Positions 1-64,000 of a DNA stretch of 64,000 nucleotides are shown here, in pieces. The stretch comes from Acanthamoeba castellanii str. Neff. Lineage: Eukaryota > Discosea > Longamoebia > Acanthamoebidae. The stretch lies in NCBI RefSeq assembly GCF_000313135.1, contig NW_004457702.1, positions 124,001-188,000 on the forward strand. The letters are read 5' to 3'. Both the position numbers and the translations under genes were made by a program. Under the pieces are notes generated by a model. That model saw only the letters and a program-made list of their open reading frames with translations. It was not told where the DNA came from and did not search any database. The stretch's first letter is position 1. The number at the start of each line of letters is the position of its first letter.

Positions 1-84
1 CAATGCGCTTCTGGTCGCGCGTGGACTGTGTGCCGTGCGTGTCGTGCGTGTGCGTTCTTTTGCCTGATTAGCGTGCTCGAGCAG

Positions 85-541
85 ACTACACGGACGGGTC
101 GTTCGATGAGGTGTACCACCGACTGTACATCATGTACGGTCTCTACACCATCGGTACCGCTCACTCGCGCCCCCGTCATCGTCGTTGTGCGCGCATCTAT
201 TCATTAAATCAACTCATTTACCTGCGCAGGCGTGCTGTTCTACATGTCCAAGTTCCCCGAGTCTCGATTCCCAGGCCAGTTTGACATCTGGGTACCACCC
301 CTGCGCAATCGTCGCTTTACGCTCTCGTGTTTGTTTGTTGTGGTTGCTGGCTTACGTTGTTGGTGTTGTTGTTTTGTCGATTACGCCGTACCACGTACAG
401 TTCAACAGCCACCAGTGGTGGCATCTGCTGGTCGTGTGCGGGACGCTGGTGCATTGGAGCAACTGCCTGCTCATCTACGACAACTACCTCAAGCTTCTCT
501 CCTTCTGCCCGGCAGACAGCGCCGCACCGCTGCCGTGGTAG
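85..541 (+). CDS. PAQR family (adiponectin receptor-like) protein, C-terminal part
   Basis: Three exons are visible (about 85-153, 230-291, 401-541), joined by GT-AG introns and ending in TAG; the 5' part lies outside the window. The joined peptide runs through GVLFYMSKFPESRFPG and FDIW into FNSHQWWHLLVV. This matches the last part of the seven-helix PAQR/hemolysin III family, whose SHQxxH histidines bind zinc within the membrane. Family members are intracellular or plasma-membrane receptors with ceramidase-like activity. The remaining helix and the short tail LLSFCPADSAAPLPW are consistent with a complete C-terminus. It is convergent with the XPB end at 651, 110 bases away. The family is secure; the ligand cannot be told from sequence. 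Confidence 0.88.
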
Positions 542-650
542 AGCACAATCAGCGTGATACACAACAAAGAGAGGAAGTGATTCCTTTGTTTTTTTTTTTG
601 CTTTGCGTCCACAACAAAGGCCAACTTCTGAAGGTGGGCTACGACGTCGT

Positions 651-1319
651 TCATTCGCGCGCTTCCCTGCCGCCGGTCCTCTTGTTGACGATCTTGTTGA
701 GACGTTGGCGCGTGGTGCCCTTCTTCTTGGTCTCGCGCTTTGTCGGCTTGTCGTCCAGCTCTGCAAAATAATACATAAATAAATATAAATAATGGGTTAG
801 GCGCTGATTATGGTCCCTTTGGCTCGGAGGGGAGGGCACGCACCAGAGTACTCGGAGCGGCCTTCGGGATTCTTTTCCATCTCCTGTCGGATGGCGGCCA
901 ACAAGTTCTGGTCAACGTTGCCATGCGATGCACACATCATGATGAACGTGAGCGCTCGGAAAAATTGATCATATCATCGCGTCATCAAGTATTGGGAGAG
1001 GGAGGGGGCGAGTCGTACGTCCTGCTTGCTGTCGCGCGTGAACTCCTCCGTCTCGGCGTGCATGAAGTGCTTGTAGTCATACTCGTGGTAGAGATAGCCG
1101 TGCTCCTCCATAAACTCACGTCGCCTGCACCACACGGCCAAATGAATTGATCAATTGATTAGTGGTGCTCCCCCCCCCTAGTGCGAGACGACATGAGGGA
1201 GTGGCGCAGTACCGATCGGAGTAGCCCACCTCGTCGGTGCCCTCGGACACGATGGTGTAGAAGTAGGCCGACACGTCGGCTCCGGGCTTCTTACGCTGCA
1301 CTCGGCCCAACCTCTGCGC

Positions 1320-1386
<67 letters not shown>

Positions 1387-2731
1387 AAGCGCGTGTGCGT
1401 GTGTAAAGTGTGTGCGTGCGTGTGTGGTGAGTTCGCCTCTCGTGCCCGAGTTTGGGGGGGGGATGTTTGCTGGCTGCAACCAACCAACGAACCTTGCATA
1501 CGAGACCCGTCGACCACGCCCACCTGGATCACCACGTTGGCTTCCGGCAAATCGATCGAGTGATCGCCGACCTTTGAGATCAGCACGTACGCGCTGCTCT
1601 TCGTCGTCCTGTTATCGGGTGGTGGCGGTAGGGGGTGGGTGGTTCAGGCGTCAGGCAAGACCTGACATCCATGCGCACACAAGGAAACCGAACGGGCTCG
1701 AACTAGGAGAGAGAGAGAGAGAGAGAGAGAGAGCAATGATTGAGCTCACGTACCGGAACATGTTGAGCGACTTCTCTCGGTCCTCGTTCTTGGTCTCACC
1801 GTCGATGTAGGGGCTGCCCAAGACCTGGCTGAACCTGTTTTGTGCCGTGCACCACGGGCGGATTGATTTTTTGCTTGTAGCGAGTCGATGGTGGTGGTGA
1901 TGAACGTACCACTGAAGCCCGAACAGATCGTCGCAAAATACGAGACACTTGTGTCCGCGCCTCAGGTGTCGCTTCAGCAGCGTGAACACGATACGCGCCT
2001 TGTTCGGGTTGGTGATGTGCAGCAGTCGCTTTTCCTGTGAAAGTGGAAGTGCGAAAGGCGCCGACAGTCAGCACCAAAGTGTTGAGCAACGAGGCAGTTT
2101 GTGTCGTGGTGGGTGGGGTGAGGTGGGTGGGGTACGGCAGGCGATCGCGCGGTCCGGTAGGCAGCGCCGAAGGCAGAGGTCAGCGGACACACGATACGAT
2201 AGCAGTGCACATTGGCCACGTGGTTGTGAATCTTGAGCGACAGCAGATCCACTTCGTCGAGCCGCGGCCCCACCAGCGTGGGAAGCTCGGCGATCAGCTC
2301 ATCCTGTGCCGGAGAGGTGCGATCACTAAGCGTCAGCGAAGCACAAGGGGCGGAGGGCGGAGGGCGGAGGGCGGAGGGCGGAGGGNNNNNNNNNNNNNNN
2401 NNNNNNNNNNNNNNNNNNNNNNNNNNNNNNNNNNNNGAGGCGAGGCGAGGCGAGGCGAGGCGAGGCGAGGCGAGGCGAGGCGGAGGGCGGAGGGCGGAGG
2501 GCGGAGGGCGGAGGGCGGAGAACCGTACCTCTCGAACCATGGTGGCCGTCAGACCGAGCTTGACGTGCGCTCTGAACTCGGTCGTCACGCGCTTGAACGT
2601 CGTCGCCGGCGCCAAGTGCACTTCGTCCAGGATCATGAGGCCCCACGTCCTCTCCTTGCACTTCTCGATCATGCGAGTCGAGTGCTCAGCTCTAAAAAAA
2701 TATCGTGTGTTGTATGTCGAGTCAAACATGT

Positions 2732-2769
<38 letters not shown>

Positions 2770-3172
2770 GAGAGAGAGGTGAAACAGAACAGTGTGAAGA
2801 GAAAGGCCCGTACCGCTTCTCGGAGGTGAACATGTTGTAGGTGGTGATCAGGAGACCGCACGTGTGGTCCCATTCGCCCTTCTTCCGCGTGTCCGAAATG
2901 AACCTGCACACCAATGGCCGTCAATCAGTAGCGGCGCGAAGTCGCGGGGGAGGGGGAGGGGGACAGGGATAGGTTTGTACCGAGAGATGCGGCTGGGTTC
3001 GATGTCCGACCACTTGAGGAACTGCTCGCGCCACTGATTGACGGCCATCATCGACGTGCAGAACACAAGAATGCACTTCTTGATGATGCTCGACACCGTG
3101 ATGCCCACCAACGTCTTGCCCGCACCGCACGGCAACACTAGAATCGACGAGTGCGCCTATTGCACCGCAGGC

Positions 3173-3233
<61 letters not shown>

Positions 3234-4484
3234 AGAGACTCTTCAGCCTCTGCTACCAAAGGTGGTCGCAGGCGAGGCATAGGTAGAGTACCTTGTTGTC
3301 CCAGAAGAGAGAGAATGCGGCACGCTTCTGGTACGGGCGCACCCCCGTGCCCTCCTTGAGGTTGATCGCCAGATTGGCGCACGCCTTTTCGCTCCACCGG
3401 TTGGTCAGAAAATCAAACTCCTGCGCCCCCACGCACGAACAACGCACAACGCACACGCGGTGAGCTATCGCGAGCACAGCTGTGCGGCCACCGCTCGAGA
3501 AAAGGGAGGGGGAGGCGTACCTCGATGAAGGGGTGGTTGTGGGCCAGGAGCAGCTTCTTGATCTCGGCCACTTCCTGCACGGTCGAGATCGGCAGCGCGT
3601 AGACCAGTACTTGAGCGCCCTGTCGACGCAGACACGCACGCGATTAGGCCCTCATGTCCAGGGGCAGCTCCTTTGCAAGGAGAAGGAGGAAGGCTACCGT
3701 TTCTTCGTCGGTGGTGCTGAAATTGCTCATCTCCACCTGGCCCAGGACACGCTGCTGGATGATGTTGAGGATTGACGGCGAATGGCTCTCCACGAAATAT
3801 TCGCCGTCCTTGAGCACCAGCTTCACCGTGTAGTAGTTTTTCATCGTGCCGTCGGGGCCTGTGGGAACGTTTCGTGTGTTTAAACATGAAAAGTGGTAAA
3901 TCGTCGTGGTCGGTCAGATCACTGTGACAGTGGCGCCTATCAGGGCCGAGAGAGGGAGAGGCCCGGTACCGGGCGAGCAAGCGGCCACGGTCTGCATGAT
4001 GCTTCGCGGCAGCTCCTTGGCGTCCTTGAGCCCGGCCATGAAGGCCAGGCGCCTACATAGTGAATAGAGCAAGATCTTGTCAACACACACTGACGGGCCT
4101 CCGCAGAAGGCGAAAGAGAGGGGGGGGGGAGAGAGAGAGGAGCGGGTATGTACCGAGCGACTTCGATGGGTGTTATGCCCAGATGCTTCCAGGCCAGATA
4201 GAGGGATTGGTTGGTGACCTCGTACTCAAGCACCTATTCGCGTTTGTGGATACGCCCGCCGGACGAGTTGTGAATCAGATGTTTAGAGCGATAGAAACCC
4301 GGGTTCACCACACAACTGTGTGCGTGTGCGTGTGCGGAAACGGTGAGCGCACCTGCGAGTAATACCGGCGCAGCTCCGTAACGTGGCACAGGAAGTTGTG
4401 TGCCTCCTTGGTCGAATAGCTCCAGTCCCAGCCCACCTCCCGCAGCTCCCGGTGTTTCATCTCCGTGTCGATGCGGATTTCGTC
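651..4484 (-). CDS. ercc3: TFIIH helicase XPB/ERCC3 module (3' part of a TFIIE-XPB exon chain)
   Basis: XPB is the DNA translocase of TFIIH that opens promoters and acts in nucleotide excision repair. The N-terminal damage-recognition-like part includes LEYEVTNQSLY and KLVLKDGEYFVESHSP. The helicase core follows: Walker A LPCGAGKT, the XPB-type DEVH box in ILDEVHLAPA, GLTATMVRE, and the R-E-D motif restored across the intron that holds the assembly gap. The second lobe has FISKVGD-like sequence (LISKVGDHSIDLPEANV) and motif VI QRLGRVQRKK. The lysine-rich tail ends ARE-stop at 651. About fifteen introns interrupt it, several carrying microsatellites. No ATG suits an independent start: the first XPB-like exon (from 4484) joins in phase 0 to the upstream TFIIE-alpha exon ending at 4577. 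The region before LEYEVT is diverged from other XPBs. Confidence 0.93.
1323..1381. repeat. (TG)n microsatellite in an XPB intron
   Basis: Nearly pure dinucleotide run of about 59 bases, followed by a degenerate GTGCGTG tail to 1430. Confidence 0.9.
1707..1733. repeat. (GA)n microsatellite in an XPB intron
   Basis: About 27 bases of pure GA, next to the SLNMFR exon. Confidence 0.85.
2345..2519. repeat. Compound minisatellite with a 51-base assembly gap
   Basis: GGAGGGC heptamers (2350-2385), then N at 2386-2436, then GGCGA pentamers (2437-2478), then heptamers again to 2519, all within one XPB intron. The gap is almost certainly more of the same array that could not be assembled; its true length is unknown. 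Confidence 0.9.
3173..3231. repeat. (CA)n microsatellite in an XPB intron
   Basis: About 59 bases between the exon encoding the Walker A motif and the preceding exon. Confidence 0.9.
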
Positions 4485-4576
4485 CTGCGTGAAGCAAAGG
4501 GTCAGCGGGGCGGCGGGGCGGGTGGTAAACACAGTTGCACTCTTCCCGACACGAAAAAGGAGGAGGGCGGCAGTAC

Positions 4577-6599
4577 CGCGGACATGGTCCGTTCCATCTT
4601 CAGCTTCCGCTCAACGTCGGCGCTCTCCTCCTTGGTGATGGATTCGAGCCTGGCCGCGGGCTCGGACTTGATCTCGCCCTTGATCATCACCTTGAGATGG
4701 GAGGGTAGCTCCGCCTCGGCCTCCGCCTCGTCCCTCTCCTGCTTCACTTGTACAAGGTCCATGCCGTCATCCGTCTTCGGCCGCTTCGACTCCTTCTCCT
4801 TGTCCTTCCTCTCGGCCGACGACGTCTTGCGCTTCTTCTTGTCCTTCCCGGACAGCAGGCTCTCTTCGTCGCCCATGAGGGCGGCCAGCACGGCCTCCTT
4901 TTTGGCCTCGCGCGCACGGGCCGTCGCGGGATCCTTCTTGATCCACGTCTTGTAGAGCACGGTCAACCAGATGCGACCGTCCCTGCGGCACCACCCACAT
5001 CAGAAAGTGGTGAGATTGGTTGGTGTTACCCAAAGCCCTTTGGCGAAGTGAGCGGCCAAAGTGGTCACTGGTGCGCAGAAGGTACCTTGCGATTTGAATG
5101 GGTGTCGGGTGGTCGAAAGCCAGCTTCTCTTCGCCCTTGCGCACGAGCTCCATCGAGGGACCAGCCGGGCCATTGCCTGCAGGCCACGATGATGAGGGTT
5201 CCGCACAGAGTGAGCGGACGGGTAGCAGAGCGGGGCCGGCATGGATTAAATGCGCACCCTTTCCCTGGCCGTTCTCCAGCTTCACGGTGGTGGCTGTCGA
5301 CGAGGAAGAAGACCCAGAAGCGGGTGTTCTAGGTGTTGCGGGACCACCTGAATGGGGGGGGGGAAGGGATCAACGCGGCCCGTGTGAGTGGTGACAGCAG
5401 ATGAGGGACTGTGTGCTGAGGTGGAGGGCCTCTTCAATAGGATACCTCCTCGTTTCCTTTGCCTTGACGAGGGAAGTCGTCGGGACGCGGCAGAAGAATT
5501 CGCAAGCTCGGGCGTGTTGCCCATTGTAGACCCTGCATCAGGTGTTGTTCGATGAGAAGAGCGTAAGCGGGGGGAATAGGAATGGGCTGAGCTGGGAGTG
5601 TGTACCGGAGCGCAGAAGGATGGCGCGAATCTGGTCCTTGAGCTCTTCCAGCACGGGCCGCACGTTTGACCACTCGTCCTGCTTCTTGTTCGTCTCGGCG
5701 TTGATCAGCTGTATGTCAATGGCGATAGACAGGAGCCAGTCAGTATCGGAAATGCGGCGTGCAAAGCTGAGAGAGTGGTGTGGACCTCCGACTGACAGCC
5801 AAGACAGCTCTGTTGGCCGAAGAGCGAGCCCACATCTTCAATGCCGTATCTACATGACGGGAAGAAAGTCAAGTTCGCGATTAGCTTTTGTTGCTGCTGC
5901 TGCAGTGAGGGTTGGAGTTCTTGGCGTACTTCATGCCGCAGGCTTTGTTGGAGCAGAAGTAGAGGTAGTGGCTATCGTCCTTCGAGCTGCTGTCGATGAT
6001 ATCCAGCATCTGCAACATCAAAGACGGCAGAGTTAGACTTCATGGCACTTGCGGCGAGAATGAAAACGCAGGAAATCACGAAGCGCGGTGCCTTTAGGAC
6101 GCGGTAGTTGGTGATGTCGAACAGGTCGTTGAAGGTAATGAGCCAGCACGAGTACTGCTTTGTCGCCCGAGTGCTGCAGGTACCCAACAGATGTAGATGC
6201 CATGTGACAATGAGGAGCTGGAAGAAAAAAAAAAGTCGTTAAGGAGAGCGGGGCGCAGAGGGTACCTCTCCGTTGAGGGTAGCGTAAAGATGCGCTCCCG
6301 CGCGAAGCACTGCGTTCTCAGTCGACCGAGGATCGTACGCAGAATGCGGGGCGTTAGGTGCAACTTATCCGCGAGGAGCAGTTCCTTTCGCTCGTTGATG
6401 CTCCTGTCGTGTGTATCGATGAGCCCTCATGTGAGTTACTACAGCCCCCCCCCACCAAACAGTTTAAATAATAATAATAGTGGAACGTACACAACATTGG
6501 CGTCCTGTGAGACCTCGCGCAGGAGGGCCTCGAATGCGATGATGGACTCGTCGTCGCAGAACGCTCGAATGGTCTTCTGCACAAAGTCGCAGATGTCAT
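4577..6599 (-). CDS. TFIIE alpha subunit module (middle of the exon chain)
   Basis: TFIIE-alpha recruits and regulates TFIIH at RNA polymerase II promoters. The first exon (DDICDFVQKTIRAF) begins exactly where the family's winged-helix domain begins, and continues with KLHLTPRILRTILGRL. A zinc ribbon follows: CSNKACGMKY joined by an intron to SLFGQQSCLGCQ, giving two cysteine pairs. A helical stretch comes next (RPVLEELKDQIRAI). Then there is a Ser/Thr-rich linker, the segment FDHPTPIQIARDGRIWL, and a long charged region rich in Lys/Glu with a basic KDKKKRK patch. It has no ATG of its own at the domain start, and no stop separates it from TFIIE-beta. If the intron after 4577 were retained, the frame would stop at 4502, so a separate TFIIE-alpha product remains possible. 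Confidence 0.82.
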
Positions 6600-6674
6600 C
6601 TGTGAAGAACAACTGCGTGAGGCTGCGACCAAGGCGGACACGAGACGAAGGAGTGGGTGCTGGAGTAGTCCTAC

Positions 6675-7714
6675 CTGGCACTTTAGGCATCTCCATGGCA
6701 TGGCCCTTTTCGGACGTGAGTTCGATCACTTCGTCTTGCTCGCTCTTGAGCGTGAAGACGTCGGCTCCGTCGGTGGCGCCGGCCATGGTGAGCGAGAAGT
6801 TCATATCGGACAGCGTTTCGTTGACCTTCTTCTTCACGTTGGGTCCGACCGTGCGGCCCTTTCCCTTCCGCTTCTGCGCTTTGAGCTTTTCGTCCTGTGC
6901 CTTCCTCTCTTTCATCTGCTGCAGAAAGAAGAAGTCTTCGTCGAAGGGCAGCTGCGCCAGCGGAACCCTGTACTTGTGCTGCAGCTGCTGCCGAATGCCC
7001 ACCATGTCCTGACCAAGAGCAAGTACAACAAGAGTGAGCGTCACAGCGCGCATGTGTAGCGCTCACAAGCAGACGGGAGAGAGCGTACGGAGGTGCCCTC
7101 GGTGAAGGTCTTTGCCCACAGCTGCATGACCTGCTCGTCCATGGGCTTGTACTGCGGGGCCTCGTTGATGAAGTAGATGGGCTTGTTCTTGCCCAGGTAG
7201 ATCACAAACACTTGCTTCTCTCTGTTCATTTGCTGGGCGCGGACCAAGGTGTGGGATGAGTGAAGGGAGCGCCAATGAAGGCGTCACTGGTGGCACAGTA
7301 CCTCGAGGTCGGACATAATGTCCTTGTAGCAGAGCTTGACCTCAGCATCGATCTCGAGCAGCTTGTGCTCCCGCAGGTAGGTCAGCAGGGTGTCTTTGGA
7401 TGTAATGGGGTACTTGGACCGCCAACTCAGCATCACCACCTTCTTGCCTGCTCCATTACATGCACACAGATGCAAATAATGAGCTGTTGCTCCACGCAGG
7501 GCAAGAGATTTTTGTGGTGAATGGGCACTGCAGTGCATTTGGCGGTACCTGAGCTCACATCTTCGCTATAATTGATCGAGGGATTCTCCTTCAAATTTTG
7601 AAGCAACTGGGGCGAGGAGGAAATCTTGATTCCGGTGCCCTTCTCAACTTCCTCCAGTGGCAGTTCTTGCCCACGATTATCCTTGAGATAGGTAATAATC
7701 GTGTAGTTATTCAT
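6675..7714 (-). CDS. TFIIE beta subunit module (5' end of the exon chain, ATG at 7714)
   Basis: The ATG at 7714 opens MNNYTIITYLKDNRGQ, which aligns with the first winged helix of TFIIE-beta. Later exons give the second winged helix (YPITSKDTLLTYLREH), then VFVIYLGKNKPIYF and MDEQVMQLWAKT, then the basic C-terminal helix region (KAQDEKLKAQKRKGKG). The N-terminal extension seen before the core in animals is absent. After MPKVP a 75-base GT-AG intron leads in frame into the TFIIE-alpha winged helix. That intron is itself a multiple of three and open, so both spliced and unspliced forms keep the frame. A TATA box lies about 110 bases upstream. The family match rests on core-domain similarity, moderately strong in each exon. 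Confidence 0.8.
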
Positions 7715-7825
7715 CTTGTTCTCCTCAAGCTCAGCGGCTCAGACACCGACCACCGACAACCGCGACTTCCTTGCGTGTGGTCGAGGCCGGACTCGCGACA
7801 AGAAAAAAGAACTGTGCCCTCTGCG

Positions 7826-7833
7826 CTTTTATA
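7826..7833 (-). promoter_or_regulatory. TATA box for the TFIIE-beta gene
   Basis: Read on the minus strand the sequence is TATAAAAG, 112 bases upstream of the ATG at 7714. It is a full consensus match and well placed for a transcript starting some 30 bases downstream with a short 5' leader. Most other gaps in the window show no such clear box. Confidence 0.5.
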
Positions 7834-7920
7834 GCTTCTCGCCCCCACCCCCAGGAAATAAGCAGGAATGAAAAATGCGAATTTTCGCGAGCTGCGAAAT
7901 TGATTCGGAATTGATTTGCG

Positions 7921-9404
7921 CAGTGGTCACTGGTTGCTGGTGGTGCTCTTGATCAATTCCCTTGGGCCATTGCCCACCCCAGAAGCAATCTGTTTCTGGA
8001 GGGTGTGCAGATGCTGGTGTTACAGCCCTGACAATCTGTACATGCTGCCAGATAGTTAGAGAAAAAGAAGCACTGACCCTTTTTTGTGAACACTTGGTTA
8101 CAGCATAAGTGCACTGCTGACCAAGCACTGCATGAGGGCAAGAAGCATACCTTTCTGCATTGATGAAGCAAGGAGAGATGCAACCTAGAGCCAGCCAGAA
8201 CTTGGAAGAATAGTCAGGTCCTGAAAGTAATTTGAAGGCAAAGATTGTAAGATGTCATCAGAGAAGTTGCCATGCATAGAGCTGTATGTACCCACCAGGC
8301 TGTTTCTGGTCTCAAAGTAGTGGTGGAGGTGGTCTGTCTCCCAGATGTGGTGGTTGCTTGAGTGCTTCTGTTTCACCACCCTTGAAAGGAAAAGCAGACC
8401 AAGTATGGTATGAACTGAAGATTGGTCAAACATTGTACATGACACAGTGCAGCCATGGGGGAAGAAGATGCATGTTGAGTCCTTGTCCATAACATCCTTT
8501 AACAATTCACCTGGCATAGGCAGGTCCCCTTTGTCAGAGATCTCACTGGGCACAGGTTTGAGGATAGTGGGTGGAGAACAGTGGATGAATGATTACTTCC
8601 TGTGGTGCACAAGTATGAGGTCAGCTTGGAATATGTGCATTGAATGAAGAACCTCCTCCATGCACTTGTGAAATTGTGGAACATGCTTCACACTCCCAAA
8701 GACCTTCAGCACTGTTGAACTTGAGGTAAGCAGAGTGGCTCTGGCAAGGGTGGTGTTCAAATTGATACTGTGGTTGATGTGGTAGAGCATGGAGCCCCAG
8801 AACAGGTGGATGGGAACTGTGCACTTCTTCTTCAATTGCTTTTCCATGTCCACTTCCTCACTGCACACCTGCAGGCCATGCAAATGTGCAAGTGAGACTG
8901 GGTTTGAGGCAGTGCTCAAGCTTGGCCTGGGCTGGCTGTACCTCATTCTGCATGTAGACAGTGGTCACCAATGTGATTGGGTAGAGCCTGCACAAGCTCA
9001 GGGACAACATCCTCAGGCTTGCCATGCCAAATGACAAGATCACTGCCCTTCACTCTGAGGGAGTGTCACAAGTCCACCAACACCTCCAGTGAAATCTAAC
9101 ATAAAACAGGAAGATGAGCCTAAACACCAGAGTATGTAAGTGTATGGACAGCATACTGTGCATGAGGTGGGCCAGCCTTCAGAAAGTTGAAGTAGTAGGT
9201 CATGCCAATGTGCCAAGGATCAAAGCAGTACAAGGGCACCACCTGATCCACCACTTGTGTGGCACAAAGCAGGACTTCATTATCATGCAGGCGCAAATCG
9301 TTGCATAGGAGCCAGATTATTGTGGTCTTCATTTGCTTCATTTCTTTTGCTCTACTGAGGTACGTGCGTTCTGTGTCTTGTGCGTTCTGTGCTCGCGCGT
9401 GCAC
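7921..9404 (-). pseudogene. Cryptochrome-DASH (photolyase family) relic, CpG-depleted
   Basis: The minus strand encodes recognisable pieces of the N-terminal photolyase domain in order: NDLRLHDNEVLL and VVPLYCFDP (about 9343-9180), GKPEDVVPELVQAL (about 9050-8950), CSEEVDMEKQL and PIHLFWGSMLYH (about 8870-8760), a KPVPSEI-type segment (about 8550), and YFETRNSLVG (about 8330). Frame changes occur between pieces. An in-frame TGA sits where DL(R)HSLRVKGSDL is expected. The FAD-binding half cannot be recognised. No CpG occurs from 7921 to 9291, while the first ~110 bases at the 5' end keep several. Several altered residues (Cys, Trp, His or stop where the family has Arg) are what CGN codons become after CpG decay. 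A working spliced gene is unlikely. Confidence 0.75.
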
Positions 9405-9634
9405 AGTTATGCTGATTAGCTTTGCTTACTCTGCATTTCTCTTTTTGCGCCATTCGTTAGCAATCACGACGGTTGATTCTGCGTTCTTCGTCGGCTTGGT
9501 GGTCGTGCCTTATTTCCCGCCCGGGAGGAAAATAGAAGAACCACGAGATATATTCTCTTTTCCTTCCAATTTCTCAACACCGTAAATCTTTTATCAATTC
9601 AATCCCGCTTGCGAGATCGTGGGGAGCACAGAGA

Positions 9635-11246
9635 ATGTTTGGCCTTTCGTCAGCGGAACGACAATTTTTGATTGATGGAGTGGAGCTCAACGTTCGAAAT
9701 GACGGGCGCTCGCGGCTCGATTTCCGACATTTCACCATCGAAACGGGCATCATCGCCACCGCAAACGGCTCCGCTCGTCTCAAACTGGACAACACCGACG
9801 TAATGGTGGGCGTTCGGGTGGATTTGGCCGAGCCCAAGCTTGATCGACCCAATGAAGGTAAAATCTCGGCGGCGCAATGAGGTGGATTTCGCCCACCCTT
9901 GACCCTCTCTTCCCCTTAGGAACTATCACATTTGCCGTTGAATGCTCACCCTCCGCGAGCCCTGAATTTCAATCTAGAGGTGCGTATCACTCGTCTCCTA
10001 CAAACGACTTTGTGAGTGCCGTGGCTAATCTTCTTGGCACATCCATGCTTTATGGTCATAACCAGGTGCTGAGGATTTGGCGATTTCCATCACACAAGTT
10101 CTGGCCCGTTCCTATAAGAACGCTTTGGATTGGACGTCGCTCTGCGTCATCCCGGGCAAGCTGGTGTGGGCCATTTACGTTGATGCTCTCGTACGTGCCC
10201 CTCCTGCAGAGAGAAGGCGGAGTGGAGCAAATGCGTGTGCGCATAATCATTCACTCCGCTGCCGCTGCTTCTGGCCGTGTGCAGGTTCTGGACTTCGAGG
10301 GCAACCCCTACGACGCTATCTCGATCGCTACTCGAGCAGCTCTGCACAATACAATGTACCGCCGTCCATACTTTAGGCCTATGTGATGGCGTTCAGGCTG
10401 CTAACACTTGCCGATGTGCCCAACAGGATTCCACGAATCACGCTGGAGGACGGAGAAGTCGAGGTAACGGACGACCCACAAGATTGCACGCGACTAGACG
10501 TGTCGAATGTGCCGGTCACCGTGACCCTCACCAAGGTGCGCACCTCCACGTCCACGCTCCTTTTCATTGCTCTCTTCTCTTGTTCCTACCGTCTATGGTC
10601 TTAGGGATTGGCTCAAGCCCTGCCCTTCTCAGTAAGGCTGGACGAATATCAAACCACCCATGGCTCATCTTCATTTGATGAGCCAGGGCTCATCGAGAGC
10701 TGCAGACCCCAAGATATGGGTCATGCAACGCTCGGCCGAGCATACACCTTTCGTTTCGTTTGTGCTTTTTGTTTACCTCATCCTCGCGTTTCGCGTGCTT
10801 GGTTGGCTGCGCTGATGCGTTTTTTGCAATCCACCACAGATTGGAACACGATTCCTGGTCGATGCTACTCTGGAGGAAGAGCAGTGCATGGGCGTGCGGG
10901 TGATCGTTGGCATCTCCCCCAAAGGTATCCATTGACCAGAGTTCGACGATCAAGTTGCCCTCGTCTGATGGCTGCTTCTCCCACCCTAGGCCATGTGTGT
11001 TCGATGCAAATGACCGGCCACGGTGCTGTCGAGCCGACTTCCCTTTATGAGATGATCCAGGTGCGCTCCTTTCTCCTCCTTCACGCTTTGCTTGTCGCTT
11101 GCATGTTGCTCAGCCTCATCCTCCTGTTCGCCGACCAGACTTCCCAAAAGCTGGGCCGAGAGCTCATCGAGGGCCTCGACAAGGCACTCGCCCAGGAGGC
11201 CAAGTCTGCGCTCCCCAAGACAAGCACCTCCGCTTACTTCAACTGA
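9635..11246 (+). CDS. EXOSC7: Exosome complex component RRP42 (EXOSC7)
   Basis: One of the six RNase PH-like subunits that form the ring of the RNA exosome, which degrades and processes RNA in nucleus and cytoplasm. ATG at 9635 gives MFGLSSAERQFLIDGVELN, followed by NDGRSRLDFRHFTIETG, SARLKLDNTDVMVGV and AEPKLDRPNEG, all hallmarks of the N-terminal RNase PH fold. Later exons give DAISIATRAALHNT, RIPRITLEDGE and DCTRLDVSNVPVTVTL. The C-terminal half ends with MTGHGAVEP and a helical tail to the TGA at 11246. About eight short introns (e.g. 9857-9918). Eukaryotic RNase PH-type ring subunits lack catalytic activity, so the role is structural and in RNA binding. It is divergent from the cryptochrome relic. 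Confidence 0.93.
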
Positions 11247-11592
11247 GTGCCCTTGTCCCCCCCCCCCATAAAGGCAAAGAGACGAGTGGCCTCGCCTGTT
11301 GTTCTGGCGACCACGACGAGCACGCAGATCGCCTCTTAGGGAACAGGGAAAAATCCGGGTTTCATGGGTTGTCTGGTTACAAGTCCGATTGGTTTGGTAT
11401 TCGACGGGCGTTTGATTGCGGTTGGTCCCTTGGGTTGGCGAGGCCGGAGGCGACAAGGCTGTGTTTGCGCTTGCTCGACGAATTAATCGATCAATCAAGA
11501 AGAAGAGCTCCCTCGAGCACCCCTGCAGCCACTCGATTTTCTCGCCCCACCACTTCATACTCGTTTGTAGGGTGAGAGAAAGGACGTTTTCC

Positions 11593-11607
11593 ACTGTATT
11601 ATACAGT
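11593..11607. promoter_or_regulatory. 15-base palindrome upstream of the PP2A B55 gene
   Basis: ACTGTATTATACAGT is a perfect inverted repeat (7-base arms around one T) about 60 bases before the ATG at 11668. It would suit a dimeric DNA-binding protein, but nothing identifies one. Confidence 0.3.
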
Positions 11608-11667
11608 CGTCAGGCCAGCGGCTTCCGATACGTGCGATACTCTACGAAGAAGGATTGATTCGACAAG

Positions 11668-14107
11668 ATGGAGGGACAAGATTCCAAATCAACGAGGAGG
11701 GAACTGGACTGGCAGTTCTGCCAGGTCTTCGGAGAGCCCCATTTCGAGGAGGTAACCGAGGTGGACATCGTCTCCACCGTCGAATTTGACTCAACTGGTG
11801 AGTACCTGGCCGCCGGAGACCGTGGTGGTCGAGTGGTCATCTTCCAGCGAGTGGAGGTACGGCAACCCCAAACGAATCTGCTCTTCTCCTCGCGTGGACC
11901 TCGCAAGCCCACATTCTCAAGGAGGGCTTTCGTTCTCCTCTCACTCCCACGTTGTGAGGGGCACACCCATCCCATTGGGAACTCCGCAACTTAGCCTTCA
12001 TCAATCCCTGCTCTACTCTGCAATGCTGTGCATTTTTCCCTGCCCTTTTAACCCATTTTGTTCTTCGTTTGCTTCATTTAGAGTGAAGACACCCCTTGCG
12101 AGTACAAATTCTTCGCCGAGTTCCAAAGCCATGAGCCGGAGTTCGACTACTTGAAGGTAACCACTTCACTCTGCACTGTAGTGCCAATTTGTAGAATCAT
12201 CGAGACGTCACAATGGAGTACTCAATCCGCTCTTATCTTTCGGCAGAGTCTTGAAATCGAAGAGAAGATCAACAAAATCAAATGGTGCCCCTCCAACAAC
12301 AACTCTCACTTCCTCCTCACCACCAATGGTAAGCTTCGCCTTCGTCGTTCTGTTTCCCGTGGAGCAATTTCTTCCATTCCAGCCCTTCTCATTCCCGTTT
12401 CTTCATTTCCGCTCCGCCCACAATCTCACATCTGCAGACAAGACGATCAAGCTGTGGAAGGTGTACAACAAAACCGTGTTTGACCCACCCAAGGTCAACA
12501 AGCAGCGCAATGGCCTTTCCGTCCCCTTGCGTGCTCCCAGGAAGGTAATACTTTGGCGCACCGCCGGCCCCGTAGCGCCTGTTCAGAGCACCCGCTCGCT
12601 GATGTTCAGCGCTAACGCGCCCAACTGCTTCGCGCATTGGGCTGAACGCAGGAGGCGCAGAAGACGGCTGTGCCGAGGAAGATTTTCGCCAACGCCCATG
12701 CCTATCACATCAACTCTATCTCTCTCAACACCGACGGTGAGACCTACATCTCTGCCGACGACCTCAGGATCAACCTGTGGAACCTCGAAACGTCCGACCA
12801 AAGCTTCAGTACGCGCCCATTGTCCGCTACAGAGAAACTGATCGCATTTACCCACCCTAACACCGCGGTTGTTGGCCCACCCACTACAGACATTGTTGAT
12901 ATCAAGCCAGCAAACATGGAGGAGCTCACTGAAGTAATCACCGCCGCGGAGTTCCACCCCCAGTCTTGCAACTACCTCATGTACAGCAGCTCCAAGGTGA
13001 GTACAAAGTCTTGGGCTATACCCCCATCTATAGGATCCCGAGTGCCACAGACATGCCTAACGCCTCTCTGCGCATCATCTATTCAGGGTACTATCAAGTT
13101 GGGCGATCTCCGAGAGTCGGCCTTGTGCGACCAGCACGCCAAGAGTACGTGAAAGTGTGGAGGAGAAACGACCTTGGCGTCTTTTCCTTACCCTGTTCGC
13201 TCTTGCCCCTTCTCCGCGCAGAGTTTGAGGAAGAGGAGGACCCCGCCAACAAGTCCTTCTTCTCCGAGATCATCGCCTCCATTTCGGACATCAAGTTCTC
13301 CCGCGATGGCCGGTACATCCTCTCGCGCGACTACCTCTCGCTCAAGGAGTGGGATCTCCGCATGGAGAACAGGTACACAGCCCCCCGCTACCCCTTCTCT
13401 GCGTGTCGTGCGAGCGTGTGTCTGTGAGGTTCTCGCGCCATATACACTCAGAGCTTTTGGATGAGTTGGATTCCATTCGCTTGTTACAGTTATGGCGGAA
13501 TGACTTGTTTTCGTCTGTCTCATCACACACTGCGCCCCATGCTGGGGAACGGTGTCGCGCACGACGAAAATACATGCGCTCCTTCTATTGCGCTATCGAC
13601 ACCACTGACCTTTCGCTTCCTTCGCGCCTCGTTGCACAGGCCGGTGAAGACCATTCGCATACACGACTTCCTCAAGGCCAAGCTGTGCGATTTGTACGAG
13701 AACGATTGCATCTTCGACAAGTTTGAGTGCAGCCTATCCGGAAGTGGAGAGTACGCTCGTCGCCGACCCCTTTCCCCTTCTGCAGCAGACGCTTGGCGTC
13801 ATTGATGCGAGTGCTCTTGCTCACGACCTCTTTTCTCTTCCACCGCAGCCATCTCCTGACGGGGTCGTACCACAACTACTTCCACATCTACGACATCCAG
13901 AGCCCACGCACGAATGCCCTGCGCATGAAGCTCGGCCGCGGGCCATCCAAGAAGTCGGACGTCGAGCTCAACGCCGACGACATCGACTTCAACAAGAAGG
14001 TGCTGCACGTGGCGTGGCACCCACACGACGACATCGTTGCGGTGGCGGCCAACAACAACCTCTACCTCTACGCTGCGGACGACGACAAGGACGACTCGGA
14101 CATCTAA
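11668..14107 (+). CDS. PPP2R2A: Protein phosphatase 2A regulatory subunit B (B55/PPP2R2A)
   Basis: B55 is the seven-bladed WD-repeat subunit that targets the PP2A heterotrimer to substrates such as mitotic phosphoproteins. ATG at 11668; after a Lys/Arg-rich start the exon reads [30 protein letters not shown] and VVIFQR, the family signature of blade 1. Later exons give [63 protein letters not shown] and [11 protein letters not shown]. It closes with the last blade, [24 protein letters not shown], and DDSDI-stop at 14107. About ten introns. Length and blade order are those of a complete B55. A polyadenylation signal follows at 14314. Confidence 0.95.
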
Positions 14108-14313
14108 AGAAGCCTGGCGCGTGCTGCTGGCCTCGTTCCGCGCCACTCGCTCGACTGAGTGGCGTGGGGGGAGGAAGACGGCGGAGACGACAACGACTCG
14201 AAGAAGGCGACGAGGACAAAGATGTGATGAGGAGCGACGAGGAGGACGAAGTCCGCGGTGAGCTGAGGACGCCGGAGGAGGTGATATTTGTTTCCATACA
14301 ACGATCAAAAAAG

Positions 14314-14319
14314 AATAAA
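14314..14319 (+). terminator. Polyadenylation signal, PP2A B55 gene
   Basis: AATAAA lies about 207 bases after the B55 stop codon on the same strand, in an A-rich context. Confidence 0.4.
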
Positions 14320-14613
14320 AGTGTGACATTAGGTACTGTCGTGGTTGGTGGTTGTGTCGATTTCCTATCTCTTCCACGCGAGCCAGATGCCAAGATGGGA
14401 GAACGTAGAGGGGGAAGAGGTGGCGGAAGAGGTGGATGGAACCGACACGGCTGACACGTACCGCGGAGGAGGCGATCACGCTGCTGGGATGGGAGAACGT
14501 AGATTGGGATGGGGTGGTGCGACAGATTGGCGAAACCATGAATCAAGAGGCTGGGGCGGAGGAGGTCGATTGGGACGAGGTGGTGCAAGATTAGAAAAAC
14601 GAAAATGAACATG

Positions 14614-14645
14614 TCTCTAAAGGGCATGGCACGCCCTCTTTAGAG
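14614..14645. repeat. Hairpin-forming inverted repeat
   Basis: CTCTAAAGGGC, a seven-base loop, then GCCCTCTTTAGAG: the arms pair almost perfectly, with a small bulge. It sits about 100 bases upstream of the FOXRED1-like start codon, so it could form in a 5' leader or be a chance repeat. Confidence 0.35.
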
Positions 14646-14746
14646 GTTCACCTGTGAAGCTGAACATAAAAATATGTGAAAAATACATAAATTGAGAAAG
14701 GGTACAACTTTTCTCTATTTGAGAACTGCAGTAGGCCAACGCGTTG

Positions 14747-16889
14747 ATGATGAAGTGCCGGCAGCCCCGGCACCTGCTTTCGGCCCGGTGCGCTTCTCCT
14801 GCTCCTGCCGCGGTGGTGCGCCCCGTACCGCGTCATAGGCACAGCCGCCTGCTGTCCACCAGCGCCGGCGGGGCCGGGGGCGGGTCCATCGTGATAGCGG
14901 GCGGGGGCGTGGTGGGCAGCTCTGTGGCCTACTTCGTGGCCCGCGCGCTCCGGTCGCGCGGCCAGACGCTCGCCTCGCCTCCGCCAGTCGGCCGCAGCAG
15001 CGAGTGGACGGTGACGGTGGTGGAGCGGGACCCCACCTATCGCTTCGCGAGCAGCACCCTGTCCGCGTCGTCCATCCGCCACCAGTTCTCCACCCCCGAG
15101 AACATCCTCATCGGCCAGTACACACCAACACCAACCCAGTCATTGGGCGACTCGACTCATTGCTAGCTGCGTGTGCGGTGGTGGCTGTGTGCGTGCGGCA
15201 GGTACGGCACAGAGTTCCTGCGCAACGCCGGTAAGTTGCTCTCGATCAGCGACGAAGACGAAGCTCGCCTGAGCGGCCGGCTGCAGGAGAAGCCACAGCA
15301 GCCGCAGCACCCGGCCCGTTGCGCCAACGAAGAAGCTGCGGCGGCCGCCGACGGCGGGGGGACGGGGGTGGACGTGCAGTTCCGGGAGAACGGGTACCTG
15401 TTCCTGGCCTCGCCGCAGGGCCGGCCAGTGCTCGAGTCCAACCACCAGCTGCAGCGGGACCTGGGCTCCGACATCCGATTTCTCGGCAGCCCGAGCGAGA
15501 TCAAAGCCCAGTTCCCCTACCTTCACACCGACGTACGCGTCGTGTTGTGTGTGTGTGTGTGTGTGTGGGTGTGTGTGTGGTGTTGTGCGATATGAGAAGG
15601 CTCAAAGAGAGTTGACTGATGTGTCAGGACCTGTCGGCGGGCTGCTTCGGAGCGAGCGGGGAGGGCTGGTTCGACCCGGCCACGCTGCTCCACGGATTCA
15701 AGCGCAAGGCCGCCGCCCTGGGCGTCAACTTCGTCCACGGCGAGGTACGATTCGCACCCCCGGCCGACCAGGCCGCGAGGGAGCACCACGACTCAGTCTT
15801 GTTGGTGGGCTCTCGTAGGTGGTCGGAACCGAGTTGGAGGCCGATGGACCCAGGCAGCGGGTGTCGGGCGTGCAAGTCACGACCGCGGACGGCGTCGCGC
15901 ACAAGCTGTCCTGCTCGCACCTGGTCAACGCCATGGGACCACAGGTAAAGCACGGCACGCCACTGCATTGTTCCTGACCGAACGTCGTGTCATGGCTCAC
16001 ATCATCATCCTCTTCATCATCTTCATCAACAACCCAGGCGGCCAGGTTGTCGCAGATGATGGGTCTCACGCTCCCTGTGGTGCCGAGGAAACGGTACTGG
16101 CTGCGCCCCTCTTTGTCGCTCGATATCTGTCTGTTGCCTGACGGATTGGAGGCAAACGTGGCAGATGCGTGTTCGTGCTGCGGTGTCGCGACGAGGAGGT
16201 CAACCAGGCCAAGATGCCACTCGTCATCGACCCGTCGGGGGTCTACTGGCGACCAGAGGGTTGCGGGTGCGCCGCCTCTTCTTGACGCCGCCCTCGCGCT
16301 CGCATTGATTCTTCAGAGAAGTTGAGCTTGAGCGCGTGTGATGGCCACGACAGCTTCATTGCCGGCGTCTCGCCCCTGGTGGACCCGGACGCGCACGGCG
16401 ACTTCGAGGTGGACCACGACCTGTTTGAGGAGGTGATCTGGCCCGTGCTCGCGCATCGACTGCCAGCCTTCGAGGCAGTCAAGGGTACGCCACCCACCTC
16501 GCCTTTGGTCCACGCGTGTAGTGGTCAACAACAACAACACCTACACACATCACAGTGGTGGGCCACTGGGCGGGGCACTACGACTACAACACATTCGACC
16601 AGAACGCCATCCTCGGGACCCACCCGTCGGTGGGCAACTACTACCACGCCAACGGCTTCTCCGGCCACGGCCTACAACAGGTAACCCCAATCGAGACCTG
16701 TGCACAAACGTTCAACCAGTAGCTAGTAGCTGACAAGTAGCGGTCGCGTGTAAAACGTAGTCGCCTGCGGTGGGAAGGGCCGTGGCGGAGCTCTTGCTGG
16801 AGGGCGCGTACAAGACGCTGGACCTCTCCATGTTCCACTTCGAGCGCGTGCTGGAGAACAGGCCCATCATCGAGCTCAACGTCGTCTAG
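14747..16889 (+). CDS. FOXRED1: FAD-dependent oxidoreductase, FOXRED1-like
   Basis: FOXRED1 is a mitochondrial DAO-family flavoprotein needed for respiratory complex I assembly. From the ATG at 14747 the first 35 or so residues are Arg- and Ser-rich and end near HSRLLSTSA, as expected of a mitochondrial presequence. Next comes a Rossmann dinucleotide motif [15 protein letters not shown], then [21 protein letters not shown], typical of the DAO fold. Middle exons give [18 protein letters not shown] and [10 protein letters not shown]. The C-terminal part has [20 protein letters not shown] and [22 protein letters not shown], the conserved FAD-closing region, and ends LNVV-stop. At least seven introns; the one near 15550 carries a TG repeat. 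FOXRED1 rather than a dehydrogenase paralogue is favoured by overall order, not proven. Confidence 0.85.
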
Positions 16890-17141
16890 CTTTACCACCA
16901 GACCCAAGAGAGAGAGAGACATCAACCACGTCCAAGCAAAACTGTTGTTGTGGATAAAAGCCATAAAATCATTCTCTCGACACCCCTCGTGTACGATCTC
17001 TCTCCATGTCATAGGGTGTCCGCCCCAACGCATCCGCACCTCGCCTCTCAGAGCCTCCTGGCGCCGCCGATCCTCATCTTCTTCGCTCTTCGCTCTTCTA
17101 CTACCATTACACGCGCGCACTAGTGCTGATGGCGCCCGGGC

Positions 17142-20122
17142 TTAGATGCTGGCGGTCTGCAGTTGGTTGAGCAGCTTCTTCCACTGGTCCAAGATCTTCA
17201 CGGACGCAAGGCAAGAACGAAGAACGAAGGTGAGACCACGATGAGGCAGACAGCGGAAGAGATATAACGAAAGCGAAAACAAAAGCGAAAACGAAAGCTA
17301 AAGCGAAAGCGAAAGGTACCTGGACGGTGGTGTCCATGTTCTCCTTGGCGTAGTCCTTGAGGGACTTGGACATCTCCTTGCCCTTGGTCTTCTCGAACCT
17401 ATCGAGCTCCTTGCGGAGGATCTCGCTGATCATCTCGAACTCCTCCTTGGCACTCTCCTGCTTTTGCCGAGCCTGTTGTGTGTGGAAGAGGACGATCACG
17501 ACGACGACGCAGAGATGAATGAGCAAGGGGATCGCCTCCAGTGCGGTCCACTACTCCACCAAGTTGAACATGGCGCGTACCTCCTCGTACTCGGCCTCGG
17601 CGGCGCCAGCCTTGGGCGTACCGGCGATCTTCTCCTTCTTCTCCTGTAGAATGCGAGGAATGTGTGTGTGTGTGTGTGTGTGTGTGTGACGTCAGGCTCG
17701 AGGCTTGCGACTCGCTCAAGCGCACTGGAGGCTCGGAGGCGCGCCCGCGAACCTTCTTGGTGTTGGCGATCTTCTCGGCGTGCTGGAACTCGGCGAGGGC
17801 CGTCAGGCGGGCCTCCATGGCCTGCTTGGCCGAGGCGATGACGCGTCGGTAGTCGTGGGCCACCTCCTCGAAACGGATCTCCTGGCTGGAGACGGCCTCC
17901 TGCTTGAGCACTCGGACCTGCTCGCACAGATCGCCGAACTTGAGCCAGTGCTTGCTGAGCGTGGGGTCGACCTCGGCCTCGGCCTTGCCCACCGCCGACG
18001 CGCCCAGCCCGAACTCATACAGCGCGCCCACAAGCTCTGTCATCACCACCACCACCACCACCGTCATCAAACATTGACGCATTAGTAACGGAAACTGTCA
18101 AGTTCGTTGCGCGGGCGCGCGCGAGGCGGCCGGCGCCGTGAACAGACCTTTCTCCTTGACCAGGACGGTGCCCGAGGTCTTGAGGCAGGCCTCGAGGGCC
18201 GACTCCAAGTCCTGAAGGTACTGCTTCTTGTCGCCGAACCACGTGTCGACTTCCTGCAGATGGGGCGATGAACGCGCGGGTGTGCCGGCAGTGGCGGGTG
18301 AATGGGTGAAGAGCACAAGGCGCACGGGGGGTGGAGAGAGAGTGGTCGGTCGAATTGGAGGCTCAATGCAGAGAGAGCACGTACGACGGCGGGGGAGAGC
18401 TGCTGGGTGACGGTGGAGGACATCCACGAGAAGACCTTCTTGGTGACGGTGGCCGGCGGCTTCTTGGTCTTGGCGGCGGAGAACTCCTGCGATAGGTCGA
18501 GTTTATTATAAACGTCGAGCGTCGGCCAATCGGGCAACTCGCAGCAAGCTTCGAAGCCAAGCCAAAGCCACCCAGGGTGTGTGTACCTCGGCATCGGACT
18601 CGAGGAAGGTCTGGAGCACCTCGGAGGCGGCGAGGACCGGGTGGTCGGCCAGACGGGTGAGGAACTTGCCCAGCTCACGGCGGCGGGCCTCGATGAACTG
18701 CGGGTCGAAGCGGTCTGTTCACCACCACCACCGCACCGCAAGAGAAGACACGAAAAATGAAGAATGAGCGAACGACCGGAGGAGGAGAAGACGATGAAGA
18801 TGACGAAGAATGAGAAAAGTACTCTGGATGATGGTCTTGTCGGGGAGGGGAGGGATGATGTAGCCCTTGAAGCTCTCCTTCATCTTGTCGAAGAGCCAGA
18901 CGAAGTCGTTATATCGCCTGTCCGTTGTGAACTCGCTCTTGTGGTACTGAACCAAGTTGGTCTTTGACGCGGAGAGAGAGAGAGAGTCAGCAATCGTGTC
19001 GAAGCACACAGTATCGGGGCAAATGGGGTGAGGTGCGCACCTTGACGTTAACCTTGTAAGACACGAAGGAGCCCATGCCCTCGCCGTGCTTGGTGTACTC
19101 GCCCACGGTCATCATCAGCGACGAGGGCTTGTCCTTCTCCTCCTGCGGCGGCGGCGGCCAATTCGGAGTTGGTGAGCAGTTCGACACATTACACGTAACA
19201 CACACGAGGCAGCAGCAGCAGCAGAAGAAGAAGGAGAAGACATGATGAACGAGCGCGACAGAATGAGCGTACGGTAGTGGTGCGTACCTCGTCGTCGGTG
19301 GTGAGCGAAACGTCCCGGGTGGGTTCCCGGCTGACGGGCTCGCTGTGGACCTCGGTGAAGCCACTCTCCTGCTTACTCGGCTCCTTCTCCTCGGGCAGGA
19401 TCCATCCCTGCTCCTCCTTGCTCTCGGTCTCGGTCTCGCCCTGTGGGGCGACAACAATCAATCAATCAATTCAATTCAAGAATGGTCGATGGCGTTTTCG
19501 CCACCGGTAAATCGCGTCTACAAATGAACAGTGATGATCAAACATGTGAGGCAGTGGAGGCAGCGTACCTCATCATCAATGTGAACGTCCTCAGTGGGCG
19601 TGGTGTCAGCCTCGAAGCCGTCGTTCCCTTGCTCGATGAAATTCATGGTCGGCTGGTGGTTTGTGGTTTTTGCGGATTAGCGCGAAACGCAACAAGGCCG
19701 TGAAAGGAACCAGTGGCAGCTGCAACAATTAATAATTATTAATTGATATATTTTGATTTATCGAGCGTTTGCGACCAAATGGCGACAGGCGCGCGTTTCG
19801 CCGCGATTTGCGATGCGTGTGTGTGTCCAAAATGTCGGCAGCGAGAACGGCGAACGCCATATCCGAAGGAAATAGGATAAATAATAAAAGTAAATAATGG
19901 AGATGGAATGATATATATCTAAATAGATAGATCGGTCAAGAATGGCGAGCAAACACAGAGAGAAGCGCATGTTACCTGGTCCGTCTGTCTCTTCCGCAAT
20001 TCCTCGACGGAGGCACCAGATTCCCAGCCAGGGGGGATGAGATCGTAGAGGCTCGCCCCAGCACTCTGCTTTCGAGATTCGGAGGGACTGTCGCCGAAGG
20101 GGTTACCGTAGGGGTTAGACAT
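17142..20122 (-). CDS. Sorting nexin of the Vps5/SNX1/SNX2 type (PX-BAR)
   Basis: Such sorting nexins form the membrane-bending part of retromer on endosomes. ATG at 20122 starts an acidic N-terminal region containing NPYGNPFGD, with low-complexity Glu-rich exons. The PX domain includes YHKSEFTTDRRYNDFVWL (the RRYxDF element binds phosphatidylinositol 3-phosphate) and GYIIPPLPDKTI, then FIEARRRELGKFLTRL. The long helical C-terminal half (FGDKKQYLQDLESALEACL, KHWLKFGDLCEQVR, RFEKTKGKEMSKSLKDYA) is the BAR domain and ends LQTASI-stop. About twelve introns; one near 17660 is a TG repeat and another near 17270 a GCGAAA repeat. Convergent with FOXRED1 and divergent from the mS25-like gene (157 bases between start codons). 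Confidence 0.9.
17269..17318. repeat. (GCGAAA)n imperfect hexamer repeat in a sorting-nexin intron
   Basis: About eight copies with single-base variants (GCGAAAAC, GCTAAA), just before the VQ-type exon end. Confidence 0.8.
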
Positions 20123-20278
20123 GTCACTTGTGCGGGCAAGATTTGAGATGGACAGGGACAGAGTTGAACACGTGAAAGAAGAAGAACCGCTTGGTCATTG
20201 CGGCTTTGTCGACACCCTCAAAAATAGGAGGAAATTATGATTTTCTTTTTCGATTCAGCATTTAGCCCTTGATCTGAG

Positions 20279-21107
20279 ATGGGGAAGCGATTCTGGCGAG
20301 CGGCCCGGCAATTCGGGTTGGAGAAGGGCATGCCGAAGCCCAAGACCCCTGGTAAGCAGCTGCTTACTTCCGAACGAGGCGCGAGCGATTGTCTGGCGGA
20401 ATTAGACTCCTGATTTTCAACGATATTGATTTTGATTCTGTGCGTACAGAGGATTGGAATCGGCTTTATCTGAAGCATCAGGTATATTTGCACGGCATCA
20501 AAAGTCTCGAGCTGCAGATGGTCAAGACGGGTGCTGGCAAGACGGGGGCGAGGTACGCCATCACCTATCGTCAATTAATCGCCGTACGTGCCACCCACTG
20601 GCATGCATCGCCTAATCACTCCGGTGCTTGTGCACAGACACTTCCACTACTGGAAGGTGCCTCCGATCCGCTGGTGGAATCCCGACGTCAAGTACGTGCA
20701 CCGCGCTTGCACCCTCTCCGCAACCCAACACCCTGCTGCTTGCTCCTCGCTCTGGTCTGACCTTGTTGCCACCCGCGCCTGTCTTCTTCCCTTGCTCATG
20801 GACAGCATTCACGAGCAGAAGCTGCTTGCCGGTGAGTCCAAACTCATCATCGAGAAAGGTACTTTCGCCCAACCCACTTTCAGTGTGCAATGCCGCCCTC
20901 TGCTTTTCATCGTCTTCTCCTTGCGATGGCTTGCGTTGATGGTGATGAATGATATGCTGACGGTGCGGCCCTGCTTGTGATGCTTCAGTGGACGGCAAGA
21001 AGATCGAATTGGTCGTGGACGGCATGAAGGACGAGGAGATCTACAACGCGCTGCTCTCACATTCTGATGCCGCTCCCGTTGCCAGCAAGGAGGCGAGTGT
21101 GCAGTAG
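20279..21107 (+). CDS. Mitochondrial ribosomal protein mS25-like (L51/S25/CI-B8 fold)
   Basis: A small basic protein of about 130 residues. It opens MGKRFWRAARQFGLEKGMPK, followed by VYLHGIKSLELQMV, GARYAITYRQL, and an exon HFHYWKVPPIRWWNPDVK that resembles the mS25 signature (aromatic-x-x-x-P-x-x-x-x-x-NP). The end, DGKKIELVVDGMKDEEIYNALL, fits the last strand and helix of the thioredoxin-like L51/S25/CI-B8 domain. Four introns are placed by frame continuity. The family also includes mL43 and complex I subunit NDUFA2; the NP motif and the lack of conserved cysteines favour the ribosomal small-subunit protein. It lies head-to-tail before DNA ligase I with about 240 bases between. Confidence 0.65.
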
Positions 21108-21347
21108 TGCCTGTCGTGCATCTCTTTCTCTTGGTCTTGGATGTAGAGTTCGTACAGAAGAAGACACTCACACATCCCCTCGTGTAGCTGAAAGCGTGCA
21201 TCAGTCGCGACGAGACGTTGTTTTCTTGTGGACTGTTCATTTCGCGCCAATTTTTGATCAACGTTTCCGTTTGCCTGGAAGGATTTGATTGCAATCCAAC
21301 GAATCCTTGCTCGGGCTTGTGACCGTAGGCCGAACGTCGTTGAATCA

Positions 21348-24300
21348 ATGCAGACTTCCTTGTCGTACGCACAAATCTACAGCTCGTTCACTCTTTGCGT
21401 TGTCGGATTAATTTGTAAAATTGCCATTTGTGATTTGAAACAGAACGTTCTTCAAGAAGCAGGGCACGGACACGAAGCCTGCCGTTCCTGCCTCCCGTAA
21501 AAGGTGCCCCGGAGAGCTCTGCACAGCGCTTCTAAATCCGACTCACTCAAGTTGCTCCTGCAGAGCGCGAGAGGAACCAGCAGAGCCGGTGCAGGATGAG
21601 CTGGACCGGGTGCTGGACGAAGAGGCCAACGAGGAGACCAAGCCTCAGACCACCACTCACCAGACGGGTACCACCATCCTAGCGTTTGTATGTTGGCTGT
21701 TGCCCAAGCTGGAGGCGCTCATTCTGTTCTGCTAGGGGCAAGCACGCCGCGAAAGCGACTCAGGAAGATGAAAGAAAAGGAAGAGATGAAGGAAGAGGCT
21801 CCAGAGGGAGAGGAGCCCGTAGGGTTGCAAGCGACTGAAGCGGAGGAGAGGGCCGAAGCAGGTAGCGTCGAGAACGCAGCGCCTGAGAAGGAAGACGTCA
21901 TGGACGAGCAAGTCAAGAGAGAAGGCGCAGAAGAGGAGGAAGAACACAACAACCTGAATGAAGAGGAGGAAGCCGAAGAGGAAGTAGACTCAGACTTTGA
22001 TGAAAAGGAAGAGGGTGTGGAGGAGCAACCTACCATCAAGACCACAATCGCCAAGGCAGCAGCCACAAAGGGAAAGACCGTCAAGGGGAAGTCGAAGTAC
22101 GTGGCTCATCTCTCATCCTTGATGGAGGAGCAGCCCATCGAGCCCGCTGCGCCTCTTGCTCACCTATGCATGGCGTCTTGCAACACCAGGGAGGTCACAA
22201 AGGGAATGCTGGCGCTACTGAGTTCCTCTGTTGACTACGACCCGGTTGCAAGTGCCATCTGGAAGAAGGGGGAGAAGTACGTTTATAACCCACAACCCCT
22301 CTCCGCCCTCGCGCATGTCTAATAGTGCTCACTGTGCGTCACACAGAGTCCCCTACCTGTGGCTGGCGCGCACGTTTGTAGAAATCGAGCAGTATACGGC
22401 ACGGACGGAGATCATTCGACTCCTCACCAACATGTTCAGATCTGTCGTGGAGCTCTCGCCGAACGATCTTCTCGCCTGTGTCTATCTCACCATCAACAAG
22501 GTTTGGGCTTTCCTTTCCTCCCCGCGGTTCGGTTCGTGTTCTCACTCGGCTGGTGACCGACTCGGCTAGATCGCGCCGTCCTACGAGGGACTCGAACTGG
22601 GGGTCGGTGAATCGATCCTCATCAAGGCCGTGGCTTCGGCGACCGGCAAGAAGGATTCCGTCATCAAGGCTGAGTATGAGAAGCTGGGTGATCTGGGACT
22701 CGTCGCAGCTGCTGCCCGAAACACCCAAAAGTACAGCAACTCCACACTTTGCCCGGACACAACCAAATAGTTGCTAACCCTCTTTCATTTCACTCCACAG
22801 GACCATGTTCCCGCCACCGCCCCTGACGGTCTCCTTTGTGTTCAACACCCTCAACCAGATAGCCAAGGCGGCCGGGCGCGCTGTACACCTCCCCTCTTGG
22901 TTGGCCAATCAAGTCTGCTGTTCTATTTCCTTTCAATCTCACCATGACCACCTGCAGTCGCAAGACAAGAAGAAAGGGCTCATTCAGCAGCTGCTCGTGG
23001 GAGCCAGGGAGGGAGAGGTTCGTACACAACGTGAAGGAAAAGTGTCTGTGCTGCCTGCGGACCAGGTTGCTGACTATGTTGCAGGCGCAATGGCTCATCC
23101 GGTCCCTGGAAGGAAAGCTGCGCATCGGTCTCGCGGAGAAGACCGTTCAGGTGGCGCTGGCCCACGCCATCGTCCTCACCCGCACTGATCTCCAAGGTGC
23201 CTTGCCTGGCGGTTGGTGGGGAGTCTTCTTCACAGCTGCTGATGCCCTTCTTCTCCCGCGCGCAGACAAGCGAGCGCGGCTGGGCCTCGAGGAACGCATG
23301 CGTGTGGCCGCCGAAACGTTGAAGGAAGTATTCAACGAGCTGCCCAACTACAACATCCTCATCCCTGTCATCTTGAAGGAGGTACAAACCTTCCGCACCC
23401 CCCCCCCCCAAGCCCAGACCGCTAATCTGGGCACTCTGCTGTCACCTTCTTTAGGAGCCGGAGAAGTGGTCCGAAAGCTGCCATCTCACGCCAGGCATTC
23501 CTGTCCACCCCATGTTGGCTCACCCCACGAAGGGAATCGACGAAGTATGGCACACCCCTCTGCACCACCCACTCCCGTACCACGCTACTGGAGAGGCCTT
23601 TGCTAACTCTCTTTCTCTCTGTCTTCTGCGTCCCGGCGCGGTCAGGTGCTGCAACGCTGCGCCGATGCCGCGTTCACCTGCGAGTGGAAGTACGACGGGG
23701 AGCGAGCGCAGGTGCACTTCACCGATGATGGCGGCGTCCACGTGTACAGCAGGAACCTGGAAGACAACACCACCAAGTATCCCGACATCAAGCAAAACCT
23801 GCCCAAGGCCATGAAGCCGGACACGCATTCGTTCATTCTGGACTGCGAAGTGGTGGCCTACGATCGGGAGAAGAAGCAGATCCTGCCCTTCCAGGTCTTG
23901 TCGACCCGTGCCCGGAAGGTACGGTCCTGCATTCACTGAACGGCCGCCGAGCGTTGGCAGAGCAATACTGACCCCCCCTCAAATCAACAATTCCAGGACG
24001 CGGACATGTCTGAGATCAAGGTACAGATCTGCCTGTTCGGCTTCGATCTGTTGTATTTCAACGGCCAGGTAAGTGTCTCTCCGCATCAAGTCCGTATAGA
24101 TGTGTCACCCAAAACGCTGACTTCGGCACTCCTGACGGTCGCAGTCCCTTGTACGCGAGCCATTCCGCAAGAGGCGGGAGCTGCTGCACAATGCTTTCGT
24201 CGAGGTGGACGACGAGTTCAAGTTTGCCCGTTATTCTGATGCGAACACGACCGATGTACGAGTCACCGCTCGCTCATATATATGGAGTCTCGCTTTTTCG

Positions 24301-25532
24301 CTGTATAACAACATGCCGTGGGAGCTGGCGTCTTACCTCCCTGTGTCCCTCTGCCAGGAAATCGCCAACTCCCTGCACGAATCGGTGGCCGGCAACTGCG
24401 AGGGTCTCATGATCAAGCGCCTGGACGAGGACGCCACCTACCAGCCCTCGAAGCGCTCCTATTCGTGGCTCAAGGTTGGTTCCACCCCAACCCTTTAATC
24501 CAAAAACGTTTCCGTTGCACTAACCACCACCCGCCCATGATCTGTGTAACAGGTGAAGAAGGACTACCTGACCGGCATGACCGACTCAGTCGATCTCGTC
24601 CCTATCGGGGTTCGTTCGCACGCCCACGGCGCTTCTTTTACACCAGCCACGACTGCTGCCTCCGTTTGACTGTGACTCTGGGCTCACCTCACCTCGCCCA
24701 TCTGTGCGCGTATGCAATGACAGGCGTACTATGGCAAGGGCAAGCGTACGGGAGTGTACGGCGCCTTCCTGCTGGCCTGCTACGACCCCAACGCCGAGGA
24801 ATTCCAGAACGTCTGCAAGGTACACACCTTGCTCGTACTCGTGATTGATTGCGCTCTCCTTACGCTCCTTTCTCATTCACTCAACAGATCGGCACGGGCT
24901 TCTCCGACGAAGACTTGGAGAAGTTTGCCGAGTTCTTCAAGGACAAGATCATCTCCAAGCCCCGGCCCTACTACCGCTACAGCGACCAAGTCGAGCCGGA
25001 CGTCTGGGTACGAATTAATGAACTCGTTGCAGCACCCTCCGCCCTCCCTTCGCTCCTTCGTATGCTGACTAGTGCGCCGCAAACGTTTCGCAGTTTGACG
25101 CAAGTGTCGTGTGGGAGGTCAAGGCCGCCGACTTGTCGCTCAGCCCGCACTACAAAGCTGCGCTTGGACTCGTACGCCCCCCCCCTCCCTCCCTCTGCGG
25201 TTGTCGGCTGGGCTTGCGTGGTTTGCACTCGGATGGGGACCTAACATTATTTGGTGCCCAAACATGCCACAGGTTTCGGAGAGCAAGGGCATCTCGCTTC
25301 GCTTCCCTCGATACCTTCGCACGAGGGACGACAAAAAGCCCGAGGACGCCACCAACGGTGAACAGGTACACACGGAACACACTCCTCTCTCCGCACACGC
25401 ATGGCCTGAGCAGCTGAGTTGACTCAGCACATCACCAACTGACTCTGTTGTCACGCGCAGATCGCCGAGATGTACCAGCAGCAGTTCGCGAACGCGCCGC
25501 CGGCCAACCCTCGCTACGGCGCTCCCCACTAA
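21348..25532 (+). CDS. LIG1: DNA ligase I (ATP-dependent)
   Basis: Seals nicks during replication and repair. Exon 1 (21348-21364) gives MQTSLS and joins across an intron to TFFKKQ at 21444. Together they form a perfect N-terminal PCNA-interacting box (Q-x-x-L-x-x-F-F), which decides this start. An acidic, disordered region follows (Glu-rich, about 21700-22090). The DNA-binding domain has [19 protein letters not shown] and [15 protein letters not shown]. The nucleotidyltransferase domain carries the adenylated lysine in [14 protein letters not shown], then [37 protein letters not shown] and WLKVKKDYL. The OB-fold domain has [43 protein letters not shown] and [22 protein letters not shown]. 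About twenty introns; stop TAA at 25532. Full-length architecture. Confidence 0.96.
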
Positions 25533-25813
25533 TTTCCCTCTCTCTCTCTCTTTCATTCATTCATTCGTGTTTCGTATCCTTCTCGCCCTTGCCCGGTGTG
25601 TTGGGACATTTGTGGTTCAACTCAGCTCTCTTTCTTTCGTTTTTTCCCTCTTCATGTTCAAGTGTGTACTCATCATCTCGTTGTCGTCGCAGCGCTTCAT
25701 CCCACCCTCGGCGGCGTGCGTGGTGAGTCTGGCCGTTCTTGTTCGTTTTCTTCCTCCCTCTTCGTTCTTCCGCCTTCTCTCTATCTCTCTCTTTCTCTCT
25801 CCTCGCCTTCTCT
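25533..25813. other. Convergent intergenic region
   Basis: Shared 3' region of DNA ligase I and the secreted-protein gene. It is pyrimidine-rich (runs of CT and TTCA). No clear AATAAA or gene is visible. Confidence 0.4.
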
Positions 25814-27217
25814 TTATTTCCAGATGCCGTTCAGGTAGTTGCCGGTGAGGGTGTCGCCGCCGTTGACGGTGTTGTTGAGGAAGGCGTCGCCGAGCGTGGG
25901 CGGGTCGTACTGCGGGTCGAAGATGTTCACGCCGTCGTTGCACTCGAGCACCTCGAACCAGTTGTTGAGGGCGGCGCGCTTCCTCTTCGACCCCTCGGCG
26001 CACACGCACGGGTACACGTTGCAGAACACGTCCAGGTTGCACGAGGCCTCCGTTCGGCCGGCGTTCAGCAGACCCAGGTCGTCGTCGCCCGTGCCGTACG
26101 TGTACGTCATGCCTCCGTACTTGAATGAGATCTTCTCTCTCACGTCGTCTTCCCTCGACGAGCTACACCACACATGAGTGTTGGTGTGTGCGGTGTGTGC
26201 GTGTGCGAGTGCGTGTGCGGTGGGACCTGCAGAGAGAGAGAGAGAGAGAGTGCAAGAGGGGACGCCTACCGAGGCAGGGAGAGATGCCACTCGGTGATGA
26301 TGGCGGGCATGATGGTGATGAAGAGCTTATCAGTCCCGGAGGCGAGCCGCAGCAGCGGAATCTCCAGCACCAGGTACACCACCGGCGGGCAGGAGTCCTC
26401 GGCTGCGTGCAACGAACGTTTTTTTAGGTGTATGGGTCAGTACCGATGTGTACCGAGGGACAAGCGTGCGGGTGGACGTACTGTAGAGGCCCTCATTGTC
26501 GGCCGCGAGCTGCATGAGCTGCGCGGAAGAGCTATCGGGCTTCTTGGTGATGGTGAGCGAGCCGAAGCCGATGGTGCCCAGCATGTTGTCGAGATAGCCC
26601 TGCAGCCACCATACCGCAATCCGATCAACACAAGCTCACTCACCCTAGTTCCACACAGTTGGTTGGTTGAGCACCTTGCCGTTGCCCTGGGAGGGGAACT
26701 GGACGTCACGCTTCTTCAGGGCCTGGGGCACAGCCACGTCCCTCCCTGGCCAATCGATACCAACAATGTACCATCAGGAGGACAGCCCAATAGAGACTAC
26801 GGATCGAGGAGCAGCCTCGTACCGTCACCGTAAACCGAGTCGGGCAGTCGTGAGTTGAACTCGAAGTCCATTGACTCGAACTCGATCCTGCCATCACTTT
26901 GATGCAGGGTGAGAAAGGCGACATATAAAAAACGGTGTTGGGTATAGTTTAGCAGGGGGGGGGTTTACGCCATATCTCCCGTGATTTGGGCACCAGCGGA
27001 GCAGAGGCCCTTCGCAAAGGCTGGGACTGATCGCGTGGCTGGGATCTCAGGGCAGGTCTCGATGTGCATCGCACCTGGACGCAGCCAATCCTTCAGCGAT
27101 TGAGAAAAATCATCTGAGCTATGAACTGTTGGCGGTACCCCGGTAGACTGTTCCATGGTTGTGATGTACAAGCCCCAAAGTGAAGAGCAGCCCCACGAAG
27201 AGGCGGATCCATGGCAT
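25814..27217 (-). CDS. Secreted protein of unknown function
   Basis: Not recognised. The ATG at 27217 opens MPWIRLFVGLLFTLGLVHH, a good signal peptide (basic n-region, Leu-rich core). In-frame joining of further exons gives DDFSQSLKDWLRPG, CPEIPATRSVP, IEFESMDFEFNSRLPDSVYG, YLDNMLGTIGFGSLTITKK, VYLVLEIPLLRLAS and FITIMPAIITEWHLSLP. The last exon holds KISFKYGGMTYTYGTGDDD and a cysteine cluster (CNLDVFCNVYPCVC), then ends LNGIWK-stop. The beta-rich, cysteine-containing character suggests an extracellular, lysosomal or cyst-wall domain, but no family is named. There are about seven short introns, one with a GA repeat near 26230. The exon order and the lack of stops make a real gene likely; some splice sites are uncertain. 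Confidence 0.7.
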
Positions 27218-27556
27218 CTTCACAGCAGAAGATACACCTCAGAAAGAAATCTGTCTGCGGTTATTTCCTTTCTCAGCCTAGCTCCCCTTTTAAGACATGA
27301 AGGGAAATATGAAGGAAATGTTGTGAGTATAATGCCGGTGTTTGGTTGGCCTGTGCTTTTGGCAGGCCTAGGCTAAAGCGACGAAATTTCAGACTTAAAT
27401 CTGAGTGGCCAGCGGTGCTGGTGTGCACCACTCAACTTGAGTGCAACACAAGACACGACGAGAAGTGGATGGTGCGTGACCAGTGGCTCTACGGTTCGTA
27501 ACTTCTCGTTTCCGCTTTCTCGCCCCATCCTTCCAAGCAACTCTTGATCTAGCAAG
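27218..27556. promoter_or_regulatory. Divergent promoter region
   Basis: 339 bases between two outward-facing genes. On the minus strand a TATA-like TTAAAAGG lies near 27288, about 70 bases upstream of the secreted-protein start. Nothing else was identified. Confidence 0.35.
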
Positions 27557-29467
27557 ATGCATTCATCTCACAACACGAGCCCTTTCATCTTCGTGGTGCT
27601 AGTCGCAGTGCACTTGTGCGGACTCGCCCTGTTTTTCCTCTATCTACTCACCTACTCGCCCGACCTAGACTTCCAAACTCCGCCCCCACAACTGACCACC
27701 TCGTCCGGTCTTGCCGCCGTCCTCCTCTCCGCCTCTTCTTCTTCTTCTGCCTCGCCCCGCCCCCTCGCCATCTCCCCCGTCGCCGCTCTCGCCAACACAG
27801 TGTACCCTCCCCTCCATCGCTTTCGTTCTTTTAAATTGTTTTTTAACATTCAGAGAGAATAAATGAGAAAATGCCACCAAGAAATTAATTAATATTTTTT
27901 ACCAGCAGGCACGAGATTAAAGAGGCACGGCCACAGACGGCACATGAGCCGCCCGATGAGATCAGGGCTGACGAACCTGCAGACGAGGAGCGTGGGAAGG
28001 AGACGCAGGCCGAGGAAGAGGGCAGGGCACAAGAAGCTCTTGCCGAGCGCGACATTGCAGAGCTGGCGATGTACGACGTGCAGGATCTGCGCTCGTTCTA
28101 CAAGCGGAGCGACAAGGTGGCGATCGCCGTGCTGCCCCAATTCGATCATCGGCTGGGCACGGTCGTGCTCAACGCGCTGGCCAATCTCCCCGCTGAGTGG
28201 AAGATCCAAATCTTTCACAGGTACCACCGCCACCCAAGCACACAGCACACAGCACACAGCACACAGCACACAGCACACAGCACACAGCACACAGCACACA
28301 GCACACAGCACACAGCACACAGCACACAGCACACAGCACACAGCACACACCTCCTCGGTCGCAGCGATCGCTAACTACCCCTGCGGCAGCCCAGAGATTG
28401 CACACAACGTGACCAGCCTGGCGTCGCTGATGCAGTATCACCGGATCGGTAGGCTCACGCTGACGCCCACCATCAACGGCTCCATGTCCTACGAAGACTA
28501 CAGCGACCTGATGAAAAACGTTAACTTTTGGGAGCAAGTGCAAGGTGGGCGCTGTCTCTTCGCCATCGGCGTTGTGGTTGTGGTTATTGTGGTTATGGTT
28601 GTGGTTGTTTGCTGACTCGGCCTCTCGGTGGCAGGCGAGCATGTGCTCACGATCCAGACAGACGCGGTGCTCTGCTCCAATTCGCCCTACTCCATCAACG
28701 ACTTCCTCGAGTACGACTGGGTCGGCGCACCCTGGAAGAAGTGGCCCCACCTCCTCGCCGGTAACGGAGGTATCTCTCTTCTTGGTGTGTCGTGTCGTGT
28801 CGTGTCGTGTCGTGTCGTGTCGTGTCGTGTCGTGTCGTGTGTTGCATTTCTCAAATTTGGCTGCGCGCAGGTCTCTCGCTGCGACGCAAGTCAAAGCTGA
28901 TCGAGACTATCAAGAAGTGCGTGGTCGAGAAGCCGCGCGTGGAGGACATGTGGTATGCCTACTGCTTTCGGCAGCTGCCCCACATGGGCCGCAGCTTCAG
29001 CGTCAAGCTCGCGCCGCAGGATGTCTCCCAGCACTTCGCCGTCGAAACGCTGTACTCGCCCACCCCGCTGGGCGTGCACAAGCCCTGGGCCTGGCTTCCC
29101 TACGACGAGGCACGTATCAGGTCGCCTCTGTCTTTTGCTTGACATGATGAGCTGAGTGGCATTGCGTGCGGTGCGTGCGGTGTGTGCGTGTGCGTGTGCG
29201 TGCGTGTGTGTGTGTGTGTCACAGCTGGAGAAGCTGATCAAGTTTTGCCCCGAGCTGTTGTCGGTGGCGCCAGAGGGCGCCATCCGCGAGGCCCAGCAGC
29301 TGTCGTCGTCCAGCACGACCGCGAAGCCCAGCAGCAACAACAAACACCTACCCAGCCCGATCATCAACAAGAAGTCCAATAAACCCATCAAACCCTCGTG
29401 TCGTGCTGTCCGTTTCGTCTGGCTCGTCCACTTCTTTGAGACGTGCAAGATCTTCAGTGGTTGTTAG
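27557..29467 (+). CDS. DUF5672 family protein, type II membrane glycosyltransferase-like
   Basis: From the ATG at 27557 a short N-terminus leads into one hydrophobic segment (FIFVVLVAVHLCGLALFFLYLL), then a Pro/Ser-rich and acidic stem: the layout of a Golgi type II membrane protein. The catalytic-like region follows: VAIAVLPQFDHRLGTVVLNAL, FWEQVQGEHVLTIQTDAVLC, SPYSINDFLEYDWVGAPW, and GNGGLSLRRKSKLIETI after a pentamer-rich intron. DTDA-like TDAVL and the GNGGLSLR motif are typical of DUF5672 proteins, related to nucleotide-sugar transferases. Introns near 28238 (seven-base repeat) and 28788 (five-base repeat) are unusual. The last intron (29110-29224) is read as a GC-AG intron, giving LPYDE-LEKLIKFCPEL. 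Donor and acceptor sugars are unknown. Confidence 0.75.
28238..28349. repeat. Seven-base tandem repeat (AGCACAC)n, about 16 copies
   Basis: Perfect array within an intron of the DUF5672 gene. As the unit is seven bases and free of stops, all frames stay open and read as a seven-residue peptide repeat, which makes spurious ORFs on both strands. Confidence 0.9.
28788..28841. repeat. Five-base tandem repeat (GTCGT)n, about 11 copies
   Basis: Lies in the next intron of the same gene, just before the GLSLRRKSK exon. The same pentamer or its complement recurs near 36776, 58235, 58505 and 60300. Confidence 0.9.
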
Positions 29468-29608
29468 CCAAGACTGGCGAACTGGAACCATGTCCGAGGA
29501 GCTCAACCAATAGTTTGACAGGGGGGTGTACGCAACACAGTGCTTTGTACATTAGGCCACCTGCCGTGGTACGTGATGACAGTTTTCCACCACTGCTGCA
29601 GTGATCGA

Positions 29609-31387
29609 TTACTGGTTCTGCATTTGGAGAGTTTGCGTGCTTGTCCTTTCGGCCGCGAGCTTCAGCGCGCTTACGTACTCGCCCGCCGAGATGCGTTTCT
29701 CCCTCACGAACAGCGCATGGGCTTTATAGCAAGAGTACGAGGGGATGAGATAAGTCTTCGACGACGAGGATGACAACAGCTGTGGGTGATGTACCAAGGA
29801 AGGGCAGCTTTCGAAGGACGCGGCCGCTGAAGCCTTGGCAGAGATACGCCACCTCGAGCAGGCGAACGCTCAGACAGTTGAGCGTGCTCTGGTCCTTGCC
29901 AAGCAAAAGGATGGACTGGTGCGTGAGGAGGCATTGCCTCGGGGCGACAATGCCGACGCGCATCAGCTCCTCAACGGCGCCACGTAGAATCTCGTAGCAA
30001 GCTGAATGCAGTCACCAACAACTTAGAGACTAGTTGCGAGGTTGGCGTGGTGTCGTACCTGAAGCGGATGGGAGACCGACATACAGCTTCAGGTCGGCGC
30101 GATCCATGAAGGCGTCGTCGATGGCAGCGGTCAGGTTGGATGTGGCAAGCACGAGCACGTTGCTGTAGCTCTGGAGAGTGTCAAGCTGCGTAAGGAGTGC
30201 GTTGACCACCCTGATTGCATCCGAAGGCTCGCTTCCGTGCATTGCGGCCTTTCGTGCTGCTGACAGGCTTTCGACTGCACCCAAGAGTCAGACCAGCTTC
30301 GTCACCACTTCCACGTTTCATATCTGCCAAGTACCTTCGTCGATCAGCACGACCACGAACGAGTTGCGTTCTTCCAAGAGCTCTCTGATCTTGCCGAACA
30401 CGCCGGACACCAGCTTACCACTCTGCAGGTGCAGAAGAGATAAGATGAGCACGCGGTACAAGAGCTCCTTGCTTGCGGAACTTACCTCAGAGAAGAATTT
30501 GCTCATCAGAGAGTGGGCGTTGATCTCGACCAGCTGACCGTACTCGAATCGGTCCGAGAGGCGAATGGCAAGCTTATGCGCGAGAGCCTTACTGATGCTG
30601 GTCTTTCCCGTTCCAGGTGGTCCTGCGAACGATGTGGTTATGAGAGGACTTGGGTAGACTTGGCGAGAGTTGAGTACCGTAGAAGAGGATCATGCGGTTC
30701 CAGGAGATGATCTGCGGCGATATGTTGGCCTCGGCGAAGGTCATTCCAGTCTCTACGTAGTCTAGAAGCTCGTCTTTGACCGGAGCTTCAAAGATGAGGC
30801 TGCACGACGCAAAAAGTTCAGCTCCACTCTCGGGAGTACACTGTTATGGAGACTACGCACTTCTCCCACAGCTTGTGGAGACCCCTGGATGGTAGAAGAA
30901 GAGATTTGTAGGGCACCCCGCTACTCTCCTCGTCGTCTCCGATGTCAGGCGACAGCTCTTCGTCGGCATCGTACAGCTTAAACAGCGACACGTCGAACTT
31001 CTCTTCACCTGACACGTTCAAACCTTATCATAGGCTTCTACACGAACGAGTGGCGGGGAGGGGTTGAGACGTACCGGTAAGCTTCGTGCACGCAGTTGAA
31101 TTGCCCACTCGCATGTTCAACCTCACGTACTCGAAGAGCTCGGAGAAGGGAGACTCGAGTACGACGTGATAGGGCTGGGCTTGAAGGGAAATGGCGCCGG
31201 CTCTGGCCTTGGCCACCAGGCTTGCTTCGAGCACCTGCTTGAGCTCGGCTACTCGATGGGCCAGCTCGGTTGAGTCCGTGAAATCGCTACGCTTCAGGCA
31301 AGCCTCCACCAAGACCACCCTCGACGCTCCCTCTACCTCCGAAAACACCGCATACTGATTCCCAACACAAGGACCTTCCACGTCCAT
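29609..31387 (-). CDS. PCH2: AAA+ ATPase PCH2/TRIP13
   Basis: PCH2/TRIP13 is a hexameric AAA+ remodeller of HORMA-domain proteins in meiotic recombination control and the spindle checkpoint. ATG at 31387. The N-terminal domain includes [12 protein letters not shown] and [13 protein letters not shown]. The ATPase core has [20 protein letters not shown] (Walker A GPPGTGKT), [33 protein letters not shown], Walker [53 protein letters not shown] (sensor 1 and arginine finger region) and [18 protein letters not shown]. Every motif of the family is present, so it should be active. About eight introns. Head-to-head with the gene at 31510 across 122 bases. Confidence 0.95.
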
Positions 31388-31509
31388 CTTCTACACTTCT
31401 TGCCGTTTGAACGAAGCCACTTTGTCGTTTTGGCGGACGCCTGCCTGTCGGAAGAGAAAAGAAAGAGCAAAATGGAGAAACGTAAGGAAAATAAGAAAAC
31501 TTACTCCAG
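31388..31509. promoter_or_regulatory. Shared divergent promoter, PCH2 and unknown gene
   Basis: Only 122 bases separate the two start codons, so both genes must be driven from this gap or from within each other's leader. It is A/G-rich near the right gene, and an AG directly before the ATG at 31510 may be a 5'-leader splice acceptor. Confidence 0.45.
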
Positions 31510-32800
31510 ATGGACGCGCAGAGCACGAAGGCCAAGGCTTCCCGGTGCCGCCCCTTGACCTGGCAGCCTGGTTCATAGCATATGGTGCGGCACTCACGTG
31601 GACATGTTTTTCCCCACATCACAGGCTACTGAACAACTTGGCCAAGCACAACCTGGACCAGGTTGCCCCCAAGCTCCTCCGCTTGGCGCAGTGCGAGGGC
31701 GGCACAAGCGCCTCCTGCTGGAACCTGGAAACTGCGCCAGTTGTGCTGTCTCGCTCGTTTGACACCGCGCTCGCACACTTGTCAGCCGATCAATTCGCGC
31801 AGTACCTGGCTCTGTGGCAGCTCTTCATCGACTACGAGGAGGCCCACTGGAAGCTGCACCACAAGAAGACGGGCACGACAGAGGTGTGGCAGGTGCAGCA
31901 GTGGCTGGTGGAGGAATGTCAGGCCTACTGGGCGGACATGGTGGACGACATGAGCAGGCATGCGGTGCCGCCGCTGGTGGAGCTGTGCGGCCGCTTCTTG
32001 GCCGGCGCGACTGGAGGCCAGCGGATCAACATCTCTGCGGCACCGCTACCAGAGGAGCTCAAGCAGCGTCTCGCTCTCCAGTACGCTCCACCCAAAGTGC
32101 AATGTGTTGTAGGCGCACTGGTTGTGATTTTGACACTTGGCTCTCCAGGCCTTGGAGGTTGCAGGCGCTCACGGTGCGAGAGGAGAGATTGGCGCAGGAC
32201 GAGCTGTTTGGTCGCCGCTGGTTGGTAAGCCTACTGCCTGTGTGCCGCACTCTTTATAGGCCCGGGCCGAGCGTCAATTTGACTCTCCTGTGTAACACGT
32301 CACAGTGGAACCGACAGCACAGGCGCTTGGAATGGGTGGACTTGTGCGGAAGGATGGCCAAACTCGGTATAGTGCCGGTGCGACTCAGCGTTGACGCGCT
32401 TCGTTCGCTGCTGCTGGCCATCAGACACCTTCACGAGCTGCTCCTCCGTGCCAAGGGTCGAGAGGCCTCTGCCGTAGCCACGCCGACCGACGACGAGGGC
32501 GGCCTGCCCGGGCGGGGAGAGGTCGAGGTCAGGATTCAGCGGATCGAAGAGGAGACGCTTGACCTCGTGCTCGTGCTCCTCGCCCTCCACCGGGGCCACG
32601 TCGCCGCGTGGAAACACCTCATGACCACCAACCGGCCCGATCAAGCGGGAGAAACGAGACGATCGCTCGAGGCGAGCCTGAGGTATATGACGACGTTGGC
32701 CCAGGATCCACGTTTCTGCGACAGGGCACAACCCGTCCTCGTCGAGGCCACCCAACTCAGCTCGCCGCTGCTGGCCACCGTTCAGCCCCACAAGCAGTAA
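31510..32800 (+). CDS. Hypothetical helical protein
   Basis: Not recognised. Exon 1 (MDAQSTKAKASR) joins at 31625 to a long exon: LLNNLAKHNLDQVAPKLLRL, FDTALAHLSADQFAQYLALW, LFIDYEEAHWKLHHKKTG, VWQVQQWLVEECQAYWADMV, and PLPEELKQRLALQ. Two further exons follow: ALTVREERLAQDELFGRRWL, and a long one beginning WNRQHRRLEWVDLCGRMAKLG that ends ATVQPHKQ-stop. The predicted chain is almost wholly alpha-helical, Leu- and Trp-rich, and has no membrane segment or signal peptide. Length is about 350 residues. Codon use and GC match the neighbours. Shared promoter with PCH2 makes co-expression plausible but gives no function. Confidence 0.75.
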
Positions 32801-32837
32801 AGAAATTTGTTTTAAATTATATGTTTATTATTGTTCG

Positions 32838-34891
32838 ATGGCGGCTGAGCACAACAGGGCGCTTCGGTACGGGATGGTGGGGGGCGGGCCTCCTGGATGG
32901 ATCGGCGAAGCACACCGACGTGCCGCAGCACTGGCGGGTCGCCTTCAGGTACGCTTGAGAGCTCACACCCTTTGTAATCTTAATCTAAAGCGCCAATTAA
33001 TTGGCATTAATTGGCGCCCTGTGTGCAGTTGGTTGCTGGTGCGTTCTCTTCGCGTGTGGAGGTGAGCCGCACCTTTGGTGCCAGCCTGGGCCTGGAGTCG
33101 GGTCGTGTCTACACGTCCTACCAGGAGATGGCCAGCCAGGAACAGCGCCTCCGAGAAGAGGGCACCGGTGCGTCCGCCCCATGTGCGCATGCGGTGGTTC
33201 GTGCGATCGCCACTACTCACACACCTCACCTTGCGTGATGCAGAAGGCGCGCTCGACTTCGTAGTGGTGGTCACCCCAAACCCGCTCCACTATGACGTCT
33301 CACGCACATTCCTAGAGGCATGTTTCTGCATTCATCACTCAGCCTCTTGCTGAAGCTACAGGGCTCTCTACAGTCTCTAAAGTCTTGTCCTCCTCTGCCA
33401 GGCTGGCTTTCCGGTCCTCTCTGACAAGCCGCTCGCAGAGAACTTTGCCGATGCGGCCAAGCTGCTGGCCCTGGTCGAGCGGACCGGCCTGCCCTTCGGC
33501 CTCACCCACAACTACTCGGGCTACCCCATGGCACGTCGACTACATTGATTGTCAGTGTACCACGTGAGCTCTTACAGAAGAAGTAACCATCGCGATCTGC
33601 TCAGGTCAAGGAGGCCCGAGAGCTTGTCAAGGCGGGCAAGCTGGGCCGATTGCGCAAGGTGGTGGTGACCTATGCGCAAGGCTGGCTCACCGCCGATGGC
33701 AGCAGCATCACCCGCACCTCCGGCCTCTCTTCCCTCGGTACGTAACACACATCATACACTTTGTGAGCCCAGCTTACCCTCTCTCTCTCGCGCGCGCCAG
33801 TTGATGTGGGCACCCACGCCGAGCACTTGTTGGTGCGTCTTGTCGAACAACATGGATGGCGCTCTGATGGTGGTTTCAACTCACATGTTAAAAATATGTT
33901 CCTCTTGGCTCAGCGATACATCACCGGGCTTGAACTGTCGGAGCTCTGTGCGGACATCACCACCTTCGTCGGTGGAGGTACGTGCTTAGGGTCCGTGCTG
34001 TAGATATCAGCTCACAATTCCCTTGTTCTTACCAAACCAACCAGTGCGCGAGCCGGACGACTTCAACGTGCTGCTTCGCTTCAAGTGCGGGGCCAAGGGA
34101 GTGCTCATTGCCTCACAGGTTGTTCACCTCCGCTCCCCGCCACCCCGCGCCAAGGCACTGTATGGACCACTAACGACGTGCTGCCTGCTTGTCGTCGTCG
34201 TCGTCTAGACCTCGACGGGTAAAGGGAACGGCCTCAAGATCGAGGTCTACGGTAGCGAGGCTTCGCTGGAGTGGGCGCAGGAGGAACCCACGCTTCTCAC
34301 CGTGCGTCCCAGAGACGCGCCTGAACAGCTGCACAAGGCGGGCAACCCGTACCTGTCCAAGGCGGCCAAGCTTCACGCGCGTCTGCCGCCCGGGCACCCC
34401 GAGGCATCCCTCCCCTCTACTTACCGACTGGCCCGACTGGCCAGGGCCTGCTGCGTGGTGCTGACACCATTCAACCAACCAACCAATCACTCACAACCAG
34501 GGCTACTTGGAAGGCTTTGCCAACGTCTACCTCAACTTTGCTAACACTCTGCGCAAGACCATCTTAAAGGTACGGCCGCGCATCAACTGACTCGCTTGAT
34601 GATGGACGGCTGGCAGAGTAATTGACGACGATCGTACGCTTCCTGTTGTTAGGAGGAGTTAGGCGCCGACCAGCCCTCGGGCGATTATCCGACTGTAGTG
34701 GCATGTTTGCCCCATGAACGCTCCACATTCACAGCATTCGCTGGCCTACTCATCTTCATCTTCGTCTTCATCTTTTCTATCAGGACGGCTGGAAGGGGAT
34801 CCACTTTGTGGAGAAGGTGTTCGAGAGCGGCAAGCAAGGAACATGGGTCAAGCTCGACGACGCCGTCACCGGCCGTCGTCCTCCCATGTAG
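32838..34891 (+). CDS. Gfo/Idh/MocA family NAD(P)-dependent oxidoreductase
   Basis: The ATG at 32838 gives RYGMVGGGPPGWIGEAHRRA, the N-terminal Rossmann dinucleotide-binding motif. Then come LDFVVVVTPNPLHYDVSRTF and GFPVLSDKPLAENFADA; the DKPLA lysine corresponds to the family's EKP catalytic-site lysine. LTHNYSGYPMVKEARELV and VDVGTHAEHLL follow; the GTHxxH element is typical of substrate-binding residues in this family. The C-terminal beta-sheet domain includes VLLRFKCGAKGVLIASQ and LKIEVYGSEASLEWAQEEP. The end is GWKGIHFVEKVFESGKQGTW and a short tail to TAG at 34891. Members act on sugars, inositols or related polyols; the substrate is not evident. About nine introns. Convergent with the oxygenase at 34961, 69 bases away. 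Confidence 0.88.
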
Positions 34892-34960
34892 CGTGTTTTC
34901 ATGCGATCAACACACGGGCTGTGCTTGGGCGGAGCAGACAAATGCATTGTCAAGCCGACT

Positions 34961-36659
34961 CAAGGGCTGATCTCGGTGAGGGCGTCCTTCTGGAGCTCGG
35001 GGAAGTTGGCCAGCACCTTGTTGAGAATGTACCGGCCGTACAGGATCGGCTCGCGGGGCTCGGCCGCCACTATGCGTGTCGTGTGTTGTGTGTGTGTTGT
35101 GTGTGTGTGTGTTGTGTGTGTGTGTTGTGTGTGTGTTGTGTGTGGTCATGCGTCAGGCCAATCACACCACACATTATCATAATGGGTGTGTTGCGCCGCA
35201 AGTACCCTGCCCCTTGGCTTCGAGTTCGCGCCGGCAGTGCTCGAGCGGCGACACGAGGCACTTGAAGTTGGGGTCGAAGAAGAACGGCGCCGAGAGCCGG
35301 TCAACGGCGCTGCTGTTCTTCACCCGATGCGGCGTCGCCTTGTACAATCCTGCACGATTGAAATCGTGTGAGTGTGCGTGTGCGGTGATGCGTGCGTGAG
35401 TGTGCGTTGAGTTAGTACCGCAGGTCCAGGTCTCCAGCATGTCACCAATATTGACGACGAAGGTGCCGGGAATGGGCGGAGCTGCGATCCACTGGCCGTC
35501 CTTCGTCAGCACCTCGAGTCCGCCCACGTCGTCCTGGCCCAGGATCGTCAGCACGCCGTAATCTGTCGTCGCGACCGCAACCGCAACGTTGGGTTCATAT
35601 CCATGAGTCCCTTTGGCCACGCCCCTTTTTCAACGGTCGGTGCATTGTGTGCGGGGGGGTACCTGTGTGTTGGCCGACGCCCCACTGTTCCTCCCTGGGC
35701 AAGGGGTCGGCCGGGTAGTAGAACAGGCGGAAGGGCGTGAACGGCGACGACGTAAACTGCTCTCTGTACGTTGACAACAAACAACGTTGTACAGGTGAGG
35801 GTGATGAGGAAGATGAAGATGATGGTGATGCTAAGGGACAATGAACCTGAAGTAGTTCTCGCTCAAATTGAGGGACAGCGCAATGCCCCGCATCACCTGA
35901 TGTCCCAGCTCTGGGTGGGCGTGGAGGCCGAGTGAGCGTTGAAAGAGAGGCCTAGAGAGAGAGAGAGAGAGAGAGTTGAGAATGTACCCGTGAGAGCGTC
36001 CATGTAGTCGATGATGAGCTTGTCGAAGCCCGGGAACAGCTCCGGGTCAGGCCACTGGTTTCGTCCATGCATCGGCAACTGTGTGGAAACATGTCAGTGT
36101 CAGTGTAGCTGTCACCACCAACCGTCCAATTCTCATCTTTATTGATCAAGACCTCGCTCACGTACCTTGGCTTTCACCTCCTCAGCGTCATCGCCCAGCT
36201 CGGCACCAAAGTAGAGTCCCTCCTGCACGTGGTGATGCCCCAAAAAGAAGAAGGTTCTGTGGACGTACGTGGCAACACAAAGATGGACCGACCGAAAAGA
36301 AGAGCACAACCTACCTTGAAATCCTTCTTCTTGGAGGTGTACTCGCCCTGCAGCTCGAACCAGCCCCGAAACACGGCGTTGTTGCGCATGTGGATGCTCT
36401 CCTTCTTGTCGTGAGGGCACTCGCCGAAGAATCGCTTGCCCTCGGCGAACAACCTCGCGATGAGATTTTCGTCAATTCCATGATTTTTGATGTAGAAGAA
36501 GCCGAATCGGAGGCACGCCTCTCGCAGCTCATCCACCACCTTCTGGAGGGCCGCCGCTTCAGCATCCGCGCTTGAAGATGAAGATTTGGTGAGTGGCGAA
36601 ATGTCGATCACCGGAAGCGTGGCCGGCACCACGGGGACCGTAACGTTGGTGCTTTCCAT
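34961..36659 (-). CDS. 2-oxoglutarate/Fe(II)-dependent dioxygenase (isopenicillin N synthase-like)
   Basis: ATG at 36659. The N-terminal DIOX_N-type part has LPVIDISPLTKS and ELREACLRFGFFYIKNHGID. FRGWFELQGEYTSKKKDFKE, GLYFGAELGDD and LPMHGRNQWPDPELFPGF then resemble the plant and fungal oxygenase group. The jelly-roll core has WGVGQHTDYGVLTILGQDD (iron ligands H-x-D), FVVNIGDMLETWT, ATPHRVKNSS (third ligand His) and DRLSAPFFFDPN, where R-x-S binds 2-oxoglutarate. All cofactor ligands are present. The C-terminus reads LYGRYILNKVLANFPEL and ends at 34961. About eight introns; one near 35080 is a TG/TTG repeat. The substrate is unknown. Confidence 0.9.
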
Positions 36660-36775
36660 CTCCTACTTCGTCTGTAAAGGCTCTTCTTTGTTGAGTTGGT
36701 GTTGGCCAATACAGCAATAATTAAATGCCAATCGGCGAGACGTGCAGTTGGGCTGCAGGGACCTACTCCTACGAC

Positions 36776-36818
36776 ACGACACGACACGCCCGACACGACA
36801 CGACACGACACGACACAC
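36776..36818. repeat. (ACGAC)n pentamer repeat between 2OG oxygenase and PEX2
   Basis: Complement of the pentamer at 28788, slightly interrupted, in the 197-base gap between two minus-strand genes. Confidence 0.8.
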
Positions 36819-36856
36819 GGCAAACGACGTGATGTGTGTAGTTTTAGGAAATGGTT

Positions 36857-37415
36857 TCAGGAGGGTGGTGAAGACGAAGGCACATCGGTGGCAGAGGCAG
36901 AGAGAGCGCCGAGGGTGAAGGGCTTGATCTGCTTGATCTGGTGATTGCAGCTCGGGCACGCATAGCTCCGATCGACCATCATCGCCGTCTTGATGCAGTA
37001 GTAGCAGAACAGGTGCCCGCAATCTAACACGAAACACACGACACACACCACACCAGACGCGACAATCAGGCATGAGATCGCATGAGTTGTTCGAGAGCGA
37101 ACGCGAACCTGACAGGTAAGGTGAGTGCGCAGGGTCTGCTTGACACACTCCACACCTGATCACACACACACCACACCACACACACACGGTCAGTGTGCGC
37201 GTGCTCAAGAGTTCAAGACGGCGCGATGAGGTGTACCCGGCATTGCCCAGCGAGGGACTCAGTTTGTTGCGGAACTTGAAGAGGCGGTAGATGGTTCGTT
37301 TGATTCGGTCGGCGTTGATGAGGGGCGTCAAGAACATGAGGAACTCCTGATTGGTAGCCATTGGCCCGCCGTACGATGATGAGCACCTCCACAAAACACC
37401 AAACGACGTGTGTGT

Positions 37416-37461
<46 letters not shown>

Positions 37462-38823
37462 GTGTGTGTGGTGTGTTTTGGAATCATGTAAAGCCACGAA
37501 CAAACGCGCACCGAAAAGCCGTGCCACACGAGCTGCCTGTTCATGAACTCGAAGTTGACAAAGCGGGCGACCGATGGACGTGCATAGACGAGGCGCATGC
37601 CCAGGAGCCTGTCGACCGGGCTCATGTACCTGGTGGTACACCCAAAGCAAAATAATAATCAATCAGAAAAGTCTGATGAAAAAAGAATCGTTGTAGGTCG
37701 GTGAAGATGGCGGGCGTACTTTCCGTTGTAGAGGAAGGCCACAAAGTTGAGCAGCGTGAGTGCCTTCCACGCGACCTCCAGGTAGTTCAGTACTTTCCAC
37801 AGCGTTTTGTAGACGTCGTCTTCGTCTCGTTCGGCCCATGTTCGATCCGATGCCAGACGATTGAGCCTGCGCTCACATGAATTCGTGGTAAAAAAAGAGG
37901 TCAATCAACACGGTGAGCAGAGAGAGGGCCGATATCAACCTTGCCCAAGCCCATGCGCCTCCAATGTGCAGCACGCCCCACATAATCTTCTGCAGTGTTG
38001 AGGGTGGGATGATCCGCTGGGTCGCTGCGTTGGTCGGCATCGACGTGCACGACACCGGTGAGTGTGAGCAAGAGGTCCTTTTTTATATTAATTCGCGATG
38101 TTGTGTTGTGGTGAACCTTGTAGGTAGTCCTGTCGCTCATCTCGATAGGTGAGATTCTGCAATCGTTGACCGTACGTTGATCCCGTGGCGTAGAGTGAGA
38201 GTCTGGTTGAACGCTGAGTGTGAGAAGCGTGCAGTGCGCCGCTTGTGTGTGTCTGTGTGTGGCCTGGGAGGCGACGGTACCTGTACATAATGAAGTAGAG
38301 GAAGGCATCGAGCTCGGGCGTAAATCTGTCGATGAGCGATGGCTGCAAACGACATAAGAATGGTGAGCAATCAGCGGAAAGCCCTCACAATGCGAAGCTT
38401 GGGTGCTGTACTCGGAAGAGGGAGAATATTTTGGTGAAGGAGGTCTTGATGATGGAGGTGAGTTCGTTATCGAGGAGCGATGCATCCAGCTGATTGACTC
38501 GCAGCACTCTCAGCGGCACCGGCGCTAGTTCGCTGGCGCAATTATTGAAATGATTATTAATAAATAAATGATTGATAATATAAATAAAAAAGGAGACTCA
38601 CCTCAGCTTAGCGGCGAAGGTGTGGAGGAGAGGTGCGGCTCGCTCCCATTCTTTTTCCCAAGGCCGCCCCTGGTGCGGCGCCATCTTTAATCACATGCAG
38701 GCGATTCATCTTTGAGAGTTTTCCACGTACCTGAGGTCCAGTGGATGCGTCTTCCAGTGGAGCTGCACCCGGGTCCAGGCTTGGAGAAGTTGAGGCATCT
38801 GCAGGGCTCTCCGTCGATTCCAT
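36857..38823 (-). CDS. PEX2: Peroxisome biogenesis factor 2 (PEX2), RING ubiquitin ligase
   Basis: PEX2, with PEX10 and PEX12, forms the peroxisomal membrane channel and ligase that ubiquitinates the import receptor PEX5. ATG at 38823. After an acidic, Ser-rich start the protein reads LRVLRVNQLDASLLDNEL, the PEX2 signature, then FRPSLIDRFTPELDAFLYF and NLTYRD. Middle exons give HIGGAWAWARL, LLNFVAFLYNGKY, MSPVDRLLGMRLVYARPS and [27 protein letters not shown], the membrane segments typical of the family. The C-terminal RING has DCGHLFCYYCIKT and ACPSCNHQI. It ends SSPPS-stop at 36857. About nine introns, one a long TG repeat at 37411. Head-to-head with the cyclotransferase gene across only 86 bases. 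Confidence 0.92.
37411..37469. repeat. (TG)n microsatellite in a PEX2 intron
   Basis: About 59 bases of nearly pure TG between the LPLIN-type exon and the HGFS exon. Confidence 0.9.
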
Positions 38824-38909
38824 CCTCTTGGTACGAGCGGGGCGATTGGGGTTCCCTTTTCTTTTGATTTTTATATTCTTTTTCGTTTTATTTCATTTTA
38901 TTTTGCTTC

Positions 38910-39661
38910 ATGCGGCGACTGCTGTCCCTCCCGAAGCACCGGTGCCTCCCACACAGCTCGTTGAGCTCCACCGCCTCGTCGATTGCCGTGATGCGAAGAG
39001 ATTATGTGCATAATCCTAATCAAGCCGCAAGCGGAGAGAAATCGAGCGAGGTGCGGCACCTGTTCGCATACGGTACTCTGCGGCCGGACGACGTCAAGGG
39101 GGCGCCCTGGACCAAGCGCTTCCGGGAGGGCATGGTGTGGCAGCGCGCTCGTGTGCCCAGCGCTCGCCTGTTCGCCGACCGCTACCCCTTCGTCGTCCTC
39201 TCGCCCCCTGTACGTGACGCAACCTGCGTGGATGAGCTTCATAATGGAGGCCAGACTGACTGCTCATGACGACGCCTCAGGGGCAGGAGGAGACCACTAA
39301 GACCACGATGAAGCATGCGGACTACGTGGTCGGGTACGTCATGTGCTGCGATGACCAGGCGAGCTTCCAGGCCAAGCTGGAGGAGGCCGACGAGATCGAG
39401 GGCCACCCGCACTACTACCAGCGCTCTGTCGTTGAGGCCATCATCGAAGATGATCAGGAGGACGTTGTTGTCGATCACCGCCCAGAGCCAGCGACTGGTG
39501 AGAAGAAGAAGGTCAAGTGCTTCATCTACCACCGGCAGGCGAGCCTTTCGGCGTACCCCGTGTGGTGTGGGGATTGGGCCTTCGTCGGGCTGCAGTACCC
39601 CACCACGCCGACCGACCGCTTCTTCCAGACCAACGCCGATCGAACCACCAAGACCAAGTAG
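38910..39661 (+). CDS. Gamma-glutamylcyclotransferase-like protein (AIG2/GGCT fold)
   Basis: ATG at 38910. About 45 residues rich in Arg and Ser (MRRLLSLPKHRCLPHSSLS) look like a mitochondrial targeting sequence; an internal ATG (MRRDYVHNPNQ) could start a cytosolic form. The fold's signature follows, LFAYGTLRPDDVKGAPW, then RVPSARLFADRYPFVVL. After one intron (gap near 39211-39280) come GYVMCCDDQASFQAKLEEADEIEGHPHYYQR-like sequence and AFVGLQYPTTPTDRFF. The YGTL motif binds the gamma-glutamyl substrate, and the acidic residue in EEADEIEG occupies the position of the catalytic glutamate. It may act on gamma-glutamyl amino acids or amines, or be one of the many AIG2-like proteins of unknown substrate. 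Stop TAG at 39661. Confidence 0.82.
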
Positions 39662-39987
39662 GGCCCACCGCCGCCAGCGGCGTCTTCCAGCCTCGTCGTC
39701 TGCCAGCCCGCGGGAGCTGCGTGGAATTCCAAGCATTCCAACATATTTTCGGCGGAAGTCGACCAGTTTTCGATTGGGCAGCGAAACGCTCTTGTCGGTT
39801 CCCCTTCCTTTCTCCTTCACTTTCCGATCTCTTCCTCGGGGCCTCCGGTCGGGCGAGCCCCGGACCGCTCCGATTGTTCTCCCTCTCGCTGCCGCTCGTC
39901 TCGCCTGCAGTCTTTTCTTCTCAAAGTTTCCTCAGACCAGAAGAACAACACCACCTGCAACCTACGCGAGGCCACCCGTCCCACGAA

Positions 39988-40079
39988 GTACGTATCCACG
40001 TCTCTCTTCGAGGTTTTGGCTTACAAGATGCTGCATCATCTTATCTCGCTAATCTTGTCTGTTTTGTTGTGTTTTGTAG
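39988..40079 (+). other. Probable 5'-leader intron of the RING-H2 gene
   Basis: A strong donor (GTACGT at 39988) and an acceptor (TTTTGTAG) that ends directly before the ATG at 40080. The rest of the 418-base gap 39662-40079 shows the leader exon and a pyrimidine-rich stretch, with no other gene. Confidence 0.5.
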
Positions 40080-43077
40080 ATGGAGTACCCACATCAACAG
40101 TACATGCAGTACCGGCAGCAGCAGCAGCCGCAGCACCCAACATCTCAACAACAACAGCAGCGAGGACCGGTGTACGTTCGCCCATACGAAGCAGCAGGGG
40201 GAGACCCACGAGGAACTCGGCCGACACAGACCCTGCATGTCGGCACGGCCGACAACGAACTACCGATGACGGCGCCGTCCGGTCGTGAAGCTGCGGTAGC
40301 GAGCCTCCAAGCACTGGCCCAGTGCGGCCGAGAGGAGGCCCTCTACTACCTTGCGGTACGCCCAAGCGTCAATTGATGAAGATATCTGCATGTGGGGACC
40401 ACGTCTGCTAACATTTCATCCACACACACAGGAGCACAACTACGACGTACACAGGGCGATGGCTGCTCGGACGGCAGATGTGCGATGGGAGCTGCAGCGC
40501 GGCTGCGCACTGCCGCGCCCCGCTCCAGAACAGCCACAGATACCACAAGAGACAGTTGTACAAGTTGGTCCTTCCCTTCAGGCTCAGCTGGAAGAGGCTC
40601 GTCAGCGTCTACGCACTCGCTACGAACGCGAAACTGGAGGTCCAACTCGCTTCTTTCTTTTACATTCCATTCATTCCTCACCCTCTGGCCCGGCGCTTCA
40701 CAGACACGAGCAGTTCTCCAGGTGCCCTAGCGCTTCCCCTCCAACAGCCACAGCCCACTTTGGCAACGGCCCCTCCGGCTGCTCAGCCACCAGCAGCCCA
40801 GGCAGCTGCTTCCGCACCTCCGCTCGTGTACTTCCCTTCACCTGCTGCAGGGGCACCGCCCCAGTATGCGGCCCCGCACCTCCCAGCACAGCAGGCGCAG
40901 CCCTACACACCTACGACGCATTTACCTCCACCGGCGCAGACCTCTGCGCCTTCGTATCACTACCCTCAGCAACTGCAACAGCAACAACCTGTGCTCTATC
41001 CGCCGCCGGCGCCCACCACCTACGCGCCTCTGCAGCAGCCAGGGCACGGCTGGGAGGAAGCAAGTAGGGAGGAGGCCAACATCAACGCCGGTACAACGCG
41101 GCGAGAGAACCCCCTTACGCTCGCCGGTCAGACACTCGGCAAATGGATCTGGGGCGGTACGCACCACAAGGACAAGAGCGGTTCCTCCTCTTCCTCTGCC
41201 TCTTCATCCACCCCTACATCTGCATCTGCATCGTCTTCATCTACGACCATGGCCCCGCCCGCTCCTTTGCAATCGTCCGTCTCATCGTCGGCCTTCTACC
41301 CAACGTACGATCGTTGTCACCTCCCCTGCATCGCTTCCCCACTGCATGCCCTGATCACTTTTCTATTCGTGCGCTGTTGCGCAGAACAAGCACGGTACCG
41401 GTGGGAGAGGAAAGGCCGGGGCTCGGCATGGGCCGGCGGTACCAAAGCGACGACTCGCTCGAGATCAACGAGCTCGCGAGGGACCGGCGATCTTGCAATG
41501 GCCGGCGGGCCGAGGGCACGGCCAGGGACGAAGAGGCCAGCACGGAGGAGGGCGAGTCGCGCGGAGGCCTGCGACATCTGCTCTCTTCGGTCCGACACCG
41601 TGGCAGGGAGATCGTCGACCGCATCGGGCACCATCAGGCCACCCCCAGCGGCGGGGGCGGCGAGCCCCAGCAACTGACGCCGGCGTCCGAGGAGGAGGAA
41701 CTGGAGAGTCGCCGCGGGCACCGGAGGCGGTCGTCGCACAGCGGCGGCGGAAGCAGCGCGGGCAAGAGGGACAAGCGCGCCTCGTTGGACGAGGGCTGGG
41801 TCTTGGTCGACAACACTTCTACGCGCTCCTCGACCTCCACCCACCCGCCCCAGCCGACGCTTGTCACCCAAGTGCCGCTCACCGACGAGCAATACGCTGC
41901 GCGCCTCTCTCGGTGCGAAGCATTCACAAACAATCTCTCTTTGAATCGGAGCTCCGGCCCTCTGACTTGACTTGTGCGTGTCTTAGGCAATTGGCGGAGG
42001 AGGAGGAACGACAACGTCGAAGGGACGAGGAACTCGCGCGCCGAATCCAGAGGCAGGAGGAGGAAGAGGTGCGACGTCGTGCGCGCGAGGCCGAGCAAGA
42101 AGCCGAACAAAGAGACAATACGCGCTCATCAGGACGAAGTCGGCGGCGATCGCACGGTCCTGTGCACGTCGTCGTGTCACGAGGCCCATTCGGTATGTCA
42201 TCGACACTGCACAAAGAGGAACCTTTGCCTCATCTCTTACATGAGAATTCTTTTTGTTGTTGACTGTGCAGGCGAAGTGCTGGTCTCAGAGGGACTCTCG
42301 CCATCGACGCTCTATATCGATGAGCCCCGGGGCCGACGGCGGCGGACCGGAGGGTTGGTGGGCCTGCTAGAGATGATGCGCGAAATGCATGAGGTACTGC
42401 TGCACCGGTCATGTGTTCATCCGCTTGATCACCACCTTTGCTCAGCGTCAGCGTCTTCTTGATCAGATGAGCCTCGCGCAGAACATGTCCCAGGAGTCAG
42501 GGTATCCCTTCGTGCTGGCCCCGAACGCGTCCACTTCTTCGCGCCGACAGGACATGACCTACGAGGTACCTCTATGCTCTGTCTACTCTCTTCGTTCATT
42601 CTTCTTTCGCACAGTACTCACAAACCCGCAACACAGCAATTGTTGGGTCTGGCCGAGCGAGTGGGTAATGTCAATAGAGGCGTAAGCCACGCGGCCATGG
42701 ATGCACTCCCCACGAGGACCTTTCAAGAGAAGGACAAGAAGGCCGACCAAGAAGACAACAAGTACGCCGCTTCGCCATAGTCATCTCGAGTTCGGCAGGG
42801 GCTCGACTCGAGATATAACTAACAGCTCATGCTCGCCTTTGGCAGATGCACTATTTGTCTGTGCGATTATGAGGAGGGCGACACCCTGCGGGCGCTCCCC
42901 TGCCTGCACTCGTACCACAAGTACCGTCGTCTCGCTATCTCTGCCCTCGAGGTCGAGTGCCTCCGCCGCTGGCAATTCACTCACCCACTCGCTCTCACAC
43001 TTTTCAGGGACTGCATCGACCACTGGCTCAAGTCGCACAACACCTGCCCGGTGTGCAAGACGCAGATCAACATGTGA
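40080..43077 (+). CDS. RING-H2 finger protein with Gln/Pro-rich and coiled-coil regions (E3 ligase-like)
   Basis: ATG at 40080, directly after a splice acceptor. The N-terminus is Gln-rich (EYPHQQYMQYRQQQQPQ). A UBA-like helix bundle follows: AAVASLQALAQCGREEALYYL joined to EHNYDVHRAM. A long Pro/Ala/Gln-rich and Ser-rich disordered region comes next (about 40690-41310), then acidic and RS-like stretches, LDEGWVLVDNT, and a highly charged helix LAEEEERQRRRDEELARRIQ likely to be a coiled coil. The C-terminal RING-H2 is CTICLCDYEEGDTLRALPCLHSYHK joined to DCIDHWLKSHNTCPVCK, with all eight zinc ligands, four residues before the stop. That placement is typical of RNF-type E3 ubiquitin ligases. 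Twelve or so exons. Substrate unknown. Confidence 0.85.
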
Positions 43078-43386
43078 TACTTAACGTATGACTTAAAAGA
43101 GGAACACGAACGTGGTTGAAACATGTTCTGCCTCATTGCCGGGAAGCTTACATGGTAACATGTGGTGTGACATTGCCAGTATTGCCCGATCTCAGGCCAG
43201 AGCCAATGAAAGGACCCCTTCGGTCACTTTATTGGGTAATACAGTTCATCATAATTCGATTACGGAAGCGTTTAGTTTTCTCTTTGGCGTGGCCACGGCA
43301 AATTGCGGGCGGCACTGCATCTTCGGTTCGATATAACAAATCAAGCAAGGAAAGTCAGCCCTATCGGACGATAAAACGAAGAGAAG
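43078..43386. other. Intergenic region
   Basis: 309 bases between two head-to-tail genes. I see no gene, no clear TATA box and no repeat beyond scattered short inverted pairs. Confidence 0.4.
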
Positions 43387-45832
43387 ATGAAGGGGTTCAT
43401 GACGCTCCGTTCCAATTCATCGACACGGAATTTGGAGAAGAAAAAGAAGCGAGATGGCATCAATTTGCAAAGCGATTCTATCCTCGATCAAAGTCCTGTC
43501 CTCTCCTCCTCTGGCTCGACTCCAATCAATAACAACGACGCGGACAATGGTACCCCGTCGCCGGGATCTCTCAAGAAGACGCCACCTTCATCGTCTCTAG
43601 CCTCATCCCCATCCTCGTCTTCACAATCCTCTCCTTCCTCTTTCCTGCCTCGAGCATCCTCTTCTCCCTCGCTGCCCTCCCGCAAATCGATATCACCCCC
43701 CCATTCACCTTCTTCTTCATCTTCTGATCACCTTTCGTCTCGGGCCTCAACGGCGCGCTCGAATCGGTCAACGCGGCTCATCGGCAAGCTGGCCATCGAG
43801 GAGCCCAACGAGGCCGGCCACTTCCAGCTGGATGCCGACACCGACGTCAAGAACCGAGATGACCAGGTACGGCAGCTCAAGAGCCACCTCAAGAAGCTCG
43901 CCGCCGCCGTCCGCCGCCTCAACACCGACGCGCTACGTACGTAGACCCCAGTCATGCCCCTTCTTCTTTCGAGTATCGTACATGTCGTTGTGTAGGCGTC
44001 GCACGTAGTACCATGATGTTGTGTGAAAATGGTGGCTGATGGCTGTTGGTATTGTGTAGGCTACGTCAAGGCCAACAACGCCTTCGCACAGGATGCGATG
44101 GACAAGTTGCAGATCGCAGAGAAGAGATCCAACCCCGACTCGGTCTATGGTGAGCGTCGATCTGATCTGATCGAGCTGCAGTGTTGATTGTTGTTGACCG
44201 CGGCTGCCTTTCTCACACACTCTCTTGCTCTCGCCTTGCAGCTGAGGCGCTGACCAAGTTTGCCGAAGCCGAGAGAAACGTCGCCGCAAACGTGACCCAA
44301 TTCGTACGTTCTTCTCTAGCGCTGTTCGTGGAGGTGTGGTGTTGATGACGTTCGTCGCAAGAGCTCACACCCACCTATCGGTTACGCAGCACCAAGTGCC
44401 GTCCGACCAGCTCATAGCGCGAATCCTCGAGTTTGTAGAGAAGGACATCTCCACCGAACTCAAGGTTGGCAGCCCTTCATCAGTTAGTCAACACCTCGAG
44501 CTTGATGATGTCCTGCTAATGCAGTTGGCCCCCGCGCCGTCGGTGTCCAACAGAACACCAAATCCAAGTATGAGAAGGCCAGGCGCGACTACGACGGCGC
44601 TGTGGACAAGGTCACCACTCTTCGCGGCAAGTCCAAGCCAGACGTCATCAAACTTTACAATGTACGCCTCGTCCAACACCAAACGTTAGACACTCTGTTA
44701 GACACTGAGCTAATGAATACCGTGTTCAATGATTGTAGGCCGAACGTGACCTGAAGCGACTAAAGAAGGCGTACGAGGACGCACTCGAAGAGGTCCACAT
44801 CAAGCTTGAGGATATCGAACTGAAGAAGAGCTGCTCCCTGATCGAGTGGCTCATCCTCTACCTCCAACAAGAGCGGGTACGTACGACACGTAAATGACCG
44901 CGGCTCATTCGCGCACTCCACGCTGCTCACCTTGGCCTCTTGTATTCGCGGCCGCAGGACATGTACGGAGAAAGCTTCGTGATCGTTCAGCACCTCGAAG
45001 GCTACCTCGTACGCGTTTCTCGGCCCCAGCCACTCAGTTCTCTTGTTGTCAGGCCGAGGTGTGCGCTCACCACAATGGTCCACTCCCAACTGCGTGAACG
45101 ATGCTGTGTTGTAGGACGAGCTCACGACATGGGCTGTCGAGATGAAGAGTTTCTTCCATGATGCGGTACAGAAGCGATCCGAAGAGGAGGTGCGTTATAG
45201 CATTGCCGTACAAGACACAACTCAACTTCGAGGCGGTGCCTACATACACGCTAACACGCACTTTGCCTTCGACGAACAGGCCGCCGCACTCCAAGTAGAA
45301 CGAGACGCCATTTATGACCCGCTCATCCAGGTGCGTGTGTTGCATTTGCGTCCTGTGTGGCAATGAAGAGGCGGAAGACTAACCGCGCGATGGGACTTCT
45401 GGTCCGCCAGCTGGTGGACTCCAATCCGGGAGTGGTGGCCATTCTTCAGCGGATAATCTCCAGCGAGAGCAAGAACGTGACCGTTCCCTCCAAGGTACGC
45501 GCTTCTCTTCGTCTTCTTCGTCATCATGTCGATGAACCTGCATGATCCCTTCACCCACTAATCCGCGTCACCGTGTGCCGTATCACACGACGTGCAGGGC
45601 GACACCAAGGGGGTCGCCAACTTTCAGGCATTCATCAAGGACAACTACAACGACATCTGCCTGGAACTCATCGCCGCTGGCTACAGAGTACGCTGCTCTC
45701 TCCGTCCCCCTCACTCCCTTCATTGAGCTCATACAGTCGCTTACGGTCTCTTGTGACTCACAGGAGCAGATGAAGGAGCTGGCCTCTGCTATGGGCTTCC
45801 TCGAGAAGGCCCGGGAAGACATCGAACTGTAA
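43387..45832 (+). CDS. BAR/AH-domain-like membrane-curving protein
   Basis: ATG at 43387. The first 130 residues are basic and then Ser-rich and disordered (many SSSP and SPSS runs). A helical region follows, starting HLKKLAAAVRRLNTDAL, YVKANNAFAQDAMDKLQ, FAEAERNVAANVTQF and LIARILEFVEKDI. The middle gives KYEKARRDYDGAVDKVTTLR, YNAERDLKRLKKAYEDALEE and YGESFVIVQHLEGYL. This pattern (helix 2 with K-x-K-x-x-Y-x-K-A-R-R-D-Y and a later helix rich in aromatic residues) is that of BAR domains of the APPL/ACAP type. A second helical region (LLVRQLVDSNPGVVAILQRI, AFIKDNYNDICLELI) follows to the stop at 45832. No PH, GAP or SH3 domain is seen. About twelve introns. Confidence 0.75.
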
Positions 45833-45898
45833 CAACCACAACTACGCAACACGCAACACGACACGCAACACGCTGTGTGGAGGAAAACTCCTACGGAG

Positions 45899-45979
45899 TG
45901 TGAAAACCCACACATTACTAGTGCAGATTTCGGCGTGGTGATTTCTGTGGGAGTTCCAGAGCCTCCCCCAACGGGGGAG
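45899..45979. repeat. Three short hairpins upstream of the reductase-RasGEF gene
   Basis: In 80 bases: ACTCC-TAC-GGAGT, then GTGTG-AAAACC-CACAC, then CTCCCCC-AAC-GGGGGAG at 45963-45979. The last is a perfect seven-pair stem 38 bases before the ATG at 46018. They could act in the 5' leader or be chance. Confidence 0.35.
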
Positions 45980-46017
45980 CTGGTTGCTGTGTTTGGCGGA
46001 GGCAACCTCAGCTCACG

Positions 46018-49000
46018 ATGTTCCGGGCCGGACAGCTAGCTTGCGCGCGACCAGAAGGAACTCGAAAGGAAGGGCGCGAGGTCGTTGCCGGGTGCGTACG
46101 AAGCTTCGAAAGATTGGCGAAGATGGAAGAAAAAGAAAAGCGAAGGGGAGACGAGCTGTTGATCCTCGTAGGTACGCAGACGGGGACGGCGGAAGAGTTG
46201 GGCGGACGCCTGGCCTTCGTGGCCCGCAAGCATGGCCTCACCGCCCGCCTCCTTCCCTTCGACCAATACGACGTGGTACTTGCACCCCTCATAAAAGATT
46301 TAAAATGATTAAAATTCTATTATTTTATTGTTCTTTATTTACACGTTGCCGTGCACCACAAATAGAACGAGCTGACGAAGGAGTCGCTGGTGGCCATCTG
46401 CTGCTCCACGTACGGCACGGGCACCTTCCCAGCCAACACGCAGGCACGCACTCCCACAATGCCCTCTTCTTACGTCCGATGGCTGGGGGCTGACGTCAGC
46501 TGAAAAAACGCGGCGTTGATGACGTGTGGGATTGCTTGTGTGGCACACGATCAGAGAGCGTGGGAGGAGCTGAATGGAATGCCCGAAGGCTCTTTGGCAC
46601 AGCTGCGCTTTGGTGTGTTTGGACTGGGCAACAAGAACACGCGACACGACTTCAACAACGCTGCCAAGGTGCGGATGCGCCTCTCCACCGAATCGCCAGG
46701 CAGCTCAACTTCAACCTCAACTGCACACACACACGCGTTACCCCACCATACCGCACAAACACCACCACAGAAACTGCACGCAAAGCTGTTGGCACTCGGT
46801 GCCACGGACGTCCACAAGCTCGGTCTCGGCTGCGAACTCGATCCCGATGGGTGCGTACGCATTCAACGTTCACATCCAAATAATCGCTTGACGTGCATTC
46901 ACACATGTGCGTGTGCGTGTGTGCGTGTGCGTGCGGTTTGCACCAGGCACTACACTGCGTTCGTGCCGTGGATGATTGGGTTTTTCTCGGGCATCGTTAG
47001 TGACGCGGAGAAGGAGGCGCTGGAGAAGAACCCCCTGCACATCTCCTCGGCCCTGTACAAGGTCACCGAGCAGCCCGCGCCCGAGCTCTCCGAAAGCATG
47101 TCCAGCTCGCGCCGCGTCGAACGCAAACGCGGCGCTCCGCCGGGCTACACCTACGTCAAGCTGAAGCGCAACAAGAAGGTCACGCCCGAGAACTACATAC
47201 GTCGCATCTACCGAGCCGACATCTCCCTCAAGCACACCGATTTGAAGTATGCATCGCCTCAACCTTGGTTGGCTTGTGGCCACACAAGAGCCTGACTCCC
47301 CTTCTTTTCCCTCGATAGCTATGAGGTGGGCGATCACATCTCCATCTTGCCGCAGAACGACGTCGGTTCGGTCTCGGCCTTCATGCGATTCTACGATCTC
47401 GACCCCACGGCGTCGCTCACCATCACTCCGATCTTGGAAGGTGCGTACCTTCGTTTTCAGAGACTTGCGGCCCGCAACCAGGAGTTCACTCACGGTGGAT
47501 TGAGCTTGCAGGCCTGCCGCCGCTGAAGATCACGCAGCCGCTGACCGTGAGCGAACTGTTGACAAAATACCTGGACCTGTTCGGGCGGCCCACCAAGCAC
47601 CTGATCCGCTTCATCGCCCAGTCGCTCAGCCCGGCCGAGAAGCAGAAGCTTCAGCTGCTCATCGACGATCCCGTACGTTTGGCCGTCGGCTATCACTTTG
47701 CTTTGAGTGCTGGCCACTTGCATTGCTTCTGATCACCGAAACTCTGCAGGTTGCATGGGAGTCGTTCCAAGCCGAGTTCCCCTCGGCCTGCGACATCTTG
47801 CTGCGTTACTCGTCTGTCCGGTTGACCCTCGCCGAGCTGGTCACCTTCATCCCCCTGATTCGGCCCCGCCTCTACTCCATGATCAGCTGTCCTCAGGTAC
47901 TCGTCAAACGCTCCCACATCACACTAACGCCACGAGTGTCAGAACTGCTAAAGCAGCTGTCTCTGTTCAGCTGCATCGGAGGCAGCTACGATTGATCTAT
48001 CTTTGCCGCGAGTGGCGCGCGCCCGGCGGGAGGACAGTGAAAGGACTGGCCACCTCGTATCTTTCCCGCCTTAAACGCAAGCACGGTACGATCGCACCAC
48101 ACACGACACACGACACAACACACAGCACATAAAGCACAACACGCACGCTGATAACTAGATATGGAATGCAGACCTGTTGGCAGTGAAAATACAGAAGGGC
48201 GTGTTCCGGTACGACGAACAGAAGGCCAAAGCGCCGCTCATGTTCGTCGCTCTGGGCACGGGCGTGGCCACCGCCATCTCCCTGCTCCACCTCCGCAAGG
48301 CCATGCTCGATCAAGGTACCGCGTACCACCGCCCATGGGCGTGCCATTTTCATGTCGTGCGCCCACACCATCTCTCGTGTCTCGTGCGTCATGTGATCGT
48401 GTGTGACGTCAGGCGCCACGGTGGGCTCAATGGTCCTATTCTACGGCTGTCGACACAAGGACCAGGATTTTCTATTCCAGAAGGAGCTCGACCAGTTCGT
48501 CCAGACCGGTAAGTTAGTGACCGTACCGATTACAGGCAGGACATCGCGTTTTGTTGACTTCCCGGTCCACAGGGGTGCTCAACCAAGTCGTGTCGGCGTT
48601 CTCGCACGATCAAGAAGAGCGCGTATTCGTACAGGACAAGATTCGCGAGAAGAAGGAGCTGGTGGCCTCCTATGTGCAACACAAGGACGCCCTTTACTAT
48701 TACTGCGGGTAACCCGCCCGGGCTATGAGTGATTGTTTTTGTTCCCCCCCCCCAATGGTTTAACTCCGATCACTGCATACAGGCTGGGCGGCGTAGTGCC
48801 ATTCTTGGTCGAGGAGGCCATCGGCGAGGCGATCGTCACCATGGTTCATGATCTCCCCCTCCTCTCGATGCATGCGACCACCCACACCAACCGCCTCGTT
48901 GTTCCAGGGCAAGTCGCAGCACGAAGCCGAAGCGTTGATCACGGAGATGCGGTCCGAGCAGCGGTGGTTCGTCGAGGCCTACTCTGCGACTCTCACCAAA

Positions 49001-50058
49001 AACCTTGAGCTCGGTACCGATCATTTCAATTTTCGTTTCTCCATGGAAGAATGAGATGACACATTACGATTGGGCTGTGCAGAGGTGATAGAGAAGCACG
49101 ACGTGGAGGAGGTGCGTGCGCCGGTGATCTTCTCGGAGAAGGGCAGCCTTCGCGCCGGATCCTTGGAGAAGGTCATCGAGTGGGTGTGCTCTAAGCCATT
49201 GACCGGCGACAACCGGAACGAGGTACCGGTTCACCTACTCTCCAACATCAGAGAGAAATGCGCATTTTGACCTTAATGGCGTGTGGCGGTGGTTCGACCA
49301 GATCTGGTCCGATAGAGATGCGTTCCTGTTGTGCTATCGCCAGTACTGCACGCCCGAGCAACTGCTCGAGAAGATCACCTCCCTGTACGTTTTTGCCCCG
49401 AGCCGGCACCCACCGCTAATCTCCAGCCTATGACCATCGCGCCCATTTACCACTAATCTTGGTTATGTACCTGCAACGAACGAACAGGGTGGCAATGTAT
49501 TCGTTGCATTCGGGCGAAGAGAGCGTCTCCACGAAGGCGTTTGTCTCAAAGTACCGCATCATGACCACCTTTCTTACCTGTATCCTGGATGATGGTGACT
49601 GATGAACTATTCTTGTTTCGGGCCCGGGCGCGAAGTGTGCTGGACTTCATGCACCGGTGGGTGGAAGGCTGGGCGCTGCACGACTTTAGAGCTGAAACGC
49701 ACGACATCGCGCTCACCTCCATTCCTGGTACTGCTGCTGCTTGTGGTAACTGTTCATTTGTTAAATGGCGAATGACTTGCTCATTATTCTTCTTATTTTA
49801 GAGGAGCATGACAGTGCGCACGATGAGCCATTGAGCTCAAAGCTGCTCAAGTTTGTATCGATAGTGGCCCACGACCAAGTGTCGAGCTTCACCGAATCTC
49901 TCGACAGGCTCAAGTGCGGAGCGGCGGCGGTATGCTCTCTTTATCTCCACTGGAACGTGAAACTTTTGGCGCCCCTAACCACTTTTCGTTCTTTGTTTTT
50001 CATTCATCCATTAAACCTGCAGGCTAGAAAAAAGAAACTGATGTACGTCCAACCTCAC

Positions 50059-50096
<38 letters not shown>

Positions 50097-53016
50097 CACA
50101 CACACACACACACACACAACACCACCTCACACGCACCAACGCACACACCGGCTCACGTTTGTTGCATCTGCAGTATGGTCGTCAAGGATTCGCGCGCCAA
50201 CCACTCCTTCCCCACCCTTACGCGGTACTGCCAATCTCACCAATCAGCCTTTCACTGTTCGTGAAAGAACTCACGCCTTTCCGTCCCCCCTCACTGCAGG
50301 CAACAGTCCAGCTCACCGCGTGATCTCACCGATTCGGTCATTCTTCAACGGTTCCAGTACGTGCCCTCCCCGCGTGTTGCATGCGTGTCTCATGGCACTC
50401 AACCGACCGAGCTGTTCTGTCTTTTAGGAAGCGCAAGTCCGATCCGTCAGTGCTGAAGGACATGACCTGCAATTTGGTCTCAGGTCAGATCGGCTCGGTA
50501 CTCGACTTCGAAGCCGAAGAGCTGGCCCTGCATCTCGCCTTCAAAGAACAACAGCGCTACAACAAGTGCGTAGCCTCTCTTTGCACCTTTCTTTCTCATT
50601 TTAGAGTCACTTTAGAGTGGTTATTATACTATATCTATATCTTTTATTTACTATGTATACTTATATATTAACACCTATTTCTGAATTAGAATTACTGCCT
50701 TGGATCTGTTGGTGAACATCAAGCGCCCGGTGGGCTTGATCACCGACTTTGCGAAGGCGTCGAACAAGATCAGCAGCTGGGTGGCGACGGAGATCGTGAC
50801 GGCGCCTGACGAGAAGTCCCGCGTGGCGACCATCGAGGCGTTCATCAAGGTGGCGCAGTGCTGCTGGGAGCTCAACAGCTTCAACACAGCCATGGACATC
50901 ATCTCGGGCCTCAACAGCTTCTCTATCTCACGACTCAAGCAAATTTGGGATGTATGCATCGCTACCCACACGCCACACACGACACACACGACACGCGACA
51001 CACACGCCATACACGACACACAGCCTCACTGTGCATTCGGCAGTCGGTCTCCGCACGAGGGCACGAGGTATTGGACGGCCTGGTGTCGGGTATGGACCCA
51101 GCGGGCAACTTCCGTAACTATCGCAACCACGCCGAGACTTTGGCCCCGCCCATGACTCCCTACATCGGTACCGAGCCTTCATCCTTAAGCGCCGATCTCT
51201 GTTCCCCTCTCACCGGCTTGCGTGTGCGCACCCGCAGCTTTGGTGCTGCGTGACCTCACCTTTGCCAATGACGGCAATCCGAGCTTCCTCGAGGGGTACG
51301 GGCACCAATTCAGTTAATTCCTGAACGTTGATTCAACACTCACATCACACTCTTCTGTTTTCTTTAAAGCGACTTGATCAACTTTGAGCGGATGACGCTG
51401 TTCTTCTCCATTATCTCGGACATTCTCAAGTACCAGCTGTTGCCGCAGCATCAGATCCAAGTGAACGACACTGCGCTCTCATTCCTGAATGGTGTTGAGG
51501 TACTCCACGCTTCCTGAGAAAATGCGCTGCGTCGCGCTTGCTTTGATTCAATTCTCATCACACACCACGTTCATGTCGCGGTCATCAACACACCAGGTGT
51601 TTGATGAGGACCGTCTGTACAAGCGATCGCTCGAGATTCAGCCGTCGGCCAGGAAGGACGCGGGCCAAGCCACCAACGAGGGGAAGGAAGACGACATCGA
51701 ACAAACGAAGCTCATTCGCATCGTGCACCGAGTTGTCGCCTGTCAGGACTTCAAAGCGCTCAAGGTACCCGCCACTTGACACGAACACATTACACACGGC
51801 ATGCGGGCATTTACCGTGAACTCTCTCTAGGTGATCCTGGACGCCCAGCCGGACATTGTCAATATTGCGAACGACCGATTGAAGACGCCGCTACACTTGG
51901 CCTGCACCAGTATGACACGCACACGCACACTCACACTCACACAAGAGCACTCACGTTCTTCACTTTGTGGCCGCACAGTCGGAAACGCCAAGGTGGTGGC
52001 GCTCCTGCTGGAAGACAGACGAGGCGCTCAGACCGACTTGCGCGACATCAACGGCGACACCGCTCTTCACTTTGCCGCGTCTCACAACCACCTGAAGGTG
52101 CTTCCCCCTCTTCTCCTTTACACGTCCCTCACCAAGCCTCCGTTGGAGGCCTCACACATCACCATATGTATACATATGTGGTGTCCAGATCGTGAAAATG
52201 CTGCTGAAGAAGGGAGCCTCGCCCAACATTTTGAACGAAAAGAAGCTTTCGCCGTTGGATGTGGCCACGCCCAGCGTGCAGTCCTATCTCAAGGTGAGCC
52301 TGTTCAGGCCGATGTTCGAAAGCCTGAAGAAGGAGATCGTGTTCGATGACAAGAGGTACCTAGATCTACGCACTTATTCTTCAGTGAACGCTACGAGTGA
52401 TCAGCTGGCTCAAGTCCTCTATGTTTGTGTGTAGTGGTGGCAAGAACCGTCCGTTGATGGTGTGGACCGATTCGCTGTCTGTTGGTGTGAAGAAGTTCGA
52501 CAAGGCCCACCAGCGTCTCGTGGAGTACATCAACGTTCTCTTTGCCATCATTGGGTACCAGCCAATTCCCACCATACCCACACATGTTCTCCTGCTCACC
52601 ATCGTCATCACACTCACCTTTTGTCCGACCAGAACGCAAGAGAAGGACAAGCGGAAGCAGCAGATCACCTCGCTGTTGCAGTGCCTGATTGACTACACTC
52701 AGTATCACTTTGCGCAGGAAGAGGAGCTCTTTACGCAGCTCAACTACCCCGATGAGGCCGGCCACGTCCGCAAACACAAGCACGTCTTTTCCCAGTATAT
52801 CTTGTACGAGTGTTGCCAACATGATTGCTAACATGGCACCACCAACATCTCCAGGCGTTTGCTCGAGCAGGTAGAGCAGTTTTGCAAGTTGCACCAAAAG
52901 GGCAAGAGCATCAACTTGAGCAAGCTGGCCAAGTTCCTCCGCGAATGGCTGCTGCACCATATCATGGAAGACGACATGAAGTACAAGCCCTTCTTCCACC
53001 AGCACAACATTTACTG
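46018..53016 (+). CDS. Diflavin reductase-RasGEF-ankyrin-hemerythrin multidomain protein
   Basis: A chain of exons with no in-frame stop, about 7 kb. From the ATG at 46018: flavodoxin domain (LLILVGTQTGTAEELGGRLA, CCSTYGTGTFPANTQ, FGVFGLGNKNT); FAD domain (KLKRNKKVTPENYIRRIY, YEVGDHISILPQND, RPRLYSMISCPQ); NADPH domain (LMFVALGTGVATAISLLHLR, VLFYGCRHKDQDFLF, DALYYYCG). At 49020-49083 an intron joins LTKNLEL in frame to EVIEKHDVEE and the RasGEF N-terminal domain (KGSLRAGSLEKVIEWV, FLLCYRQYCTPEQLLEKI). The catalytic RasGEF follows (LDFEAEELALHLAFKEQQRY, SNKISSWVATEIV, FIKVAQCCWELNSFNTAMDI, LRDLTFANDGNPSFLEG). Next come ankyrin repeats (about 51830-52290: DRLKTPLHLACT, GDTALHFAASHNHLK) and a C-terminal hemerythrin domain (52436-53016). 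The CGD motif at the NADPH-domain end is CGL. Retaining the 49020 intron would give a reductase-only product ending at 49054. Confidence 0.8.
50062..50119. repeat. (CA)n microsatellite in a RasGEF intron
   Basis: About 58 bases of CA with one AACA interruption. Confidence 0.85.
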
Positions 53017-53034
53017 AGTTGGTGAATGTCCGCA

Positions 53035-53040
53035 AATAAA
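53035..53040 (+). terminator. Polyadenylation signal after the hemerythrin-ended gene
   Basis: AATAAA starts 18 bases after the stop codon at 53016; no competing signal lies between. The next ATG on the same strand is at 53129. Confidence 0.45.
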
Positions 53041-53128
53041 TAAGATTGCCTTGATGTTTATTTTTTGCATTTGTATTAGTATTTTATTTTTTTATCAAAG
53101 AGCCAGTGTTGCTTCAGGATCTGCGAAG

Positions 53129-54164
53129 ATGAAGTCCACAACAAGGGGCATGATCGGCGTGCGGGCAGTACGGCCCAACTTCTCCACCCTTGCATGGTTG
53201 GATCAATTGGCGATTCCTAGAATTGCTACCGGCACTGCGGCCCTACGGACCCGATCTGCGATCCCCTCGCCTGCTCTTCAGCTGAGAAGAAACATCTCAC
53301 AGCTGCTCGCCCAGCGCCCCTCATCTTCCCTTCCAATTATCACCAATTCGCGATTTTCGATCCATTTTGCCGCCCGCCGCTACGCAAGCACCTCCACCGA
53401 GGAGGCCACCGCTTCATCAAGCGACGCGAAGCGGACCAACGTTGCTGAAGAAGATGCCAACAACACCACAACACAGACCCGCGCGACGGCCGGCGAGATG
53501 GAGCTGATCTACGACGCACCAAAGAAGGGGTGCGGCGTCTTTCATCTTGTTGTGCCCGCTGCCACTGAAGGCTGATGCTATGTTGTGCTCCACACCATAA
53601 CAACGCCAGGATCCTGCGCGGGTTGAAGCTCTTCTCGCTGACGACGTGCCTGGCCTCGCTCGCCGGAACGCCCATCCTGGTCATGTTTGGCAACCCCGAT
53701 GTGCCCCTGCTGGGCCGCTCGGCCTTGGGCATCACCGGTACACACCACATTGCTTTGCTTGCGCCCATCTCACACATGACCATTCACCACACGCGTTGTG
53801 TTCTGTTGCGTGCGTTGCACGTGCGGTCGCAGCTTTGTTCTTTGGTGTGAGCACGACGGCGCTGCTGAATCATCTCACGAAGGGCTATGTGACCAAGGCC
53901 TACCTCACCACGCCGACGGTGCTTGCTGATGACCACGCGCCTGAAGAGCAGCCGAAGCAGAAGCTGGTGCTGCACACCTACAATCTGCTCACGCGCACGC
54001 GGACGGAGGAGGTCGACGTGGACGACATCCAGGCACCGCAGACCATCATGCCCTACGTCACCTTCTACTCGGAGCGCAACCGCAAGAACTACTGCCTCGA
54101 GTACACCGCCTTTGAGGACAAGGACCTGTGGCACGACCTCTTCCCCTTTGCTGATCGTGAGTGA
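53129..54164 (+). CDS. TMEM70-like mitochondrial membrane protein
   Basis: ATG at 53129. The N-terminal 100 residues are Arg/Ser-rich with few acids, including FAARRYASTSTEE, as in a mitochondrial presequence. After a short acidic stretch comes MELIYDAPKKG, then across an intron ARILRGLKLFSLTTCLASLAG and a second hydrophobic segment LGITALFFGVSTTALLNHLTKGYVTKAYL. This order (YxGP/YDAP motif, two membrane helices, H-x-x-x-K-x-Y-V) is that of TMEM70/TMEM186-like proteins, which in animals assist ATP synthase and complex I assembly in the inner membrane. The C-terminal matrix part has LHTYNLLTRTRTEEVDVDDI and YVTFYSERNRKNYCLEY. Two to three introns; AATAAA follows at 54181. Confidence 0.72.
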
Positions 54165-54506
54165 ACAACTCTCAACCCAAAATAAAACAAAACGCTTTTT
54201 ATTTGATTTTATTTGCAGTCGTCTGATTTATAATTTAGTTTATTCTTGATTTTATCGACAACAAGGAGAGGCGCTCCTTGAACTTTTCGTTGGCCTTTTC
54301 AAGGGCTCTCGTAGACGAGCGCGAGTGGCGGCGTTTTGTGGGTACGCGGGTGTGGGCAGGTTGGGCCGCGAACCTTCTTCTTTCTGTGTCGCCGCTGCGT
54401 TCGTTGACTTTTTCTTGTTCCTCGCCTCCTTCCTCGCCGCTTTCTGTGGGGCCACCTCCGCTTCGGCTCACGACTTCTTCCTCATTCGCCCCATCTGTGC
54501 CGTCAC
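54165..54506. other. Intergenic region
   Basis: 342 bases after the TMEM70-like stop, beginning with an AATAAA at 54181-54186. The stretch 54235-54530 is open on the minus strand in two frames, both basic and low-complexity and both without an ATG. I see no convincing gene. Confidence 0.4.
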
Positions 54507-56361
54507 ATGGAAGAAACGAAGATTGTAGTGGCTCGCATGGACGCGAGCTCTGAAAACGACGTAGCCTCCCCCACCGCTGCTACTTCTTTTTGGATTGATC
54601 ATTTTTCTGACATATTTATTTATATTTATATTTATAATATAATAAATAATAATAAATAACAAATTTTGGTCGAATAAACACTACAGGGGAGGAGGGGCGG
54701 AAATGGGGAGCTGATCAGTACGGACTCGCAGACGCTGTTGCCGCCGGATACCACCAAATGGCCCAAGAGCATTGCCTTCATCATGGGCAACGAAGCCTGC
54801 GAACGGTTCACTTCTTCTTCTATTACTACTCTTCCACCACGCGCTGCTCCGCTGTGTGTCAACGCGTCGAGTGCGTGCGCGGTCATGTGTCGTGCGCTCA
54901 TCACCGTGTGCCTTTTCTCGTGACCAGGTTCTCCTTCTACGGGCTCAAGGCCATCCTGGCCCTCTATCTGCACAAGTACCTGCTCTTCTCCGAAGATACC
55001 TCCACCATGGTCCGTTCCTCTCTTGCGTGCGTGTGGTGGCGCCTCATCAATCAGGCTATGGCTGGCAATGTCGGATCGCGGGTCGCTCAACAGCAACAAA
55101 AACAACCACCACCACCACCAGATCATCCACGCGTTCATCTTTGGCGCCTACTCGTGCGCTTTGTTCGGTGGCTACATCTCAGATTCTTTCCTCGGTACAA
55201 CCTGCTCTACGCACGCGCGTGTGTGGATTGCGATTTTGCTCAGCTGGGTTCACCGTTGGTTCACACCTGTTGTGTTGTGTTGTGTTGTGTTGTGTGTGTC
55301 GTGTGCGGTGTGTGTGTGTGTGTGTGTGTGTGTGTGATGACGTACGTCAGGCAAGTTCAAGACGATCCTCTATCTGTCGTTCGTGTACGTGGCGGGCAGC
55401 ATCGTGTTGTCGGTGACCTCCATTCCGGGCGCCACGGGCGACCCTCCGCATTGGTGGGGCGCCGCCGTCGGACTCACCCTCGGTATGCTCCTGAGCAGCT
55501 GCTTCGCATTCTTCGGAACGTGTGCGGTGCGGCGTGCCGCGCGTGGAGTGCTGACGTGTGCGGTACTGCGCGTGTTTGTGCTTTGTGTGACGCCACGCAG
55601 TCTCGCTGGGTACGGGTGGCATCAAGCCCTGCGTGTCCTCGTTCGTCGGTGACCAGTTCGTCAAGGGCCAGGAGGCGATGTTGGGCATGGTCTTCGCGAT
55701 GTTCTACTTTTGCATCAACGCCGGCAGCCTCGCGTCGACCATCATCACGCCGCTGCTCCGCGAGCACACCACTGTACGTACAGTGTCGGGGTGTTGGTTG
55801 TCGCACCGCTCAACAGAGCACTTGGACGCGACTCATTGCGTTGTTCGGTGTTGGGGTCCAGTACTACATCGCGTTCGGCGTGCCCGCAGCGCTGTTGACC
55901 CTGGCCACGATCGTCTTCTGGGCCGGCCTCCCCACCTACCGCATCGTACGCCTCCACCTGTCCCCCGACGCGGTCACGAAACCATACAAACCTCACACAT
56001 GTTTGGAATTCTGCAGGTGCCTCCCGGGGCCAACATGACCAACATCCTCTTTGGAGCCCTCGCCGTACGGACTCCATTGCCCAGTTGCGTGTTGCGTGTT
56101 GCGTGTTGCGTGTTGCGTGCTGCGTGCTGCGTGTTGAGGTGCGAATGTGGAATTTTTGCAGGCCGGGTTCAGGGGCAAGTTCAGATCGGGCGGACCCAAG
56201 AAGGGGTTCTGGGAGCACGCCGAGGACAAGTACGATCGCCAGACCATCAGCGACATCAAGGCGGCCCTCGGCGTCTACCGAGTGTTCATGTACCGACCGC
56301 GCTCTCCCCGCTACCGAGTTCACCGCACTCTCATCTCACCCCTCCTCGTGTGTGTGTGTGT

Positions 56362-56395
<34 letters not shown>

Positions 56396-57729
56396 GCGCG
56401 CGCTTGTCTGTGCATTCCAGTCCACTGCCCGTGTTCTGGTCGCTGTTCGACCAGCACGCCTCCCGCTGGGTATTCCAGGTACGGTGGCCTCGTCTGCTGT
56501 GTCACCCCGCCACCTTAAATAACACTAGCTCGCCTCAATTGACTGTGCGCGCTCTGGGCTTCCACTCAGGCGGACCTCATGGACCGCGAAATCTTTGGAC
56601 TCACCATCCAGCCCGACCAAGTCCCCACCCTCAACCCCCTGATCATGCTCGTACGCCTCACCACACACAACACACACACCAACACACACACACACACCAC
56701 GCACGCACCACGCACACATCACGCACCACGCACGCACCACGCATGCACCACGCACACGCCATTGTCTAGACGCTGCAAGTCACTTACCACCTTTGACGAC
56801 AGACGCTCATTCCCATTTTCAACAAAGTGGTGTACCCCGGCCTCGAGAAAATCGGTGTACGGCCCCTTTCTCTGCGCGGCATGAACGGGCGCTTGATTGA
56901 TGTATGTTTCTTTTTTTCTTTCTTTTTTCTTTTGGCGCTGTGTGTGCAATGCAGATCCGATTGAGACCGTTGATGCGCATGTCGATCGGCATGCTCTTCA
57001 TTTCGCTTTCGTTCGTCGTGGCCGGCTTCATTGAGCTCTGGCTCGAGGAGGACCACCTCTTCATCGCCTGGCAGGTACACACAACTCTTCGTGCAACCTA
57101 GGTAGACCAAATAACCTAAAAATTTCTCACATACCGCACACACCGCCACACACCGCACACACCGCACACATGACACGCACGCACACCGCACACACCGCAC
57201 ACGATAACAGATCCCACAATATTTCCTGTTGGGATGCGGCGAGATCATGGTCTCGATCACGGGCCTCGAGTTCGCCTACAGCCAGGCGCCCCAGTCGATG
57301 AAGAGCGTGGTCATGGCCGGCTGGCTGCTGACCACGGCCGTGGGCAACGCCATCGTCGCCGTCATCGCCGAGTCCAAGATCTTCTCCGAGCGGTGGATCG
57401 AGTTCTTCTTCTTCGCCGGCCTCATGGTGGTCTTCATCGCCATCTTCATCGGCTTCACCTTCAACTACCGCTACGTCGAAGATGCCGCCGCCGCCGCTGA
57501 CGACGGGCTGGCGGGTCTGGGCGGCCAGAGCGACGGCGACAGCTTCCACCAGGACGGCAAGCGCAAGTCGTCGTCGTCGAACAAGAAGGAGGAGCGACGA
57601 CGGCTCATGCGCGATGATCGCTTCGAGGAGGGCGTCGTGATCGACCACGAGGACCCCTACCCGACCCTCCACCGCGGCAACCACAGCAGCAAGCGCGACA
57701 CCTCCGGCTACGACCAGCTCGATGCCTAA
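54507..57729 (+). CDS. Proton-dependent oligopeptide transporter (POT/PTR2, SLC15 family)
   Basis: A major-facilitator transporter that imports di- and tripeptides with protons. Exon 1 starts at 54507 (METKIVVARMDASSEND-like; a second ATG at 54537 is possible) and joins in phase 0 to the exon at 54686 leading into TKWPKSIAFIMGNEACERF. Later exons: FSFYGLKAILALYLHKYLLF, IFGAYSCALFGGYISDSFLG with the PTR2 signature, then KTILYLSFVYVAGSIV, GTGGIKPCVSSFVGDQF and MVFAMFYFCINAGSLAS (the FYxxINxG element), VFWSLFDQHASRWVFQA and NPLIMLTLIPIFNKVVYP. The final helices (QYFLLGCGEIMVSITGLEFAYSQAP; FFFAGLMVVFIAIFIGFTF) precede a long acidic cytosolic tail ending LDA-stop. About twelve membrane segments and fourteen introns, several rich in TG or CA. 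Confidence 0.93.
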
Positions 57730-57843
57730 ATATTGTGAAGTAATCCCCGTACCATAAAAATACCACCATTCACCTAATTACGCATTATAAACAAGAAGTA
57801 ATGTATAATTAAATAAATAATAATTAAATGTTGAATATAATAT

Positions 57844-59531
57844 TTAGGTGGTCGACCCGGCCAGGTCCTCCATGGACTCTGAGCCCTTGGCCACTCGTTG
57901 TCGCTTGTGCGAAGCCGTCAGAGGCGGCGGTCGGGCGTCGGCCGCGCAGCGTGGCGAGCAGTAGACGCTCTCGAGCACGACGTCCTGCTCGGCGAGTCGA
58001 TGCGGGTAGAGCCGGCGGGCGAAGCCCGAGCCGTAGTAGGGACCCGCGCAGCCGGCGCACAGGCGGGCCTCGCGTTTGAGCCGCGCCATCAGCTCGCGCG
58101 GCAGCGTGTCGCCCAGGCTGGACAAGTCGGGCACCGACGCCGCCACCTCGCTGCAGCACAGGTCGAGAAGCGACGACACGCTGCCAGGTGCCAGCTCGGC
58201 CTACACCGCACACGACACACTCATGAGCACGCAACACGACACGACACGACGACACGCGCGGATGCGAACCTGGGCGAGGTTGAAGAGGTTGTTGGCGACG
58301 GAGAAGGTGAAGGAGTGTCGGGTGCAGGGGAGGGTGGTGATGCTGGCCGGGAGCGAGGTGAGCCGGTTGTTGTCGACGAAGAGGATCTGGAGCGAGGTCA
58401 GTCGGTGGATGGTGGGCGGCAACGACGTCAGCTGGTTGTCGCTGCAGTACAGCTGCGCGAGCGATGGTAGATTGCCTGCCATTCTCAATCATCATCAGCC
58501 ATGACACATCAAACGACACAACACGACACACCGACACGACACACGCGGTGTGTACCGATGGTGTGCGGGAGGGTGGTGAGTCGGTTGGAGGAGAGCTGGA
58601 GGATGCGGAGGGCCGAGAGGTGGGAGACGGAGAGCGGGAGGGCGGCGAGAGACGTCTTCATTATGCTCAGGCTCTGCAGGCGCGTCAGGTGCGAGAAGAG
58701 GAGCGGCGGCAGACCCGCCAGCATGGCCTCGTTCGTCAGCACCAGGCCCTCGAGGCACGGAAAGGTCTGGCCAATGTCTGCACCACAAAGAACTCGCATA
58801 CCTCAGTTGTCTCACCTTGAACCGCCAGTTTGGTATGTCATACGATCTCCAGTTGTTGTTGTAGTTGTAGTATCCGTGTTAACCTCCATAATCTCCCAAT
58901 TGCATTAAAATGTATAATACTGGATTGTTGGGTATTTGGTGTAGGTTCAGCCGAAATAAAACCACACAAAATACGCTTCAGTGTGCTGCGTGTGTGTGAG
59001 ACACAGACAGTGGGCGGTCACGTGGGTGTTGAGCGTAAAAACGAAAGCGTAGGTACCGTCGGGGATGGAGGGCAGGTGGTTGGCATCGAGCAGCAGGTGG
59101 CGCACACACGCGAACGCTCTCCGCCCGAGTCCCTCGAAGGACGGGAAGCGCCGCAGCCGCCGGTGCCTGCGACGTTGCTGTTGTTGTTGTTGTTCGCCTT
59201 CACCATCGACTCCGCCCATGACCCGCACCTCCTCTTCTCCGCCCGCTGCGTTGTTTGGGTGCATTCTGCGTCGCTGGGCTTCCGCAATGGCGGCCAACAC
59301 GACCTCGACCTCATCTTTTTCATCTTCTTCTGTGTCTTCATCTTCGTCGTCGCCTCCCGCCGCGAGCTTCTCCTTGCCCTTGACTTCTCTCTTCTTCGTT
59401 TCCTCTGGCTCTGTGTCGCCTTCAGTGTCACTGTCACGTTGCATGCGGTTTTCGTGTGGCTGCTCCCTTGTCGTGTTGTGTGTTATGTTGTGGTTATGTG
59501 TCGGCGTAGTTTGTTGTTTGCTTCCCCGCAT
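57844..59531 (-). CDS. Leucine-rich-repeat protein with C-terminal cysteine motif
   Basis: ATG at 59531. The N-terminal 140 residues are very acidic and basic in turn and Gln-rich (a run of six Gln), probably disordered. Leucine-rich repeats begin with VRHLLLDANHLPSIPDG, continue after a 280-base intron with LTRLQSLSIMKTSLAALPLS, and LSALRILQLSSNRLTTLPHTI, then NLPSLAQLYCSDNQLTSLPP and LTSLQILFVDNNRLTSLPAS. The C-terminal exon has LCAGCAGPYYGSGFARRLY and VYCSPRC, a C-x2-C...C-x3-C set that may bind zinc, as at the ends of some animal LRR proteins. It ends GSTT-stop at 57844. The repeats are of the Ras-suppressor/SHOC2 kind, suggesting a scaffold role. Four introns, two with CGACA pentamers. 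Confidence 0.82.
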
Positions 59532-59766
59532 TCCGCCCGCGCCGGAAAAGGCCCCAGCCGCGCTTCATTTCCGTCCCGCATGCCCTTCGCTTTCGCACTT
59601 CGTTCTTTGTCGCTTTCGCGCTTCGTTCTTTGGAGGGAGCACCGTCGCTCGCTGCGGTGGCGTTCTTGGGGGAGCCTCGCCGCTCACAACACCTGGGGTG
59701 CGGTCCGGACAGCCAAAAGCTTGCAACACGCTGAATACTGATTTCACCAGGTGATTTTCTTTTTGC

Positions 59767-62205
59767 CTATTGGTGCCAGGGCTGGAGCAGGTTCGAATTG
59801 TTTTCCCACGACCACTGCAGCAACAGGCCCTTTCGGCCCGGCGTGCTGAAGACCACAAGCCTATGCGAGTCGCCTGAACCACGAACAAGTGTGCGGTGGA
59901 CGACAATCCGTCAACACAACAGGGTGGTGGTGGTCGTGGTGGTGGCGAACGTCGTGACGTACCTCCGCCGAACCCGTAGTCGGCATCCTCCCAGATGCCC
60001 TCGATCTCACCGCCCAGCATGGCGCGCATCTCCTTGATGAACTGCGAACCGAACGAAGAGGCCGCGATCGGGTGAGATAAGAGTTATGATTGACGTTCGC
60101 GTGTGTGTGTGGGTCAGCGTACGGTGAGTGTGGTGGCTCTCTGTTTCTGGGTGTCCCTGTCGTCGCCCTTGACCGAGAAGACGATCTCGAGCAGACTGTC
60201 TCCGCCTCGCACCTCTCGCAGCCGCCCGAAGTGGAGCCACTCCTGGGCCAGGACACAACAATCAACACGACTTGAGCGAAATGCGAACACTCCACACAAC
60301 ACGACACGACACGCACGCCACACGACACGACACACGTGCTCTTTCCGACTAAAAGGCAAGTGCACACACGAGTGGTTGTACCTCGTTCGGCGGAAGGTTG
60401 CCGGGCCGGTTCTGTGCGTCCTCGTCAAAGGCGTCGAACGGATTGCGCAGCGAGAACAGGCGCTTGTTGTTCTCGAACACCTTCGACACGATCGACTGAA
60501 ACGGACTCTCGTCGAGGCCATTCGTGGCGGTCACCGACCCTCGCCTGGCCCGAGGCGACGTGGCGGGCCTCGGCTTGCTGCCGTCGCGCGCCGCCGCCGC
60601 CGCCGCGGTCTCCTTGGCCAGAAGCCACTTGAGCGGGAGCGGGAACACGGCAGCCTGGAGCGAGAGGTTGGTGCCCGGCCGCGCGAGCAGCTTGTGGAGC
60701 GCGCCGCGCTTGCGGGCCGACACGTCCTTCTTCTTGCGGTTGAGCGCCTGGATCTCGAGCTCGCGGAAGCAGTGCTTCCAGTAGAAGGCGTGGGCGCGCT
60801 CGTCGTGGGCCTCGCGACGGGCCACCCGGTCGAGCAGCCGGCGCCACTCGCGCTGCATGTCGTGCACCATCTTCTCCCGCTCGCGTCGCTCGCCGTCGCT
60901 CTCCTCGCGCGCCATCGCCTGCACGCGGTGCGGCGGCGCCGGGTTGCTGTACAGATTGTCCGCTGCGGAGTCAAACTCGAGTCCCTTGGGTCGCAGCCCG
61001 GTGGCGCCGCCGCCAATGATGATCGCACTGCCCTTGCGCTTGGTCGGCACGTCGGAGGCGGAGGTGTTGTTAAAGGCGGAGAAGGGCACGATCTTGCCGG
61101 AGTACGGCCCGGCCGGGCTGGAGTTGATCAACGCCGCCGCGGCACTCTTCGCTTTCGCTCTTGTCGCTTGCGTCTTCTTGATCGCCGGCCGCTTTTCTTC
61201 CTTCGTTCTTTTCACCGTTTTCGCTTTCGCTTTCGCTTTCGCTTTCTTGTTCGCGTTCGCTTTTCGCTTGGGGAGTCGGTTGGGCGTTCGGTTGCTGCCG
61301 ATCTTGATCTTGGGCCGACGCTGCTCGTCGATTTCCATGTTGTCGTCTTCGCTTTCGCTCGCGTTCTGCTGCAGCTGCTCGTCGCTGTCATCATTCCCCA
61401 CCTTCTCGTCTTCATCATCATCGTCTTCGTCCTCCTTCATCTCCTCATACTCCTTCTGCCCGCCACCATCCCCGTCATCGCTGCTACTTCTCTCCTTGTC
61501 CATGTCTTCGAGTTCGTCGCTGCTGTCGTCACCATCGTCACCATCGTCATCATCATCGTCACCGTCGTCGCCATCGTCGTCATCGTCGCTGGCCGCGAAG
61601 AGGAGCTCGCTGTCGCTCATGTAGACGCCAAAGGTGCGCACCTTGCGGCTCACAATCTCCCACTTGCGCTCCCACTCGTCGTAGAGGCCGCGCCAGAGCA
61701 GGTTGTCGCTGGCCAGCTCGTACAGGAAGGCGCAGGTCATCGACACCCGGCACAGGGAGACGGGGTCGAGCCGCCGCAGGATGTTGGAGACCAGCACCTC
61801 GCTGGGCAGACACACGAGCGGGCAGATGACGTGGAAGCCGTGGATCTTGCGCACCTCGTTGGTGGCCTTCGCCCGGGCGAGCACTTCCAACTCCATCACC
61901 GCACGGTCTGGACAGAACCTGACGTGGCAGCATAACAAATATTTATATATAATAAATAAACCGCTATTATTTGTTTATTATTTAATTGCACACAATTCGT
62001 AGGACCAATGACGCTGTGTATTATTTAATTTTAATTGTTCTCTCATACTAAATAAAATGAATATTAGGGAGGGTGGGTACCTGAGCATGGTCGAGGTGAA
62101 GCCCTTCTCGGCTTCGCGGAGTTGTGCCTCCAGGCGGGGAAACATGGAGGCCAGGCCGTGCAGGTCCTCCTCCCCCGCAAAGCTGCTCATCGATGCCAGC
62201 GACAT
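59767..62205 (-). CDS. F-box protein with acidic middle region
   Basis: ATG at 62205 gives a short helical exon (MFPRLEAQLREAEKGF), spliced to FCPDRAVMELEVLARAKATN. The F-box is VICPLVCLPSEVLVSNILRRL, VSLCRVSMTCAFLYELAS and NLLWRGLYDEWERKWE, so the protein probably recruits substrates to an SCF ubiquitin ligase. A long Asp/Glu-rich stretch follows (about 61400-61600), then Lys/Arg-rich nuclear-localisation-like sequence (KRKANANKKAKAKAKAK). A helical part comes next (MQREWRRLLDRVARREAHDE, HAFYWKHCFRELEIQALN) and a C-terminal domain spread over three exons: GRLREVRGGDSLLEIVFSVK, MLGGEIEGIWEDADYGFGGG, and DSHRLVVFSTPGRKGLLLQW ending WHQ-stop at 59767. I do not recognise the C-terminal domain. 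Most of the coding sequence is one uninterrupted exon. Confidence 0.85.
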
Positions 62206-62485
62206 CCTTCAAGTTCTTCTTTGCCTCCTTCCGCACAACCAACTCGTGGGTCTTCGCGACAAAGAAAGGGCGCCTGTGTTGTTGTGTTGTCTCGCGAAGG
62301 CCTTGTCTTCTTGCTTGCGCACGCGAGCAACCTTTCCACTGATTTTTTAGTTCCGCCCGAATTTCGGTTAGAGCGCTCCTTCGCCTCCTAAACATTTCCG
62401 AAACAACGAAACGAAAAGAAATAGAAAAGGCTACGAAGAAAATGAATTTGAAAAGAAAGAAACAGAAACAGAAAAGGTGGTGGAG
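62206..62485. promoter_or_regulatory. Divergent promoter region
   Basis: 280 bases between the F-box and BEACH-protein start codons. The right half is A-rich (AGAAA runs from about 62400). No TATA box is clear. Confidence 0.4.
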
Positions 62486-64000
62486 ATGGGGCAGTGGGTG
62501 AGCGTGGAGGAGGTGCGGGAGGCGGTGGAGGAGGACCTCGGCCTGAGCCTCTACTTTCCGGCTCACGGTGGTGCCCATGGGCTCGTCCCTCCCGAAGTCT
62601 GCAGCATGGTAGTCCCTCCATCTTCATTTTTTTAAAATCAATATTTAATCTTATTCATTATTCGATTACGTGTGCAGGTGGGCAGCGATGTAGAGAGCCT
62701 GCTGGATGATGGTGCCTTATTTGTACAGGGGGATGCTTTCCTCAAGGGCATGCGCGAGGGCAGGGCCGCCGAGGCCACTACACACCAGAACGCAGGTACA
62801 CATGCCGGCACATGAAGCTGACGCGGCTGGCCTGCCAGTACTGATGCAAAAGGATGTGCGAATCGCTCTGTGCACAGAGGCAGCAGCGGCCGACGTCGGT
62901 CGTCCGGTGCTGGTCAAGGTGCTCCGCAAGCACACCACGCCAGTCACAACTGCCCAGGGGCCTGACGAAGCTGCCATTGACGACACGAACGACCAGGTGC
63001 GTGAGCGAGTTGATGTCTTCTTCAATAGCATTGCTGAGATTGACTAATCGGTTTGTGGTCGCATGTCGTAGGATGGTGACCATCAGGTCGACGCGTTCGG
63101 AATGAATGACCTAGGTCAGTCGCTTGAGGCCTACCTGGACGAGCTCGCCGGGAACGTGCCGGAGCGGAGCCTCATTTCCTTGCCTTTCGGCCCGGCGCCC
63201 CTCTCCGCCAACACGCACGTCTGGCCCGTGCAGTCCACCCGGGAATGCCTCGAGCACGTCGTATCCGCCTTGGTACAGCCCTCGTGTGTGTGGTGTGTCC
63301 TCGATGCCAAGCACTGACACTCATTGTGATATCTGGCGATGTCATGTAGCACGCCCAGGTCGTCCTGGAGGATTGCGAAGTCAACAAGCGGAAGTGCGCC
63401 AGTCCGCGCCTGAATGCACTCGTGCAGCAGCAGCAGGTCCGGCCAGGTGCACTGCACCCCAACCTGCCGCGAATCTTCAAGGTCGTTGAGACCGACAAGG
63501 CCTTCTATATGCTCATGGTACGCGCGCCTGCGATCGATGGAAATGGCAGGGCTCTCGTGCTGCGCGGTGATTCACTCAATGGTGCGGTACCAGGAATGGG
63601 GCGGGCACACGGTCGAAGGGCTGATCCGATTCAGCAGGCAGACGCTCGACGTAGGGGACACCAGAAAGTGGATCGCTTACCAGGTACGTACAGCACGAGC
63701 GCACCAGGCTTGTGGAGGGCAAGATCTAAAAATTGCTCCCATTCCTTGCCGCCGACCAGGTCCTGCACACGCTTCACCACTGTCACGCGCGCGGTGTCAC
63801 GCACGGGTCGCTTCGCCCCGAGTTCATCACGCTCAGTCCCGATCTGTGGGTCACCCTCGCCGGATTCCACTGCGCATCGCCCAGGGAATCGCGACCACTC
63901 GCCGGCTCCAATTCGGAGGGCACCGTGGTCAAGTCCCTCGTCGAGCGCTGGATGGCACGCGAGCTCACCAATCTCGACTACCTGCTGGCGCTCAACGAGC
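62486..64000 (+). CDS. Pseudokinase-BEACH protein, WDR81/GFS12-like, N-terminal part
   Basis: Cut by the window edge. ATG at 62486 (MGQWVSVEEVREAVEEDLGL), then VGSDVESLLDDGALFVQGDA. The splice near 62790-62860 is uncertain. Further exons give DVRIALCTEAAAADVGRPVL, SLISLPFGPAPLSANTHVWPV, HPNLPRIFKVVETDKAFYM and a kinase-like segment LIRFSRQTLDVGDTRKWIAYQVL, HHCHARGVTHGSLRPEFITL. The catalytic loop is HGSLRP rather than HRDLKP, so it lacks the catalytic Asp, and it is followed by LSPDLWVTLAGFH. At 63930-64000 the sequence WMARELTNLDYLLALNE starts a BEACH domain. A pseudokinase before BEACH is the layout of animal WDR81 and plant GFS12, which act in endosomal maturation and autophagy. WD repeats should follow beyond the window. 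Confidence 0.85.

Follow-up and report, generated by a model that had tools for sequence, protein, structure and literature searches.

The window, which is the whole 64-kb stretch of DNA that was analysed (64,000 nucleotides), was found to contain a gene of 34 exons and 33 introns on the + strand at 46018-53017, stop codon included. The hand-spliced model encoded 1413 aa without an internal stop, with a spliced coding length of 4242 nt including the stop. Splice sites were picked by hand using domain homology and the reading frame, and the exons were joined by script; because frame and homology guided this choice, the open 1413-aa frame is not independent evidence by itself. Intron 2 (46444-46554) was best read as GC-AG, intron 13 was found to contain a poor donor and intron 17 a poor acceptor, the choice of which touches only the interior of the RasGEF_N domain. 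An alternative start was found at the in-frame ATG at 46123. The gene and its domains are as follows.

46018..53017, + strand: whole gene, reductase-RasGEF-ankyrin-hemerythrin (hand splicing, one open frame)
46162..46971, + strand: FMN domain (Flavodoxin_1), residues 49-185 (Pfam 93.6 bits, cut-off 25)
47155..48060, + strand: FAD-binding domain (FAD_binding_1), residues 247-450 (Pfam 113 bits, cut-off 32.3)
48243..48792, + strand: NAD(P)-binding domain (NAD_binding_1), residues 483-587 (Pfam 36.3 bits, cut-off 22)
49148..49690, + strand: probable RasGEF_N (REM) domain, residues 662-753 (Pfam 22.8 bits, below the cut-off of 28.3)
50519..51394, + strand: RasGEF catalytic (CDC25) domain, residues 882-1053 (Pfam 155.2 bits, cut-off 23.1)
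51735..52266, + strand: ankyrin repeats, about residues 1135-1236 (five Pfam ankyrin models over cut-off)
52484..52993, + strand: hemerythrin domain, residues 1283-1406 (Pfam 45 bits, cut-off 25.3)

Chance open reading frames were ruled out, since six domain kinds exceeded their Pfam cut-offs. The initial annotation had placed reductase, RasGEF, ankyrin and hemerythrin domains in one open exon chain, and this was borne out by the 34-exon frame, in which the Pfam domains were found in the order it gave. The RasGEF_N domain that it also put in the chain has a Pfam score below the cut-off, so that this domain can be called probable only. The reductase-RasGEF-ankyrin-hemerythrin fusion is well supported and very probably real at the sequence level.

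The FMN, FAD and NADP domains of the reductase half were found in the order of diflavin reductases, with the three Pfam families over cut-off, and this order, together with the motifs R-x-Y-S, GLATSYL and YCG that were present, is shared with NADPH-cytochrome P450 reductase and related diflavin reductases. The best PDB match was a P450 reductase (5urg, 206.7 bits, residues 36-626), and the half fell below the curated cut-off in all 15 NCBIfam families listed for it. When aligned to rat P450 reductase, R454, Y456, S457, S596 and C630 were kept as R411, Y413, S414, S549 and C583, and R597, K602, Y604 and D632 were replaced by H550, R555, F557 and L585, respectively. The counterparts of D675 and W677 were found to be E627 and Y629, which are conservative replacements placed by an ungapped extension past the alignment end. 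Residue numbers and roles of the rat enzyme are those that we take to apply: S457, C630, D675 and the aromatic residue 677 presumably serve FAD/hydride transfer, S596, R597 and K602 the NADPH 2′-phosphate pocket, and Y140 and Y178 would be the FMN-stacking aromatics. In the 2′-phosphate pocket of the fusion S549 is kept, and R597 and K602 of the rat enzyme are replaced by H550 and R555. The Y140-type aromatic was kept in STYGTG, and the Y178-type aromatic was absent from GLGNKNTRHDF in the same alignment, whereas one other reductase of the same genome reads GLGDSSYEKF at this site. The fusion thus departs from P450 reductase at R597, K602 and the Y178-type FMN-stacking aromatic, and it also extends 783 residues beyond the catalytic C-terminus. 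Judged from these residues, binding of FAD and NADPH by the predicted reductase can be assumed with more confidence than binding of FMN.

The FAD-site motif was found to read RLYSMISC in the fusion, in contrast to RYYSI[AS]SS on five of the six other contigs with FAD_binding_1, the motif not being seen in the pieces examined from the sixth contig (C189). A specialised reductase role is suggested because RLYSMISC departs from the motif of the other contigs, and the reductase of the fusion is divergent and probably specialised.

The junction of the reductase and the RasGEF part was found to contain the following features.

48908..49013, + strand: exon 14, with the reductase C-terminal end (RWFVEAYS, residues 623-630), the linker start and an in-frame ATG at 48947
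49014..49082, + strand: junction intron 14, GT-AG, 69 nt, joining reductase to RasGEF (splice score, decoy counts, read-through)
49083..49222, + strand: exon 15, with the remaining linker and the RasGEF_N start, without ATG (in-frame coding score)

A linker of about 30 residues lies between the reductase C-terminus and the recognised start of RasGEF_N at residue 662. The junction intron had been described as an ordinary GT-AG intron at 49020-49083; the class held, and the coordinates were corrected to 49014-49082. Its donor scored 7.4 bits and its acceptor 6.8 bits, and the summed score ranked fourth among the 33 introns when scored by a weight matrix trained without intron 14, a test that is modest because the matrix rests on 32 introns of one hand-made model. 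The donor matched that of intron 25 over ten bases (TCGGTACCGA). Among the decoys, which were the other GT..AG pairs 60-131 nt apart within the gene span, both scores of intron 14 were reached by 0 of the 1303 sense pairs and 2 of the 2677 antisense pairs, and the summed score by 1 and 11 of them, respectively. One decoy donor, at 49112 inside exon 15, scored 8.4 and lay above the junction donor. From 49085, exon 15 contributes 22 codons before the RasGEF_N match; read in the fused frame they had a coding score of +14.0 bits, while the other forward frames gave -14.6 and -10.6 bits and the reverse frames +5.9, +5.5 and -26.5 bits. For the tail of exon 14 the fused frame scored only +3.7. A false intron at the junction is disfavoured by the splice scores, the decoy counts and the coding score. 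Because the junction splice sites are strong and the coding score holds up to the acceptor, the sequence suggests that exons 14 and 15 are joined in at least some transcripts, which does not imply that every transcript is joined. In favour of a single polypeptide are the frame, the strength of the splice sites, the coding score and the fact that the first RasGEF exon contains no start.

The same junction bears on an alternative with two overlapping transcripts, in which a stand-alone reductase with intron 14 retained would be accompanied by a RasGEF-ankyrin-hemerythrin protein whose transcript comes from a promoter within the reductase gene and whose start is ATG 48947 or 48841. With intron 14 retained, the reductase would be given a short clean end, ...LELGTDHFNFRFSMEE, at the in-frame TGA at 49052-49054 (the initial annotation had noted a stop at 49054, and its precise position is given here), but this stop lies just 28 nt from exon 15, as compared with about 185 and 110 nt to the neighbouring genes, whose ends were placed by eye. 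The absence of an ATG near the RasGEF N-domain, noted earlier, holds between TGA 49052-49054 and RasGEF_N, where none was found, but in-frame ATGs were found upstream across intron 14, inside the reductase, at 48947 (exon 14, M618) and 48841 (exon 13, M604). These ATGs favour the overlapping transcripts, and because of them a separate shorter RasGEF product is possible, whereas the strong splice sites and the coding score up to the acceptor argue for splicing across the junction in at least some transcripts. The alternative also agrees with a survey (PMC4919030), a passage of which reports the O2-binding hemerythrins of A. castellanii Neff "only as single-domain sequences". It follows from that passage that the gene set behind the survey showed no such fusion, and the single-domain report could stem from a gene model that had been split or from a genuine difference. 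Overall, two overlapping transcripts in place of the fusion are considered unlikely, and either of their products could instead be an isoform beside the fusion.

The best PDB matches of the RasGEF part, aligned over the catalytic domain, were a guanine nucleotide-releasing protein (2ije) and Rap GEF 4 (3cf6), which we take to be RasGRF1 and Epac2, and the fusion shares this domain with RasGEF/CDC25 factors of that type. Such factors carry lipid-, cAMP- or calcium-binding domains, whereas the modules attached in the fusion were found to be a diflavin reductase and a hemerythrin.

The hemerythrin part was identified as a bacteriohemerythrin by NCBIfam NF033749 (115.4 bits, cut-off 84), and its best PDB match was DcrH (2avk), which is presumably a bacterial chemotaxis receptor. 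All seven diiron ligands (H1291, H1331, E1335, H1350, H1354, H1395 and D1400) were present, located by motif reading and by alignment to the DcrH hemerythrin, with which the seven align; the assignment uses the pattern of five His, one Glu and one Asp that we take to mark hemerythrin diiron sites. The fusion resembles the DcrH-type chemotaxis receptors in being a signalling protein with a C-terminal hemerythrin of the O2-binding type, whereas its output is a Ras exchange factor and not a methyl-accepting domain, and we know of no DcrH-type receptor with an attached reductase. FBXL5, a hemerythrin-like iron/O2 sensor in an E3 ligase, shares with the fusion the character of a eukaryotic regulator and a hemerythrin fold as sensor (in the fusion a proposed one), whereas in the fusion the domain belongs to the bacteriohemerythrins, retains the seven ligands and is attached to a GEF as output. 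P450 BM3, nitric oxide synthase and flavohemoglobin are reductases with a metal centre on one chain, and the fusion likewise joins a reductase to a metal centre, but the two are separated by a signalling enzyme, and the centre is that of a diiron hemerythrin.

The complete ligand set is to be weighed against the proposal that the reductase half is itself the sensor. It would then act as an NADPH-dependent conformational module with a partly degenerate FMN site, releasing or holding the RasGEF tail as in nitric oxide synthase, and the hemerythrin would be secondary. The Y178-type aromatic is missing as this proposal would have it, and the RasGEF part begins about 30 residues past the C-terminal aromatic Y629, a residue of the type that presumably covers FAD in the diflavin reductase family; a mere passenger, however, need not retain seven ligands, and a sensor in the reductase half is regarded as quite improbable.

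A fusion whose modules do not communicate is a real but minor possibility. The reductase would in that case serve separate partners such as P450s, the fusion would do no more than bring it to a Ras complex by way of the ankyrin repeats, and the hemerythrin would only store O2 or iron. Such an arrangement fits the PDB ranking, in which P450 reductase is closest, and the ankyrin repeats, which are generic binding modules, but it fits less well with the RLYSMISC motif, which suggests a specialised reductase role. Against it stands also the company kept by hemerythrins elsewhere: among O2-binding hemerythrins with several domains, signalling proteins are the most common, with 33 MCP proteins containing a C-terminal hemerythrin and 22 proteins containing GGDEF, as counted in the survey (PMC4919030).

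The modules lie in one open, well-spliced frame and most of the active-site residues checked are present. Because the catalytic RasGEF, the seven diiron ligands and the key FAD/NADPH residues are present, the sequence can reasonably be read, as the initial annotation did, as a Ras activator that has both an O2/iron site and a source of electrons. Gating of the GEF by O2, NADPH or redox state is what we infer from this reading. The reading preferred here, that the product of a single gene is a guanine nucleotide exchange factor for Ras/Rap whose built-in redox/O2 input is reset by the attached reductase, is tentative and is given somewhat less than an even chance. The C-terminal hemerythrin diiron site would be the sensor, in which O2 binding, or oxidation from the diferrous to the met state, would change the hemerythrin fold, and the change would pass through the ankyrin repeats to the RasGEF domain, which would in turn load a Ras-family protein with GTP. 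At the N-terminus, the diflavin reductase would take electrons from NADPH, re-reduce the hemerythrin and so reset the sensor, the set point of which would depend on NADPH. A diflavin reductase that is part of a fusion generally serves a redox centre of its own chain, as in P450 BM3 and nitric oxide synthase, and since the diiron site is the only recognised acceptor in this chain, the hemerythrin is the candidate for re-reduction. The mechanism is proposed from the component domains and by analogy to fused reductases and to hemerythrin receptors; what chiefly speaks against it is the survey's single-domain finding in Neff, together with the ATGs inside the reductase and the unusual FMN site. 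Its fullest form, a self-contained oxygen-to-Ras switch in which NADPH electrons feed a diiron O2 sensor whose ligand or redox state sets the GTP loading of Ras, is put forward with a little more reserve, as a possibility that should be held loosely.

If both the fusion and the coupling are true, the protein would be a direct wire from the state of O2, iron and NADPH to Ras, and a natural design for an electron-powered signalling protein. Ras signalling would then be under O2/redox control in a lineage for which HIF-type sensing is reported to be absent. According to the passages of Clarke et al. 2013 (PMC4053784) that concern oxygen, A. castellanii survives microaerophilic conditions, no genes of the typical HIF architecture were found in it, and its H-NOX proteins are more likely NO than O2 sensors. 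In these passages prolyl 4-hydroxylases are named as likely to respond to O2, so that another O2 route has already been proposed. A Ras exchange factor with an O2-binding-type hemerythrin would add a concrete candidate that can be tested. The words hemerythrin, RasGEF and flavodoxin do not occur in the main text of that paper. The initial annotation knew of no described protein with the layout of the fusion, and no paper combining RasGEF and hemerythrin was found among the matches listed, which does not establish absence from print; an Acanthamoeba RasGEF gene, ACA1_112150, is named in a part of PMC7366918, and RasGEFs are mentioned in passing in a part of PMC13359236.

The genome (38.4 Mb, 250 contigs) is taken to be that of an Acanthamoeba close to A. 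castellanii, since a profilin ORF in it agrees at 125 of 125 residues with the PDB chain 1f2k (profilin II), which we take to be from A. castellanii. It was searched exon by exon, and the counts are lower bounds because such a search can miss intron-split domains. At least 134 matches were found for RasGEF and at least 42 for RasGEF_N, the fusion locus not being among the 42, so that its own intron-split RasGEF_N was missed. FAD_binding_1 was found at least 18 times on 7 contigs, Flavodoxin_1 at least 9 times on 5 contigs and hemerythrin at least 3 times on 3 contigs. Among the matches listed for the 38.4-Mb genome, RasGEF was found adjoining diflavin reductase/FAD_binding_1 or hemerythrin nowhere but at the fusion locus. 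The contigs C90 and C189 contained RasGEF and FAD_binding_1 more than 300 kb apart, and among the matches listed no RasGEF was found on C27 and C235, which contained hemerythrin, or on C53, C101, C183 and C208, which contained FAD_binding_1. No second copy of the fusion was seen in the genome by tblastn of both halves, one of the searches covering the best 70 of 166 candidates; identity was 69-100% at the fusion locus and at most 53% elsewhere among the scored matches, which were other reductases, RasGEFs and ankyrin genes. Viral and prokaryote contigs, where amoebae are not expected, gave 6 pattern matches and 23 and 42 pattern matches, respectively, with no relatives among them. As an observation apart from the fusion, the number of exon-level RasGEF matches in the 38.4 Mb points to a large exchange-factor repertoire.

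Elsewhere in the 64-kb window, the Rfam scan gave no matches and the tRNA scan no genes. On the - strand, two exon-size frames at 35180-36662 were found to match DIOX_N (80 bits) and 2OG-FeII_Oxy (75.7 bits), both over the Pfam cut-off, and are taken by us to be an isopenicillin N synthase-like 2-oxoglutarate dioxygenase; a piece of a Pex2/Pex12-type peroxisome biogenesis protein was found on the same strand at 36666-37658 (32.1 bits, cut-off 25.1). The + strand contained a weak gamma-glutamyl cyclotransferase-like (GGACT) match at 39260-39658, which scored 20.1 bits and lies below the cut-off of 22.8, and, just 3′ of the fusion gene at 53601-54161, a piece of the TMEM70/TMEM186/TMEM223 family (24.2 bits, cut-off 22).
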